Part shown: piece by piece, positions 1 through 64,000 of the stretch | Numbering within the stretch: the first letter of the stretch is position 1 | Layout of the letters: each line of letters starts with the position of its first letter | Source of the DNA: Flavobacteriaceae bacterium | GTDB lineage: Bacteria; Bacteroidota; Bacteroidia; Flavobacteriales; Flavobacteriaceae | Direction: 5' to 3' | Assembly: GCA_027073495.1 (NCBI GenBank) | Contig: JALSVQ010000017.1 | Coordinates: 1 to 64,000, forward strand | DNA: 64,000 bases | Notes under the pieces: model-generated | What the model was told of the DNA's origin: nothing | What the model saw: only the letters and a program-made list of their open reading frames with translations | Databases searched by the model: none | Made by a program: the position numbers and the translations under genes

Positions 1-983
1 GAAACATTAAATGTAGCACTATACTTTATTTTTAAACCCATATAACTTCCTTTTATTTTCATTTGCCACAGTATCGAGGCATCTCCACAAGATACCGATT
101 GTAATCCTTTTGTTTCTGGATATGAAAACTGCAAATTAGGGTTTGAATTAAAATTGGGCACTTTCATTTTTTTAGAGACATATAGTGTTTCTTTAGATGT
201 TGAGGTTGATGTTCCTCTTTTGTCTACTACTATTTCAGTTATTTCATAATGTATAGAAGGCGATATTAAATTAAAACGTCTTGTTTTTATCAGTTTACAG
301 GTAAAGCCATCTTTACTTCTTAATGTTTGCATAGAAATATCACCTAATGCCTTTGCTATAAAATTGGTTGTTAGGTATATTATAAATCCAAGAGAAATAA
401 AACCTAATATAATGTTTAATAAATTAAACTCACGATTAAAGTATATATAAGTTCCAACCACTAATGCCAATGCTACAATCACAAGAAGTAGATTGGGTGA
501 TATAATAAATTTTGTTGTAGCTTCCTCAACGTGATAATTGTCTGTTGCGTTTTTAACATCAAAATATTCAGAAGCGTTTATGGTATGTGTATAATCATTT
601 GTTACAAATGATTTCACTTTGGAGAAGACACTTCTTTCTACTTTTTCAATATCATTGCTGTTTATGTCGATCTGAATTTCAATTTTGTAAGAAAAAGTTA
701 CATTTTTACCTTGGTAGCTATCTATCTCAAAACTTGATGCATCAAATGTAAATGGGATTTCGTAGGTTTGGTTTGCGGTTAATACTTTGTTATTTTCTAT
801 GTGAAGTGTCATTAACTCCTTTTTATAACCTCGCATTCTACCTCTAGCTTCAAAAAGAATTTTCCCATTAACACTATCTATAGTGATTGTTTCTGATGAT
901 TTTAAACGGATATGTCCTGAAATGATTTTAGAATCAGTAGATTTATCTATAATTATATTTTTTTCAAATGTTGTTTTGGTCAT
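1..983 (-). CDS. Partial (C-terminus beyond window) membrane protein with arrestin/Spo0M-like beta-sandwich pattern and two central TM helices
   Basis: My own translation from ATG (981-983, minus) is open to the window edge: MTKTTFEKNIIIDKSTDSKIISGHIRLKSSETITIDSV...YEIPFTFDASSFEIDSYQGKNVTFSYKIEIQIDIN...LLLVIVALALVVGTYIYF...; absent from the ORF track because its stop lies outside the window. ATGA overlap with the gene at 980-1561. Confidence 0.75.
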   Translation of the reverse strand, partial: MTKTTFEKNIIIDKSTDSKIISGHIRLKSSETITIDSVNGKILFEARGRMRGYKKELMTLHIENNKVLTANQTYEIPFTFDASSFEIDSYQGKNVTFSYKIEIQIDINSNDIEKVERSVFSKVKSFVTNDYTHTINASEYFDVKNATDNYHVEEATTKFIISPNLLLVIVALALVVGTYIYFNREFNLLNIILGFISLGFIIYLTTNFIAKALGDISMQTLRSKDGFTCKLIKTRRFNLISPSIHYEITEIVVDKRGTSTSTSKETLYVSKKMKVPNFNSNPNLQFSYPETKGLQSVSCGDASILWQMKIKGSYMGLKIKYSATFNV

Positions 984-1561
984 TGGTATTGCTTGTAAAG
1001 ATGATTGATTATTCCTCTATAATTATCTCCAAAGTTATCGATTAATTTGTTTATTTCACTATTATGTATGGTGTTTTTATTAGAATCATCTCGAGAAGCA
1101 AGTTCTAATCTTTTATTTATTATTTCGTGGAGTGTTTCTTTATTTATTCCTTTAAATCGTAATGTAAGTTTGTTTTTCTGAGCTAGCAAACAAGCTATTT
1201 TTCGAGACCAATGTGTAGTATAAATCACTATTTTTTTTGCTTTAAATATTTTAACGCGTTCTAAAAAATTAAGATGGTGAATACTATCAATAAAAACTAC
1301 ATCTGATTTATTGTTTATTATATCATTGACATTGGTATTTTCATCACATAAAAATAGCGGATAATGTTCCATTTTTTTATGAAGATATACAAGGTGTGTC
1401 GTCTTGCCACGTCCTTGTTTTCCTATAAATTCTATAGCAAGTGATTTTGTATTATGTATTTGATGTATAAGATCATCAACATTAAATTTAGGAACTAAAA
1501 TAGTTTCAATATCTTCTTCAAATACGCCTGCAAATGGATTGTGTTTATAGTTTTTATTCAA
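980..1561 (-). CDS. Small P-loop (AAA/STAND-like) ATPase
   Basis: Walker A-like GKQGRGKTT, Walker B-like DVVFIDS, sensor-like VIYTTHW; overlaps the next gene by ATGA. Confidence 0.7.
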   Translation of the reverse strand: MNKNYKHNPFAGVFEEDIETILVPKFNVDDLIHQIHNTKSLAIEFIGKQGRGKTTHLVYLHKKMEHYPLFLCDENTNVNDIINNKSDVVFIDSIHHLNFLERVKIFKAKKIVIYTTHWSRKIACLLAQKNKLTLRFKGINKETLHEIINKRLELASRDDSNKNTIHNSEINKLIDNFGDNYRGIINHLYKQYQ

Positions 1562-1650
1562 TTTTATTTTTTAATTAATGAACAATTATAAAGATACAAA
1601 AAATAATAAATACTGCTTATCTATTTTTTAATTTTCTCAAACTTTTAGTA

Positions 1651-3399
1651 CTACTTTATACGAAATCCATTCTTATCAAAAGTGATAGCTGTAGAATCCT
1701 TGCTATCACTTTTTACTTTTATATCAAGTCCATTATGGTCTATTTTTACCTTAAAAGAGCCTTTGTTGTGTTTTTTAGATGTTTTCCATTCGTTATCTTG
1801 ATTGTCATTGCCTTTTTTGCAATCCGTACAATCAAAACCTTGGGCAGTCATCTTAAAATAATGATTAATCATATCATCATCATTGATTTGCTGAATATTA
1901 CGAACATCATCGAGACAGTCTGCTGTAGTATCATCAAAAAATACCGTTACGCCTTGTGGCACATAGAGAATAACAGTTACCTGCTGACTAAAGCGTTGCT
2001 TTCTTAGTATTGCTGTTAGATAATTATCCAAAACAAGCTGCTTATCTTTGATAGTATAATGATAGCTAATAGTTTCCGCATTGTTTTTTGCATTTTTTAA
2101 GTTTTTACCAGAAGCACGTTTTATTATTTTTAAGTATGAATTTATAGAATCTTTAGTTTCGCGTACAGCTACAGTAACGTGATTATTGTATCGTTTTTCA
2201 ATATTGTTTTCTAGTATTGTTTTTTGACCATATTTTTGTGTGTAAGTCAAATTCTCTTTACTGTGCATTTGTATTGTTATTGTGTCATTGGCTTTAATAT
2301 TTAAAGTTTTTTTGACCGAAACAATATTCGATTTTGATTGATGATTCAAACCCAATTCTATTGCCGAAACAGCAATTCCTAAAATAGCAACTAGCCATAA
2401 TCCTGTTAAGACCGATTTTGTAGTACGCGATAAACGCTTGTTTTCTTTGGATAGAATACGTAAACCTAATGTAAATAAAGATATAGAAGGTATCGCTATA
2501 GCTACAAAGAGCAGTACGTTAAGCATCCACATCGGAAAAATAGAATTATAGAAAAACGGTGGATACTCGATAGCAGAAACATTCAAAAACTCTAAACTAC
2601 CTAAAGAAAAACTACCAATAAGCAATGAAACTAAGGTTATAAATGCTATAATTATAAGAAGAGCTCCAACTGTTTTTTCTACAAATTGGAATAGTATATT
2701 GACCAGTTTTATGATAAAATCAATAACTTCTTGCAATCCCGATTTTACATTACTATAGTCCTTTTTTTTTAAGTTTTCGTATTCAGATTTTATTCTATCT
2801 GATACATCACTTAGTTCTTCTTTTATCTTTTTTTCGATATTAGAAACTGTTACTGGATCACCTTGCATTTGTAATTTTTCTGCTGTTGTTTTGGCTTCAG
2901 GAAGGATAATCCAAAGTATTAAGTACGCTAAAGCTCCTGTTCCGTAGCCAAAGATAGAGATAAACCATATCAAGCGTATAATGGTTACATCAATATCAAA
3001 ATAATGTGCTAGTCCAGAAGAAACACCACCAAGAAACTTATCTTCGGTATCACGAAAGAGCTTTCTTGTTTTGGTATTATGTGTTTTTTGTTTGTGTTGT
3101 TTTGATTTCAACTCTTCATCAAAGAGCGCTTCATCACCAGCATAATCTTCTGGTTTTCCCATTATATTAATGACACGTTCTATAGCAGCCATATTAACAA
3201 CTTGTCTGTCATTTTTCTTTTGCTCTTCGAGCAATTCGCCTATACGCGCTTCAATATCGTGTAATATTTCATCTTTACCTTGTGGATCATCACTAAGTGA
3301 ACGGCGTATAGCGTCCAAGTATTTTTTGAGCTTAATATAAGCATCTTCGTCAATATGAAAGAAAATGCCACCTAGATTTATATTTACTGTCTTATTCAT
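1651..3399 (-). CDS. PspC domain-containing membrane protein
   Basis: RKLFRDTEDKFLGGVSSGLAHYFDIDVTIIRLIWFISIFGYGTGALAYLILWIILPE is a PspC domain; N-terminal KTVNINLGGIFFHIDEDAY typical of Bacteroidota homologues. Confidence 0.9.
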   Translation of the reverse strand: MNKTVNINLGGIFFHIDEDAYIKLKKYLDAIRRSLSDDPQGKDEILHDIEARIGELLEEQKKNDRQVVNMAAIERVINIMGKPEDYAGDEALFDEELKSKQHKQKTHNTKTRKLFRDTEDKFLGGVSSGLAHYFDIDVTIIRLIWFISIFGYGTGALAYLILWIILPEAKTTAEKLQMQGDPVTVSNIEKKIKEELSDVSDRIKSEYENLKKKDYSNVKSGLQEVIDFIIKLVNILFQFVEKTVGALLIIIAFITLVSLLIGSFSLGSLEFLNVSAIEYPPFFYNSIFPMWMLNVLLFVAIAIPSISLFTLGLRILSKENKRLSRTTKSVLTGLWLVAILGIAVSAIELGLNHQSKSNIVSVKKTLNIKANDTITIQMHSKENLTYTQKYGQKTILENNIEKRYNNHVTVAVRETKDSINSYLKIIKRASGKNLKNAKNNAETISYHYTIKDKQLVLDNYLTAILRKQRFSQQVTVILYVPQGVTVFFDDTTADCLDDVRNIQQINDDDMINHYFKMTAQGFDCTDCKKGNDNQDNEWKTSKKHNKGSFKVKIDHNGLDIKVKSDSKDSTAITFDKNGFRIK

Positions 3400-3733
3400 T
3401 TTGGTTGGTTTTTGTAGTTACTATATTTACGGCTTTTGATAAATTATGCCAAGTTGTATTTAGTTCTTTTAAAAATAGCGCACCATTTTCTGTAATGGCA
3501 TAATATTTCCGTGGAGGTCCAGATGTTGATTCTTCCCATTTGTAACTGAGTAATCCTGCATTTTTTAAGCGTGTTAGAAGCGGGTATATGGTACCTTCTA
3601 CAACAAGCAGTTCAGCATCTTTTAGTACGACCAATATCTCTGAGGTATAGGCAGGTTTTCGTTCCAATATACCAAGGATGCAAAACTCTAAAATGCCTTT
3701 GCGCATTTGTGCTTTTGTATTTTCTATTTTCAT
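3392..3733 (-). CDS. PadR family transcriptional regulator
   Basis: MRKGILEFCILGILERKPAYTSEIL...VVEGTIYPLLTRLKNAGLLSYKWEESTSGPPRKYYAITENG; stop overlaps the pspC-like start. Confidence 0.92.
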   Translation of the reverse strand: MKIENTKAQMRKGILEFCILGILERKPAYTSEILVVLKDAELLVVEGTIYPLLTRLKNAGLLSYKWEESTSGPPRKYYAITENGALFLKELNTTWHNLSKAVNIVTTKTNQNE

Positions 3734-3748
3734 GTGTTTATTTTTTTC

Positions 3749-4459
3749 TTATTCCTTAGAAACGCTTGCTCCTGAAGATGCTTTCAGTGTTTTTGTATTT
3801 GGATTTCCTTTGTAGCTAATGTTGGCACCGCTGCTCGCCTTCGCCTTGATTGCTTCTTGTGCGAGCACATCAATACTTGCTCCACTACTTGCTTGGCTTG
3901 TTACGGTTTGAGCTTTCAATTGGTATGCGTCTATATTAGCACCACTACTTGCTTTTGTATCCAAAAGTTTTGTTTTACCTTGTAATGTTACGCTTGCGCC
4001 ACTACTTGCTGATGTTTTTAAATCATAAGATTCAATATGGAAATTAACATTGGCACCACTGCTCGCATCTAGTGTAAATAATTTTTCATTGAAAGTACCT
4101 TTGTTTTGTATATCACAACCACTCGATGCTTGTAGCATTTTTAGTTTTGGCAGATAAACACTTACTTTTTTAGCAGTCGATTGCCCAATGTTTTCTGTTG
4201 TGTAGATACGCAGCATATCATCTTTTATATCTGTTTTGATAAGTGCTTGTAAGTTTTCATCAGCTTCTACTATTATTTTTGGGGTGTTGCTTTGGTGTAG
4301 TTCTATACGAAGCCCATTACTAGCCTTGATGGTTGTAAAATCTGCTGTTACGCTTCTGTTTATTACTTGTACATTACCATCGCCTTGTACGCCCATATTA
4401 CAAGCACTAAGGCTTATAATAAATAATAATAATGCACTTTGTTTTAGTATTACTTTCAT
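3749..4459 (-). CDS. GIN domain (DUF2807-like) lipoprotein
   Basis: Lipobox IISLSACN; repeated ASSGA[NS] turns every about 20 aa, as in head-GIN/DUF2807 beta-helix proteins. Confidence 0.85.
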   Translation of the reverse strand: MKVILKQSALLLFIISLSACNMGVQGDGNVQVINRSVTADFTTIKASNGLRIELHQSNTPKIIVEADENLQALIKTDIKDDMLRIYTTENIGQSTAKKVSVYLPKLKMLQASSGCDIQNKGTFNEKLFTLDASSGANVNFHIESYDLKTSASSGASVTLQGKTKLLDTKASSGANIDAYQLKAQTVTSQASSGASIDVLAQEAIKAKASSGANISYKGNPNTKTLKASSGASVSKE

Positions 4460-4501
4460 AGTATTAGGTTTTTTTAATTCATTTAACTAAAGCATTATAT
4501 T

Positions 4502-4558
4502 GCTTGTTGACTATGCAAAGATACAGTTTAAAAACAGTACTATGCAAAACATAGTACT
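4502..4558 (-). promoter_or_regulatory. Predicted Bacteroidota promoter (-7 TATCTTTG, -33 TTTTG) with overlapping palindrome AGTACTATG-N5-CATAGTACT
   Basis: Minus strand reads agtactatgttttgcatagtactgtttttaaactgTATCTTTGcatagtcaac; palindrome arms at 4536-4544 and 4550-4558. Confidence 0.6.
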
Positions 4559-4798
4559 ATAATTTAACATAAATTTAACAATAACAAATTTAATATTTTT
4601 AGTAAAACACTGATTAACAATACTTTCTATATTTAACATTTTTTCAAATACAGTTGTGAAAGTAAGTGTTATTTCAACAACACGACATAGGCGTAACGAG
4701 AATCTTCTCCATTTACGTTTTAATCTTCAGGTTTCTTACAATATCAATTTAAATTTTGTTTTTCGTGAAGTAGTCTTTTGACTGTGATTATTTAATAC

Positions 4799-4807
4799 GT
4801 ATCTTTG
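4799..4807 (+). promoter_or_regulatory. Predicted -7 promoter element (gTATCTTTG) with upstream TTTTGACTG
   Basis: ttttgactgtgattatttaatacgTATCTTTG matches the Bacteroidota TTTG/TAnnTTTG promoter pattern. Confidence 0.55.
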
Positions 4808-4831
4808 CTACTAAAATTTATTTATAACACT

Positions 4832-6457
4832 ATGAAGACCCTTATAACCAAACTTAGTATTTTATTATTTATCATTTCATTAACTTCTTGTTCCAAATCG
4901 GAGCGTTTGAGCGTGATACCAAAAGACAGTAATTTTGTGATGACCGTTGATGCCAAATCATTAATATATAAAGCAGATTTAGCAGACTTACAAGACTTGA
5001 AAATCAGCAAAAAATTTACTGAAACGGTCAAAAGTGAGAGTAAAGCGACTTCAAAATTATTAGACAAATTAAAAAAAGACCCTTTTTATACGGGTTTAGA
5101 TATATTTAATGATGTTATTATTTATACTTCTTCACCTGATGATAAAGCCGATTTTATCTGTTATACTATGGGTGTAAAAAATGAAGATAAATTCAATAAA
5201 TTTGTTTTAGAACTTAATGCTAATTTAGAACTTGACTACAAAATAGCTGCTGGAGCAAATTTTAAATACATGCACAATCAAGGTAAGGAAATTTTAGCTT
5301 GGGATGATGACAAATGTGTCTTGATGCGAGCAAACAATTATGCTAGTAGAAAAGGCTTATTAGACGAGATTACGCGTTTATTTACTTTAAAAGAAGACAA
5401 TCAAATTTTAAAAAATGATGCTTTTAATAGTTTTTATAAAGACCGAGAAGATATTAGCATGTTTTTCTCCAGTAATCTTTTTAAAAACAGCTCTGATTAT
5501 AAAAAAGCACAACGAAAAACCAAGTATGATTTGAGTGATAATTATATCAAAATGCACCTTGATTTTGATGATGAAGCCATTGTACTCACTTCTAATGTTG
5601 CTCTTAATAAAAGTTTACGCAAAGCATTAAAAGAAAATAAATTACTAAAAAACAATTTTAATAGTGATTTACTCGATTATATGCCAAAAAAATATTTAGG
5701 CGTACTTAGCACATCCATTGATACTAAGGTTTATTATGATTTTCTTAAAAAACAAGATGATTATGAAGATATTAAAAAACAGTTTCAAGATGAATATCAT
5801 TTAGACCTTGATGCTGTTGCTGCTATAGTAAAAGGAAGTACCATTCTAAACTGGAGTACTATGCAGAAACAAACCATTTCATATAAAAAATATGATTATT
5901 TTACAGGAGATTATACCAATGCAACACGAGAAGACTTAATAGGTATTGTGAGTTTTGCTTTTGATATTAACGATGAAGACACGGCTAATAATTTTATAAA
6001 AAAACTCTTAGAAAAGCAACAAATAACTACTAAAGATAGTTATTACACATTTAAAATTGATGATAAATTTCCGACCTATTTTGCTGTTAATAATAAGCAA
6101 GTATTATTTACCAATGCAGAAGAAAACATCAAACTATTTACCGAAGGAAAAGCATTAAAAGAAGATTTAAGCGATAATAGTATAAAAAAAGAAATCAAAT
6201 CAAGTCCTGTTTTTGCATCGCTTATTGTAGATACAGACCAATATCCTAAAGAATTAACTCAAGATAATTTTCTCTTACGTGGTGCTAAACCACAAGCTGC
6301 ATTGCTTAAATGGAATGCCTTTGCATCACACCTTGATTATGTACAAAATGATGAGAAATCGGCTACATTAGCTTTAAAACTAAAAGATGGTGACGGCAAT
6401 AGCTTAAACCGATTAATTCATACTATTGACAACATCTACAATACCTTGATGAACTAA
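4832..6457 (+). CDS. DUF4836-like lipoprotein
   Basis: MKTLITKLSILLFIISLTSCSKSERLSVIPKDSNFVMTVDAKSL; start moved from ORF-track 4805 to ATG 4832 because the -7 element covers 4800-4807. Confidence 0.75.
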   Translation: MKTLITKLSILLFIISLTSCSKSERLSVIPKDSNFVMTVDAKSLIYKADLADLQDLKISKKFTETVKSESKATSKLLDKLKKDPFYTGLDIFNDVIIYTSSPDDKADFICYTMGVKNEDKFNKFVLELNANLELDYKIAAGANFKYMHNQGKEILAWDDDKCVLMRANNYASRKGLLDEITRLFTLKEDNQILKNDAFNSFYKDREDISMFFSSNLFKNSSDYKKAQRKTKYDLSDNYIKMHLDFDDEAIVLTSNVALNKSLRKALKENKLLKNNFNSDLLDYMPKKYLGVLSTSIDTKVYYDFLKKQDDYEDIKKQFQDEYHLDLDAVAAIVKGSTILNWSTMQKQTISYKKYDYFTGDYTNATREDLIGIVSFAFDINDEDTANNFIKKLLEKQQITTKDSYYTFKIDDKFPTYFAVNNKQVLFTNAEENIKLFTEGKALKEDLSDNSIKKEIKSSPVFASLIVDTDQYPKELTQDNFLLRGAKPQAALLKWNAFASHLDYVQNDEKSATLALKLKDGDGNSLNRLIHTIDNIYNTLMN

Positions 6458-7080
6458 TGCATTTTAGCTTACAAAATACAAAACCGAGTTATATGGAACG
6501 TTCAGAACTAGAAGGTTCTGAGGTTTACCTTCAAGAAAATGTTGTTTTTGAACAAGGCAAAAAATATTTGATAAAAGCACAATCGGGCAAAGGGAAATCA
6601 TCATTATTAAACTTTGTTTATGGGCTCAATACCACTTTTGAAGGGCAAATAAAATATGCTAATTCCCTTTCTTTTTCAGTAAGTTGCCAAAGGCGATTTA
6701 GCTATGTTTTTCAAGATTTTAAACTCTTTGAAGATTTAACGGTTTTGGAAAATATTGTATTAAAAAATCAATTGACACAGCATAAAACACAAGAAGCTAT
6801 TGAAACGATGCTTCAAACGGTTGGTTTATTAGCTAAAAAAGATACACTTTTGGGCAAATTATCATTAGGGCAGCGCCAACGTGTTGCGGTAATACGCGCT
6901 TTGTGTCAGCCTTTTACTTTTTTGCTTTTGGACGAGCCGTTTAGCCATTTGGATGCTGTAAATATCAAAATTTTAACCACATTAATCAATCAAGAACTTG
7001 CTGCTCAAAATGCAGGATTACTATTAACCTCTTTAGGAAGTGAATACCTGTTTGATTATGATAAAATTTTGCTTCTATGA
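6457..7080 (+). CDS. ABC transporter ATP-binding protein (LolD/FtsE-like, non-canonical motifs)
   Basis: Walker A AQSGKGKSS, signature LSLGQRQRVAVIRAL, Walker B FLLLDEPFSHLD; H-loop region reads LLTSLGSEY. Confidence 0.88.
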   Translation: MHFSLQNTKPSYMERSELEGSEVYLQENVVFEQGKKYLIKAQSGKGKSSLLNFVYGLNTTFEGQIKYANSLSFSVSCQRRFSYVFQDFKLFEDLTVLENIVLKNQLTQHKTQEAIETMLQTVGLLAKKDTLLGKLSLGQRQRVAVIRALCQPFTFLLLDEPFSHLDAVNIKILTTLINQELAAQNAGLLLTSLGSEYLFDYDKILLL

Positions 7081-8255
7081 TTCAAAAATTATTACGAAAA
7101 ACACTGATGCCAATACAGCTTGCAGGTTATAGTTTAGCGCTTTTTGTAGGCGCTACACTACTGTTGTTAATTGTACAGTTTTATTATGATGTCAAGCCCA
7201 TCATAAAGCAAGAGGCTGCTGTTTTTGATCAAACCACAGCAGTGATTAACAAAGAAGTTTCACTTTTCAAAACATTAGACAAATCAAAAATATATTTCTC
7301 TGATAAAGAAATCAAAAAACTAAAAAAACAGCCTTTTATAAAAGACTTAGCACCTTTTGATTATGCACAGTTTGAAATAAAAGCATTTACCAATGGGAGT
7401 GGCGATGTCCCTGCTTTTTATACCGATTTGTTTTTTGAAAGTATCCCTGACCAATACCTTTCGGTGGATGACAATGCTTGGAAATGGCAAGAAAAAGACA
7501 GTTTGATACCTATTATTATACCCGAAAACTACCTCAAATTATACAATTTTGGTTTTGCAGAAAGTCAAGGACTTCCTGTTTTTTCCAAAAACACCATTAA
7601 AGACTTCACGTTTAATATCAAGCTTATAGGACAAGGGCAAAACGAAACGTTCAAAGGGCGTATTGTCGCTTTCTCAGGTAAGATTAATTCTATTTTGGTG
7701 CCGCATAACTTTATGAAATGGGCAAATAAGCGTTTTGCAAACAAAACTGCAGTACCTATAAACAAAGTTCTACTTACTTTCAATGACCCTTCAGATGAAC
7801 GTATTGTTTCGTATTTCAATAATCATAATTATAGTATCAATCAAGATAAATTAGCCTTAGGAAAACTTACTTTTTTCTTCAAATCGGCGTTATTTTTTGT
7901 ATTCTTTATTGCAGTAGTAATTTTAGTTTTAGCACTAGCATTTGTATTGATGAGTATTAATTTAATGCTTCAAAAAAATAAAAAAATGCTTCAAAACTTA
8001 ATAAGTATTGGTTATGCAGCACAAAAATTTATTTATTTTTATCAAATGGTACTTGCGGTATTGAGCGCAGTTACTATTGGTATTGCTACTTTTGTAGTGT
8101 TTAAAATACGCCATTTTTATTTAAACAAACTCTACACAATGTTTGATTTTGAGGATAATACAAATTTTTTATTGCTTCATGCATTGTTACTTTTTGCAGT
8201 TGTAGTAGTTTGCTATTATATTTTATTGAAGCAAAAAATGAAAAAAATAATTTAA
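7077..8255 (+). CDS. FtsX/LolE/MacB-like permease
   Basis: One N-terminal TM, large periplasmic region, three C-terminal TMs; ATGA overlap with the ATPase gene. Confidence 0.75.
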   Translation: MIQKLLRKTLMPIQLAGYSLALFVGATLLLLIVQFYYDVKPIIKQEAAVFDQTTAVINKEVSLFKTLDKSKIYFSDKEIKKLKKQPFIKDLAPFDYAQFEIKAFTNGSGDVPAFYTDLFFESIPDQYLSVDDNAWKWQEKDSLIPIIIPENYLKLYNFGFAESQGLPVFSKNTIKDFTFNIKLIGQGQNETFKGRIVAFSGKINSILVPHNFMKWANKRFANKTAVPINKVLLTFNDPSDERIVSYFNNHNYSINQDKLALGKLTFFFKSALFFVFFIAVVILVLALAFVLMSINLMLQKNKKMLQNLISIGYAAQKFIYFYQMVLAVLSAVTIGIATFVVFKIRHFYLNKLYTMFDFEDNTNFLLLHALLLFAVVVVCYYILLKQKMKKII

Positions 8256-8311
8256 TAGAAAAAAATTTTTTTATTCAATAAAAACACTTTTTTGTATTTT
8301 TTATTCAAAAT

Positions 8312-8355
8312 ATGATAAATGTCATTTTTTTAACAGCTTAATTGTCCGAAATTTG
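8312..8355 (+). promoter_or_regulatory. Candidate FNR/CRP-like dyad aTGATaaatGTCAt (8312-8325) plus -7-like GAAATTTG (8348-8355) upstream of the fasciclin-cytochrome-nosZ unit
   Basis: TGAT-N4-GTCA dyad centred 29.5 bp before the -7-like box. Confidence 0.45.
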
Positions 8356-8406
8356 CATAGAAATTAACAGATTATTAACTAAATCAATCAATTTAAATAT
8401 TTTATT

Positions 8407-9033
8407 ATGAAATTTTATTACGGAATTTTAGCAGTAGTATTCGCAACCCTTGTATCTTGTGGTGGCGGAACGAAAACAGAAACAAAAGCTCCAGCTCATA
8501 AAGCTGCTGCAACACCAGCAAAAACCGAAACAGCAAAAACCGAAACAGCACATCACGGACAGGCTTCAGTAGCAGCTGGAAAAAATGAAGATGCCAATGT
8601 ATTGCAAACAGCAATGACCTACAAAGACAAAGATGGTAATAAACCATTTTCAACACTTGTAGCAGCAGTACAAGCAGCAGGAGTAGGAGATGCTTTAGTA
8701 AACGCAGGTCCTTTGACTGTATTTGCGCCAGTTAATGCAGCCTTTGACAAATTGCCAAAAGGGACAGTAGAAACCTTGTTAAAACCAGAAAACAAAACAA
8801 AACTAGGTTTTATACTTAAAAATCATGTTGCACCTTCTAATTACCCAATCAAACAATTAAAAAAAGAGGCCAAAAAAGGACGTAAGCTATATATGGCTTC
8901 TGGTAAATATCTAGTAGTAGAAAATAAAGATGGTAAAATATATGTTGGTGGAGCACCAATCTTAATGTCAGTAAAAGTATCAAATGGTTGGATACACGTA
9001 ATTGACCAAGTATTAGTACCTTCTGATAAATAA
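8407..9033 (+). CDS. Fasciclin (FAS1) domain lipoprotein
   Basis: Lipobox TLVSCGGG; FSTLVAAVQAAGVGDALVNAGPLTVFAPVNAAFDKLPKGTVETLL. Confidence 0.93.
   Translation: MKFYYGILAVVFATLVSCGGGTKTETKAPAHKAAATPAKTETAKTETAHHGQASVAAGKNEDANVLQTAMTYKDKDGNKPFSTLVAAVQAAGVGDALVNAGPLTVFAPVNAAFDKLPKGTVETLLKPENKTKLGFILKNHVAPSNYPIKQLKKEAKKGRKLYMASGKYLVVENKDGKIYVGGAPILMSVKVSNGWIHVIDQVLVPSDK
8518..8547 (+). repeat. 15-bp tandem duplication gcaaaaaccgaaaca x2
   Basis: Two perfect copies encoding AKTET in the linker after the lipid anchor. Confidence 0.9.
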
Positions 9034-9069
9034 AATGAATATCAAATAATTAATCTAAATAAAAAGTAA

Positions 9070-9558
9070 ATGAAACTAAAATTTTTGACTGTAGTAGCTC
9101 TTGGAGCACTAATGATGACAAGTTGTGGTGGTGATGACAAAAAAGCAGCAAAACCTGCTGAAAAAGCACCAGCTAAACAGGAAGCACCTAAAAAATCAGC
9201 TAAAATAGATTTAACTGCACCAACTCTAGACAACAAAGGGATTGGTAAATTTAAAGATGTAAAAATAGCAGATAAAATAGATGACGCTATGGTTGCCAAA
9301 GGAAAAGAAATTTATAAAACACACTGTACTACTTGTCATAAAATTAAAAAACGCTATATTGGTCCTGCTTTAAAAGGAGCTACTAAAAGACGTTCTGCGG
9401 AGTGGATTATGAATATAATAACAAACTCTAAAGAAATGTTGGAAAAAGACCCTGTAGCCAAAGCTTTAATTGCAGAATATCATGCGCCAATGGCTGAGCA
9501 AAAGCTTAAAGATGAGGAAGTTCGTGCAATTTATGAATACCTTAGAACAAAAAATTAA
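9070..9558 (+). CDS. c-type cytochrome lipoprotein
   Basis: Lipobox MMTSCGG; heme motif CTTCH; distal HAPM as probable Met ligand region. Confidence 0.93.
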   Translation: MKLKFLTVVALGALMMTSCGGDDKKAAKPAEKAPAKQEAPKKSAKIDLTAPTLDNKGIGKFKDVKIADKIDDAMVAKGKEIYKTHCTTCHKIKKRYIGPALKGATKRRSAEWIMNIITNSKEMLEKDPVAKALIAEYHAPMAEQKLKDEEVRAIYEYLRTKN

Positions 9559-9591
9559 TACAAATTTTAACAACAATTAATTTATATCAAA

Positions 9592-11589
9592 ATGAAAACA
9601 ATTTTAAAAAGTATATTTGCTTTTTTGGTAACAGCTACATTTTTAGTGAGTTGTGCACCTACGGAAGCAGGTAAGGAAACAAGAGGAAATGCTAAAGGAG
9701 CTATTTCGGGTTCTGCAGCAGAAAAAACATATGTTGCCCCAGGTAAATATGATTCGCATTATGCATTTATTTCTGGTGGTTTCTCTGGTCAATTAGCTGT
9801 TTATGGTTTGCCTTCTGGTAGATTATTTAGAGTAATACCTGTTTTTTCTCAAGATCCTGAAAAAGGATATGGTTATAATGAAGAAACAAAACCGATGTTA
9901 ATGACTTCTCACGGTTTTGTGCCTTGGGGAGATTCACACCATCCAGACATTTCACAAACTAATGGTACAGTTGATGGACGTTGGGTATTTATCAACGAAA
10001 ACAACACACCACGTATTGCACGTATTTCTCTAAAAACATTTGAAACAGAAGAAATTATTGAGATTCCTAACTCAGCAGGTAACCACTCATCTTCTTTTGT
10101 AACAGAAAATTCAGAATATGTAGTTGCAGGTACACGTTTTGCTGTGCCAATTCCACAACGTGATATATCTATAAAAGATTATAAAGGAAATTTCAAAGCT
10201 TCTTTATCATTCTTAAAAATAGATAAAGAATCAGGTCATATGAATATTGCATTCCAAATTAGAATGCCTGGTTTCAACTATGATTTATCACATCCAGGTC
10301 GTGGAAAATCACACGGATGGTTCTTCTTCTCTACGTATAACACAGAAGAAGCAAATACATTGTTAGAAGTTAATGCATCGCAAAATGATAAAGATTATAT
10401 AGCAGCAATTAACTGGAAAAAAATTGAAGAATATGTAGCTAATGGTGGAGGTAAAAAAGAGCCTGCTCGTTATGCGCATAACCTTTGGAATGATGACGCA
10501 CATTCAGCAACTAGTACTATAGAAAAACAAGTATTAGTAGTTGAGCCTAAAGATGTACCAGGAGCAATATACTTCTTGCCAACAGCAAAATCACCACACG
10601 GTTGTGATGTAGATCCAACAGGAGAATACATTATTGGTAATGGTAAATTGGCTGCAGCAATGACTGTACACTCATTTACTAAAATGCAAAAAGCAATAAA
10701 AGACAAAGCTTTTGATGGTGATGCGTATGGTATTCCAATCATTAAATTTGAAGCGGTAAACTATGGCGTTTTAGACCAACCAGGTTTAGGACCACTACAT
10801 ACTGAGTTTGATACAAGAGGAAATGCATATACAACATTCTTTATCTCTTCTGAGGTTGTAAAATGGAATATAAAAGACCTTAAAGTTATTGACAGACATG
10901 CTGTTTATTACTCAGTAGGTCACTTAATGATACCAGGAGGAAACTCTAGAACACCAGATGATAAATATTTGGTTGCAATGAACAAAATTACCAAAGACCG
11001 TTATTTACCAACTGGTCCTGAAGTGTGTCAATCGGCGCAATTATTTGATATTTCTGGAGAAAAAATGGAATTATTGTTAGATTTCCCTACTATTGGAGAA
11101 CCGCATTATGCAGCAGGTATTGCCGCTGATAAAATAATGGGTAAAACTACAAAAATCTATAAATTAAGTGAAAACAAACATCCTGATGCTGTAAAATCTG
11201 AAGCAGAAACAAAGGTTGTTCGTAAAGGTAATGAAGTACACATCTATATGTCTATGATTCGTTCACACTTCTCACCAGATAATATTGAAGGTGTACGTGC
11301 TGGAGACAAAGTGTTCTTCCATATTACAAACTTAGAGCAAGATTATGATGTGCCACATGGTTTCTCAATGATTGGGGCAAATACTTCTGAATTATTGGTT
11401 ATGCCAGGTAGAACAGCTACTGTAATTTGGGAACCAAAAGAAGTTGGTGTATGGCCATTCTACTGTACAGACTTCTGTTCTGCATTGCACCAAGAAATGC
11501 AAGGATATGTTCGTGTATCAGCTAAAGGTGCAAACACACCTTTAACATACACTTTAGATAGTGATGTACCAGGTGCTGAAGAAGAATAG
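9592..11589 (+). CDS. nosZ: Nitrous oxide reductase, clade II-like (Sec/lipoprotein signal)
   Basis: YGLPSGRLFRVIPVFSQDPEKGYGYNEETKPML...; CuA motif FYCTDFCSALHQEMQGYVRV; lipobox LVSCAP and no twin-arginine motif. Confidence 0.97.
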   Translation: MKTILKSIFAFLVTATFLVSCAPTEAGKETRGNAKGAISGSAAEKTYVAPGKYDSHYAFISGGFSGQLAVYGLPSGRLFRVIPVFSQDPEKGYGYNEETKPMLMTSHGFVPWGDSHHPDISQTNGTVDGRWVFINENNTPRIARISLKTFETEEIIEIPNSAGNHSSSFVTENSEYVVAGTRFAVPIPQRDISIKDYKGNFKASLSFLKIDKESGHMNIAFQIRMPGFNYDLSHPGRGKSHGWFFFSTYNTEEANTLLEVNASQNDKDYIAAINWKKIEEYVANGGGKKEPARYAHNLWNDDAHSATSTIEKQVLVVEPKDVPGAIYFLPTAKSPHGCDVDPTGEYIIGNGKLAAAMTVHSFTKMQKAIKDKAFDGDAYGIPIIKFEAVNYGVLDQPGLGPLHTEFDTRGNAYTTFFISSEVVKWNIKDLKVIDRHAVYYSVGHLMIPGGNSRTPDDKYLVAMNKITKDRYLPTGPEVCQSAQLFDISGEKMELLLDFPTIGEPHYAAGIAADKIMGKTTKIYKLSENKHPDAVKSEAETKVVRKGNEVHIYMSMIRSHFSPDNIEGVRAGDKVFFHITNLEQDYDVPHGFSMIGANTSELLVMPGRTATVIWEPKEVGVWPFYCTDFCSALHQEMQGYVRVSAKGANTPLTYTLDSDVPGAEEE

Positions 11590-11617
11590 TATCTTAAATT
11601 AGTATAAAAATTCAATT

Positions 11618-11651
11618 AGCGGGTAATTAAGAATTGATTACCCGCTTTTTT
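11618..11651 (+). terminator. Intrinsic terminator after nosZ
   Basis: agcgggtaat-N9-attacccgct followed by T-run. Confidence 0.9.
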
Positions 11652-11729
11652 AATACTGATATTTATCATTTTTTACAAATAAACTATTGATAATTAATAT
11701 TTTATATAAAATACTTTTTACTGTTTTAT

Positions 11730-11774
11730 GTAACAAACATTACCTTAATAATAGGTCGAAAAATTGTAAATTTG
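11730..11774 (+). promoter_or_regulatory. Candidate FNR/CRP-like dyad gTAACaaacATTAc (11730-11743) plus -7 TAAATTTG (11767-11774)
   Basis: TAAC-N4-ATTA dyad centred 30.5 bp before a consensus -7 element. Confidence 0.45.
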
Positions 11775-11812
11775 TAGTACTAAATTAAAAGAAACAAATA
11801 AAAAATTATATC

Positions 11813-12433
11813 ATGAAAAAATCACAACTATTAATGTTTGTAGGTGCTTTATTGTTAGGCGCATTATATCTATTTCCTTTATGGAAAATCACTTTGATTG
11901 CACCACAATATCCAGAACCACTAGGTTTAAATATTCATATTACACACCTATCAGATGGTGTGCAGTATAATGATGTTAAAAACATTGACTTATTGAACCA
12001 TTATATTGGTATGGCACATCTTCCAACAGAAGAAAATGTAGCAAAAAAAGAAGTAAAACCATTTATTGAGTTTACTATTTTTCCTATCGTTATAGGTGTT
12101 ATGATTGCTTTAGGTATTCTTGTGGCATTCAAAGGAAATAAAAAATGGTATCTGTATTGGCTTATCATTATGATTTTGCTCGGTATAGCAGGGCTTACCG
12201 ATTTCTATCTGTGGTTAGATACGTATGGACATAATCTTGACCCTAATGCTATTCTGAAAATTACCGATAAAGTAACAGGAAAACCAATGGGATATCAACC
12301 GCCGTTCTTTGGTTACAAAAAGCTTTTAAACTTTGAAGTATATTCATATCCAGCACTAGGAGCCTATTTTATTGCTGCAGGTATGGCACTTTCTTTCTTA
12401 GCTTTTATAACGGGAAAAAAAGAAACAAAATAA
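11813..12433 (+). CDS. Four-TM membrane protein of nos cluster, NosB-like by position
   Basis: Four predicted TM helices; lies directly downstream of nosZ as nosB does in clade II clusters. Confidence 0.65.
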   Translation: MKKSQLLMFVGALLLGALYLFPLWKITLIAPQYPEPLGLNIHITHLSDGVQYNDVKNIDLLNHYIGMAHLPTEENVAKKEVKPFIEFTIFPIVIGVMIALGILVAFKGNKKWYLYWLIIMILLGIAGLTDFYLWLDTYGHNLDPNAILKITDKVTGKPMGYQPPFFGYKKLLNFEVYSYPALGAYFIAAGMALSFLAFITGKKETK

Positions 12434-12453
12434 CACTAAATTTTTCAAATAAT

Positions 12454-12491
12454 AACGAGTATTTTTTTAACTAAGAATACTCGTTTTTTTT
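12454..12491 (+). terminator. Intrinsic terminator (aacgagtatt ... aatactcgtt + T-run)
   Basis: Perfect 10-bp stem followed by T8; abuts the next -7 element. Confidence 0.88.
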
Positions 12492-12492
12492 G

Positions 12493-12500
12493 TATCTTTG
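12493..12500 (+). promoter_or_regulatory. Predicted -7 element TATCTTTG for nosLDFY
   Basis: Matches TAnnTTTG, 21 bp before the nosL ATG. Confidence 0.55.
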
Positions 12501-12520
12501 ATGTACAAATAAAAAATCTT

Positions 12521-12964
12521 ATGAAAACTACATATAAAGTACTTTTGCTACTAGCAGTAAGTCTATTTTTTACAGCTTGTGGTATAGAGCCAAAGCCCCT
12601 AGCTTATGGAGATGATCACTGTTCACTCTGCGATATGACTGTGGTAGACAAGACGCATGCGGCTGAATATACAACCAAAAAAGGAAAGTCTTTTCCTTTT
12701 GATGCTGTAGAATGTTTGGTTTGGAAAATCAATAAAACACATAACGAAGATGAACTTGCGTTTATACTTGTAGCAGATTATCTGCACCCTGGGAAACTTA
12801 TCAATGCAAAAGATGCAACGTATCTTATTTCTGAAGGTATTCAAAGCCCTATGGGAGCCAATCTTTCTGCTTTTGCTACAAAAGAAGCAGCGCAAGCAAA
12901 ACAAAAAGAATTTAAAGGTGACCTGTTTAATTGGGAACAGTTAAAAAACCATTTAAAAAAATAA
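12521..12964 (+). CDS. nosL: NosL copper chaperone lipoprotein
   Basis: Lipobox FFTACG; copper motif CSLCDM; in nos cluster. Confidence 0.93.
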   Translation: MKTTYKVLLLLAVSLFFTACGIEPKPLAYGDDHCSLCDMTVVDKTHAAEYTTKKGKSFPFDAVECLVWKINKTHNEDELAFILVADYLHPGKLINAKDATYLISEGIQSPMGANLSAFATKEAAQAKQKEFKGDLFNWEQLKNHLKK

Positions 12965-12965
12965 T

Positions 12966-14234
12966 ATGCGTTATCTTTTAGGTCTTTTTTTATTGTTTAG
13001 CTTTCAGCTTCAAGCAAAAACCATTACTGTTTGTAGTACTTGCAAGGTAAAAACTGTTGCAGCAGGTGTTGCCTTGGCAGCAGATGGTGATACCGTATTG
13101 GTCAAAGCTGGTCTATACAAAGAAACCAACATAGAAATAACCAAAGCCATTAAAATCATAGGCGAAGGGTTTCCTGTATTGGATGCTGAAGGAAAGAAAG
13201 CAAATATTTTTCATAGTGAAAACACAGCAGGTTTCACCATATCAGGTTTTAAGTTTATTAATGTTGGTATGAGTTATACCAAAGAAATAGCAGCTGTTTT
13301 TACCTATCGTTGTGATGATTTTACGATAAGTAATAATAAAGTAGATATGTGCTTTTATGCATTTATGATGCAACGTGCTAATTCTTCACAGCTTATCAAT
13401 AACAAAATTCACGGTAAGGCTGTAAAAGAAACAACTTCTGGTAATGGTATTCACCTTTGGAAATGCGATGATATGAATATTATTGGCAATGTAGTAGATG
13501 GCATGCGTGACGGTATTTATTTGGAACACGTGACCTGCAGTTTGATTACTAACAATATAAGTAAAAACAATGTACGCTACGGTTTGCATTTTATGTTTTC
13601 TGATAATAATGATTATTATGACAATGAATTTATGCGTAGTGGTGCCGGTGTAGCTGTGATGTTCTCAAAGCATATCACCATGAGAAACAATCTGTTTCAC
13701 CTCAATTGGGGAACTGCCTCTTATGGTTTGTTACTCAAAGAAATATACGATGGCTTTATTTATGACAATATATTTGATCAAAACACCATTGGTATTAATA
13801 TTGATGGTTGTAACCGTATTAATTATAACAATAATAAATTTATAAAAAATGGTTGGGCATTAAAATTTACAGGAGGATGCTATACCAATATTTTTAATAC
13901 CAATGATTTTATGTCTAATGCCTTTGATTTATCCTATAATAGTCATTTAAATGATAATGAATTTAAATACAATTACTGGAGTGAATATACTGGTTATGAT
14001 TTGGATAGAGACGGTATTGGTGATGTGCCATTTCGTCCTGTAAAATTATTCTCTTATGTAGTGAATAAAACACCAGAAAGTTTGATATTACTCAGCAGTT
14101 TGTTTGTAACGATTATTAATTTTTCGGAGAAAGTTTCGCCTGTATTTACCCCAGACAATTTAAAAGATGCTACGCCAATGATGAAACCAGTAGTTAGTAT
14201 AATAAAACCTTCAAACAAAGATTTGACCCAATGA
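12966..14234 (+). CDS. nosD: NosD periplasmic copper-processing beta-helix protein
   Basis: Signal peptide, CASH/parallel beta-helix repeats, NYWSEYTGYDLDRDGIGDVPFRP motif. Confidence 0.95.
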   Translation: MRYLLGLFLLFSFQLQAKTITVCSTCKVKTVAAGVALAADGDTVLVKAGLYKETNIEITKAIKIIGEGFPVLDAEGKKANIFHSENTAGFTISGFKFINVGMSYTKEIAAVFTYRCDDFTISNNKVDMCFYAFMMQRANSSQLINNKIHGKAVKETTSGNGIHLWKCDDMNIIGNVVDGMRDGIYLEHVTCSLITNNISKNNVRYGLHFMFSDNNDYYDNEFMRSGAGVAVMFSKHITMRNNLFHLNWGTASYGLLLKEIYDGFIYDNIFDQNTIGINIDGCNRINYNNNKFIKNGWALKFTGGCYTNIFNTNDFMSNAFDLSYNSHLNDNEFKYNYWSEYTGYDLDRDGIGDVPFRPVKLFSYVVNKTPESLILLSSLFVTIINFSEKVSPVFTPDNLKDATPMMKPVVSIIKPSNKDLTQ

Positions 14235-14938
14235 TTCAAATAGAAAAATTACATAAGAAATTTGGAAAACTTACCGTTTTAGATGGTTTGGATTTAACAA
14301 TACAAAAAGGCGGAATATTTGCCATTTTAGGACCTAATGGTTCGGGTAAAACTACTTTAATAAAATGCTTACTAGGGATGGTAGTTCCAGATAAAGGAAA
14401 TATCATTTTAGATGGCAAACCCATTTTAAAACAATGGAAATACCGTAATGATTTAAACTATTTACCACAAATAGCCAATTTTCCTGTTAACCTTAGCGTT
14501 AAAGAATTGATAGCTATGGTCAAAAATTTACGACCAAAAGCTTCCAATGAGCAAGAATTAATAGATTTGTTTGGACTCAACCCTTTTATGAAAAAGAAAT
14601 TGGGAAATCTCTCTGGAGGAACCAAACAAAAGGTCAATTTGGTACTTACCTTTATGTTTGATAGTGATTTAATCATTCTCGATGAACCAACAACAGGACT
14701 TGATCCTATAGCGCTTATCTATTTAAAAGAATTGATAGCCAAAGAAAAAGCCAAAGGGAAAACCATATTAATCACCACACACATTATGAGTTTGGTCGAT
14801 CAAATGGCAGATGAAATTGTATTTTTATTAGACGGAAAAATCTATTTCAAAGGGAGCGTATCAGCACTCAAAACACAAACAGAACAAGACAGTTTAGAAC
14901 ATGCCATAGCGCATTTAATCTCAAAACAATATGCTTAA
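14231..14938 (+). CDS. nosF: NosF ABC transporter ATP-binding protein
   Basis: Walker A GPNGSGKTT, signature LSGGTKQKV, Walker B LIILDEPTTGLDP; overlaps nosD and nosY. Confidence 0.94.
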   Translation: MIQIEKLHKKFGKLTVLDGLDLTIQKGGIFAILGPNGSGKTTLIKCLLGMVVPDKGNIILDGKPILKQWKYRNDLNYLPQIANFPVNLSVKELIAMVKNLRPKASNEQELIDLFGLNPFMKKKLGNLSGGTKQKVNLVLTFMFDSDLIILDEPTTGLDPIALIYLKELIAKEKAKGKTILITTHIMSLVDQMADEIVFLLDGKIYFKGSVSALKTQTEQDSLEHAIAHLISKQYA

Positions 14939-15713
14939 AATATTAAAATACAGTATTTACGATCTTTTACGTAGTAGATGGAGTTATGTTTACTTTTTCT
15001 TCTACCTTATCTTGGGTTTTGTATTGTTCTTTTTGAACAATAATCTAGACAAAGCCATTACGACCATAATGAACATCATCGTGATTCTCACGCCGCTTAT
15101 CGGGACTATTTTTGGAGTGATGTATTACTATAATTCCAAAGAATTTACAGAACTACTATTGGCGCAACCCATTAAACGAAGTACTATTTTTATGGGACAA
15201 TATTTAGGAATTTCTTTATCACTAACCTTGAGTTTGGTATTGGGACTTGGTATTCCTTTTGCTTTGTATGGTTTGTTCCGTTCAGCTGCTATATTTGACT
15301 TTAGCTTACTGCTACTCGTTGGTTTTTTCTTAAACTTTATCTTTGTAGCATTAGCCTTTAATATAGCTATTACGGTAGATAATAAAATAAAGGGCTTTGG
15401 TTATGCTATCTTGATGTGGTTATTTTTTGCTGTAATCTATGATGGTATTTTTATGATTACTCAAAATATTTATAATGAATATCCAATTGATAAATTTTCA
15501 TTGGCAGCCACTATGATTAACCCTATAGATTTATCTCGTATTTTGATAATGCTAAAGCTTAATTTGTCGGCATTACTAGGTTATACTGGCGCTATTTTTA
15601 AACAGTTTTTTGGAAGTAACCTTGGATTTTTTATATCTATGGCAGTACTCATACTTTGGATTGTACTTCCTGTACTGCGTATGCGCGTAAAGTTAAAAAA
15701 GAAAGATTTTTAA
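14931..15713 (+). CDS. nosY: NosY ABC-2 type permease
   Basis: Six-TM ABC-2 permease immediately after nosF. Confidence 0.92.
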   Translation: MLKILKYSIYDLLRSRWSYVYFFFYLILGFVLFFLNNNLDKAITTIMNIIVILTPLIGTIFGVMYYYNSKEFTELLLAQPIKRSTIFMGQYLGISLSLTLSLVLGLGIPFALYGLFRSAAIFDFSLLLLVGFFLNFIFVALAFNIAITVDNKIKGFGYAILMWLFFAVIYDGIFMITQNIYNEYPIDKFSLAATMINPIDLSRILIMLKLNLSALLGYTGAIFKQFFGSNLGFFISMAVLILWIVLPVLRMRVKLKKKDF

Positions 15714-15715
15714 TT

Positions 15716-15751
15716 ATCATTTCCGTACGAAGGGAGAAATCTCATGATTGA
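15716..15751 (-). repeat. Dispersed intergenic repeat copy (gagatttctcccttcgtacggaaatgat)
   Basis: Resembles the elements at 41554 and 61542 (agatttctc...ttcg...gaaatga). Confidence 0.55.
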
Positions 15752-15769
15752 AAATAAAACAGGTAGCTT

Positions 15770-16588
15770 TTATTTTTTACCTATATTTATTACGCCACCA
15801 AATACAATATTCCATTGCGAAAACATAAAATGTTGTTTGGCAATATCTGACGCATCCATTGTGGTGCGTATACTAGGCATATTGATATAGCCTGTTTTAA
15901 ATTCACTTTGAACAAATAGTTTTTTGTTAAATGTAATACGTCCAGCGGTGAGGATGCTCAAGCCATATCCAGCAAGATGAAACTCATCATAGCGAGGTTT
16001 GTTTATTAAAGTAGTGTTTGTTCTTGGATACAAAAAACCTAAACCAGCACCTCCAATAAGATCAAAATCAAATTTTTTGATTTGGTACAAATTATAGGTG
16101 TAGCGCATTTCGGCATTAATATAGTTTAAGCCGTCAGTATGCTCAAAAAAGAGAAAATCATCTGTAATTACAATAGGATCATTGGCATATGTATTATCAT
16201 AAACGGTTCCTGTTCCTGCTATAGTTCCATTTATTTTTACGGTTTGATTGCGTGCTACTACGTACTTCATATGATCTACTCCTATAGAAACATCCCATTT
16301 ATCATCCAAATAATAACCTAATCGGAAGTTGTATTGTGGAATAGTCATACGCAGAGGATTAAAATAGGGGTCAATACCAAATTGAGACTGACGGTCATTT
16401 CCTACTACATCTTGCAATGTAAAATTGTAAGTATCACCTTTGAATTGAATGTCTGATTTAGCATATTTACTACCATTCCATCCCCAATAAAAATAAAACT
16501 TTCCTTTTCGTGTATTGCTGGTTTCTTCTTGTCCAAAACTAGTTAAATGGAACGCTAATAATAGACTTAATAAAAATATTTTTTTCAT
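15770..16588 (-). CDS. Secreted outer-membrane beta-barrel-like protein
   Basis: Signal peptide; alternating aromatic beta strands (YNFRLGYYLDDKWDVSIGVDHMKY). Confidence 0.65.
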   Translation of the reverse strand: MKKIFLLSLLLAFHLTSFGQEETSNTRKGKFYFYWGWNGSKYAKSDIQFKGDTYNFTLQDVVGNDRQSQFGIDPYFNPLRMTIPQYNFRLGYYLDDKWDVSIGVDHMKYVVARNQTVKINGTIAGTGTVYDNTYANDPIVITDDFLFFEHTDGLNYINAEMRYTYNLYQIKKFDFDLIGGAGLGFLYPRTNTTLINKPRYDEFHLAGYGLSILTAGRITFNKKLFVQSEFKTGYINMPSIRTTMDASDIAKQHFMFSQWNIVFGGVINIGKK

Positions 16589-16599
16589 TTTGATGTGTT

Positions 16600-17145
16600 T
16601 TAATTCTGTTTTAATTTATTGATTTTACTAAAAATATCCCATAGCACTACACCGCAGCTTACTGAAATATTAAGCGAGTGTTTTGTGCCTATTTGAGGTA
16701 TTTCAATAACGGCATCGCACATAGAAACTATTTCTTGCTGGACGCCTTTAACTTCGTTACCCATTACTATGGCATATTTTTGCTGTTTTTTAGGCGAAAA
16801 TGTGTCGAGCATTATACTGTTTTCAGCCTGTTCAATTGCAAGGCAAGTGATGTCTTGCTCTTGTAGTTTCTCGATCACGGTTTTAGTGTCTGCTGCATAT
16901 TCCCAAGCAACAGTATCTGTAGCTCCCAAAGCTGTTTTGTGAATATCTTTATGTGGAGGTTGTGCTGTAATACCACAAAGATATATTTTTTCTATGCGGA
17001 AAGCATCTGAAGTACGAAATACAGAACCGATATTGTTTAGACTGCGTATATTGTCTAAAACAACTAGTATTGGTGTTTTTTTACTGGCTTTAAATTCGGC
17101 AATCGTTTGCCTTTTGAGTTCACTGTTTTTTAATTTTCGATGCAT
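16600..17145 (-). CDS. TrmH/SpoU family RNA methyltransferase
   Basis: LDNIRSLNNIGSVFRTSDAF; IVMGNEVKGV; IPQIGTKHSLNISVSCGVVLW (SPOUT motifs). Confidence 0.95.
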   Translation of the reverse strand: MHRKLKNSELKRQTIAEFKASKKTPILVVLDNIRSLNNIGSVFRTSDAFRIEKIYLCGITAQPPHKDIHKTALGATDTVAWEYAADTKTVIEKLQEQDITCLAIEQAENSIMLDTFSPKKQQKYAIVMGNEVKGVQQEIVSMCDAVIEIPQIGTKHSLNISVSCGVVLWDIFSKINKLKQN

Positions 17146-17195
17146 TGTGCAAAGATATTATTTAAAAAGATGCTTCACAATAATTTTAAATAAAT

Positions 17196-17226
17196 AAAGC
17201 GCCAAAAATAATTTTTGACGCTTTTT
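17196..17226 (-). terminator. Hairpin terminator
   Basis: aaagcgccaaaaataatttttgacgcttttt. Confidence 0.6.
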
Positions 17227-17240
17227 ATATTTTTTGTTGA

Positions 17241-17729
17241 TTATTTAAATGTATAGCGTATTGCTACACCACCATTGATATGAAATCCATCATAAAAATC
17301 TCCAAAAGCAAATTCAGGTCTAGCATCTATAGATATAAGAATAGGAGAATCAAATTTATATTCTAAACCAACAGTTCCTCCTGCTACAATGTAAGTACCA
17401 CTATCGTTATAATCATAGTAACTATAATAGTATTTAGAGTCATATTTCCAAATACCAACACCACCACCAGCTCCATAAAACCAATTCATTTTATCTACAG
17501 ATTCAAAATTAAGAACTTTTTGATAATATGCATCTATTTTTATATCACTATATGTACTATATCCTCTCCACGAAACGCCTAATTCAATACGGCTTGAAGT
17601 ATCGAGTTTCTTTTGGTATGACGCGCCATAATAATTACCCAAACGTAAACCTATGGTATTATCTGCAATTTCCTGTGCATTAGTAAGTGTTGCTACTAAT
17701 AGAACTAAAACTAAAATTCCTTTTTTCAT
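17241..17729 (-). CDS. Outer-membrane beta-barrel-like protein
   Basis: Signal peptide, Gly/aromatic barrel strands, C-terminal AIRYTFK. Confidence 0.65.
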   Translation of the reverse strand: MKKGILVLVLLVATLTNAQEIADNTIGLRLGNYYGASYQKKLDTSSRIELGVSWRGYSTYSDIKIDAYYQKVLNFESVDKMNWFYGAGGGVGIWKYDSKYYYSYYDYNDSGTYIVAGGTVGLEYKFDSPILISIDARPEFAFGDFYDGFHINGGVAIRYTFK

Positions 17730-17804
17730 TATTTTTTTTTTTGATTTATAGAAACAAAGATATAAATTTTAATCAATAAACTGGTATTTTTAATTAAAGT
17801 AGCT

Positions 17805-18122
17805 TGTGATAAAGCGTACGCTCCCTATTCAAAGTTTAAAGTAGGTGTGGCATTATTATTAGAAAAAGGCAAAATAATATTGGGTAACAATCAAGAAAAT
17901 GCTGCTTACCCTTCAGGAATGTGCGCAGAGCGTGTAGCCATTTGGAAAGCGCATTCCGATTTTCCAGATGTCAAAATGGTTAAAATGGCACTAACCATAA
18001 AATCAGAGAAACAAGTGATTAAATCACCCGTTCCTCCTTGTGGTGCTTGCAGACAATCCATTGCTGAATACGAAGTGAAACAAAAAAGCCCTATAGTCAA
18101 TTTATTCTCGAATATTGGCTAA
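17805..18122 (+). pseudogene. cdd: Cytidine deaminase fragment lacking N- and C-termini
   Basis: In-frame DKAYAPYSKFKVGVALLLEKGKIILGNNQENAAYPSGMCAERVAIWKAH...PVPPCGACRQSIAEYEVKQKSPI, then unrelated tail VNLFSNIG and stop; no start codon upstream before an in-frame TAA. Confidence 0.8.
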
Positions 18123-18260
18123 TTTTTATTTTAATATGTTATTCAAATAAATTCAAACAAGGACTAGACCCCATTTCAACCCTATCACAACTTGTTTTTC
18201 TCATTTTTATTAAGATGTTTGTCGTCCTGAATAACAGGAATAACTTTAAATAATTTTAGA

Positions 18261-18674
18261 ATGAAAAAATTAATGAAATCCGTAGTTGTAGCACTTCTTT
18301 TTGTGGCTACATTACAAGCACAAGAACTAAACAGTATTTCTAATACTGTAGTTAACGTAGAAAAAATGGGAATTTTTGAATTTCAAGAAAAGACCATAGA
18401 TTATGGTGTTATTAAGAAAAATGCTGATGGTGCCCGTGAATTTACATTTAAAAATGTAGGGCAAGCACCTATTATTATCACCAAAGTAAAAGCAAGTTGT
18501 GGTTGTACAGTACCTACTAAGCCTGCAAAAGCTATTATGCCAGGAGAAAAAGCTGTTATCAAAGTATCTTATGATACCAAAAGATTGGGTGCTTTTTCAA
18601 AAACGATTACGGTATCTTCTAATGCAAAACAAAAACAATATGTTTTGCATATCAAAGGAACAGTAGTACAATAA
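18261..18674 (+). CDS. DUF1573 domain-containing exported protein
   Basis: DYGVIKKNADGAREFTFKNVGQAPIIITKVKASCGCTVP...MPGEKAVIKVSYDTKRLGAFSKTITVSSN. Confidence 0.93.
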   Translation: MKKLMKSVVVALLFVATLQAQELNSISNTVVNVEKMGIFEFQEKTIDYGVIKKNADGAREFTFKNVGQAPIIITKVKASCGCTVPTKPAKAIMPGEKAVIKVSYDTKRLGAFSKTITVSSNAKQKQYVLHIKGTVVQ

Positions 18675-18680
18675 GGCAAT

Positions 18681-18725
18681 AAAAAAGAGTCAACAAAAGA
18701 ATAATTATTTTGTTGACTCTTTTTT
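18681..18725 (+). terminator. Intrinsic terminator
   Basis: aaaaaagagtcaacaaaa...ttttgttgactctttttt. Confidence 0.92.
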
Positions 18726-18921
18726 GTTTACACTATTGCAATATAGTGTTGTCCGACTAAAATCATTCCATTTTCTGTGAAGTCAATCTATTATCTCATG
18801 TGTTCTAACGAAGCGGTCTTTTGTCTTTTATCGAATACTAATGTGAATTTATAAACTATTACAATAGTCTTTTACTATTAAATTTACTAATTTGCACAAG
18901 TCTTAAACTTTAAAATACCAA

Positions 18922-19977
18922 ATGCAAAAACTATTATTAACCCTTTTCTTATGCTTTAGTAGTATAGCAAACGCACAATTTATCTTTTCGGGAAAAGTAA
19001 ATGCTGATTTTCAAGACGCTACCGCATACTTAAGTATAGTGGATGATTGTAATAAGAAATCACTATTTATAACCGAAGCGATACTTATGGAAGCGCCAGT
19101 TGATAGTGTTGGAAGTTTTAATTTTCAAGGAACTATTCTTGACCAGAAAAATAAGATTTACAAAATACATATTGACAAATGCAATGAGAATGTCACCGAT
19201 TTTAAGCATTTAATGAATCATTGTGATGCGAGTCGTGAGATTCTTTTCATTGCGAATGTTAATGATAGCATTTTCTTTCCATTAAATGATTTGGAACAAG
19301 TTTTTTGTACTGTGAGCACTAAAAAATCATATCATAATGCCTTGTTAGAAATAGATGACTTACACGAAAAACTCTTTGCAGATTTACAATTTTCAAAAAG
19401 TGATTTGCAACGTCATACCATCTACAAAAACCATTTTTTGAGCTTACAAAAATTTGCTAAAACCTTTCACGAACCTCTTGCTGAACTGTATGCTTTTCAG
19501 TTGTATGCCGATGAAAAATCGTTTAGTCGTACAGCGTATTTAAAAGATTTAAAAAAATCAAATTATTATAAAGAACTTCTTTTACAGCTAAAGAAAAAGT
19601 ATCCTAAATCTACTTATCTAACGAATTATCAATATGCTCTGAAACGAGATAAACACCCTTTTCTTGACAAAAGTGCTGTTTTTTCCAAAAAAACACTATT
19701 TATTGTATTATTTATATCACTTTTAATTAATGTGCTATTTTTTTATAAGCAGTTCCAATCTAAAAATAAAATAAAGCATAAAGAAGTAGATTACAAGAAA
19801 GTATTGACCAATCAAGAACAAAAAGTTTTTGAATTAATGTTATCGCAATCAAACAAAGAGATTGCAGCATCATTATTTGTAAGTGTGAGCACAGTCAAAA
19901 CGCATATCAATAATATTTACTCCAAATTAGGTATTGCTTCACGTCGCGAAATCGAACACTTTTTTAATGCCGATTAA
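18922..19977 (+). CDS. Membrane-anchored LuxR-type HTH regulator with extracytoplasmic N-terminal domain
   Basis: Signal peptide, single TM (TLFIVLFISLLINVLFFY), C-terminal LTNQEQKVFELMLSQSNKEIAASLFVSVSTVKTHINNIYSKLGIASRREI. Confidence 0.85.
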   Translation: MQKLLLTLFLCFSSIANAQFIFSGKVNADFQDATAYLSIVDDCNKKSLFITEAILMEAPVDSVGSFNFQGTILDQKNKIYKIHIDKCNENVTDFKHLMNHCDASREILFIANVNDSIFFPLNDLEQVFCTVSTKKSYHNALLEIDDLHEKLFADLQFSKSDLQRHTIYKNHFLSLQKFAKTFHEPLAELYAFQLYADEKSFSRTAYLKDLKKSNYYKELLLQLKKKYPKSTYLTNYQYALKRDKHPFLDKSAVFSKKTLFIVLFISLLINVLFFYKQFQSKNKIKHKEVDYKKVLTNQEQKVFELMLSQSNKEIAASLFVSVSTVKTHINNIYSKLGIASRREIEHFFNAD

Positions 19978-20022
19978 AAAATTTATTTCTTTATATTTGC
20001 CCTTTAATCTTAATACAAGCAC

Positions 20023-21450
20023 ATGGCATCTATAAAAGAGATATTGGCACTAGCGCCAACAGAACAAGAAATAGCAATTAACGGTTGGGTACGTACTTTT
20101 AGAAGTAATCGTTTTGTAGCACTAAATGATGGTTCTACAATACACAATATACAATGTGTGCTAGATTTTGAAAACTATGAAGAAGCACTACTTAAACGCA
20201 TAACTACAGGAGCATCACTAGCTGTTATAGGTAAACTGGTAGCGAGTCAAGGAAAAGGGCAAAAAGTAGAGTTACAAGTAGAAAAACTTACTATTTTAGG
20301 AGATTCTGATCCTGATAAATACCCGATACAACCAAAACGCCATACTTTGGAGTTTTTGCGAGAAAATGCCCATCTTCGTGTGCGAACCAATACGTTTTCT
20401 GCAGTGATGCGCGTGCGTTCAACACTAGCTTTTGCAGTACATCAATATTTTCAAGAGCATGGATTTTTCTATGTAAACACACCTATTATCACAGGTTCAG
20501 ATGCCGAAGGAGCAGGAGAAATGTTTCGTGTCACCAATTTAGATTTAAACAATATTCCTAAAGCAGAAGATGGTAAAATAGACACAAGAAAAGACTTTTT
20601 TGGAAAAGAAACAAACCTTACTGTTTCGGGACAATTAGAAGCCGAGACCTATGCTATGGGTCTTGGAAAAGTATACACTTTTGGTCCTACTTTTAGAGCA
20701 GAAAATTCCAATACAACACGCCACTTGGCAGAATTTTGGATGATAGAACCTGAAGTAGCATTCAATGATTTGGAAGATAATATGACGCTTGCCGAAGACT
20801 TTATAAAATATGTATTAAAATACACTTTGGAGCACTGTGAAGCTGATTTAGCCTTTTTAGAGCAACGTTTAATACAAGAAGAAAAGTCAAAACCACAAAA
20901 AGACCGCAGTGATATGCCATTGCTAGAAAAACTACGTTTTGTTGTCGATAATGATTTTGTACGTCTTTCATACACCGATGCTATAGAAATATTGAAAAAC
21001 TCAAAACCCAATAAGAAAAAGAAATTTCAATTTCCTGTTAATGAATGGGGCGTTGATTTGCAAAGTGAACATGAGCGCTTTTTGGTAGAAAAACATTTTA
21101 AAAAACCCGTAGTTTTATTTGATTATCCAGCAAACATCAAAGCATTTTATATGCGTATGAACGAAGATGGTAAAACCGTTCGTGCTATGGATGTACTTTT
21201 CCCTGGTATTGGAGAAATGGTTGGTGGTTCACAACGTGAAGAACGTTTGGATGTGCTCCAAGAAAAAATGAAAACGATCGGTATTGACCAAGAAGAATTA
21301 TATTGGTATTTAGATACGCGCCGATTTGGCTCTGCTGTACATTCAGGCTTTGGATTAGGTTTTGAACGTTTGGTGCTTTTTGCTACTGGAATGGGTAATA
21401 TACGTGATGTGATACCTTATCCACGTTACCCTAAAAATGCAGCCTTTTAA
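20023..21450 (+). CDS. asnS: Asparaginyl-tRNA synthetase
   Basis: OB-fold plus class II motifs ([51 protein letters not shown]). Confidence 0.97.
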
Positions 21451-21540
21451 AAGTCGAAAATAAGATATAAAACATTTTGATTTTTCAATCAAATTTAGTA
21501 TATTTGAGCAGATATAAACATAAATTTAAAACAAACAACT

Positions 21541-22449
21541 ATGGGGCCATTTTTAGGATTTTTATTAATTTTAGTGCTAATAACGATAATTTCCACAGCA
21601 TTTACAGTAAAACAACAAACGGCTGTAATCACGGAACTTTTTGGGAAATTCAAATCGATAAGACAAGCAGGGTTACACTTCAAGGTGCCTTTTTTTGAAC
21701 GTATAGCGGGTAGAATAAGTTTAAAAATACAACAGCTAGACGTAATAGTAGAAACAAAAACAAAAGATGATGTATTTGTACATCTTAAAATATCTGTTCA
21801 GTTTTTGGTGCAACGTGAGCATGTATATGATGCATTCTATAAGCTTCAAAATCCGCATGAGCAAATTACAGCATTTATTTTTGACGTAGTACGTGCAGAA
21901 GTGCCAAAAATGATATTGGATGATGTTTTTGAGAAAAAAGAAGAAATAGCACTAGCAATACAACGTGACCTTAAGGAAGCGATGCTTAATTATGGTTATG
22001 ATATCATTAAAGCTTTAGTAACAGATATTGACCCAGATGAAAATGTAAAAATAGCGATGAACCGTATTAATGCGGCAGAACGTGAAAAAGTTGCAGCACA
22101 ACATGAGGGAGACGCTCAACGTATTTTGATAGTAGAACGTGCCAAAGCCGAAGCAGAAAGCAAAAGGCTACAAGGTAAAGGTATAGCTGATCAACGTAGA
22201 GAAATAGCACGCGGTTTGGAAGAATCTGTAGATGTATTGAACCGTGCAGGTATTAACTCACAAGAAGCATCAGCATTGATTGTTATTACACAACACTATG
22301 ATACTTTGCAAAGTATTGGTGCAGATACCAATTCAAACTTAATACTTTTACCAAACAATCCAACGGCAGCCTCTGGTCTGTTGACTGATATGGTAACGAG
22401 TTTGGTAGCAGCAAACAAAATGAATGATGCAGAGAAGAAAAATAAGTAA
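21541..22449 (+). CDS. SPFH/Band 7 (prohibitin-like) membrane protein
   Basis: N-terminal TM, GLHFKVPFFERI, AAEREKVAAQHEGDAQRILIVERAKAEAES. Confidence 0.94.
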   Translation: MGPFLGFLLILVLITIISTAFTVKQQTAVITELFGKFKSIRQAGLHFKVPFFERIAGRISLKIQQLDVIVETKTKDDVFVHLKISVQFLVQREHVYDAFYKLQNPHEQITAFIFDVVRAEVPKMILDDVFEKKEEIALAIQRDLKEAMLNYGYDIIKALVTDIDPDENVKIAMNRINAAEREKVAAQHEGDAQRILIVERAKAEAESKRLQGKGIADQRREIARGLEESVDVLNRAGINSQEASALIVITQHYDTLQSIGADTNSNLILLPNNPTAASGLLTDMVTSLVAANKMNDAEKKNK

Positions 22450-22510
22450 TTATTTTTAACAATATTTCAAAGCGTGTATGATATACACGCTTTTTTTATA
22501 CCTTTGTTTT

Positions 22511-22759
22511 ATGAAACGTTTTCTACAAATATTCTTTTTAGCAAATATTATACTCTTAGTTTTTGGCTATTATATCAAGGCTGATGATATCATTCAAGGC
22601 AATCGTTATATTGGTATAGCAGTGGTTGTGTTTGCTTTTGTGTTTTTACCTTTATTTCTTTACTATCGCTATAAAGGGCGGACATTGAAAGAATATACTG
22701 ATTTGGATAAACTTATACGTGAACATTCTGAAATCTATCCTAAAGATAAGCAAGAATAA
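22511..22759 (+). CDS. Small two-TM membrane protein
   Basis: MKRFLQIFFLANIILLVFGYYIKADD...; start moved from 22478 because TACCTTTG lies just upstream of ATG 22511. Confidence 0.65.
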   Translation: MKRFLQIFFLANIILLVFGYYIKADDIIQGNRYIGIAVVVFAFVFLPLFLYYRYKGRTLKEYTDLDKLIREHSEIYPKDKQE

Positions 22760-22790
22760 GGATTTTCTTATAAAAAATATATACACAAAA

Positions 22791-22816
22791 AAAGACCATC
22801 AATTTGATGGTCTTTG
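22791..22816. terminator. Bidirectional hairpin between convergent genes
   Basis: aaagaccatcaatttgatggtcttt. Confidence 0.85.
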
Positions 22817-22837
22817 TTGTTGTTGTTTTGTTTGCTA

Positions 22838-23098
22838 TTAAGCCTCAAAAGGAACAATAGAAACATAAGATTTGTTATCTCTCTTTTTAGTGAATTTCAC
22901 TAATCCATCAACTTTGGCGTGCAATGTATGGTCTTTTCCCATATATACATTTTCACCAGGATGATGTTGTGTTCCGCGTTGTCTAATAATGATGTTACCA
23001 GCAATAGCTGCTTGGCCACCAAATATTTTTACACCGAGTCTTTTACTTTCTGACTCTCTACCATTCTTCGAACTACCTACACCTTTCTTATGTGCCAT
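22838..23098 (-). CDS. rpmA: 50S ribosomal protein L27
   Basis: [29 protein letters not shown]...[28 protein letters not shown]. Confidence 0.98.
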
Positions 23099-23144
23099 AA
23101 TGTTTTATGTTTTAGGTTAATTATTTTATTTAATAAAAATCAGA

Positions 23145-23879
23145 TTACGCTTTACCGCCATCTAATTCATCTTGCCATTTTTTTAAAGCATCCCAATCAC
23201 CTTCTGCAGCCATTTTAGCTTGTGCAGGCCAAGTTGTTGGGTCGTGCATTCTATATCTGCTACCTGCAGCATCTAAGATAGCTTGGATATCTGCTAAATC
23301 TGCAGCAGCTAATTTTGCAAATGTTTCAAAACCTCCATCGGTTAATAAACCTGCTATTTTTGGCCCAATACCTTCTATTTTTTTAAGATCATCACCTTTG
23401 CTAACTTTTTTTGTAGCTTTTTCTTTGGTAGCTGGTTTTTCAGCTTTAACAGCAGTTTCTTTTTTCACTGGGTTTTTAGCAGCTGGTTTTACAGCGGCAA
23501 CCGTTTCTTTTTTTACTGCTTTTTTAGCAACTGGTTTAGCTTTAGCAGCTTTTTTAGTTGATTTGTGACCAGAAGCAACAATGCTTTCGATAACTAATTC
23601 AGTTAAATACTGACGGTGTCCATTTCTAAGTTTGTAACCTTTTCTTCTTTTCTTTTTGAAAACGATTACTTTATCTCCTTTTAAGTGTTTTACCACCTTG
23701 GCAGTCACTGCTGCTCCTTCGATAGCTGGGGCGCCAATGGTTACTGCTCCATCATCTATAAGAAGTACATTATCAAAGGTCACATTTGCGCCTTCATCTT
23801 CTTTTAAACGATGTACAAATAACTTTTGATCTTTAGCAACTTTAAATTGCTGCCCTGCTATTTCCACTATTGCGTACAT
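23145..23879 (-). CDS. rplU: 50S ribosomal protein L21 with Lys/Ala linker and C-terminal helix-hairpin-helix extension
   Basis: L21 domain ([14 protein letters not shown]...[25 protein letters not shown]) followed by [44 protein letters not shown]. Confidence 0.96.
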
Positions 23880-24189
23880 ATAATACAGTTTAATTTGTTA
23901 TTAAATACATTAAAAATTGTCTGCAAAGATAATAAAAATAATTAAAACACAATATTGTTTTTAATTATTTAAAACTTAAACGTTTTAAATAAAGCTAAAT
24001 AATTCTTTGCAAGAATATGTTTATTCTAAAAAAAATGCTACTTCAAAAGCACACTTCAATTGAGTACGATGTGTTTTTTGAGGGGAATCACATCAGAAGC
24101 TATTTTTGAGAGGAAAATAGTGTTAAGTTTTGAAGGGCTGTCTAATGACAACCCTTCTTTAATTATATGTACCGCTACAGATAGACAAA

Positions 24190-25197
24190 TTACACTTCGT
24201 AGGTTTCTCCACTAAAAAACAAATCATCTACTTTAGTAAATTTAGAATTTGCCTTAACTTCTTTGGTTAAAGCATCTTCACGTTGTTCATAGGTTAACTC
24301 TTCAGAAGCTCTAATAATACCCGTAACCATTGGATATTCTAATTTTGCCAACATGGTATGCAATGTATTATCGTGTTCTTTTGCATTATGAATTAATATA
24401 TCTTCTTCTTTAACACCATTTTCGCCAATAGTAACAACTTCTAATTTTAATCCGTTAAGTATTAAACCTTTGTTTTTTTCTTTACCAAAAATCATTGGTT
24501 TTCCATGCTCAACAAGTAGTTGTTTATCTTCTCTAACCGTTTTATCTGTATATTGTGTAAAACATCCATCATTAAAAATAACACAATTTTGCATCACTTC
24601 TATTAAAGACGTTCCTTGAAATTTTTCCGCTTCAATAAAAGTTTTAGTCATTTCTTTAGGATTATTTCCTGCTAATCGCGCAAAGAATCGCGCATTAGCT
24701 CCCATTGCTAAAACACCAGGAGAAAACGGTGGTTGTGTATTTCCGTAAGGTGAAGTTTTTGTTTTTTGACCGATTAATGAAGTTGGCGAAAATTGCCCTT
24801 TGGTCAAACCATAAATTTCATTATTAAAAAGAATAATATTAATGTTAACATTTCTTCTTAACACATGTATAAAATGATTTCCTCCAATAGCCAATGAATC
24901 ACCATCACCTGTTATAGTCCAAACACTTAATTCTGGATTGGCTAGTTTAGTACCAGTAGCAATTGCAGCTGCTCTACCGTGAATACTATGCATCCCATAA
25001 GTATCCATATAATACGGAAAACGCGAAGAACACCCAATACCAGATATAAATACCACATCTTCTTTTTTTATGCCCATTTCAGGAAGTGCTTTTTGCATCG
25101 ATCTTAAAATTACATAGTCATCACAACCAGGACACCATCTTACTTCTTGATCACTTGCAAAATCTTTAAATGTATATTTTTTTACTGCTGTATCCAT
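24190..25197 (-). CDS. korB: 2-oxoacid:ferredoxin oxidoreductase subunit beta
   Basis: VRWCPGCDDYVILRSMQKALPE; GIGCSSRFPYYMDTYGMHSIHGRAAAIATG; TPP motif GDGDSLAIGGNH. Confidence 0.95.
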   Translation of the reverse strand: MDTAVKKYTFKDFASDQEVRWCPGCDDYVILRSMQKALPEMGIKKEDVVFISGIGCSSRFPYYMDTYGMHSIHGRAAAIATGTKLANPELSVWTITGDGDSLAIGGNHFIHVLRRNVNINIILFNNEIYGLTKGQFSPTSLIGQKTKTSPYGNTQPPFSPGVLAMGANARFFARLAGNNPKEMTKTFIEAEKFQGTSLIEVMQNCVIFNDGCFTQYTDKTVREDKQLLVEHGKPMIFGKEKNKGLILNGLKLEVVTIGENGVKEEDILIHNAKEHDNTLHTMLAKLEYPMVTGIIRASEELTYEQREDALTKEVKANSKFTKVDDLFFSGETYEV

Positions 25198-27044
25198 TAT
25201 AGTAGTGTTTTAAATTTTTGAGTTAATTCATTTGCACCAAAAGGCAAGCCTTGAATTTTATTGTATTGTGAAAATATAAATTCAGGAAAGTTACTTCGTA
25301 ATAGCATAACTAACTGTCCATTATTTAATTCACAAACTATTATTTTTTTAAATTTAGCAAATACTGCTGCTGTATTTTTTGGCATCGGATTGATATAATT
25401 AAAATGCGCATGACCTATTTTAAGTCCTTCGTCTTCTGCTAATTTTTTTGTAGCCGAATGTAACGAACCAAATGTTCCTCCCCAACCAACAACGAGTAAG
25501 TCACCTTCTTCATTAAAATCTGCTTTTAAATCTGGGATACTATTTTGTACGCGTTGTACTTTTTCAGCTCTTATTTTGGTCATATATTCATGGTTCTTTG
25601 GAACATATGATACATTTCCTGTAGTTTTATCTTTTTCTAACCCACCAACACGATGCTCAAAACCCTCTGTGCCGGGAATAGCCCATGCTCTAGCTAAAGT
25701 TTCCGTATCTCTATCATATACATTCCATGCTTCAGAATTGCTACCTGCTGCAATTTTTTTATTCGAAATACTAGGCATATCATTAATCGATTTTATTTTC
25801 CAAGGCTCAGAACCATTAGCAATATATCCATCGGTTAATAATAAAACAGGTGTCATATGCTCTAAAGTGAGCTTTGCCGCTTCGTAAGCCCAATCAAAAC
25901 AATTGGCAGGCGTACTTGCAGCAATAACGATTAATGGACTTTCTCCATTACGACCATACATAGCTTGTAGCAAATCCGATTGTTCCGTTTTTGTAGGTAA
26001 TCCTGTTGAAGGACCACCACGTTGCACATCGACAATTACTAAAGGTAATTCTAAAATCATGGCTAAACCAACAGCTTCACCTTTTAAGGCTAAACCTGGT
26101 CCAGAAGTAGTAGTAATGGCCAAATCTCCAGCAAAAGAAGCGCCAATAGCAGACGTAACCCCTGCAATTTCGTCTTCTGCCTGAAAAGCTTTTACACCAA
26201 AATGTTTATGTTTTACCAATTCGTGTAATATATCAGAAGCAGGCGTAATAGGATAAGAACCTAAAAACAATTCCAATCCAGATTTTTCAGCAGCAGCTAA
26301 AAATCCCCAAGCCGTTGCTGTATTACCATTAATAATACGGTATTGCCCTTTTGGCATTTTTGATGGCGCAATAACATATGAATTTGGAATTAACTCTAAT
26401 GTTTCAGCAAAATAGAAACCAGTTTTTAATACTTTTGAATTTGCCTCAGCTATAATTGGCTTTTTAGCAAATTTCTTTTTAAAGAAATCTAAAGTATGTT
26501 CCATATCGCGATGGTACATCCAATAAACCATTCCTAAAGCAAACATATTTTTACTTCGTGTAATAGATTTATTATCTAATCCCATTCCAGATAATGCTTC
26601 TTTGGTTAATGAAGTCATAGCAACTTCGATAACGCGATAATTATTTAAACTTCCATCTTCTAGTGGATTACTTGCATAAAGTGCTTTTTCTAAATTCTTT
26701 TTTGTAAATGAATCGGTATCAACTATTATGGTATGACCGGGTTTTAATGCCTCAATATTGGTTTTTAAAGCCGCAGGATTCATACAAACTAATAAATCTA
26801 AATCTTCACCAGGAGTACATATCTCCACACTACCAATATGTACTTGAAAGCCACTTACACCATAAAGACTCCCTTGAGGTGCTCTAATTTCTGCAGGATA
26901 GTTTGGGAATGTAGCTACATCATTTCCAAACATAGCCGAAGTATCGGTAAACTGCATACCTGTAAGTTGCATGCCATCGCCAGAGTCACCAACAAAACGG
27001 ATAACTACATGATCTAATGCTTCTTCTTTATTTTTTATTGCCAT
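25197..27044 (-). CDS. korA: 2-oxoacid:ferredoxin oxidoreductase subunit alpha (gamma-alpha fusion)
   Basis: VIRFVGDSGDGMQLTGMQFTDTSA (gamma domain); AFQAEDEIAGVTSAIGASFAG; DVQRGGPSTGLPTKTEQSDLLQAMYGRNGE. Confidence 0.95.
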   Translation of the reverse strand: MAIKNKEEALDHVVIRFVGDSGDGMQLTGMQFTDTSAMFGNDVATFPNYPAEIRAPQGSLYGVSGFQVHIGSVEICTPGEDLDLLVCMNPAALKTNIEALKPGHTIIVDTDSFTKKNLEKALYASNPLEDGSLNNYRVIEVAMTSLTKEALSGMGLDNKSITRSKNMFALGMVYWMYHRDMEHTLDFFKKKFAKKPIIAEANSKVLKTGFYFAETLELIPNSYVIAPSKMPKGQYRIINGNTATAWGFLAAAEKSGLELFLGSYPITPASDILHELVKHKHFGVKAFQAEDEIAGVTSAIGASFAGDLAITTTSGPGLALKGEAVGLAMILELPLVIVDVQRGGPSTGLPTKTEQSDLLQAMYGRNGESPLIVIAASTPANCFDWAYEAAKLTLEHMTPVLLLTDGYIANGSEPWKIKSINDMPSISNKKIAAGSNSEAWNVYDRDTETLARAWAIPGTEGFEHRVGGLEKDKTTGNVSYVPKNHEYMTKIRAEKVQRVQNSIPDLKADFNEEGDLLVVGWGGTFGSLHSATKKLAEDEGLKIGHAHFNYINPMPKNTAAVFAKFKKIIVCELNNGQLVMLLRSNFPEFIFSQYNKIQGLPFGANELTQKFKTLL

Positions 27045-27164
27045 TTTAAGCTAATTTTAAGTTTGTTGATAAATAGTATTAATGGACTATTTATTAATTG
27101 GCAAATTTAGAATAAATAAGTGTAATGATTCCGTTCTTACAGCAATATTTTAAGAAACTATTTA

Positions 27165-27305
27165 GTCACCAATAAATTTTAATCCAACACTTATAATATT
27201 AGCTTTAAAACCGTTGCATCATTTCTATATGATTAAAATTAAATCTCGTATTTTTATGCCATATTTTCCGATTTGGAATTTTGTAAATATATCATAACAT
27301 TTTAT
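27165..27305 (-). pseudogene. Frameshifted 3' remnant of a DUF3570-type gene
   Basis: DNA similarity to the 3' end of the intact gene (28013-28155); encodes ...CNGFKANIISVGLKFIGD* versus intact DNGFKANIVSIGMKFVGD*, with in-frame stops and compensating indels. Confidence 0.85.
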
Positions 27306-27365
27306 ACTCGTTAAATAATGTAATTTTAATCAATTAATAACGACTTACAATTTAAAACCAACCAA

Positions 27366-27980
27366 ATGCTATTAGTATTACATTTTATTTTAGGAATAAT
27401 CACTTCTTTTTTAGGTTCATTAGCACCAAGCATGCTCAATATGACTGCTGCAAAAATTAGTTTAACCAAAGGTAAAAATGAAGCTATGAAATTTGCTTTT
27501 GCAGTTTCTATTATAGTATTGATACAAGCTTATGTTGCCACTTTATTTACACGCTATTTACGTAAAAATCCTACTTTTGTTCAGTCTTTGCAAAAAATAG
27601 CCTTAGTTATTTTCGCTTTGTTAGCAGTTTATTTTTACTTGCAATTTAAAAAAGATAAAGTAAAAACTACCAAAGATAAAGGTTACAAAAATGCATTTTT
27701 AGTTGGTCTGCTACTTTCGTCTTTAAATATGTTTTCCATTCCATTTTATTGTGGTATTACTACCGCTTTAGATCTTGCAGGTTGGTTGGAGTTTTCGCAA
27801 GTCTATATCATTGCATTTGTTTTTGGTTCGGCTATTGGCACTTTTTTACTTTTATTTATGTATTTAAATTATGCAGAAAAAATACAAGCTAAATCAAAAG
27901 GATTATCAAAAAATTTAAATCTAATTTTAAGTATTTTAACAGGAGTTTTGGCTTTGGTTACTTTGTTTAAAGTGCTTTAA
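27366..27980 (+). CDS. LysE/RhtB-type exporter-like membrane protein
   Basis: Six-TM pattern; LGSLAPSMLNMTAAKISLTKGKNEAMKFAFAVS resembles the LysE N-terminus. Confidence 0.75.
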   Translation: MLLVLHFILGIITSFLGSLAPSMLNMTAAKISLTKGKNEAMKFAFAVSIIVLIQAYVATLFTRYLRKNPTFVQSLQKIALVIFALLAVYFYLQFKKDKVKTTKDKGYKNAFLVGLLLSSLNMFSIPFYCGITTALDLAGWLEFSQVYIIAFVFGSAIGTFLLLFMYLNYAEKIQAKSKGLSKNLNLILSILTGVLALVTLFKVL

Positions 27981-28014
27981 TAAAATTTTAAAACAGTAGC
28001 AACACATCCATTAT

Positions 28015-29448
28015 TTAATCACCTACAAACTTCATCCCAATACTAACAATATTAGCTTTAAAACCGTTGTCTCGTTGATAATGATTAAAATTAAGTGTCA
28101 TGTTTTTCATTCCAAATTTTCCAATATGGAATTTTGTAAAAATATCACGGTACTTTACACCAAGACCAAACTGGTTAGATGAAAAAGGTGACAAATCATA
28201 ATCTGAAGTGTAATATTGCTCTGTAGAAAGATGTTTCTCATAAGGTGCAAAATAATCAATAGCTGTTTGCGTATAATAACGATAGTTTGGGTAGAGTGTA
28301 AATTTATCACCAAGTTTAATGGGCAATTCTAATTTGACTGTATGAGAGCGCATGCCCCAATCATCGGTATAATAGCGGTAATAGGTTTTAAACACCAAAT
28401 GTTCATTAATATATTGATGAAAACGCATGCCAAAAGGCAATTTTAATCTGCTGCTAGGCAGACGTTCAATATCATCGGAAAGCTGAAAAACACCTTGATT
28501 TTGTTTGGTAGTATAAACAGGGATGTAAGCTGGTGTTCCGATATAAAAATTGGCTTTATCAGCAAAATAAACACGCTGCATCGGACTTGACAACCACCCT
28601 TTTTGCATCACAATATCTGTAAAAAATGAAATTTGAGATTTTTTGCTCAATATTTGAGAAAAACTGAGTGAAACTGAATAGGTATTTCGTGCATTATTCT
28701 CAACTAAATTGGTGCTTACAGCACGCCAAGCATTGGGCGCGCTTTTATTAATGATATAGCCATTTTGATTATAAATTTTCTCGCCATTGAAAAAACCATA
28801 ATTAAGGTTTCCTCCACTGTGTTTGTATTCTATTATTTCAGTTGGATAAACAGGGCGCCAATTGTCTAAATAAATTGTTGCGCTAAGTCCTATTTCGGTA
28901 TTTTTTTGATTGAACTGCTTGCTCAATCCACCTCCAAAACCAAAAGAGAAATAATCAAATTCATTAGAAATACTCATATGTGCTGTACTTATAGTATTTC
29001 TATCATCAGAAGAATGACTGTAGCTAAAATTACCACTTGTCCAAACATCTGATTTTGAAGCTCCAGAAGAAATCAACCAAGGTGAACCGTTTGTGGTGCC
29101 ACCGCCACTATATTCACTAGTGGATGCTCCAGAAAAAGGATTGAGATTGCTCGAAGAAGCTGAACTATACGCAGAAATAGTAGCATCTATAGCCAGTACA
29201 TCGTCATCATTGAGTGGTATAGAAACAGAAATATCTGTGGCTGCATCAACTAACTCTTCTGAGCCAATACCACCGGTAACTGCTGCATTATCTCCATTTT
29301 GTCCATACACACTTCCTAATAAATCTATTTCGGTAGTTTCTAATACGCGTTTTTTATAGGTTTCCGTTTCTTGAGCATAGCTTGTAGCCATACTAATTAC
29401 AAAAAATAATATGCTAATTATTTTTATTTTTATATCGTTTAATTGCAT
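28015..29448 (-). CDS. DUF3570 domain-containing outer-membrane protein
   Basis: Barrel-like protein ending DNGFKANIVSIGMKFVGD; start adjusted to ATG 29448, overlapping the DUF4266-like stop. Confidence 0.8.
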   Translation of the reverse strand: MQLNDIKIKIISILFFVISMATSYAQETETYKKRVLETTEIDLLGSVYGQNGDNAAVTGGIGSEELVDAATDISVSIPLNDDDVLAIDATISAYSSASSSNLNPFSGASTSEYSGGGTTNGSPWLISSGASKSDVWTSGNFSYSHSSDDRNTISTAHMSISNEFDYFSFGFGGGLSKQFNQKNTEIGLSATIYLDNWRPVYPTEIIEYKHSGGNLNYGFFNGEKIYNQNGYIINKSAPNAWRAVSTNLVENNARNTYSVSLSFSQILSKKSQISFFTDIVMQKGWLSSPMQRVYFADKANFYIGTPAYIPVYTTKQNQGVFQLSDDIERLPSSRLKLPFGMRFHQYINEHLVFKTYYRYYTDDWGMRSHTVKLELPIKLGDKFTLYPNYRYYTQTAIDYFAPYEKHLSTEQYYTSDYDLSPFSSNQFGLGVKYRDIFTKFHIGKFGMKNMTLNFNHYQRDNGFKANIVSIGMKFVGD

Positions 29449-29651
29449 CCACATCCGCCACCAGCTTTACCACCATTGGCACCAGCAGCACCCTCACGAT
29501 AGACTTGAAATGTTGTTTCAAATTTTTGTTCTTTACGAGTTGACAAAGTCATATCAGGATCGTTAATTGTTACTTTCTCATACGGTTTTACTGCTACACA
29601 AGATGATAGGAGTGTAAGCAGTAGCACTGCTGTTAATAATTTATTGACCAT
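29439..29651 (-). CDS. DUF4266-like small lipoprotein
   Basis: Lipobox LLSSCVAVKPYEK; C-terminal GGKAGGGCGCN. Confidence 0.85.
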   Translation of the reverse strand: MVNKLLTAVLLLTLLSSCVAVKPYEKVTINDPDMTLSTRKEQKFETTFQVYREGAAGANGGKAGGGCGCN

Positions 29652-30627
29652 TAGTTTTTAGTTTTATAGTATTAGAAGTATGTATTTTTCCTTGATCATC
29701 AATAAGGATGCAAGCTGTATTTTTTAATTGATTAATTCTGTTTAAACCCGTTTCTACACCCATTACAAAAAGTGATGTAGCCAACGCATCTGCAAGTTCT
29801 GCACTTGATGCAAAAACACTCGCACTGATTATACCCGAAGCAGGAACACCTGTTCTCGGATCAATAATATGCGAATAGCGTTTGCCATTAAAAACAACGT
29901 ATTTTTCATAGTTTCCCGAAGTTACAATAGCACCTCGTTTTAAAGGCAATACAGCAAATGCTTTGTGTTTATTCATTGGGTTGGTTATTGCTACTTCCCA
30001 ATACTTCCCATTAGGTTGTTTGCCCCAAGTGTTCATATCTCCAGAAGCATTAATTATACCTGCTTTTACTCCTTTAGATTGTAAGAGTTTTTTGGCAGTA
30101 TCAGCTGCATAGCCTTTACCAATAGCTCCAAAACCGATACGCATTCCTTTTAGTTTAAGAAATACACTGTGGTCTTGACCATTCATTATGATGTTTTTAT
30201 AACCTACTTTAGATACAGAAGCAGCGATAGCTGCAGCACTAGGAAAAGTCTTCATAGAACCATCAAATTTCCATATTTTATCCATTGATGCGTAACTAAT
30301 ATCAAATGCGCCATCGGTAAGCTTCGATATTAATTTTGCACGGCTAATGAGATTAAACAGCTCTTCACTTACAACTACAGGTTTAATACCTGCATTGGCA
30401 TTGATTCGAGAGGTTTCTGAAGTGCTATCCCAAGAAGATATCAGTTTTTCTATACGTTTTATCTCAGTAATAGCGTCTTGAATACGCAACTGGGCAATAC
30501 TATCATTTTGGCAAACTACTGTTATTCCAAAATCGGAACCCATAAGGAGTAACTTTTTTTGAAAAACCTGCTGTGCTTGTGTTGTGTTTACAAAAGTAAA
30601 TAGGAATAGTATCAATGCTTTTTTCAT
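29641..30627 (-). CDS. apbE: FAD:protein FMN transferase
   Basis: MGSDFGITVVCQND; GFGAIGKGYAADTAKKLL; INASGDMNTWG; YSHIIDPRTGVPASG. Confidence 0.95.
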   Translation of the reverse strand: MKKALILFLFTFVNTTQAQQVFQKKLLLMGSDFGITVVCQNDSIAQLRIQDAITEIKRIEKLISSWDSTSETSRINANAGIKPVVVSEELFNLISRAKLISKLTDGAFDISYASMDKIWKFDGSMKTFPSAAAIAASVSKVGYKNIIMNGQDHSVFLKLKGMRIGFGAIGKGYAADTAKKLLQSKGVKAGIINASGDMNTWGKQPNGKYWEVAITNPMNKHKAFAVLPLKRGAIVTSGNYEKYVVFNGKRYSHIIDPRTGVPASGIISASVFASSAELADALATSLFVMGVETGLNRINQLKNTACILIDDQGKIHTSNTIKLKTNGQ

Positions 30628-30631
30628 GGTA

Positions 30632-31066
30632 TCAGAATGCGTTTAATAATTCAAAGTAATCTGTTGGTGTTCGGTTTCTATCATAGCTTGTACTGCCTAA
30701 AACCTTACCGTTTTTATCCAATACAACAACATAAGGAAAATAGCCATGAGGATTGTATTGCGCTGCTAAGATATCATTTTTTTCTTGTTGTGCTTTTGCT
30801 AATTGGTTTTTCTTTTTTCTTGGAAAATCTGCTTTAAGCATTACAAATTTACCTTTAGCCAGTTTTTGAAAAGTCGTTGAATTCCAAATGGTACGTTCGA
30901 GTTTTATACAAGGCGCGCACCAATCAGAACCTTGAAACACGAGTATTATTTTTTGATTATTATTTTGTGCTTTTTTTTGCGCTTGTGCAAGGTCGTAATT
31001 CCAGTCTTGCGCTTGTACGTTGATTATGCTTAATAATAGAATAAATAAGAAGATTGCTTTTTTCAT
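30632..31066 (-). CDS. Thioredoxin-fold protein, exported
   Basis: Signal peptide; FQGSDWCAPCIKLERTIW; YFPYVVVLDKNGKVLG. Confidence 0.92.
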   Translation of the reverse strand: MKKAIFLFILLLSIINVQAQDWNYDLAQAQKKAQNNNQKIILVFQGSDWCAPCIKLERTIWNSTTFQKLAKGKFVMLKADFPRKKKNQLAKAQQEKNDILAAQYNPHGYFPYVVVLDKNGKVLGSTSYDRNRTPTDYFELLNAF

Positions 31067-31334
31067 GTTTTTTTAGTTTTAGTCTCTTGTTTATATAAAG
31101 GTTAGCCCATTGTTAACCAACTTTTATACGCTTTTTCATATATTGTTTTAACGTAGTATTCATTTATATAGTCTGTAGTAAGTAGTAAAACTTACACTAC
31201 TACAACGAGTAATAAAACAAATACCCTACCAATTATTACTCAAAAGCTAAAAATATCATTAAAAAAAACCAATTAACTGCAACTATTGATATATTTGCTC
31301 GTCTATCTAAATAAACGTAAATAAGAAAATTGTT

Positions 31335-33698
31335 ATGAAAAAGGTTTTAGTATTATTAGTGCTTATAAGCTTGCAAAGCTATGGGCAAGAACACACCTTT
31401 AGTGGTAGAATAGTCAATCAATTAGACGGTGAAACATTATTTGGCGCAACGGTTTCCACTTCAGATTTTAAATATGGAACGGTTACCAATGAATATGGCT
31501 ACTATACATTAAACATTCCTGATGGAAATTATACCATAGTTTTTAGTAACATGGGCTTTGAAACACTACAAAAAGAAATTACTATAAATAATAATCAAGT
31601 TCTTAATGTAGCACTCAAAGAGGCTATTAACCAAATAGAAGGAGTAACAATATCTGCTCAAGAAGCACACGTCAAAGACAAGATACGCAAACCACAAATG
31701 AGTGTAACCAAACTCAGTGTCAAAACCATAAAACTGGCTCCTGTAGTACTAGGAGAAACTGATATTTTAAAAACCATCACCTTACTGCCTGGAGTAACCA
31801 ATAGTGGCGAAGGAAGTTCAGGATTTAATGTTCGTGGCGGCGCTGCCGATCAAAACCTTGTGTTATTAGATGAAGCTACTATCTATAATACGTCACATCT
31901 TTTTGGTTTTTTCTCTGTTTTTAATGCTGATGCTATTAAAGACATAAACCTTTACAAAGGAGGTATTCCTGCCAAATATGGAGGTCGCATTTCATCGGTT
32001 TTAGATGTTCGCCAAAAAGATGGAAACAATAAAGCATTTCATACTAATGGTGGTATAGGACTTATATCAAGCAGATTACTAGTAGAAGGACCGCTCAAAA
32101 AAGATAAAGCGTCATTTCTTTTTGCAGGACGTACTTCTTATGTCAACGTTTTTCTCAAATTAGCCAACAAAGAACCTCGTACTTCTTTTTATGATTTGAA
32201 TACTAAGCTTTCTTATCTGTTTAATACGAATAATAAATTGTATTTATCAGGGTATTTTGGTAGGGATAATTTTAAATTACCTTTTTTTGATAATAGCTAT
32301 GGTAACAACACGTTCAATTTAAGATGGAATCATTTATTTAATCCACGATTATTCTCCAATCTATCATTAATTTATAGTAAATATAATTATAGATTGTCAT
32401 TTAATACACTTGATTTTCAATGGGATTCTGATATCGTTGACCTCAACATAAAATACGATTTCAAATACAGTATCAATGAGCAATATAAACTGAATTTTGG
32501 ATTGAATTTTAACAAATACACCTTTAATCCAGGTGAAATAACAGCTACAAGTAGTACATCAGTCATTAACCCGGAAAAACTTGCAGATAAATATGCTTAT
32601 GAACCTGCACTCTATGCCGAATTAGAACATAAGATTTCTAACAAACTAAATCTACGTTATGGCTTACGCCTAAGTTCTTTTTTTAGAATGGGCAAGCAGA
32701 CCTTAAACGTATATCAAAACAATCAAGCCGTAGTCTATAATAGCAATCTTGATATTTATGAAAGTGGTACTGTCATTGGCGAAAAAAACTATACTAAAGG
32801 CGAAACAATACAATCTTTTGCTGGCTTAGAACCTCGCTTTTCTTTGGCGTATCAACTTAATGAAAAGAGTTCTTTTAAGGCAAGTTTCCAACACATCAAC
32901 CAATATTTACATTTAATATCCAATACCAATTCAGCAACTCCTCTTGATGTTTGGGCACCAAGTGGAACGTTTATAGCCCCTGAAAAATCAAATCAATATG
33001 CTATTGGCTATTTTAAAAATTGGAAAGACGATACGTATTCTTTAGAAGTAGAAAGTTATTATAAAACCATTACAGACAAACTAGATTATAGAGATGGTGC
33101 TGACCTTATAGCTAATGATCATCTTGAAACCGAAATTTTGGCAGGAGATGCTCGTGCTTATGGTTTAGAGGTTTTAGTGCGAAAGAATAAAGGCAAACTA
33201 ACCGGTTGGGTAAGCTATACATTGAGCAAATCAGAACAACGTGTTTTAGGGCGAACACCGTTAGAAACTGGTATTAATAACGGAAACTGGTATAATACGC
33301 CTTACGACAGAACACATGATATTTCTATAACAGGAAGCTATGCACTCAATAAAAAATGGAAATTTAGTAGTAATTTTATTTTTCAAACAGGAAGACCTAC
33401 TAACTACCCTTCGGGACGCTATCAATTTGGAGGAATTACTGTTCCTGTTTTTGTAACGCGTAATGCAGAGCGTTTGCCTGCTTACCATCGCTTGGACATT
33501 GCTGCTACGCTTACACCAAGTAATAATAAAGGACGCAACTGGAAGAGCGAATGGGTTTTTGGTATTTACAATCTCTATGGTAGAAAAAATGCAGCTTCTA
33601 TTACCTTTCAAGAGAATCCAACAACGCATCTTAATGAAGCTGTTCGTACATCAATTTTTGGTTTTATGCCAGCAATAACTTACAATTTCAAATTCTAA
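31335..33698 (+). CDS. TonB-dependent receptor with carboxypeptidase-like regulatory domain
   Basis: TFSGRIVNQLDGETLFGATVSTSDFKYGTVTNEYGYYTL; plug GEGSSGFNVRGGAADQNLVLLDEATIYN; C-terminal YNFKF. Confidence 0.94.
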   Translation: MKKVLVLLVLISLQSYGQEHTFSGRIVNQLDGETLFGATVSTSDFKYGTVTNEYGYYTLNIPDGNYTIVFSNMGFETLQKEITINNNQVLNVALKEAINQIEGVTISAQEAHVKDKIRKPQMSVTKLSVKTIKLAPVVLGETDILKTITLLPGVTNSGEGSSGFNVRGGAADQNLVLLDEATIYNTSHLFGFFSVFNADAIKDINLYKGGIPAKYGGRISSVLDVRQKDGNNKAFHTNGGIGLISSRLLVEGPLKKDKASFLFAGRTSYVNVFLKLANKEPRTSFYDLNTKLSYLFNTNNKLYLSGYFGRDNFKLPFFDNSYGNNTFNLRWNHLFNPRLFSNLSLIYSKYNYRLSFNTLDFQWDSDIVDLNIKYDFKYSINEQYKLNFGLNFNKYTFNPGEITATSSTSVINPEKLADKYAYEPALYAELEHKISNKLNLRYGLRLSSFFRMGKQTLNVYQNNQAVVYNSNLDIYESGTVIGEKNYTKGETIQSFAGLEPRFSLAYQLNEKSSFKASFQHINQYLHLISNTNSATPLDVWAPSGTFIAPEKSNQYAIGYFKNWKDDTYSLEVESYYKTITDKLDYRDGADLIANDHLETEILAGDARAYGLEVLVRKNKGKLTGWVSYTLSKSEQRVLGRTPLETGINNGNWYNTPYDRTHDISITGSYALNKKWKFSSNFIFQTGRPTNYPSGRYQFGGITVPVFVTRNAERLPAYHRLDIAATLTPSNNKGRNWKSEWVFGIYNLYGRKNAASITFQENPTTHLNEAVRTSIFGFMPAITYNFKF

Positions 33699-33708
33699 AA
33701 ACATAATT

Positions 33709-34542
33709 ATGAAAACACTAAAAATAATAGCAATATCACTTTTTTTAATATCACTTAATGCCTGTGAAGATGTGGTAGATGTAGATTTACAAACTGGACA
33801 CGAACGCCTTGTTATTGAAGCTTTCATTGGATGGGATGAAGGTACAGCAGGAAATGAACAATCTATTCTGTTGACCAAAACAGCTTCTTTTTATACCAAT
33901 GAGATTGTTTATGCAACAGGAGCTCAAGTGAAAATAACAAATCTAGATACTACAAGTGAATTCGTTTTTACAGAAAATACGCCTGGAAACTATGAAACAT
34001 CAAGTTTTGTACCAATAGCAGGAAACCACTACCGTTTGGATATTGTTTATAATGGCGCATCATATAGTGGAGAAGAAACGCTATTGCCAACTCCAACTAT
34101 TAGCACGGTAGATCAATCTGTTACAGATGGATTTAGCAGTACTGAACCTGAGATAAACATCTATTTTCAAGATTATGCTAATGAAGAAAATTTTTATAGA
34201 ATAGTAATCGATCAAAGCAGGCCGAGTTCAAGTGATGTATTTCCTACGGATCAATACAACTATAGTGATGAATTTCAAGATGGTGCACTATTAAAAGATT
34301 TTTATGAAAGTGATGATATAGAGGTTGGAGATGTTTTTGATATTACACTATATAGTATTTCTCCAAGATTTAATTATTTTTTAGAGCTTATTACAGAACA
34401 ATCAAATAGTGGTTTTGGACCTTTTTCTAGTCCACCTGTTAATGTAAAAGGTAATTGTGTGAACACATCAAATCAAGAGGATTATCCTTATGGTTATTTT
34501 GCATTAACGCAAGTAAGTCATGCCTCATATATTTTTCAATAA
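33709..34542 (+). CDS. DUF4249 lipoprotein
   Basis: Lipobox SLNACEDVVDVDLQTGHERLVIEAFI; follows a TonB receptor as usual for this family. Confidence 0.88.
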   Translation: MKTLKIIAISLFLISLNACEDVVDVDLQTGHERLVIEAFIGWDEGTAGNEQSILLTKTASFYTNEIVYATGAQVKITNLDTTSEFVFTENTPGNYETSSFVPIAGNHYRLDIVYNGASYSGEETLLPTPTISTVDQSVTDGFSSTEPEINIYFQDYANEENFYRIVIDQSRPSSSDVFPTDQYNYSDEFQDGALLKDFYESDDIEVGDVFDITLYSISPRFNYFLELITEQSNSGFGPFSSPPVNVKGNCVNTSNQEDYPYGYFALTQVSHASYIFQ

Positions 34543-34543
34543 T

Positions 34544-35617
34544 TTAAAAATCAAATCGTAGTTGTACTGACATTGATTTTTTGGAAACATTGTCCAAGTT
34601 TGAAACAGAAATACCTAATAGGCGCACCGATTCTTTGGGTTTTTCTTGATACAATAACGCTTTGGCAATACTAAACAACATGGAAGCATTATTGGTGAAT
34701 GTGTTTGTGGTTTTACTCCGTGTTTGTATCGAAAAATCGCTGTATTTTATTTTTAGTGTAATGGTTTTTCCCTTTATGTTGCTTTTGGTCAAACGCTCTT
34801 GAAGTTTTTTTGCTATTTTTTCTAGTTCAGCTTCCATATAAACCTCAGAAGTGAGATTGGTTTCAAAAGTGTGTTCTGCCGCAATAGATTTGGTGGTTCG
34901 GTTGGGTTTTACAGCACTCTCATCTATACCACGTGCCAACTGATAATAGCGCACGGCTGAATTGCCAAAATTTTGTTCTAAAAAATCTAGTGATTTATCA
35001 CGCAGTTCTTTTCCTGTAAAAATACCAAGGTTAAGCATTTTCTTAGCTGTAACTTTGCCAATACCAAAGAATTTTTGAATGGGTAAATCTGCCACAAAAT
35101 CTAAAATTTCATTTGGTGCTACGGTCTTTTGACCATTGGGTTTATTGTAGTCTGAAGCTATTTTTGCTATAAATTTATTGCTTGATATTCCTGCAGAAGC
35201 AGTTAATCCTGTTTCGTTATAAATCTGTTCACGAATATCACGTGCTATTAGTGTTGCCGAAATACGTTTTTTTTTATTGAAGGTAACATCCAAAAAAGCT
35301 TCATCAAAAGACAAAGGCTCTATAAGGTCTGTATATGTTCTAAAGATTCCGCGTATTTGGTTAGATAATAATTTGTAGCGTTTAAAATCTGATGGTACAA
35401 AAATAAGTTCGGGACATCGTTTTTGCGCCACAACACTACTCATTGCTGATCGGATACCAAACTTACGTGCTTCATAACTCGCTGCAGAAATAACGCCGCG
35501 TTGATGTGGCGAACCTACAACTACAGGTTTTCCTCGTAGTTCTTCATTGTCTAATTGAGCCACAGCAGCAAAAAAAGCATCCATATCGACATGTATTATT
35601 TTTCGCTGCTGTGTCAT
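34544..35617 (-). CDS. dinB: DNA polymerase IV (Y-family)
   Basis: KIIHVDMDAFFAAVAQLDNEELRGKPVVVG; PLSFDEAFLDVT; GIGKVTAKKM. Confidence 0.97.
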   Translation of the reverse strand: MTQQRKIIHVDMDAFFAAVAQLDNEELRGKPVVVGSPHQRGVISAASYEARKFGIRSAMSSVVAQKRCPELIFVPSDFKRYKLLSNQIRGIFRTYTDLIEPLSFDEAFLDVTFNKKKRISATLIARDIREQIYNETGLTASAGISSNKFIAKIASDYNKPNGQKTVAPNEILDFVADLPIQKFFGIGKVTAKKMLNLGIFTGKELRDKSLDFLEQNFGNSAVRYYQLARGIDESAVKPNRTTKSIAAEHTFETNLTSEVYMEAELEKIAKKLQERLTKSNIKGKTITLKIKYSDFSIQTRSKTTNTFTNNASMLFSIAKALLYQEKPKESVRLLGISVSNLDNVSKKSMSVQLRFDF

Positions 35618-35623
35618 TATTTA

Positions 35624-38600
35624 TTACTTCAATAGTATCTTTTTAGTAAATTGTCCTTGGTCACTTTTTACTTTTAGCAAATACATGCCTTTTGACAGCT
35701 CGTTCATATCAAGATTATAATTGTTTCCTTGAAATGAATGTGTTATTGTTTTTACTAACTGCCCTGTTATAGTATAGACTTGTAAGTTTTTTATAGCTGT
35801 ATTCGAATTCCAAGAGAGTGCAAAAACACCATTAGAAGGGTTGGGTTTAATCGTTATAGTGTTTTCAATGGAATTTGCTACACCCAATGTACCAGAAATT
35901 GTAAAATCATCGATAACCACACCTTGTTCATTAACATACGAATCTGATAAGAATACAAATCGAAATTGAATACTAGTTGTGGTTGTAAAATCTTCTAAAT
36001 CATAAGAATAAAGTTGTAGTGTATCTGCTATTCCTGTCCATTGTTTTCCTGGAAGACCATTAGCTGTAGTAGCGCTATTATACCAATTGGGGTCTGAAGC
36101 ATTTCCTAGTATTTGCCAATTATTACCATCAGTACTAAATTCCATATATAAATAATCCCAATCTAATTCAGTACGGAATGCCATTTTGAAATTCAATATT
36201 GGCGATGTAATGGTAGTTAAATCATAACAAGGTGAATATAAATACGCATGTGTTCCAGGTAAATAATCTGCAGTAGCACCAATACAGTAGGCTTTTGTAC
36301 CTGAAGAGACTGTATTCAAATTTGCAGATGCAGGACTTGCTATTTGCCAAGCTGCTCCTGTTGTCATAAAAGTATCTGTAGTACTATCTTCAAAGGAGAA
36401 CAAAGTAGTTGGCACATCACTTCTGTTGATTATAAAAGTTGAATATCCTGAATTATTATCAACATAAGCATCATTAGCTATAGTTGATGAAACTTGAAGT
36501 TCATGATCTCCAATATTTAATGATTGGCTTGGTAAAGCTATTGCTATTGTTTGCCCAGCAGTCAATGTTCCATTCCATTGAAAGCTTTGCGAAGCATCGT
36601 TATCATAATTATATGTAAAGTCTATTTGATTAATATTATTTTGACCATTATTAAACACTTCTACATTTGGTGTAACTGTAGTGCCACAAGAAATAATTTT
36701 ATTAGGGGCAATAATTTTATTATTTTTAACATCATCACTGGCTACTTCGCTAGAAATAGGAGATTGCCATACGCCTCTTCCATAAGTTGCAGCTGTTATT
36801 GTATGATTATAACTATTTATTTCTAAATCGCTAACAGAAACGTTAGGTAAATTGGTATCAAATACTTGCCAAGTAGTAGGATTGGTATCATCAAGATAAT
36901 AAACTCCAAGACTGGTTCCTACATAAATAGGATTATCTGAATGATGGTTTTGATGTCTAACAACATTCTTTGAATCAGCAGGTAAATTATAGGTAATGTC
37001 TATCCAAGTAGCAGCATTATCAGTAGTTTTATATACTTTTCCACTAGTTCCATAAGTGCTAATATAAATAGTGTTACTATCCAAATTATTAACCTCTATT
37101 GAAGATATTGCGTTAGTGAATGTATGGATATTTGTAAAACTAACACCTGAATCTGTACTTTTAAATAAATTAGAATCTTTAGAAACATAAATAATAGCAT
37201 TGTCTAAAGGGTCAACCTCTATATTTTCTATTTTCCCACCAAAATCAGCTCCAGAAACAGCTATAAAAGTTTGATTTTCTATTTTATATAGTTTATTATA
37301 ACCGGCGTATAAAACACTTTGCTTGTTTGCTACCAAAGGTGTAATCCAATTCCCTGTTACTCCTGAAGGTGGAGAAGCATAAGAAGCACCAGAAGCACCA
37401 CCATCTTGTGTTGTATAGAGTGTTAAACCACTTTGGATAAAACCATAATAGGTATTAGGATTGTTTGGATCAACAGCACAATCCATACCATCTGCACCGT
37501 GATAAACTCCCCATGAGCCATTATTATACCCAAAACCTCCATTATCTTGAAGACCTCCTACAACATGGTTATTCACATCTTTTGATACAGAAACACGGTA
37601 AAATTCTCCAATAGCCAAACCATTAACGGTTAAATCTGTAAAATTAGCTCCGTCATCAGTAGATCGATAAATACCGCCATCTGTTCCTGCAAATAAAACA
37701 CCATTATAGTATCTTAAAAAATGAATATCAGCATGAGTATAACTACTAGTATTTGGTGAAGACCAATTATTAAGCGCTATAAAATTATCGCCACCATCTG
37801 TAGATTTCCAAATATTTAATACACCTACAAAAACAGTATTTACATTGGTGTCAGAAACTGTTATTGCCATATCATACCAGGATTGATCACTTTCAAAAAT
37901 ATCATCAGTTTCTAGTGTTTTAGTAAAATTAGCACCACTGTCAGTAGATTTATAAACACCTTCAAAATTACTATTTGCAGCATTAAGCAAATAGACAACC
38001 GTATTATCTGCTGGAGTAACTGCTATTGCCATTCTTGAAGTATTTGTAGGCATTCCTGCACTTGTTATAGCAGTAAAGGTTTCACCAAAATCTGTGGATC
38101 GGTAAAACGTATTATTCAATGCAGCATAAATTGTATCCGGGCTATTGGGCTTTAATTTTAAATCTTTACAATTTCCTGCTAGTACTAAAGTCCAATTAAC
38201 ACCTGCATCTGTGGTTTTATAGATTCCATCATCAGTTGCTACCCAAAGCATATTACTATCATTGGGATTAATATAAATATCATTTGATCGGTTATAAGTT
38301 GTGTTAAAAACTAAGCCGGTTGTATTCCATGTAGTTCCGCCATCTGTAGATTTCATCACTCCGATACTGTATGTATCTCCTGCATCATCATCTCCTGTTG
38401 CGATATAAATCGTGTTAGAATTATTAGGATCTATAGCTATACCTGAAACTCCAAGCTGAGGTAGGTCATCACTTTTTGCTGTCCAACTTTGTCCAGCATC
38501 TGTAGATTTCCAGATACCACCTGCTGGTGTTCCTACATAATAGGTGTTTGCATTATTAGGGTCTATAATAGCAAAATTAACACGCCCTTGACCTGGTGAC

Positions 38601-38986
38601 CAAGAACTTGAATTGTTATGACTGTACGGCCCAATTGAAGTCCAGTTGCTTGTAGCTGTGGCTGCACTTCTATTTGTAGTTGTATTTTGCATGGCTTGTT
38701 TTTGTTGCCAAGCTTGCCAAATAGCTTCACGCGTCATTAAATGACCGCTACTATCTAATTGTGAAGACCAAAATTGTTCCCAACGTTTAAAGGGTTTATA
38801 GCCACTTCCTTTTTTGTCTTTATCGTGATTTTCCCAATACTGATCAAAAGAGGCATGTAATTCTGATAATGTAGGATTTGTTACTCGCGCTTGAGCGTTT
38901 GTTTGCATCCAAGGAGCATCTGTGGCTAGCTGTGCTTGCAAAACAATTGCTGATAAAAGTAAGAAGTATAGTAGTAATTTCTTCAT
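35624..38986 (-). CDS. Large secreted VPS10/sortilin-repeat (BNR) protein with type IX sorting domain
   Basis: Repeated [DN]PN[ND].NT.Y.GT..G..KSTD.G..W; C-terminal IKPNPSNGVFALSW...LQVYTITGQLVKTI...LSKGMYLLKVKSDQGQFTKKILLK; start taken as ATG 38986. Confidence 0.9.
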   Translation of the reverse strand: MKKLLLYFLLLSAIVLQAQLATDAPWMQTNAQARVTNPTLSELHASFDQYWENHDKDKKGSGYKPFKRWEQFWSSQLDSSGHLMTREAIWQAWQQKQAMQNTTTNRSAATATSNWTSIGPYSHNNSSSWSPGQGRVNFAIIDPNNANTYYVGTPAGGIWKSTDAGQSWTAKSDDLPQLGVSGIAIDPNNSNTIYIATGDDDAGDTYSIGVMKSTDGGTTWNTTGLVFNTTYNRSNDIYINPNDSNMLWVATDDGIYKTTDAGVNWTLVLAGNCKDLKLKPNSPDTIYAALNNTFYRSTDFGETFTAITSAGMPTNTSRMAIAVTPADNTVVYLLNAANSNFEGVYKSTDSGANFTKTLETDDIFESDQSWYDMAITVSDTNVNTVFVGVLNIWKSTDGGDNFIALNNWSSPNTSSYTHADIHFLRYYNGVLFAGTDGGIYRSTDDGANFTDLTVNGLAIGEFYRVSVSKDVNNHVVGGLQDNGGFGYNNGSWGVYHGADGMDCAVDPNNPNTYYGFIQSGLTLYTTQDGGASGASYASPPSGVTGNWITPLVANKQSVLYAGYNKLYKIENQTFIAVSGADFGGKIENIEVDPLDNAIIYVSKDSNLFKSTDSGVSFTNIHTFTNAISSIEVNNLDSNTIYISTYGTSGKVYKTTDNAATWIDITYNLPADSKNVVRHQNHHSDNPIYVGTSLGVYYLDDTNPTTWQVFDTNLPNVSVSDLEINSYNHTITAATYGRGVWQSPISSEVASDDVKNNKIIAPNKIISCGTTVTPNVEVFNNGQNNINQIDFTYNYDNDASQSFQWNGTLTAGQTIAIALPSQSLNIGDHELQVSSTIANDAYVDNNSGYSTFIINRSDVPTTLFSFEDSTTDTFMTTGAAWQIASPASANLNTVSSGTKAYCIGATADYLPGTHAYLYSPCYDLTTITSPILNFKMAFRTELDWDYLYMEFSTDGNNWQILGNASDPNWYNSATTANGLPGKQWTGIADTLQLYSYDLEDFTTTTSIQFRFVFLSDSYVNEQGVVIDDFTISGTLGVANSIENTITIKPNPSNGVFALSWNSNTAIKNLQVYTITGQLVKTITHSFQGNNYNLDMNELSKGMYLLKVKSDQGQFTKKILLK

Positions 38987-38988
38987 AA

Positions 38989-39486
38989 TCAATTTATAGT
39001 CGTTAACAAGCTGTTATTTAAACGTTTATTTATATTAATTATTGTATCAATAGTTTTATTTGGAATAGTGAGAGATAATACATAATGTTTGATTTTCCAA
39101 GTATTATTAGTATTGACTAACACACCCGAACCACGACAAATGCCCATCCAAGTGTTGAGCCGCTCATCAAATCAAGCTGTTTTTTTGGATTGGGCAAAGT
39201 AAATATTTCGATCAAGTACTTTGAAATTCCATGCTTTCCCTTTATCAAAAAAAGGTTTTGAAAATTTCATAAAATCTGTTTTGTTCCAATTTTCTGTTGC
39301 ATCAGTTCCTATAAAATGTGCATCATCAGTCATTATTGAAAAATACGTGTCAAAATCTGCATTAGCTGCTGCCTGATGCCATTGGTTCATTACTGTATTA
39401 ACTGCCACTATACTTTCTTGTTTAGAAACCGTATTGTTGCATGAATACAATAAGGCAAAGATTAAAAAATAAAAGTAATGCTTCAT
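38989..39486 (-). pseudogene. SnoaL/NTF2-like (DUF4440-type) lipoprotein gene interrupted by in-frame TGA
   Basis: ORF ends ...NIYFAQSKKTA-TGA (39172-39174), but the same frame continues FDERLNTWMGICRGSGVLVNTNNTWKIKHYVLSLTIPN... to a stop at 38989-38991. Confidence 0.85.
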
Positions 39487-40064
39487 TGTGTACTATATTT
39501 TTTTATTTCTTCTAAGTCTTTACTAAAATTTGGGTGCTCTTCGAGTTCAAATTTTATAGCATTGGTAAATTGCTCAAAAACATGTGCCAATTGTGTTGCT
39601 TCTTCTACTGCTTGTTTTTTATCTTTTTGTTTTAATGTTTTTCGGGCTAATTTTTCACTAAGCACTTCAAGCAATGTTATTTTACTTTTTATAAGCGGTG
39701 TATCTATAGGTTTAGGTATTTTTGACTTAGCAAGTTTTAATACGGCTTGATAGGTTTCTTCTGCAAACACATCTATGGTAACTATATCTTGACTTTTTGT
39801 TTTTTTAATTAATTTAGCAACAGTCAAAAGTGCCTTCCAAGAGACTATAGTTTGAGCATTTTTACCTTTTAAATCTAAAAAAGATGCTAATATGTTTTGT
39901 GCTTCTTGCTTTGAAAAAGCAATGGAGTCTTTTTTATTATTTTCATCTTTTTTTGTTGCAGCTTGATTTTTTTTAATATGTTGTTTTTTTGGTTTTTGAT
40001 TGAAAAATTGACAACTACTAAAGCCTAGCATTAAAAGAAATACAAAAAATACAGTTTTTTTCAA
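39483..40064 (-). CDS. Hypothetical lipoprotein
   Basis: Lipobox MLGFSSCQFF; helical, Lys-rich. Confidence 0.65.
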   Translation of the reverse strand: MKKTVFFVFLLMLGFSSCQFFNQKPKKQHIKKNQAATKKDENNKKDSIAFSKQEAQNILASFLDLKGKNAQTIVSWKALLTVAKLIKKTKSQDIVTIDVFAEETYQAVLKLAKSKIPKPIDTPLIKSKITLLEVLSEKLARKTLKQKDKKQAVEEATQLAHVFEQFTNAIKFELEEHPNFSKDLEEIKKYSTQ

Positions 40065-40186
40065 AATATGTTTTATTATGAATAATAGTGCAAAATTACA
40101 TTATTAATTTTAACGAATCCTTTTTATTATTATTATCTTTGTTTGCCAAATGCTAATTAAGCAAAATAGAATTAATTTTTACAATT

Positions 40187-41131
40187 ATGAACAACAATAT
40201 ATTGATAATAGGCGCTAGCGGTCAGATTGGTACAGAGTTAGCATTATACCTTAGAAAACGCTATCCAGAGGCACAAATTGTAGCTTCCGATATTAAAGAA
40301 GGTATTCCTGAACTAGTAGAAAACACTACATTTGAGTTGTTGGACGCTACAGACACTGATCAGGTTCTTAATATTCTTAAAAAATATAATATTAATACTG
40401 TTTATATTATGGCTGCCATGCTATCAGCAGTAGCAGAAAAAGTTCCTATGAAAGCTTGGGATTTGAATATGACAATACTTCTTAATATACTTAATATTGC
40501 AAAAACGCATAGTGATTTAAAACTTTTTTGGCCAAGCTCTATTGCTGTGTTTGGTAAAACAACACCCAAAAACGCAAAACAGTACACTATCACAGAGCCA
40601 AACACCGTTTATGGTATCAGTAAATTAAGTGGAGAACGTTGGTGCGAATATTTTAAAAACAACTACAATGTGGATATTAGAACCATCCGTTATCCAGGTA
40701 TTATTAGTTGGAAAGTAGCTGCTGGTGGAGGTACAACAGATTACGCTGTTGATATTTTTTATAAAGCTTTAGAACAAAATAATTATGAATGTTTTTTGCG
40801 TAAAGATAGCAAACTTCCTATGATGTATATGGATGATGCGCTCAAAGCAACTACTGATATAATGGCTCATAAGGAGTTCAAAAACTACATTCCTTATAAT
40901 GTTGCTGCTATGAGTTTTACACCAGAAGATTTGGCTCATGCCATTCGAAAAGAACGTCCTGATTTTAGTATTAGTTACGCACCCGATAGCAGACAGCAAA
41001 TTGCTGATACTTGGCCAGCATCTTTTGATGATGATTATGCACGTCAAGATTGGAATTGGAATCACCAATTTGATATTGACTCAATGACCAAAGAAATGCT
41101 ATTTCATCTCAATAAAAAAATGACAATATAA
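40187..41131 (+). CDS. NAD-dependent epimerase/dehydratase family protein (L-threonine dehydrogenase-like SDR)
   Basis: ILIIGASGQIGTELALYLRKRYP; YGISKLSGERWCEYF; RYPGIISWKVAAGGGTTDYAVDIFY. Confidence 0.9.
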   Translation: MNNNILIIGASGQIGTELALYLRKRYPEAQIVASDIKEGIPELVENTTFELLDATDTDQVLNILKKYNINTVYIMAAMLSAVAEKVPMKAWDLNMTILLNILNIAKTHSDLKLFWPSSIAVFGKTTPKNAKQYTITEPNTVYGISKLSGERWCEYFKNNYNVDIRTIRYPGIISWKVAAGGGTTDYAVDIFYKALEQNNYECFLRKDSKLPMMYMDDALKATTDIMAHKEFKNYIPYNVAAMSFTPEDLAHAIRKERPDFSISYAPDSRQQIADTWPASFDDDYARQDWNWNHQFDIDSMTKEMLFHLNKKMTI

Positions 41132-41487
41132 TGGGAATTATCAAAGTAGAAAAAATACAACTTTTTTCCAATCACGGATGCTTAGATGAAGAAGATAAGA
41201 TCGGTTCTGCTTACGAGGTAAACCTTGAAATTGAAGCAGATTTAAAACCTGCATCGCATTCTGATGAATTGCAAGATACAGTAGATTATGTTTTGCTTAA
41301 TAAAATAGTAACAGAAGAGGTTGCTATCCGATCTAAACTGCTAGAAACTGTTGTCAATCGTATATTAAATCGTATATTTAGAGAAGCGCCACAAGTGACT
41401 AAAGCCACTGTTGCTTTGTCTAAGATAAATCCGCCCATTGGTGGTAATGTAGCTCGGGTTACAGTGGAAATGACTAAGCATAGATAA
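41131..41487 (+). CDS. folB: Dihydroneopterin aldolase
   Basis: GIIKVEKIQLFSNHGCLDEEDKIGSAYEVNLEIEAD; DTVDYVLL; KINPPIGG. Confidence 0.93.
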   Translation: MGIIKVEKIQLFSNHGCLDEEDKIGSAYEVNLEIEADLKPASHSDELQDTVDYVLLNKIVTEEVAIRSKLLETVVNRILNRIFREAPQVTKATVALSKINPPIGGNVARVTVEMTKHR

Positions 41488-41502
41488 TATGATTTTGAAA
41501 GA

Positions 41503-41545
41503 AAAAAAGCCAAAGAAAAAATAGAATTCCTTTGGCTTTTTTATT
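41503..41545 (+). terminator. Hairpin terminator after folB
   Basis: aaaaagccaaag...ctttggctttttt. Confidence 0.85.
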
Positions 41546-41553
41546 ATTTGATT

Positions 41554-41618
41554 GAGAATCTTTCATTACCAAAAAATATAGATTTCTCAGTGTTCGTTCC
41601 TCACTTTGTCAAAACAAC
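41554..41618 (+). repeat. Dispersed intergenic repeat copy
   Basis: gagaatcttt...atagatttctcagtgttcgttcctcactttgtcaaaacaaca matches the 61542 element. Confidence 0.7.
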
Positions 41619-41620
41619 AA

Positions 41621-43702
41621 TTATTTAAAATCTCCTTCAGTTACGTCTTTGTTAAATACTACAGATTTTACTGTTGCAGGCATTTCTTGACTCATTTTTC
41701 CCATACTTTGTTTTGTATTGACAGCAAAAGGAACTTTAACACCATCTACATCACGATAATCAGAAAAATCAACTGTTACATTTACTATTTTCCCTCTTGC
41801 TTTTTCAGATTTAGTCATTTTCATTTTTAAACCAGTAGCAACATCATAATACACTTTTGATTTATCTTCAAGTACCACAACATACATATCTTTACCAGCT
41901 ACATTTTCTATTCCGTCTAGTTTAGCGCCATTTTTTAAATAACCAAATTCTTTAAACGGTTGAGTTTCTTTCTTTGCTTCAGCAACGGCTTCAGCATCCA
42001 TAGGATCAGAACCTGCCATACCTTTTGGTTTGTAGCCTTTTTCACCATCAAACATTGAAACCATTTTCATACCCATTACAGACACTGTAGATTTTGTTTT
42101 GTTTGGAGCCATAGCAAGGTTTTCTATTTCCATACTCATTTCGCCTTGAGGTCCTTTTACTTTCATTTCTAAAAGCATTTTTTCGGTTTTTATGCTTGCT
42201 ACTTTATCTTTACCCCCGATGGCTTCAAAATAGTTATCAATAACTGTAGCGATTGTTACACCTTTAGGAACTTCTTTTTTAAGTTCTGGTTTGTCTGTAG
42301 GGTTTCCTTCTTTATCAAAATAATTAATAGTATAAGGTAGTTTTTCCAAATTTGGCAATACATCTATAGCTTTACCAACTACTAGAATACGTGTATTGTC
42401 ATAGTTGAAATATTTTTTTGCGACACGCATTACATCCTCTGCTGTTACAGCATTGATTTTGGCTAAATAGTTTTTGTAAAAATCTGCTGGAAGCTCATTC
42501 TTTTTGATATTTAAAGCATAGCGAGCTACTGTTTCAGGTTTTTCAACTTTCATAACAAACTTACCTGTGTAACTTGCTTTTACTGTTTTTAATACATCAT
42601 CAGCTACTTTTTCGGTACGGATGCGTTTTAACTCTTTGAGTATTTGAACCACAGTACTGTCAGTAACTTCATTTCGTACGCTTGCACCTGCGGTAAAAGC
42701 AGAAATATATTTATCTGGATTGATGCTTGAACGCGCTCCATAAGTATAAGCATGTGCTTCACGAAGATTCATATTTAGGTATGAATTAAAATCGCCTCCA
42801 TAAATTTTGTTAGCTATAAGCACAGGAAAATAATCTGCATCATTCATTGTCAAATGTGTTGTGCTCATGGCGTACACTTTTGACTGTACTGCGTCGGGAA
42901 GATTGACAAAATCTATTTCTATTTCATCTGGATTTTTTACAGAAGGCATTGCTGCTTTTGGTGTTGAATCGGCTTTTTTCCATTTTTTAAAGGCTGTTTT
43001 AACTTGTTTTTTAACGGTTTTAAAGTCCACATCACCAACTATAACAAGATATGCATTGTTTGGTCTATAGTAAGCATTATAATAGTCTTTTATATCTTGA
43101 AGTGTTCTTTTTTCAGCAGTTTTTAATGTTTCAAACTCACCATACGGATGGTTTTTACCAAATAATAACGCACCTTGCACATTCCTTTTTATAGCATCTG
43201 CATTTTTTTCGCTAGATTTTAATTCGGTGATGTATTTGTCTTTTTCAGCTTTAAAATCTGCTTCATTAAATTGTGCTGTACTAATAGCATTTGCCATCAA
43301 ACCCATTATTTTTGGGTAATATTTAGACAAACTACTCATACGCGCTCCAGAACTCCAAAAGTTAACACGAGCGCCGTGATAATCTACCGCTTCGTTAAAC
43401 TCATCTTTGGTCATACCATCCATCCCTGTACCAAGCATTGCGCTTAACAATGAACTTGAGCCAATTTTATCACCTTCAAAGGCAGGTCCATTGTCTATAG
43501 ACAAAGTCATAGAAACACGAGGTAATTTATGATTTTCTACTACTAAAACGGTCAATCCGTTTTTTAATTTAAACGCTTGGGGTGTTCCCAAATTTATCTT
43601 TGGAGCAGGTCCTGCTGCAGGAGCTTTACTTCTATCTACTTGTGCTTGCATACTGATAGTTAGAAAAAAAGATAATACTATTGTTAATATTCTAAATTTC
43701 AT
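41621..43702 (-). CDS. M16-family peptidase-like protein (non-catalytic-looking partner)
   Basis: FKLKNGLTVLVVENHKLPRVSMTLSIDNGPAFEG; no HxxEH motif; extra C-terminal LolA/outer-membrane-lipoprotein-sorting-like domain. Confidence 0.88.
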   Translation of the reverse strand: MKFRILTIVLSFFLTISMQAQVDRSKAPAAGPAPKINLGTPQAFKLKNGLTVLVVENHKLPRVSMTLSIDNGPAFEGDKIGSSSLLSAMLGTGMDGMTKDEFNEAVDYHGARVNFWSSGARMSSLSKYYPKIMGLMANAISTAQFNEADFKAEKDKYITELKSSEKNADAIKRNVQGALLFGKNHPYGEFETLKTAEKRTLQDIKDYYNAYYRPNNAYLVIVGDVDFKTVKKQVKTAFKKWKKADSTPKAAMPSVKNPDEIEIDFVNLPDAVQSKVYAMSTTHLTMNDADYFPVLIANKIYGGDFNSYLNMNLREAHAYTYGARSSINPDKYISAFTAGASVRNEVTDSTVVQILKELKRIRTEKVADDVLKTVKASYTGKFVMKVEKPETVARYALNIKKNELPADFYKNYLAKINAVTAEDVMRVAKKYFNYDNTRILVVGKAIDVLPNLEKLPYTINYFDKEGNPTDKPELKKEVPKGVTIATVIDNYFEAIGGKDKVASIKTEKMLLEMKVKGPQGEMSMEIENLAMAPNKTKSTVSVMGMKMVSMFDGEKGYKPKGMAGSDPMDAEAVAEAKKETQPFKEFGYLKNGAKLDGIENVAGKDMYVVVLEDKSKVYYDVATGLKMKMTKSEKARGKIVNVTVDFSDYRDVDGVKVPFAVNTKQSMGKMSQEMPATVKSVVFNKDVTEGDFK

Positions 43703-43705
43703 GAT

Positions 43706-45022
43706 TTATTTATTTTCTTTTGGTAAATAGTTAAGTCTAAGACGTTGATTAGGTTTCAAATATTTATTTGCAACGGCTTTAATCTCTTCGCGTGTGATAG
43801 AACGGTAGATTTTTATTTCATCATTGATCAAATTGGTATCGCCATAAAGCATTTGATAACGCGCCAGTGAATTTGCTATTCCTTCTACACTTGCATTTTG
43901 GTTAACAAAATTATTTTCGAATTTATTTTGTAATTTTTCATATTCTTTTTCAGAAATCAACTCGGTTTGTAGACGTGTTATTTCATTATCTATAGCTGTA
44001 CCTAGCTCATCAAGAGGTGTATCTCCAACAGGCATAGCAAATATAATGTACATACTATAATCTTCTTGACTCATATTGAAAGCGCCAACCATCATTGCTT
44101 TTTTAAGCTTGTCAACCAGTTTTTTGTGCAAACGTGAGCTTTTTCCGCTAGACAAAATAGATGAAATCATATCAAGCACATAGGCATCTCGCGTTTTCAT
44201 TGACGGTGTTCTGTAAGCATACATCAATGCAGGCAATTTGATATTTGGGTCGTGATATTCAGCTTCAATAGCTTCAATTATTGGTTCTTCTTTTACAGTA
44301 GTACGCGTTACTGGTTTTCCTGCTGGTATTGGAGCGAAATATTGCGCTATCAATTCTTTTGTTGGTGCTATTTCAATATCTCCAGCCACTACAAGCGTTG
44401 CATTATTGGGCAGATAAAACTTTTTGTTAAATGCTTGAAACTCTTCTAAAGTAGCAGCATCAAGATGTGCCATTTTACCAATAGTAGTGTGTTTATAAGG
44501 ATGTTTGTCAAATAAGTGTAACTTTACTTGCTCTATAAAATGTCCGTAAGGACTATTATCCACACGCAAACGCTTTTCTTCTTTTACCACTTCATTTTGG
44601 GTATCTACACCTATTTGATTAATAATTGGGTGCATCATACGCTCTGATTCCATCCAAAGTCCTGTTGCGAGATAGTTAGAAGGAAATACTTCATAGTAGT
44701 ATGTTCTGTCATCTGTTGTGTTGGCATTATTCACACCACCGTTTTTCGATACTATTTTAAACCATTCGCCACGACCGATATTCTCAGTCCCTTCAAACAG
44801 TAAATGTTCAAAAAAGTGTGCAAATCCTGTACGTTCAGGATCTTCGTCTTTTGCTCCTACATGATACATTACCGAAGTAACTACCACTGGTGCAGATTTG
44901 TCTTGATGTAAGATAACATGTAAACCATTATCTAAATCATACTCTGTAAATTCTACTTTTTGCGCCATAGTCATTAAACTAATTAACATTGCAAAAACAA
45001 GCGTAAGCTGCTTTAATTTCAT
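43706..45022 (-). CDS. M16-family zinc peptidase
   Basis: HFFEHLLFEGT (HxxEH) and downstream E motif; paired with the upstream partner. Confidence 0.94.
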   Translation of the reverse strand: MKLKQLTLVFAMLISLMTMAQKVEFTEYDLDNGLHVILHQDKSAPVVVTSVMYHVGAKDEDPERTGFAHFFEHLLFEGTENIGRGEWFKIVSKNGGVNNANTTDDRTYYYEVFPSNYLATGLWMESERMMHPIINQIGVDTQNEVVKEEKRLRVDNSPYGHFIEQVKLHLFDKHPYKHTTIGKMAHLDAATLEEFQAFNKKFYLPNNATLVVAGDIEIAPTKELIAQYFAPIPAGKPVTRTTVKEEPIIEAIEAEYHDPNIKLPALMYAYRTPSMKTRDAYVLDMISSILSSGKSSRLHKKLVDKLKKAMMVGAFNMSQEDYSMYIIFAMPVGDTPLDELGTAIDNEITRLQTELISEKEYEKLQNKFENNFVNQNASVEGIANSLARYQMLYGDTNLINDEIKIYRSITREEIKAVANKYLKPNQRLRLNYLPKENK

Positions 45023-45209
45023 AATTGATTCTAATTTATATTTTAAACTCCAACAAATATAACAAATCTAAATACTAAAGTGAAGTGTTAATAAGGTTTT
45101 AACGTTTTATTAAGAGCTTAATACACGGTCTTAACTGTAACTAACGGTCTTAATACAATAAAACCTTAAGTTTTTTATTTACCTTGCAGCCATTAAATAA
45201 TTTGGATTA

Positions 45210-47072
45210 ATGAATTTACTTGCAGTAGAAAATATAAAGAAATCTTTTGGTGAGCGTGTGCTTTTCGAAAACATCACTTTTGGTATAAATAAACATCAAA
45301 AAATAGCTTTTTTGGCCAAAAATGGTACAGGAAAAACAGCTTTATTAAACATTATAGCAGGCAAAGATGAACCGGATACAGGTCAAGTTGTTTTTCGTAA
45401 AGGCATCCGTTTTGAATTTGTATCGCAAGAAGATGATTTTAATCCAGAACTTACCATAGAAGAAGCTATTTTTGATAGTGATACGATTTTGCTTCAAGTC
45501 ATAGCTGAATATGAGAAAGCACTCCAAAACATGGATGATAGCGATGCGTATCAGAAAGCTTTTGAACGCATGGAGCAATACCAAGCTTGGGATTTTGAAA
45601 CACAATACAAACAGATTATTAGTAAGTTTAAACTTACTGATCATTTGCATCAAAAAATCAGTAATTTGTCTGGAGGACAGCGCAAACGTTTGAGCCTTGC
45701 CATAGCATTAATTCATCAACCTGATATATTGATACTTGATGAACCAACCAATCATTTGGATTTAGAAATGATAGAATGGTTAGAACACTATTTTGCAAAG
45801 ACCAAAATAACACTGCTTATGGTGACGCACGACCGTTATTTTCTAGAGCGTGTTTGTGATGAAATTATCTCATTAGAAAATGGAGAAATTTTTCGTTATA
45901 AAGGAAACTATTCGTATTATCTACAAAAGAAAGAAGAGCGCGTAGCATTGGATCAAACCGTATTGAACAAAGCCAAAAATCTCTTTAAAAAAGAATTGGA
46001 TTGGATGCGCAGACAACCCAAAGCACGAACAACAAAATCAAAATCACGTATTGATGATTTTCATAAAATCAAAGAACAGGCATCCAAAAGACGTTCGGAG
46101 CACAAAGTGCAACTAGAAATCAATGTAAAGCGTATTGGAAACAAAATTTTGGAACTGCATAATGTGTGTAAATCGTATGATGAATTGACCATTTTAGACC
46201 ATTTTAATTATACCTTCAAAAAAGGTGAACGCATTGGTATCATTGGTAAAAACGGAACAGGAAAATCTACACTACTCAAGCTTATCAATGGTTTTGAACA
46301 GCAAGATTCCGGAAAAATAATAAAAGGCGAAACCATACAATATGGTTATTATTCACAAGAAGGAATCAAAGTCATACCAGGTCAGAAAGTAATTGAAGTG
46401 ATTCAAGAATTTGGCGAATATATACCGCTTTCTAAAGGTAGAAAAATAACTGCAGGTCAGCTCTTGGAACGTTTTATGTTTTCGAGAAAACAGCAACATG
46501 ATTATGTAGAAAAACTAAGTGGAGGCGAGCAAAAAAGGCTTTATCTATGTACGGTTTTGATACAAAATCCAAACTTTTTAATTTTGGATGAGCCCACTAA
46601 TGATTTAGATATTTTAACGCTTCAAGTATTAGAAGCATTTTTATTGGATTTTCCTGGTAATATCATTGTGGTTTCTCACGACAGGTATTTTATGGACAAA
46701 ATTATTGATCACCTTTTTGTTTTTGAAGGAAAAGGGCAAGTCGGTATTTTTCCAGGTAACTATTCTGATTATCGTGTTTATGAAGATTCGAAGCCTAAAG
46801 AAATAGAGGAGCCCAAAGACAAAAAAACGGTAGCGCGAGTTAAAACAGTGAGCAAAAAACTATCGTATAATGATCAAAAAGAGTTTGAAAAGTTAGAAAA
46901 AACTATTCCAAAACTTCAAGCAGAAAAAAAGTCGTTGGAAGAACGATTTGCTACCGAAACATTAGATAATGAAACTATTCAAGAGCTTTCTCAAACCTTA
47001 GAAACTATCATAAAATCACTTGAAAGCAAAGAAGAACGTTGGTTAGAATTGTCTATGGAGTTGGAGGATTAA
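45210..47072 (+). CDS. ABC-F family ATPase
   Basis: Two Walker A (AKNGTGKTA, GKNGTGKST), two signatures (LSGGQRKR, LSGGEQKR), ABC-F linker. Confidence 0.95.
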   Translation: MNLLAVENIKKSFGERVLFENITFGINKHQKIAFLAKNGTGKTALLNIIAGKDEPDTGQVVFRKGIRFEFVSQEDDFNPELTIEEAIFDSDTILLQVIAEYEKALQNMDDSDAYQKAFERMEQYQAWDFETQYKQIISKFKLTDHLHQKISNLSGGQRKRLSLAIALIHQPDILILDEPTNHLDLEMIEWLEHYFAKTKITLLMVTHDRYFLERVCDEIISLENGEIFRYKGNYSYYLQKKEERVALDQTVLNKAKNLFKKELDWMRRQPKARTTKSKSRIDDFHKIKEQASKRRSEHKVQLEINVKRIGNKILELHNVCKSYDELTILDHFNYTFKKGERIGIIGKNGTGKSTLLKLINGFEQQDSGKIIKGETIQYGYYSQEGIKVIPGQKVIEVIQEFGEYIPLSKGRKITAGQLLERFMFSRKQQHDYVEKLSGGEQKRLYLCTVLIQNPNFLILDEPTNDLDILTLQVLEAFLLDFPGNIIVVSHDRYFMDKIIDHLFVFEGKGQVGIFPGNYSDYRVYEDSKPKEIEEPKDKKTVARVKTVSKKLSYNDQKEFEKLEKTIPKLQAEKKSLEERFATETLDNETIQELSQTLETIIKSLESKEERWLELSMELED

Positions 47073-47073
47073 T

Positions 47074-48399
47074 CTACAATTCCATACCTTTTATTTTACG
47101 ATAAAACAGCAATGCTGTACCGTCTGAAAGACTTGCTACATAGCTAGAAACATGGAGTAAACGCGTGTATAAATCGGCGTGAGGCGTTTGCATATTTTCA
47201 GGTAATAATTGTAAAATTAATTTATCATAATTACTCATTGTACCATCGGCTTTATTATTAATGGTTTGGATGAATACGTCAAGTAATTTGCCTAAAATTT
47301 GATAACCTGCAAGTTCTTTTTCAATAACTTCTTTAGATTTATAAATATTTTTTACACTAATACGTATGATGTCATTTATTTGTGCTTCGTACTGGCATTT
47401 ATCAAGCAATGAATATGTAAATTCACCATTTAATATAGCTTTTTCATTTGCTTTAAACACCACAATAGCTTCTGTAATTAATGTGCTAATGGCAAGTGCT
47501 CTTAGATAGCTCATGCGTTCTTTAGTAGTTTTTAAAGCATAGTATTTGTCATTATTTATACTTTTACTTACCAATTTAATCAAATATTCTAAGGCAAAAT
47601 CTTCTGGGATAAGCCCGAGGTTGATACCATCTTCAAAATCGATTATGGTATAACAAATATCATCTGCAGCTTCTACCAAATAAGCCAAAGGATGTCTTGC
47701 ATAACTATTTTTCCCAATGTTTTTTAAACCTAATTCATTGACTACATCATCAAAAAGAGTAGTGTCAGCTTGAAAAACATTATATTTTTTGTGTGCAATA
47801 TGCGTACTTGGTTTTTTAGGTAATGCATATTTTGGATATTTTAAAAAAGCACCAATTGTAGCATAAGTAAGGCGTATGCCTGTTCCGTTTTTACCATCAT
47901 TGAGTATCTTAAAACCATTGGCATTTCCTTCAAAATCAATGAGGTCTTGCCATTGTGTTTCGTTAAGTTTATCTTTAAATTGTTGTCCTCTCCCAAGGGC
48001 AAAAAACTCCCCTATAGCTTTTTCACCACTATGTCCAAAAGGCGGATTACCAACATCGTGAAACAAGGCAGCTGCGGCAACAATGGCGCCAAAATCATTG
48101 ACTTGATAACCGAGAGACTGTAATACTGGATTTTGTTTCAAGACATAAGAACCTATTTCACGACCAAGCGTTCTTCCAACTACAGAAACTTCTAAACTGT
48201 GCGTTAAGCGTGTGTGTACAAAATCTGTCTTAGATAGCGGAATAACCTGCGTTTTGTCTTGTAAACTCCTGAATTCGTTTGAGAATATAATACGATCAAA
48301 ATCGACTTCAAAACCAACACGTGTATTCAGTTCGCTGACACGTGTTCGTTTATTCTGGTCGCCATATTTTTTTAATGATAATAATTTTTCCCAATTCAT
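47074..48399 (-). CDS. dgt: Deoxyguanosinetriphosphate triphosphohydrolase-like HD protein
   Basis: RTRVSELNTRVGFEVDFDRIIFSNEFRSLQDKTQV; THSLEVSVVGR; ALFHDVGNPPFGHSGE. Confidence 0.94.
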   Translation of the reverse strand: MNWEKLLSLKKYGDQNKRTRVSELNTRVGFEVDFDRIIFSNEFRSLQDKTQVIPLSKTDFVHTRLTHSLEVSVVGRTLGREIGSYVLKQNPVLQSLGYQVNDFGAIVAAAALFHDVGNPPFGHSGEKAIGEFFALGRGQQFKDKLNETQWQDLIDFEGNANGFKILNDGKNGTGIRLTYATIGAFLKYPKYALPKKPSTHIAHKKYNVFQADTTLFDDVVNELGLKNIGKNSYARHPLAYLVEAADDICYTIIDFEDGINLGLIPEDFALEYLIKLVSKSINNDKYYALKTTKERMSYLRALAISTLITEAIVVFKANEKAILNGEFTYSLLDKCQYEAQINDIIRISVKNIYKSKEVIEKELAGYQILGKLLDVFIQTINNKADGTMSNYDKLILQLLPENMQTPHADLYTRLLHVSSYVASLSDGTALLFYRKIKGMEL

Positions 48400-48414
48400 A
48401 AATATGATATTCTA

Positions 48415-50781
48415 CTATGATCCACACATTAAACAATCATCTGGATTTTCTCGAGAATCAATGAGTAATTGTTGTAATTCTTCTTCGGTTAAAGGTGCCT
48501 CTTTTGCTTCTTCTTTTTTGGCTATTGTAAATTTGATAGCATCTACAGCAGATTTCGTACGGAGGTAATACATGCCTGTTTTAAGACCTGCTTTCCAAGC
48601 ATAGAAATGCATTGATGTCATTTTAGAAAAATCAGCATCTTCTAAGAATAGATTCAATGACTGTGATTGATCTACAAAAAAACCACGCTCCCGGGACATG
48701 TCTATAATATCTTTCATACTCATTTCCCATACTGTTTTATACAGCTCTTTCAAGTCTTGAGGAATGGCATCAATGTGTTGAATTGTTCCATTAGCACGCA
48801 TTAATTCTTCTTTCATATCATCGTTCCAAAGCCCAAGTTCTACGAGGTCTTCTAGTAGATGTTTATTTACTACTATAAACTCTCCTGAGAGTGTTCTTCT
48901 AGTATAAATATTTGAAGTATAGGGTTCAAAAGCTTCATTGTTTCCAAGTATTTGCGATGTAGAAGCAGTTGGCATAGGCGCTAGTAATAAGGAGTTTCTC
49001 ACACCATGGGTTTTGATATCATTGCGTAGTTTTTCCCAATCCCAACGGCCACTTAGTTCACTTGCATCAACACCCCAAAGGTCAAATTGGAATTTACCTT
49101 GCGAAATAGGTGAGCCTTCATAACTTTCATAAGTTCCATCGCGCTTAGCCTCTTCCATAGATGCGGTAAGTGCAGCATAGTAGATGGTTTCAAAGATATC
49201 TTTGTTTAAAGCTTTTGCTTGTTCAGAGGTAAAAGGCATGCGTAACTTAATAAAAGTATCTGCTAGTCCTTGTACGCCAATACCAATAGGTCTGTGACGC
49301 ATGTTCGAGTTTCTAGCCTCTTGTATAGGATAAAAATTCACATTGATAACTTGATTTAAGTTACGCGTGATTTTGTGAGATATATCAAATAGTTTTTGAT
49401 GATTAAATCCGTTTTCATCGATAAACATTGGTAGTGCTATAGAAGCGAGATTACAGACAGCTACTTCATCTTTAGAAGTATATTCTAATATTTCTGTACA
49501 CAGGTTTGATGATTTGATAGTCCCTAGATTTTGCTGATTTGATTTTCTATTAGCAGCATCTTTGTACATCATATATGGTGTACCTGTTTCTATTTGAGAT
49601 TCTATTATTTTTTCCCAAAGGTCACGTGCTTTTACTGTTCTACGTCCTTTTCCTGCGGCTTCATAGCCAAGATAAAGTTTTTCAAATTCAGAATTGTGTG
49701 TTTCGTGTAGCCCAGGACATTCATTTGGACACATAAGTGTCCAATCTTCATCTTTTTCTACACGGTGCATGAACAAATCTGGAATCCACATGGCATAAAA
49801 TAAATCACGTGCACGCATTTCTTCTTTACCGTGATTCTTTTTTAAATCAAGAAATTCAAAAACATCAGGATGCCAAGGTTCTAAATAAATAGCAAAAGCG
49901 CCTTTTCTTTTTCCACCTCCTTGATCTACATAGCGAGCGGTATTATTAAATACTTGTAGCATCGGTATAATACCATTAGAGTTTCCATTAGTTCCTCTTA
50001 TATAAGAACCTGTGGCACGCACATTATGTATTGATAGTCCAATGCCTCCTGCAGATTGCGAAATTTTTGCTGTTTGTTTTAAGGTGTCATAAATGCCGTC
50101 AATACTATCATCTTGCATAGCAAGTAGAAAACAAGAAGACATTTGTGGCACAGGTGTTCCTGCATTAAACAACGTTGGTGTTGCGTGAGTAAAATAGCGC
50201 TTAGACATCAATTCATAAGTTTCTAGTGCATCATCAATATTTTCTTTGTGTATTCCTATTGAAACACGCATTAGCATATGTTGGGGGCGCTCTACAATAA
50301 CACCATTTATTTTTAATAGATAAGAACGTTCTAATGTTTTGAATCCAAAATAATCATAACCAAAATCACGGTTATAGATTATAGCAGCATCAAGACGCGC
50401 TCTGTTATCCATAATTATTTGATACACATCATCAGCAATCAGCGGTGCTTCTTTTCCAGTACGCGGATTGATGTAGTGATACATATCTTCTACTGTTTCA
50501 CTAAAATTCTTTTTGGTGTTTTTATGAAGATTAGATACGGCGATGCGTGCTGCTAGTTTGGCATAATCGGGATGTATTGTTGTCATAGTAGCTGCTATTT
50601 CAGAAGCTAAAATATCAAGTTCTGAGGTAGTTACACCATCGTAAAGCCCTTCAATGACACGCATTGAGACTTTGATAGAATCTACAAGAGGGTTTAAACC
50701 ATAGCACATTTTACGTATACGTGCTGTGATTTTATCAAACATTACAGCTTGGCGTTGTCCATTTCTTTTTATTACATCCAT
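48415..50781 (-). CDS. nrdA: Ribonucleoside-diphosphate reductase alpha subunit
   Basis: ATP-cone [49 protein letters not shown]-terminal DDCLMCGS. Confidence 0.97.
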
Positions 50782-50902
50782 AATAATAGTGTTTTTAGTA
50801 CCACAAGGGTGTTAAGTTTATTGATTACTTCTCATTTATTATTGAATTAAAAGAGAAGCTAGGTTTTGTTGAAAAAAGTTTTAATCTTTACTATGCTTTT
50901 GT

Positions 50903-51880
50903 CTAAAAATCGGCATCAAAGGTGATTTTTCCTTTGGTTCCAGATTTAACACCTGCTTTTTGGTATTCACTGACACGTTTTTCAAAGAAATTTGTTTTTC
51001 CTTGGAGTGAAATCATATCCATAAAATCAAAAGGGTTTTTGGCATTATATACTTTAGGACAACCATATTCCACGAGTAATCTATCAGTGACAAACTCTAA
51101 ATATTGAGACATAAGCTTGGCATTCATACCAATCAAACTTACGGGAAGTGATTCAGTAATAAATTCGCGTTCTATTTCCAATGCATTGGTTAAAATCTCC
51201 GTGATACGTTGCGGAGAAACTTTGTTGACAATATGATTGTTATGTAGGAATACAGCAAAATCTGCGTGTAATCCCTCATCACGGTTTATTAATTCATTAG
51301 AAAAGGTAAGTCCTGGTAATAGGCTTCGTTTTTTCATCCAGAAAATAGAGCAGAATGCTCCCGAAAAGAAAATACCTTCTACAGCAGAAAAAGCCACCAA
51401 ACGCTCTTCAAAACTTGGACTTTCTATCCAACGTAATGCCCATTCCGCTTTTTTCTGTATAGCAGGGAATATTTCTATAGCACGAAATAATTCATCTTTT
51501 TCTTTTTCATCTTTTACATAGGTATCTATTAATAATGAATAGACTTCAGAATGAATGTTTTCCATCATGATTTGAAAACCATAGAAAAATTTAGCTTCAG
51601 GATATTGTACTTCACTAATAAAGTTTTCTGCTAAATTTTCATTAACAATACCATCAGATGCAGCAAAAAACGCTAAAATATGCTTCAAAAAATAGCGTTC
51701 ATCAGCAGTTAATTTTTCATTCCAGTCTTTTACATCTTCATGAAGATCAACTTCTTCAGCTGTCCAAAAACTAGCTTCTTGTTTTTTGTACCAATCCCAA
51801 ATATCGGCATGTTTTATTGGAAAAATAACAAAACGATTTGGATTTGGTTTTAGAATTGGCTCTTCATGAATTTTAGACAT
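50903..51880 (-). CDS. nrdB: Ribonucleoside-diphosphate reductase beta subunit
   Basis: [43 protein letters not shown]-terminal ITFDADF. Confidence 0.97.
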
Positions 51881-52266
51881 AATAAATAGGTTTTTACAGT
51901 TATTGTTTGGTTGTTTATTGGACTAGCAAAATTGCAAAAAAAAGTTAATTTAGCCAATTGATACTTATTCACAAATCAAGGGGAGTTTTTAACAAAATGA
52001 AAAAATTCAAAAATATTTTTTTGTTTTAGCGTGTTGTAATTTGTTAAAAATCAGCATAGTATTTTTTTTAAAACAAATCACTAGCGATAAACACTAGCTT
52101 TGTTTAAAAACGCGTAAAAACACTTTTTTTGCTATTGTTTCTGAAATAAAAAAATAATTTCATCATTGCTTTTTTTGCTGATTTACCTCGTCTTCATAGT
52201 AAAGGTATTTTTTTGATAAAAACACCTTCCTTTTTATAAAAAGAAAATAATAATTATCTAAAACAA

Positions 52267-52302
52267 AAAATCCTCAAAATCAAAATGATTAAGAGGATTT
52301 TG
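52267..52302 (-). terminator. Hairpin terminator downstream of tRNA-Gln
   Basis: aaaatcctct-N-gaggatttttt on the minus strand. Confidence 0.75.
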
Positions 52303-52305
52303 TTG

Positions 52306-52376
52306 TTGGCCTACAAGGACTCGAACCTTGAATGACGATACCAAAAACCGGAGTGTTACCATTACACCATAGGCCA
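52306..52376 (-). tRNA. tRNA-Gln (anticodon TTG)
   Basis: TGGCCTATGGTGTAATGGTAACACTCCGGTTTTTGGTATCGTCATTCAAGGTTCGAGTCCTTGTAGGCCAA folds as cloverleaf with loop TT-TTG-GT. Confidence 0.93.
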
Positions 52377-52448
52377 ATTTCCCGTTTGGGACTGCAAATT
52401 TAAATTAAAATTCTATATTACAAAACAAAACAAATTATTTTTTTAAAA

Positions 52449-54752
52449 TTATTCATCCTCATCTCCCCAATCTGGAGTTGAATTGTTATGAGTTGGGTTA
52501 TCAGTATCATTAACTGCATCTTTATTACAATCTACGCGGATAGATAAATCAGCTGGTCGTGTAAACTCCTTATTAGAGATTTTCAAATCTTTATCTGCGT
52601 AAAGACTTTTGAGATATATTCCAAATATAGGTAATGCCATTGTTGCTCCCTGCCCATATGCAATAGATCTAAAGTGTGTAGCTCTATCATCAGCTCCGAC
52701 CCATACTCCTGTAGCAAGATTAGGAACTATTCCCATAAACCATCCATCAGATTGGTTTTGTGTTGTTCCTGTTTTACCCGCTATGGGATTTTTGAGCTCA
52801 TAAGGATAACCTGTCACTACTTCTTTGTAAATTTTACTTTTCTTTAAGAAAGAATGGCGCAACCTTCCTCCTGAACCAGATTGTGTTACTCCTTCCATGA
52901 GTTTAAGTACTACAAAGGCTGTTTCTGCGCTAACAGCATCTTGTGTTTTTATTTCATTAGTCCAAAGTACGGTTCCATTTTTATCTTCTACTCGTGTTAT
53001 AGCAAATGGTTCTATATATACACCTTTGTTAGCAAAAGTACTCAAAGCACCAATCATTTCGTAGAGTGTTAACGATGGTGTTCCTAATGCAATAGATGGC
53101 GCATAGGGGATCTTGTGTTTTATTCCTAGTTTTTTGGTCAAATCAATAACTGGTTGAGGTCCTGTTTTATCGATTAATTGTGCAGAAATAGTATTCAATG
53201 AGTTCGCTAGTCCTTGTTTTAAAGTAACTTTTCCTCCGTATTTTCCACCTGCATTGTTTGGTGTCCAAGATTTATCTGTTCCCCAACGTCCAGCCTCTAT
53301 AGTATAAGGCATATTTGGCAATGAGTCACAAGGAGATAAATGCAACTGATTGATAGCCGTAGCATAAATAAAAGGTTTGAATGTCGAACCTACTTGACGT
53401 TCACCTTGTTTTGCATGGTCATATTGAAAGTGTTTAAAATTAATTCCTCCTACCCAAACGCGTATTTCTCCCGTTTGAGGTACAACACTCATTACACCAG
53501 TATTTAAGAAATGTTTATAGTATTTTATGGAGTCATGAGGCGTCATTGTAGTATCTTTTTCACCTTGCCAAGTAAAGATGCGCATTTTGGTCTTTTTGTC
53601 AAAAGAGGCTATAATATCTTTATCACTTGCACCTGCTTTTTTCATCATTTTCCAGCGGTATGATGATTTCATGGCGTGTTTATAGATGTTTTCTATTTGT
53701 TTTGTCTTTAAATTAATAAATGGTGCTGTTTTGTTTTTTTTGCTTTGCTTAAAAAATGCTTTTTGCAAATTTGGCATGTGTTGTGCTACTGCATCTTCAG
53801 CATATTTTTGCATTCGTGAATCTATTGTTGTATAAACTTTTAATCCGTCGGTATAAATATTTACACCTTTAAAATTAGCATCATTTTTGACTAATTTTTT
53901 CATAAATTTACGAACATATTCTCTGAAATACGTTGCTGTACCTTGATCATGAGCATCTCTGGTAAAGTTAAGCTGTAAGGGGAGTTTTCGTAAAGAATCG
54001 TATTCTTTTGGGCTAATATCGCCTTTTTTCTGCATTTGATGCAGTACAACTTCTCTACGTTTTGTGGTTAATTCTTTTCTACGAATAGGATTGTACAATG
54101 TAGGATTTTTAAGCATAGCTACTATCATTGCGGATTCTTCTACAGTTAAATCTTTTGGTTCTTTTCCAAAATAAATACGTGCTGCAGATTGTATTCCTAC
54201 ACCATTGTAATTAAAATCTACCGTATTGAGATACATAGCAATTATTTCGTTTTTGGTGTATTGTTTTTCTAGACGTACTGCAATAACCCATTCTTTTACT
54301 TTTTGTTTTAAACGATAAAAAATATTTCCTCTGTGCTTGTGAAATAAATTTTTGGCTAATTGCTGTGTAATGGTACTCGCTCCACCATCTTTACCAAGTT
54401 TTGCAAAAGCACGTATTGTGCCGTGTACATCAATACCAGCATGGTCAAAGAAACGCACATCTTCTGTTGCTACTAATGCATCAACAAGTGATTTTGGTAG
54501 GTCTTTATAAAGCACTGGTGTTCTGTTTTCTTTAAAGAATTTACCTAATACTTTGTTATCTACTGAGATAATTTGTGTTGCTAAGTCTGATTTTGGATTT
54601 TCTAATTCTTCAAAGGTTGGCATTTCTCCAAAAGCACCAACTGAAGCAAGAAAGAATATCAATGCTACTAATAATATGCTACTGAATATAAATAACCAAA
54701 AGCGAATAATCCATTTTCTAAAAGGATTACTTTGTTTTACTTTTTTTGCCAT
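52449..54752 (-). CDS. Penicillin-binding protein 1A (transglycosylase/transpeptidase)
   Basis: ALVATEDVRFFDHAGIDVHGTIRAFAKLGKDGGASTITQQLAKNLF; ERQVGSTFKPFIYATAI; KTGTTQNQSDGWFMG. Confidence 0.96.
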   Translation of the reverse strand: MAKKVKQSNPFRKWIIRFWLFIFSSILLVALIFFLASVGAFGEMPTFEELENPKSDLATQIISVDNKVLGKFFKENRTPVLYKDLPKSLVDALVATEDVRFFDHAGIDVHGTIRAFAKLGKDGGASTITQQLAKNLFHKHRGNIFYRLKQKVKEWVIAVRLEKQYTKNEIIAMYLNTVDFNYNGVGIQSAARIYFGKEPKDLTVEESAMIVAMLKNPTLYNPIRRKELTTKRREVVLHQMQKKGDISPKEYDSLRKLPLQLNFTRDAHDQGTATYFREYVRKFMKKLVKNDANFKGVNIYTDGLKVYTTIDSRMQKYAEDAVAQHMPNLQKAFFKQSKKNKTAPFINLKTKQIENIYKHAMKSSYRWKMMKKAGASDKDIIASFDKKTKMRIFTWQGEKDTTMTPHDSIKYYKHFLNTGVMSVVPQTGEIRVWVGGINFKHFQYDHAKQGERQVGSTFKPFIYATAINQLHLSPCDSLPNMPYTIEAGRWGTDKSWTPNNAGGKYGGKVTLKQGLANSLNTISAQLIDKTGPQPVIDLTKKLGIKHKIPYAPSIALGTPSLTLYEMIGALSTFANKGVYIEPFAITRVEDKNGTVLWTNEIKTQDAVSAETAFVVLKLMEGVTQSGSGGRLRHSFLKKSKIYKEVVTGYPYELKNPIAGKTGTTQNQSDGWFMGIVPNLATGVWVGADDRATHFRSIAYGQGATMALPIFGIYLKSLYADKDLKISNKEFTRPADLSIRVDCNKDAVNDTDNPTHNNSTPDWGDEDE

Positions 54753-55231
54753 TATTGTTTATTTTTTATTATTTGAATACCAATATCGGTAATTCCTTTT
54801 AAATTTTTTACGCCATTAGTATTACCATCTTTTCTATTGGCTTGATTAATGCTAATATCATATTTCCCTTTTGTATCAAAAGTATAATTATGTTTGTAAG
54901 CAAGCCAATTTTCTTTGACAGTATTACCCGTTCCTAACCAAGAACCATCAGGATTTGCCATGAGGTATTCCAAAGTATCTAGTTCTACAGTTTTATTGGG
55001 TTTTGTAATTTTTGTAATTAAAAAAATAGAGCTAAACTCGTAATCATTGGTGTTTCGCAAGATGATATTGATATCATATTTTGCTAGAGAATCTAGTTGA
55101 TCTACTGAAAAATGTACCGTATTGTGCTCTTTCCAAATATTATCTTTGAAGTTTTTGGAAGCATCGTAAGCTAAATTATTGCTGCAAGAAGCTAATAGTA
55201 TAGTGGTTAATATGAAGATTAAACGTTTCAA
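54752..55231 (-). CDS. gldH: Gliding motility lipoprotein GldH
   Basis: Lipobox LLASCSNN; FKDNIWKEHNTVHFSVDQLDS...; between pbp1A and ricT. Confidence 0.85.
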   Translation of the reverse strand: MKRLIFILTTILLASCSNNLAYDASKNFKDNIWKEHNTVHFSVDQLDSLAKYDINIILRNTNDYEFSSIFLITKITKPNKTVELDTLEYLMANPDGSWLGTGNTVKENWLAYKHNYTFDTKGKYDISINQANRKDGNTNGVKNLKGITDIGIQIIKNKQ

Positions 55232-56521
55232 TTATTCTTTCTTTTTTGATTGATTCGTATTTTTTTTATTCCTATTGTTTGAAAATTTTCTTTTTTTATT
55301 AGGTCTAGCAGTTTGATTTTTCTTTGTACTGTCTTGACTTTTATTAGTGTTCGGTTTTGTACTGTTTTTGTTCCGATTATTTTTGTTTCTATTGTTTCTG
55401 CGCTTGTTGTTTTTTTGTTTTGGTTTATCAAAACGTGTTAAACTATCTTGTCCTACAACGTTTTCATAGTTTGGTGTATTGTCTATAACAGCCAAATCAT
55501 CTACGTAAGTGGATAAATGTTGTGCTTTTTCACCTTTTTTATTAATTTCTTGTATTTCTTTGACTTGTTCTTTGGTTAATTGATACCAATTGAGTTGTTT
55601 ATCTTTTATAGTGTACCAAAGTAAGCCTTTAAAAATATCCATTTTCTGGTAATAAGCTATTCCGCTTTCTGTTTTTAATGGAATATCGGTACGAGGAAAA
55701 TCTTTTAAAGCATCTGTATACGTGTCTAATTCAAAATTGAGACAACATTTGAGTTTACCACATTGCCCAGCTAATTTCAAGGGGTTTAATGAGAGTTGTT
55801 GATAGCGTGCTGCACTAGTACTGACAGATCTAAAATCGGTCATCCAAGTAGAACAGCATAGTTCACGACCACAGGAACCAATACCGCCAAGACGTTGCGC
55901 TTCTTGACGCGCACCTTCTTGACGCATTTCGATGCGTATCGAAAATTGTGACGCCATATCTTTTATAAGTTGTCTAAAATCGACACGTTGATCTGCTGTA
56001 TAATAGAACGTAGCTTTGTTTCCATCGCCTTGATATTCTACATCAGAAATTTTCATTTTTAACCCTAAACGCAATGCCAATTGACGTGCTTGCATCTGCA
56101 CTTCTTTTTCTTTAGTACGTGCTTTTGCCCATACATCAAGGTCTTTTTGTGTTGCTTTTCGGTATATTTTTTTGACTAGCTCACTATTATCTTGAGCTAC
56201 TTTTTTCTTTTTCATTTGTATTTTGACCAATTCACCTGTTAGTGAAACAGTCCCAATATCATGACCAGGAGAACCTTCTACAGCAATATCATCGCCCATA
56301 TAGAGCGCTAAATTTTTAGTATTTTTATAAAAACCTTTTCGTCCATTTTTGAAACGAACCTCCAAAATATCAAAAGGTTTTTCTTGCCCACTTGGCAATT
56401 GCATATTTGCAAGCCAATCAAAGGTTGAGAGTTTGTTGCAACTATCTACACCACAAGTGCCATTGTTTTTGCATCCTTTAGGGGTTTCTCCTGTTGTTGT
56501 ACTACAACTTTCACACGCCAT
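55232..56521 (-). CDS. ricT: PSP1 domain protein, RicT/YaaT-like
   Basis: MACESCSTTTGETPKGCKNNGTCG; EAQRLGGIGSCGRELCCSTWM; LAGQCGKLKCCLNFELDTY. Confidence 0.92.
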   Translation of the reverse strand: MACESCSTTTGETPKGCKNNGTCGVDSCNKLSTFDWLANMQLPSGQEKPFDILEVRFKNGRKGFYKNTKNLALYMGDDIAVEGSPGHDIGTVSLTGELVKIQMKKKKVAQDNSELVKKIYRKATQKDLDVWAKARTKEKEVQMQARQLALRLGLKMKISDVEYQGDGNKATFYYTADQRVDFRQLIKDMASQFSIRIEMRQEGARQEAQRLGGIGSCGRELCCSTWMTDFRSVSTSAARYQQLSLNPLKLAGQCGKLKCCLNFELDTYTDALKDFPRTDIPLKTESGIAYYQKMDIFKGLLWYTIKDKQLNWYQLTKEQVKEIQEINKKGEKAQHLSTYVDDLAVIDNTPNYENVVGQDSLTRFDKPKQKNNKRRNNRNKNNRNKNSTKPNTNKSQDSTKKNQTARPNKKRKFSNNRNKKNTNQSKKKE

Positions 56522-56698
56522 ATTTATTTTATATTGTAATTACTTTATTATAAGTAATTTGATTATCAGAATAAAACTTAATCTTTAATCGGTAAAGATA
56601 AGATTTGTTTTTTGATGCACAAAATACATTTTTTTTTAATTAATCATTTAATTTCATTACTTTTGCAGTCGTTTTAAAAACTAATTAATTAGAATAAT

Positions 56699-59086
56699 AT
56701 GGAATCAATGATGATTTATATGCCACTTTTCGCTGCCGTAATCGGTTTGGTGTATATGATGGTAAAAAAGTCTTGGGTAATTAAACAAGATGCAGGTAAT
56801 GGTAAAATGAAAGAAATTTCAGATCATATTTACGAAGGTGCTTTAGCCTTTTTGAATGCAGAATATCGCTTATTAGCTATATTTGTAGTTGTAGTAAGTA
56901 TTTTACTTGCTATTGTGTCTTTTGTAGTACCAACTACACATATCTTAATTGTAGTTGCTTTTATTTTTGGAGCTTTCTTTTCTGCTTTAGCAGGAAATAT
57001 GGGAATGAAAATAGCAACTAAAACAAATGTAAGAACAACACAAGCTGCTATTACGAGTTTGCCAAAAGCCTTAAAAGTATCTTTTACTGGAGGAGCTGTT
57101 ATGGGATTAGGAGTTGCAGGTTTAGCCGTTTTAGGTTTAACATTATTCTTTATTATATTTTATAATATTTTTATGGGCGGTGCTGCTGGAACTTTTACAA
57201 CAGAAAAAATGACTTTAGTTTTAGAAACTTTAGCTGGTTTTTCTTTAGGAGCCGAGTCTATTGCCTTATTTGCTCGTGTAGGTGGTGGTATTTATACCAA
57301 AGCAGCCGATGTTGGAGCAGATTTAGTAGGTAAAGTAGAAGCTGGTATTCCTGAAGATGATCCTAGAAATCCTGCTACTATTGCAGATAATGTAGGTGAC
57401 AATGTAGGTGATGTTGCTGGTATGGGAGCAGATTTGTTTGGTTCTTATGTAGCTACAGTACTTGCTGCTATGGTTTTAGGTAATTACATTATTACAGATA
57501 TGGGCGGAAGTATTCAAGATGCTTTTGGAGGTATTGGCCCAATTTTATTACCTATGTCTATTGCAGGTGTTGGTGTTATTATTTCTATGATAGGAACAAT
57601 GCTTGTAAAAATTAGCTCTAACGATGCTAAAGAAGCTCAAGTAATGGGTGCTTTAAATAAAGGAAACTGGATTGCTATTGCTTTAGTTGCAGTTTCTAGT
57701 TATGTTTTAGTAAAATGGATGTTGCCTTCTATGATGAAAATGGAATTTTTTGGTGAAGGCTTACAAGACATTTCTTCAATGCGTGTATTTTACGCAACAA
57801 TCATTGGTTTAATCGTTGGTGGTGTTATATCATCGGTAACTGAATATTATACAGGTTTAGGAAAAAAACCTATTTTAGAAATTGTACAAAAATCTAGTAC
57901 TGGTGCAGGTACAAATATTATTGCTGGTTTAGCAACAGGAATGATATCTACTTTCCCAACAATACTTTTATTTGCTGCTGCTATTTGGTCTTCTTATGCT
58001 TTTGCTGGTTTTTACGGTGTTGCTATGGCAGCTTCAGCTATGATGGCTACTACTGGTATGCAGTTAGCTATTGATGCTTTTGGACCTATTGCAGATAATG
58101 CAGGGGGAATTGCAGAAATGAGTGAACAAGACCCAATTGTTAGAGAACGTACCGATATTTTAGATTCTGTTGGTAATACAACCGCAGCAACTGGTAAAGG
58201 TTTTGCGATTGCTTCTGCTGCATTAACTTCTTTAGCGTTATTTGCTGCTTATGTAACTTTTACAGGAATAGACGGAATTAACATCTTTAAAGCACCTGTT
58301 TTAGCGATGTTATTTGTTGGTGGAATGGTGCCTGTAGTATTTTCTGCTTTAGCAATGAATGCTGTTGGTAAAGCTGCAATGGAAATGGTTTACGAAGTAA
58401 GACGTCAGTTTAAAGAAATACCAGGAATTATGGAAGGTACTGGAAAACCAGAATATGATAAATGTGTAGCTATTTCTACCAAAGCGTCATTAAAAGAAAT
58501 GATGTTACCTGGTTTATTGACTATAGGTTTCCCTCTTGTTATTGCTTTTGTTCCAATGCTATTTAGAATGGATAGAATGATGATAGCAGAAATGCTTGGT
58601 GGTTATATGGCTGGAGTTACTGTTTCAGGTGTGCTTTGGGCTATTTTCCAAAACAATGCTGGTGGTGCTTGGGATAATGCAAAAAAATCTTTTGAAGCTG
58701 GTGTAGAAATTAATGGAGAAATGACTTACAAAGGTTCTGAGGCACATAAAGCTGCTGTAACTGGAGATACTGTTGGAGATCCATTTAAAGATACTTCTGG
58801 ACCATCTATGAATATATTGATTAAATTAACTTGTCTTATTGGATTAGTTATTGCTCCTATCTTAGGTGGTCATACTGGAGATACACATGCAGCAATAGAT
58901 ACTACTCCTGCTACGACTATTACAGTTGATAACACAACTACAAGCAAAGATGCTTCTATCGTTATAAAACACGATGATGCAGGAAAATATATTGTAGTAA
59001 GTGAACCTGTAATGTTAGAAGGAAAATTAAAAATAAACACTTTTCAACTAAGAGGTGATAAAATGAATGCGTATTTGAATAAATAA
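56699..59086 (+). CDS. hppA: Membrane-bound pyrophosphatase, K+-dependent type
   Basis: [69 protein letters not shown] with Ala at the K+-specificity site. Confidence 0.96.
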
Positions 59087-59112
59087 AAATTCATTATTAA
59101 TATACAACATTT

Positions 59113-59142
59113 AAGACCAATTTTTCAATTGGTCTTTTTTTA
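59113..59142 (+). terminator. Intrinsic terminator after hppA
   Basis: aagaccaatttttcaattggtcttttttt. Confidence 0.92.
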
Positions 59143-59186
59143 TACTATAATGTAAACTTTATTCGTTTATAAATAAAAAAATAATT

Positions 59187-59618
59187 ATGAAAAAATATTT
59201 CTTACTAGCAGTATTTGCTTTAATTTTAAATGGGCTTTATGCTCAAAATTTCTCTGGAGAAGGAGATCAACGCTTATCTGGTGGTGTTTCTTTCTATGGA
59301 TATGGCAATGGTTTAAAACTTACTTATGATTATGGACTTACCGAATTATTTTCGGTAGGAGGAGGAGCTACCTTTATACTTAACAATGAATATAAAAATA
59401 ATTTTTTTATCTATGGCAGAGGAGATCTTCACTTAAACAATGTATTTAATCTTCCGAGTACTATAGATGTTTATCCTGGTATTGAATTGGGTTTGCTTAC
59501 TTCTAGCCGTTTTGGTTTACACGGACATATTGGTTTTAGATATCATTTTGCTGAGAATCTAGGTGCTTTTATAGAGCTTGGAACGAATGGTTCGGCAGGT
59601 CTGGTTTTGAAATTGTAG
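59187..59618 (+). CDS. Small secreted outer-membrane-like protein
   Basis: Signal peptide and beta-rich, Gly/aromatic protein. Confidence 0.6.
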   Translation: MKKYFLLAVFALILNGLYAQNFSGEGDQRLSGGVSFYGYGNGLKLTYDYGLTELFSVGGGATFILNNEYKNNFFIYGRGDLHLNNVFNLPSTIDVYPGIELGLLTSSRFGLHGHIGFRYHFAENLGAFIELGTNGSAGLVLKL

Positions 59619-59627
59619 TATTAGGTA

Positions 59628-60866
59628 TTAAAAATTAATTTTAATACCAGTTGCTACACCAACAGAGTAGGGCTTAAACCCACCACTGTTTTGTTCAAAC
59701 ATATCTAAATAATATTTAAACGAAGGTCTAATATTTAGTTTTAAATCATTAGTGATATGATAATTAAATTCTAAGGAAGCATTGGCTGATGCATTAATAT
59801 TACTCAAATTATTTGCTTTACCAAAATAACGTTGTTGCCCATCTAAATTTAATAATGACAATTTGTTTTTAGTTAAAATTAATGAACTAAAACCTCCAGT
59901 AACTGCAAGGTCATAATGCTTAGCATCCTTAATTTGATACGAAACATTAACTGGTATTTCAATATATGCTATTTCTTGTTTGATACTTCCTTCTTGTTCA
60001 ATTCCAGTAGAGATATTTGTGCTAGTAAGTGAATTCGCATTATACACACTTGTAAATCTGTTATACTGATTGTATTCTACTCCAGTTAAACGATTTGTAG
60101 TATTAATACCATTATGATATACAATATCATAAGTACTGTAGTTTAGTTTTAATAGTGAAAGACCAGCACTAATTTTCCATTTATTATTTATGCTACGTGC
60201 TATACTTAGTCCGAAGGATTGCGAAGTTTCAAACTCTTTTTTATTGTCTTTGAGGCTCTCGTCTAATGGAGAACCTTGTTTTAATGAGCTAAAATAGGTT
60301 TGACTAACATAAGGAGTAAATCCCCATTTTTTAGAAACAATTGTTTTTTCATTCTCAAAAACAGGTTTTTCTATAGCAGTATCTGTATTTCTATCAATAG
60401 TTTTTTTATCTGGCGTATCAGTTATTGGATCAAAATTAAGACGATAATTATTAAATTTATTTAAATAATTAAAGGAATATTGGTTTAAAGCATTATCTAT
60501 TCTAAAGAAATAATAATTTTTATTTGAAGCAGAAGTACCTTGTTTATTACCTTTGTCAACCAAAACGGCATAAGGAATACTATTAAATAATGGTTGCTTG
60601 CTTTGCTTATCAAATATTGATTCTCTCTTTGTAGTAGTTTGTGAATTTTTTAAAGACTCTTGAGTTTTACTTTCTTTAGAATAATTATAAAAAGCAAGTA
60701 ATGTAAGTAGCGCAATACCACTTGTAACAAGCCAAAATGCGCCTTTAGATTTGTTTTCTTTTTTCAAATCTTTTTTGATATCGCGCCATACTGCAGAATC
60801 AGGTTTTACTTCAAAGCTATTGAAAGCTTCTTGAAATATGCGCTCTATATGTTGCGGTTCGCTCAT
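59628..60866 (-). CDS. TM-anchored protein with C-terminal outer-membrane-barrel-like region, paired with ECF sigma
   Basis: N-terminal cytoplasmic segment, TM (FWLVTSGIALLTLLAFYNY), then beta-barrel-like strands ending GIKINF; TAATG overlap with the sigma gene. Confidence 0.75.
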   Translation of the reverse strand: MSEPQHIERIFQEAFNSFEVKPDSAVWRDIKKDLKKENKSKGAFWLVTSGIALLTLLAFYNYSKESKTQESLKNSQTTTKRESIFDKQSKQPLFNSIPYAVLVDKGNKQGTSASNKNYYFFRIDNALNQYSFNYLNKFNNYRLNFDPITDTPDKKTIDRNTDTAIEKPVFENEKTIVSKKWGFTPYVSQTYFSSLKQGSPLDESLKDNKKEFETSQSFGLSIARSINNKWKISAGLSLLKLNYSTYDIVYHNGINTTNRLTGVEYNQYNRFTSVYNANSLTSTNISTGIEQEGSIKQEIAYIEIPVNVSYQIKDAKHYDLAVTGGFSSLILTKNKLSLLNLDGQQRYFGKANNLSNINASANASLEFNYHITNDLKLNIRPSFKYYLDMFEQNSGGFKPYSVGVATGIKINF

Positions 60867-61417
60867 TACCCTAATTTTGATTTAGTAGCACTATGGTGTG
60901 CTTCTATTTTTGTTTTTAATATTTTTTTAGCTCTATTGAGGTTCGATTTTGAGGTTCCTTCTGCTATTTCTAACATTGCTGCTATTTCTTTATGCGAGTA
61001 CCCATCTAAAACATAAAGATTGAATACAAGTCGGTATTGATTTGGAAGTGCTTGAATGAGTTCTAATAAAAATTTTAAATCAACTTTATTTTCATCAATA
61101 TGCACTTCTTCTTCAGTCCAATTATCATCTACTACTATACTGAATAAGCCTTTGTTTTTGTAGCGCTGTAATGCAGTGTTTATAGTAATACGTTTTATCC
61201 AACCTTCAAAAGAACCATTATAATTATACTGATCTATTTTATCAAAAATAATTATAAAACTATCGTGAAGCACATCTTGTGCCTCTTGATAGTTAGGAGC
61301 ATATTTCAAACACAATGCAAACAAACTACTAGAATAGAGTTTGTATAACTGCTCTTGTGCTTTGATAGCGCCTTGCTTACAACCTTTTATAAGATCAATA
61401 TTATTTTTCAAAAGCAA
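60866..61417 (-). CDS. ECF RNA polymerase sigma factor
   Basis: AQDVLHDSFIIIFDKIDQYNYNGSFEGWIKRITINTALQRYKNK; QALPNQYRLVFNLYVLDGYSHKEIAAMLEIAEGTSKSNLNRAKKIL. Confidence 0.95.
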   Translation of the reverse strand: MLLKNNIDLIKGCKQGAIKAQEQLYKLYSSSLFALCLKYAPNYQEAQDVLHDSFIIIFDKIDQYNYNGSFEGWIKRITINTALQRYKNKGLFSIVVDDNWTEEEVHIDENKVDLKFLLELIQALPNQYRLVFNLYVLDGYSHKEIAAMLEIAEGTSKSNLNRAKKILKTKIEAHHSATKSKLG

Positions 61418-61490
61418 ATTGTTTTAATTAATAGAACAACTTCTTTACCTATTTTTAAGATGAAAAAATGGATAAAGGTTGCGTAAATAT

Positions 61491-61532
61491 ATAAAAAAAA
61501 CCTTAAAATGTTGATTTTTAAGGTTTTTTTTA
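61491..61532. terminator. Hairpin terminator downstream of recA
   Basis: aaaaaaaaccttaaaa tgttgat ttttaaggtttttttt. Confidence 0.85.
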
Positions 61533-61541
61533 ATGTATTGC

Positions 61542-61612
61542 GAGAAATCTTTTGAATTTAGAAAAAATCAAAAGATTTCTCGGCGTTCGTTCCTTACTTT
61601 GTCGAAATGACA
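61542..61612 (+). repeat. Dispersed intergenic repeat copy with 14-bp perfect inverted repeat
   Basis: gagaaatcttttga-N12-tcaaaagatttctc, then ggcgttcgttccttactttgtcgaaatgacag. Confidence 0.8.
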
Positions 61613-61694
61613 GTAATTTTCAACCTTAGCAGATATTTCTTGAAAGAAGCTAAATGCAATTCTCAATTAATAGAGTAAATTTTATCGGAGATTA

Positions 61695-62708
61695 CTAAAC
61701 AGCATCTCCTTTTATGGCTGCAGTTATTTTTTCTTCTAGTTCATCCATTAGATCTGGATTTTCTTTGATTAGATTTTTTACAGCATCACGACCTTGTCCT
61801 AACTTGGTATCACCATAGCTAAACCACGAACCGCTTTTTTTGATAATGTTTAAATCTACACCAATATCTAATATTTCTCCTACTTTAGAAATACCTTCAC
61901 CATACATAATATCAAATTCGGTCAAACGGAAAGGCGGCGCCACTTTGTTTTTAACAATTTTTACACGTGTTTTATTACCTTTTACTTCACCATCGGTACT
62001 TTTTATTTGTGTAGAACGGCGAATGTCAATACGAATAGAAGCATAAAATTTTAATGCATTACCTCCAGTTGTTGTTTCTGGGTTTCCAAACATTACACCT
62101 ATCTTTTCACGTAATTGGTTAATAAATATAACCGTACACTTGGTTTTGCTTATTGAACCAGTAAGTTTTCGCAATGCTTGTGACATCAAACGGGCGTGTA
62201 ACCCCATTTTTGAATCACCCATTTCGCCTTCTATCTCACTTTTTGGTGTTAATGCAGCTACCGAGTCAATCACTACAATATCTATTGCTCCAGAACGAAT
62301 CAAATTATCTACAATTTCAAGTGCTTGCTCTCCATTATCAGGTTGTGAAATAATCAAATTGTCTACATCAATACCTAGATTTTGTGCATAATAACGGTCA
62401 AAGGCGTGTTCTGCGTCTATAAACGCTGCGATACCTCCTTGTTTTTGTGCTTCTGCAATGGCATGCAAGGTTAAGGTAGTTTTACCCGAAGATTCTGGAC
62501 CGTATATTTCTATTACACGACCTCTAGGATATCCTCCAACACCAAGTGCTAAATCTAGCCCAAGTGATCCCGAAGGGATAACATCTACTTCTACCACTGG
62601 CGCATCGCCCATTTTCATTACGGTACCTTTACCATAAGTTTTATCGAGTTTGTCTAAGGTTAATTTTAGTGCTTTTAATTTTGCTTCTTTTTCTTTGTCC
62701 GTGCTCAT
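61695..62708 (-). CDS. recA: Recombinase RecA
   Basis: [74 protein letters not shown]. Confidence 0.99.
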
Positions 62709-62773
62709 TTTTCTGTATTTATTTATGGTGCAAGTTACTAATTTATTTAATGCCTTTTTATACTGTTGATAAA

Positions 62774-64000
62774 TTATAAATTCAAATGATTATAACCTAA
62801 GTATGGTAGTGTCTCTTCTTTAAAAACAACACCATAATCTTCCAATTCTTTTAGTATTGGAGTGTAAACCTCTTTACTTATTGGCAGTTGCACTCCTGGT
62901 GTTTTTATTTTTTTATTTAAAATATGTAATGTTGCCATTGCCACAGGAAGCCCTACGGTTTTAGCCATAGCAGTGTAGGTTTGATCATCGCCAATAACAA
63001 CCATTTTGGAGTCTATTTGTCGTTTTTCGCCATCAATTTTGTAGCCAAATTTATGATACATCACTATCATATCTTTATCAGTTTCTTGCAATGTCCATTT
63101 GTCCATCAGTATTTTTTGAAGGACTTGTGCTGGTGTAGCATCTTTGAGTCCTACAATTTTATTAGGGTTAAAAATATCAAGTTCAAGTAATTTATCCCAG
63201 ATAATATCATCTTGTTCAATTCTTAAATAATGACGCAATTTTAACTCCACAGAATCTGTTGGACTATAAGGTAAAAATGAATTGATAAATGAACGATAGC
63301 TCATAGTTTCTGTATTTTCCATTATATAAGAATCATCGGTAACACCGAGTTGCACAAAGATATTCCAAGCACGTGAGTAGCCGACGCGTCGTATAGTACC
63401 ACGATATAAGGTAGGAATATTATCCAAACCATAAATAGAACGGTATTTTAATGAATCCCGATTTGCTAGAGCTTCAAATTTACCATAACCTTCTACTTCC
63501 AAAAATTCTGTTCGTCTAAATAAGCGGTGGTATGGTATATATTTATATTGTCCTTCTTGAATGAATTTGGCAGCACCTCCTTGACCTGCTACGACTACAT
63601 TACGAGGGTTCCAAGTGAATTTATAATGCCATAAATTATCATCACTCTCAGGGGCAACCAAGCCGCCTGTAAATGATTCAAAGAGTATAAGCTCTGCGCC
63701 ACGATCACGGATTCTATCGATAACCTGCATAGCACTCATATGATCAATGCCTGGGTCAAGTCCTATTTCGTTCATAAAGACGAGCCCTTTAGCTTTTACC
63801 TCTTCATCTAATGCCATTAATTCATCAGAAATATAAGAAGCCGTCACGAGACTTTTTGAAAACGCTACACAGTCTTTGGCTACATTGAGGTGAAAACGAG
63901 CTGGAAGCATAGAGATAACTATTGAAGCATTTTTTATAGCTTTTTGTCTTGCACTTTCATCAAAGATATCTAAGATGAAGGCTTCACCATTTGGGTGATT
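62774..64000 (-). CDS. Saccharopine dehydrogenase family protein (partial, N-terminus beyond window)
   Basis: [71 protein letters not shown]; frame stays open upstream of 63910 ([30 protein letters not shown]). Confidence 0.9.

Follow-up and report, generated by a model that had tools for sequence, protein, structure and literature searches.

A decayed second DUF3570 3' end beside a LysE-type gene at a flavinylation cassette of a Flavobacteriaceae bacterium

In a stretch of 64,000 nucleotides from a Flavobacteriaceae genome (the window) a LysE-type gene lies between two copies of the 3' end of a DUF3570 gene. One copy belongs to an intact gene, which is part of a flavinylation cassette, the other is a decayed stub next to korA. 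The explanation we favor, with a probability of about 0.5, is a rearrangement scar: the LysE-type gene was a late arrival that became attached to the chromosome where DUF3570 ends, leaving a truncated stub beside korA.

The repeat and the decay of one copy

The two copies form a direct repeat of 149 bp with about 79% identity, both on the minus strand and 853 bp apart (local alignment score 166). The repeat is real and far above chance: aligning the stub region with the whole DUF3570 gene gave a score of 160, whereas about 400 windows drawn at random from the same sequence scored no higher than 58. The original prediction, which had described a direct repeat of the DUF3570 3' end with one decayed copy, is confirmed, and its coordinates as well as the peptides CNGFKANIISVGLKFIGD and DNGFKANIVSIGMKFVGD, both terminated by a stop codon, are correct. 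It had also proposed indels and in-frame stops. Read on the gene strand, the stub has indeed lost one base and later gained one and contains two in-frame stops, one TGA and one TAG, both of which lie inside the match found by tblastn in the bacterium's own genome (E = 1.3e-9). After correction of the frame 30 of 144 bases differ from the resident 3' end.

Toward korA, homology between the copies extends 3 bp beyond the stop codon of DUF3570; on the LysE side it breaks off abruptly with a sharp boundary at 27307. The flanks downstream of both stop codons show no significant likeness (local score 16, 95% shuffle value 18). A protein search of the whole genome returned the stub as the sole other DUF3570 copy, and a DNA search of the genome with the whole cassette gave only matches of up to 48 bp elsewhere.

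From left to right korA is followed after 114 bp by the stub, after a further 58 bp by the LysE-type gene and after another 31 bp by the right-hand copy with its DUF3570 gene (Table 1). The LysE-type gene, placed between the copies by the original prediction, is the only gene-sized ORF found there. Onward from DUF3570 lie the genes for the DUF4266-like small protein, ApbE and the thioredoxin-like protein, all on the minus strand.

Table 1. Features of the locus, with coordinates in the window
Feature	Coordinates	Strand	Basis or remark
korA-type 2-oxoacid:ferredoxin oxidoreductase subunit, left neighbor of the stub	25197..27044	-	Precedes the stub by 114 bp
Decayed stub of DUF3570 3' end	27159..27307	-	One base lost, one gained, two in-frame stops
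Stretch between the copies: LysE leader, gene and tail	27308..28011	+	No terminal inverted repeats seen
LysE-type gene, 204 aa	27366..27980	+	Homologs match PF01810; own protein falls short of E = 1
Right-hand copy, at the 3' end of intact DUF3570	28012..28160	-	Alignment
Intact DUF3570 gene, 479 aa, two SGAS flavinylation motifs (residues 108, 130)	28015..29454	-	Pfam PF12094
DUF4266-like small protein, 70 aa, ending GGGCGCN (CXC motif)	29439..29651	-	Position and motif as in PMC8238504, not profile
ApbE (FAD:protein FMN transferase)	29641..30627	-	PF02424
Thioredoxin-like protein	30632..31066	-	PF13899

The position of the stub beside korA is confirmed in a separate genome record. Contig G423:C110 (L173) is about 98% identical to positions 22884-27177 of the window and covers korA before it ends 19 bp into the stub; it says nothing on the LysE-type gene. 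Its last 133 bp, these 19 bp included, are identical to the window. Genome G423 has been placed in another genus and has 3% contamination; this contig is probably a misbinned one from the window's species.

Of 44 comparable residues the stub shares 30 with the resident gene and no more than 23 with any relative, and it lacks residues conserved without exception among the 32 relatives compared. Since it is closest to the resident gene and has lost the invariant residues, the two copies are sisters and the stub is dead.

Three further observations were made in the window. Positions 9070-15713 (+) look by eye like a nitrous oxide reductase (nos) gene cluster, with a cytochrome c, a NosZ-like protein and NosL/NosD/NosF/NosY-like proteins. 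At 17765-18128 (+) a cytidine deaminase homolog is about 30 residues short at each end compared to the 160-aa L033 protein and may be a decaying gene. An ORF of 244 aa at 23145-23879 (-), named by eye, resembles ribosomal protein L21 and has a long lysine/alanine-rich, helix-hairpin-helix-like C-terminal extension.

The flavinylation cassette

A cassette of ApbE, DUF3570, thioredoxin-like and DUF4266 proteins has been described, together with the demonstration that ApbE flavinylates a DUF3570 protein of such a cassette at two [S/T]GA[S/T] motifs (eLife 10:e66878, PMC8238504). The window's cassette has the same four parts, with a candidate for DUF4266, in the order seen in relatives. Its DUF3570 protein is accompanied by ApbE and a thioredoxin-like protein and contains two such motifs, both SGAS. 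Pfam matches were obtained with PF12094 for DUF3570 (E = 1.8e-41), PF02424 (E = 1.8e-85) and PF13899 (E = 5.3e-14); DUF4266 proteins are small and secreted, with a C-terminal CXC, and the candidate here, an ORF in the right place ending in GGGCGCN, was assigned by position and motif and not by profile.

The thioredoxin-ApbE-DUF4266-DUF3570 set is conserved among relatives. The window's cassette differs from the others in having a LysE-type gene and a DUF3570 stub directly downstream: in the flanks of the DUF3570 loci of 37 distinct relatives, often only about 1.5 kb long, neither a second DUF3570 3' end nor LysE or korA was found. It is hardly credible that foreign genes repeatedly integrate at DUF3570 3' ends and leave a dead 3' end every time; there is one instance here and none at the 37 other loci.

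The LysE-type gene

The window's LysE-type protein gave no match to PF01810, the LysE-type translocator family, up to E = 1, whereas 11 of 12 aligned homologs match this profile. The name "LysE-type" therefore rests on the homologs, by which the protein is judged to be a putative diverged member of the family. DsbD-like electron carriers require a pair of membrane cysteines. The LysE-type protein has a single cysteine (residue 129), and a role as a carrier of this kind for the cassette was rejected.

The neighborhood of the LysE-type gene changes from genome to genome. Homologs are located beside gdhA and dinB in G228, G137 and G155 (in G155 with one extra gene between), near gdhA and thiol peroxidase in G248 and beside another pair of genes in G395 and G423. 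The genome to which the window belongs carries gdhA on a different contig, with no LysE alongside. korA was located in seven relatives, never with DUF3570 or LysE beside it; in four of them a small ferredoxin-like gene is transcribed divergently from korA.

LysE of the window and G248 are 83% identical, compared to 78% between the genus-mates G248 and G423. The corresponding values of the window and G248 are 79% for gdhA, 68% for ApbE, 59% for DUF3570 and 62% for dinB, the last being a weaker yardstick because the window's dinB forms a long branch of its own. The trees are likewise incongruent: in the LysE tree window, G248 and G423 form a clade (support 100/99), whereas in the gdhA tree the window falls outside the G248/G423 genus (support 97/98). 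Since LysE reaches 83% identity to another genus and dinB and DUF3570 of the same pair only about 60%, these comparisons suggest a horizontal gain of LysE by the window's lineage, with transfer possible in either direction. LysE and the cassette have separate histories. The window's dinB (34544-35617, -) lies about 6.5 kb from LysE in an orientation different from that in G228, G137 and G155, where the two genes adjoin closely; it is an outlier, with 60-63% identity to all relatives compared to 67-86% among them.

Possible origins of the locus

The LysE leader resembles the leader of its nearest homolog (G248, L105) from about position 27310 onward, although in a short and weak alignment. As this similarity starts about where the stub stops, 27307/27308 probably is the breakpoint joining DUF3570 sequence to LysE sequence; the coincidence is suggestive only. 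Insertion-duplication is a general mechanism by which a scar is left when foreign DNA recombines. We propose that the LysE-type gene arrived late in the lineage, horizontal transfer being the probable way, and that it became linked to the chromosome where DUF3570 ends. The most likely route would be recombination of incoming DNA in which LysE adjoined a DUF3570 3' end. This joining would have left two DUF3570 3' ends around LysE, that of the intact gene and the 149-bp stub beside korA. Having neither a start nor the flavinylation motifs, the stub would be free of selection and would have decayed by indels and stops.

The locus resembles an insertion-duplication scar in that a truncated 3' copy on one side of the acquired gene faces an intact copy in the same orientation on the other side. 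It differs in that the copies have already diverged by about 21%, so that the event is not directly readable. Several points count against the scar account: this divergence of 30 in 144 bases, a possible difference in age between LysE and stub, the short and weak leader similarity, the unlike flanks downstream of the stop codons and the long branch of the window's dinB. Transposon insertion was rejected: there is no inverted repeat at the insert ends 27308 and 28011 and no transposase. No empty site in the same genus turned up in the 400 family genomes and the viral contigs searched, the window's genus being represented by one genome; nor did a donor in which LysE adjoins a DUF3570 3' end, which is a further point against. 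The original prediction of a duplication or recombination with one decayed copy agrees with the evidence, and a separate arrival of LysE is backed by its incongruent phylogeny; that a single event made both the stub and the LysE insertion is, like the route of this event, what we infer.

Instead of an in-place duplicate, the stub could also be all that is left of an older second cassette with DUF3570, a tandem paralog beside korA of which the rest was deleted, with LysE added in a separate event. Some relatives do have two DUF3570 genes, and the differences between the copies are more conservative than predicted for neutral change (P = 0.0014). This pattern is partly explained by selection on the resident copy alone, and in simulations allowing for such selection (144 bases) a functional phase before decay was favored only 2 to 4 fold over immediate decay. 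The relic of an entire second cassette, offered as an alternative in the original prediction, finds no direct support, as no trace of a further ApbE, thioredoxin or DUF3570 5' part was detected in the window or the genome; deletion is possible, and the genome is 88.6% complete. We regard this origin as conceivable, if on the unlikely side. An allele replacement, with the stub as a remnant of the DUF3570 gene originally resident here and with LysE and the present cassette entering together from a related strain, would account for the copies being diverged sisters and for the stub's place beside korA. However, identities of the present DUF3570 (59-62%) and ApbE (68-70%) to the genus sharing the LysE are unremarkable, so these genes did not arrive along with LysE from that genus, and the replacement appears doubtful.

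The stub is very unlikely to have been retained because it serves as spacer or promoter DNA. It does sit between the divergently transcribed korA and LysE, and the identical 133 bp at the end of the same-species contig might point to conservation, but at about 98% overall identity only about 2 differences are expected in this length, so that zero is unremarkable. No Bacteroidetes-type promoter match was found in the stub, and sigma-70-type matches remained within about 1.4 standard deviations of shuffles; a promoter function thus has no support from either type.

In summary, no function is indicated for the stub, and the locus reflects genome rearrangement of an ordinary kind, without signs of anything functionally new. 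The position of LysE is no reason to regard the gene as a functional partner of the cassette for flavinylation, because this position looks like a late accident. If a single event did produce stub and insertion, the stub would mark the arrival of a horizontally gained transporter. The value of the finding lies mostly in this caution and in a small piece of genome history.
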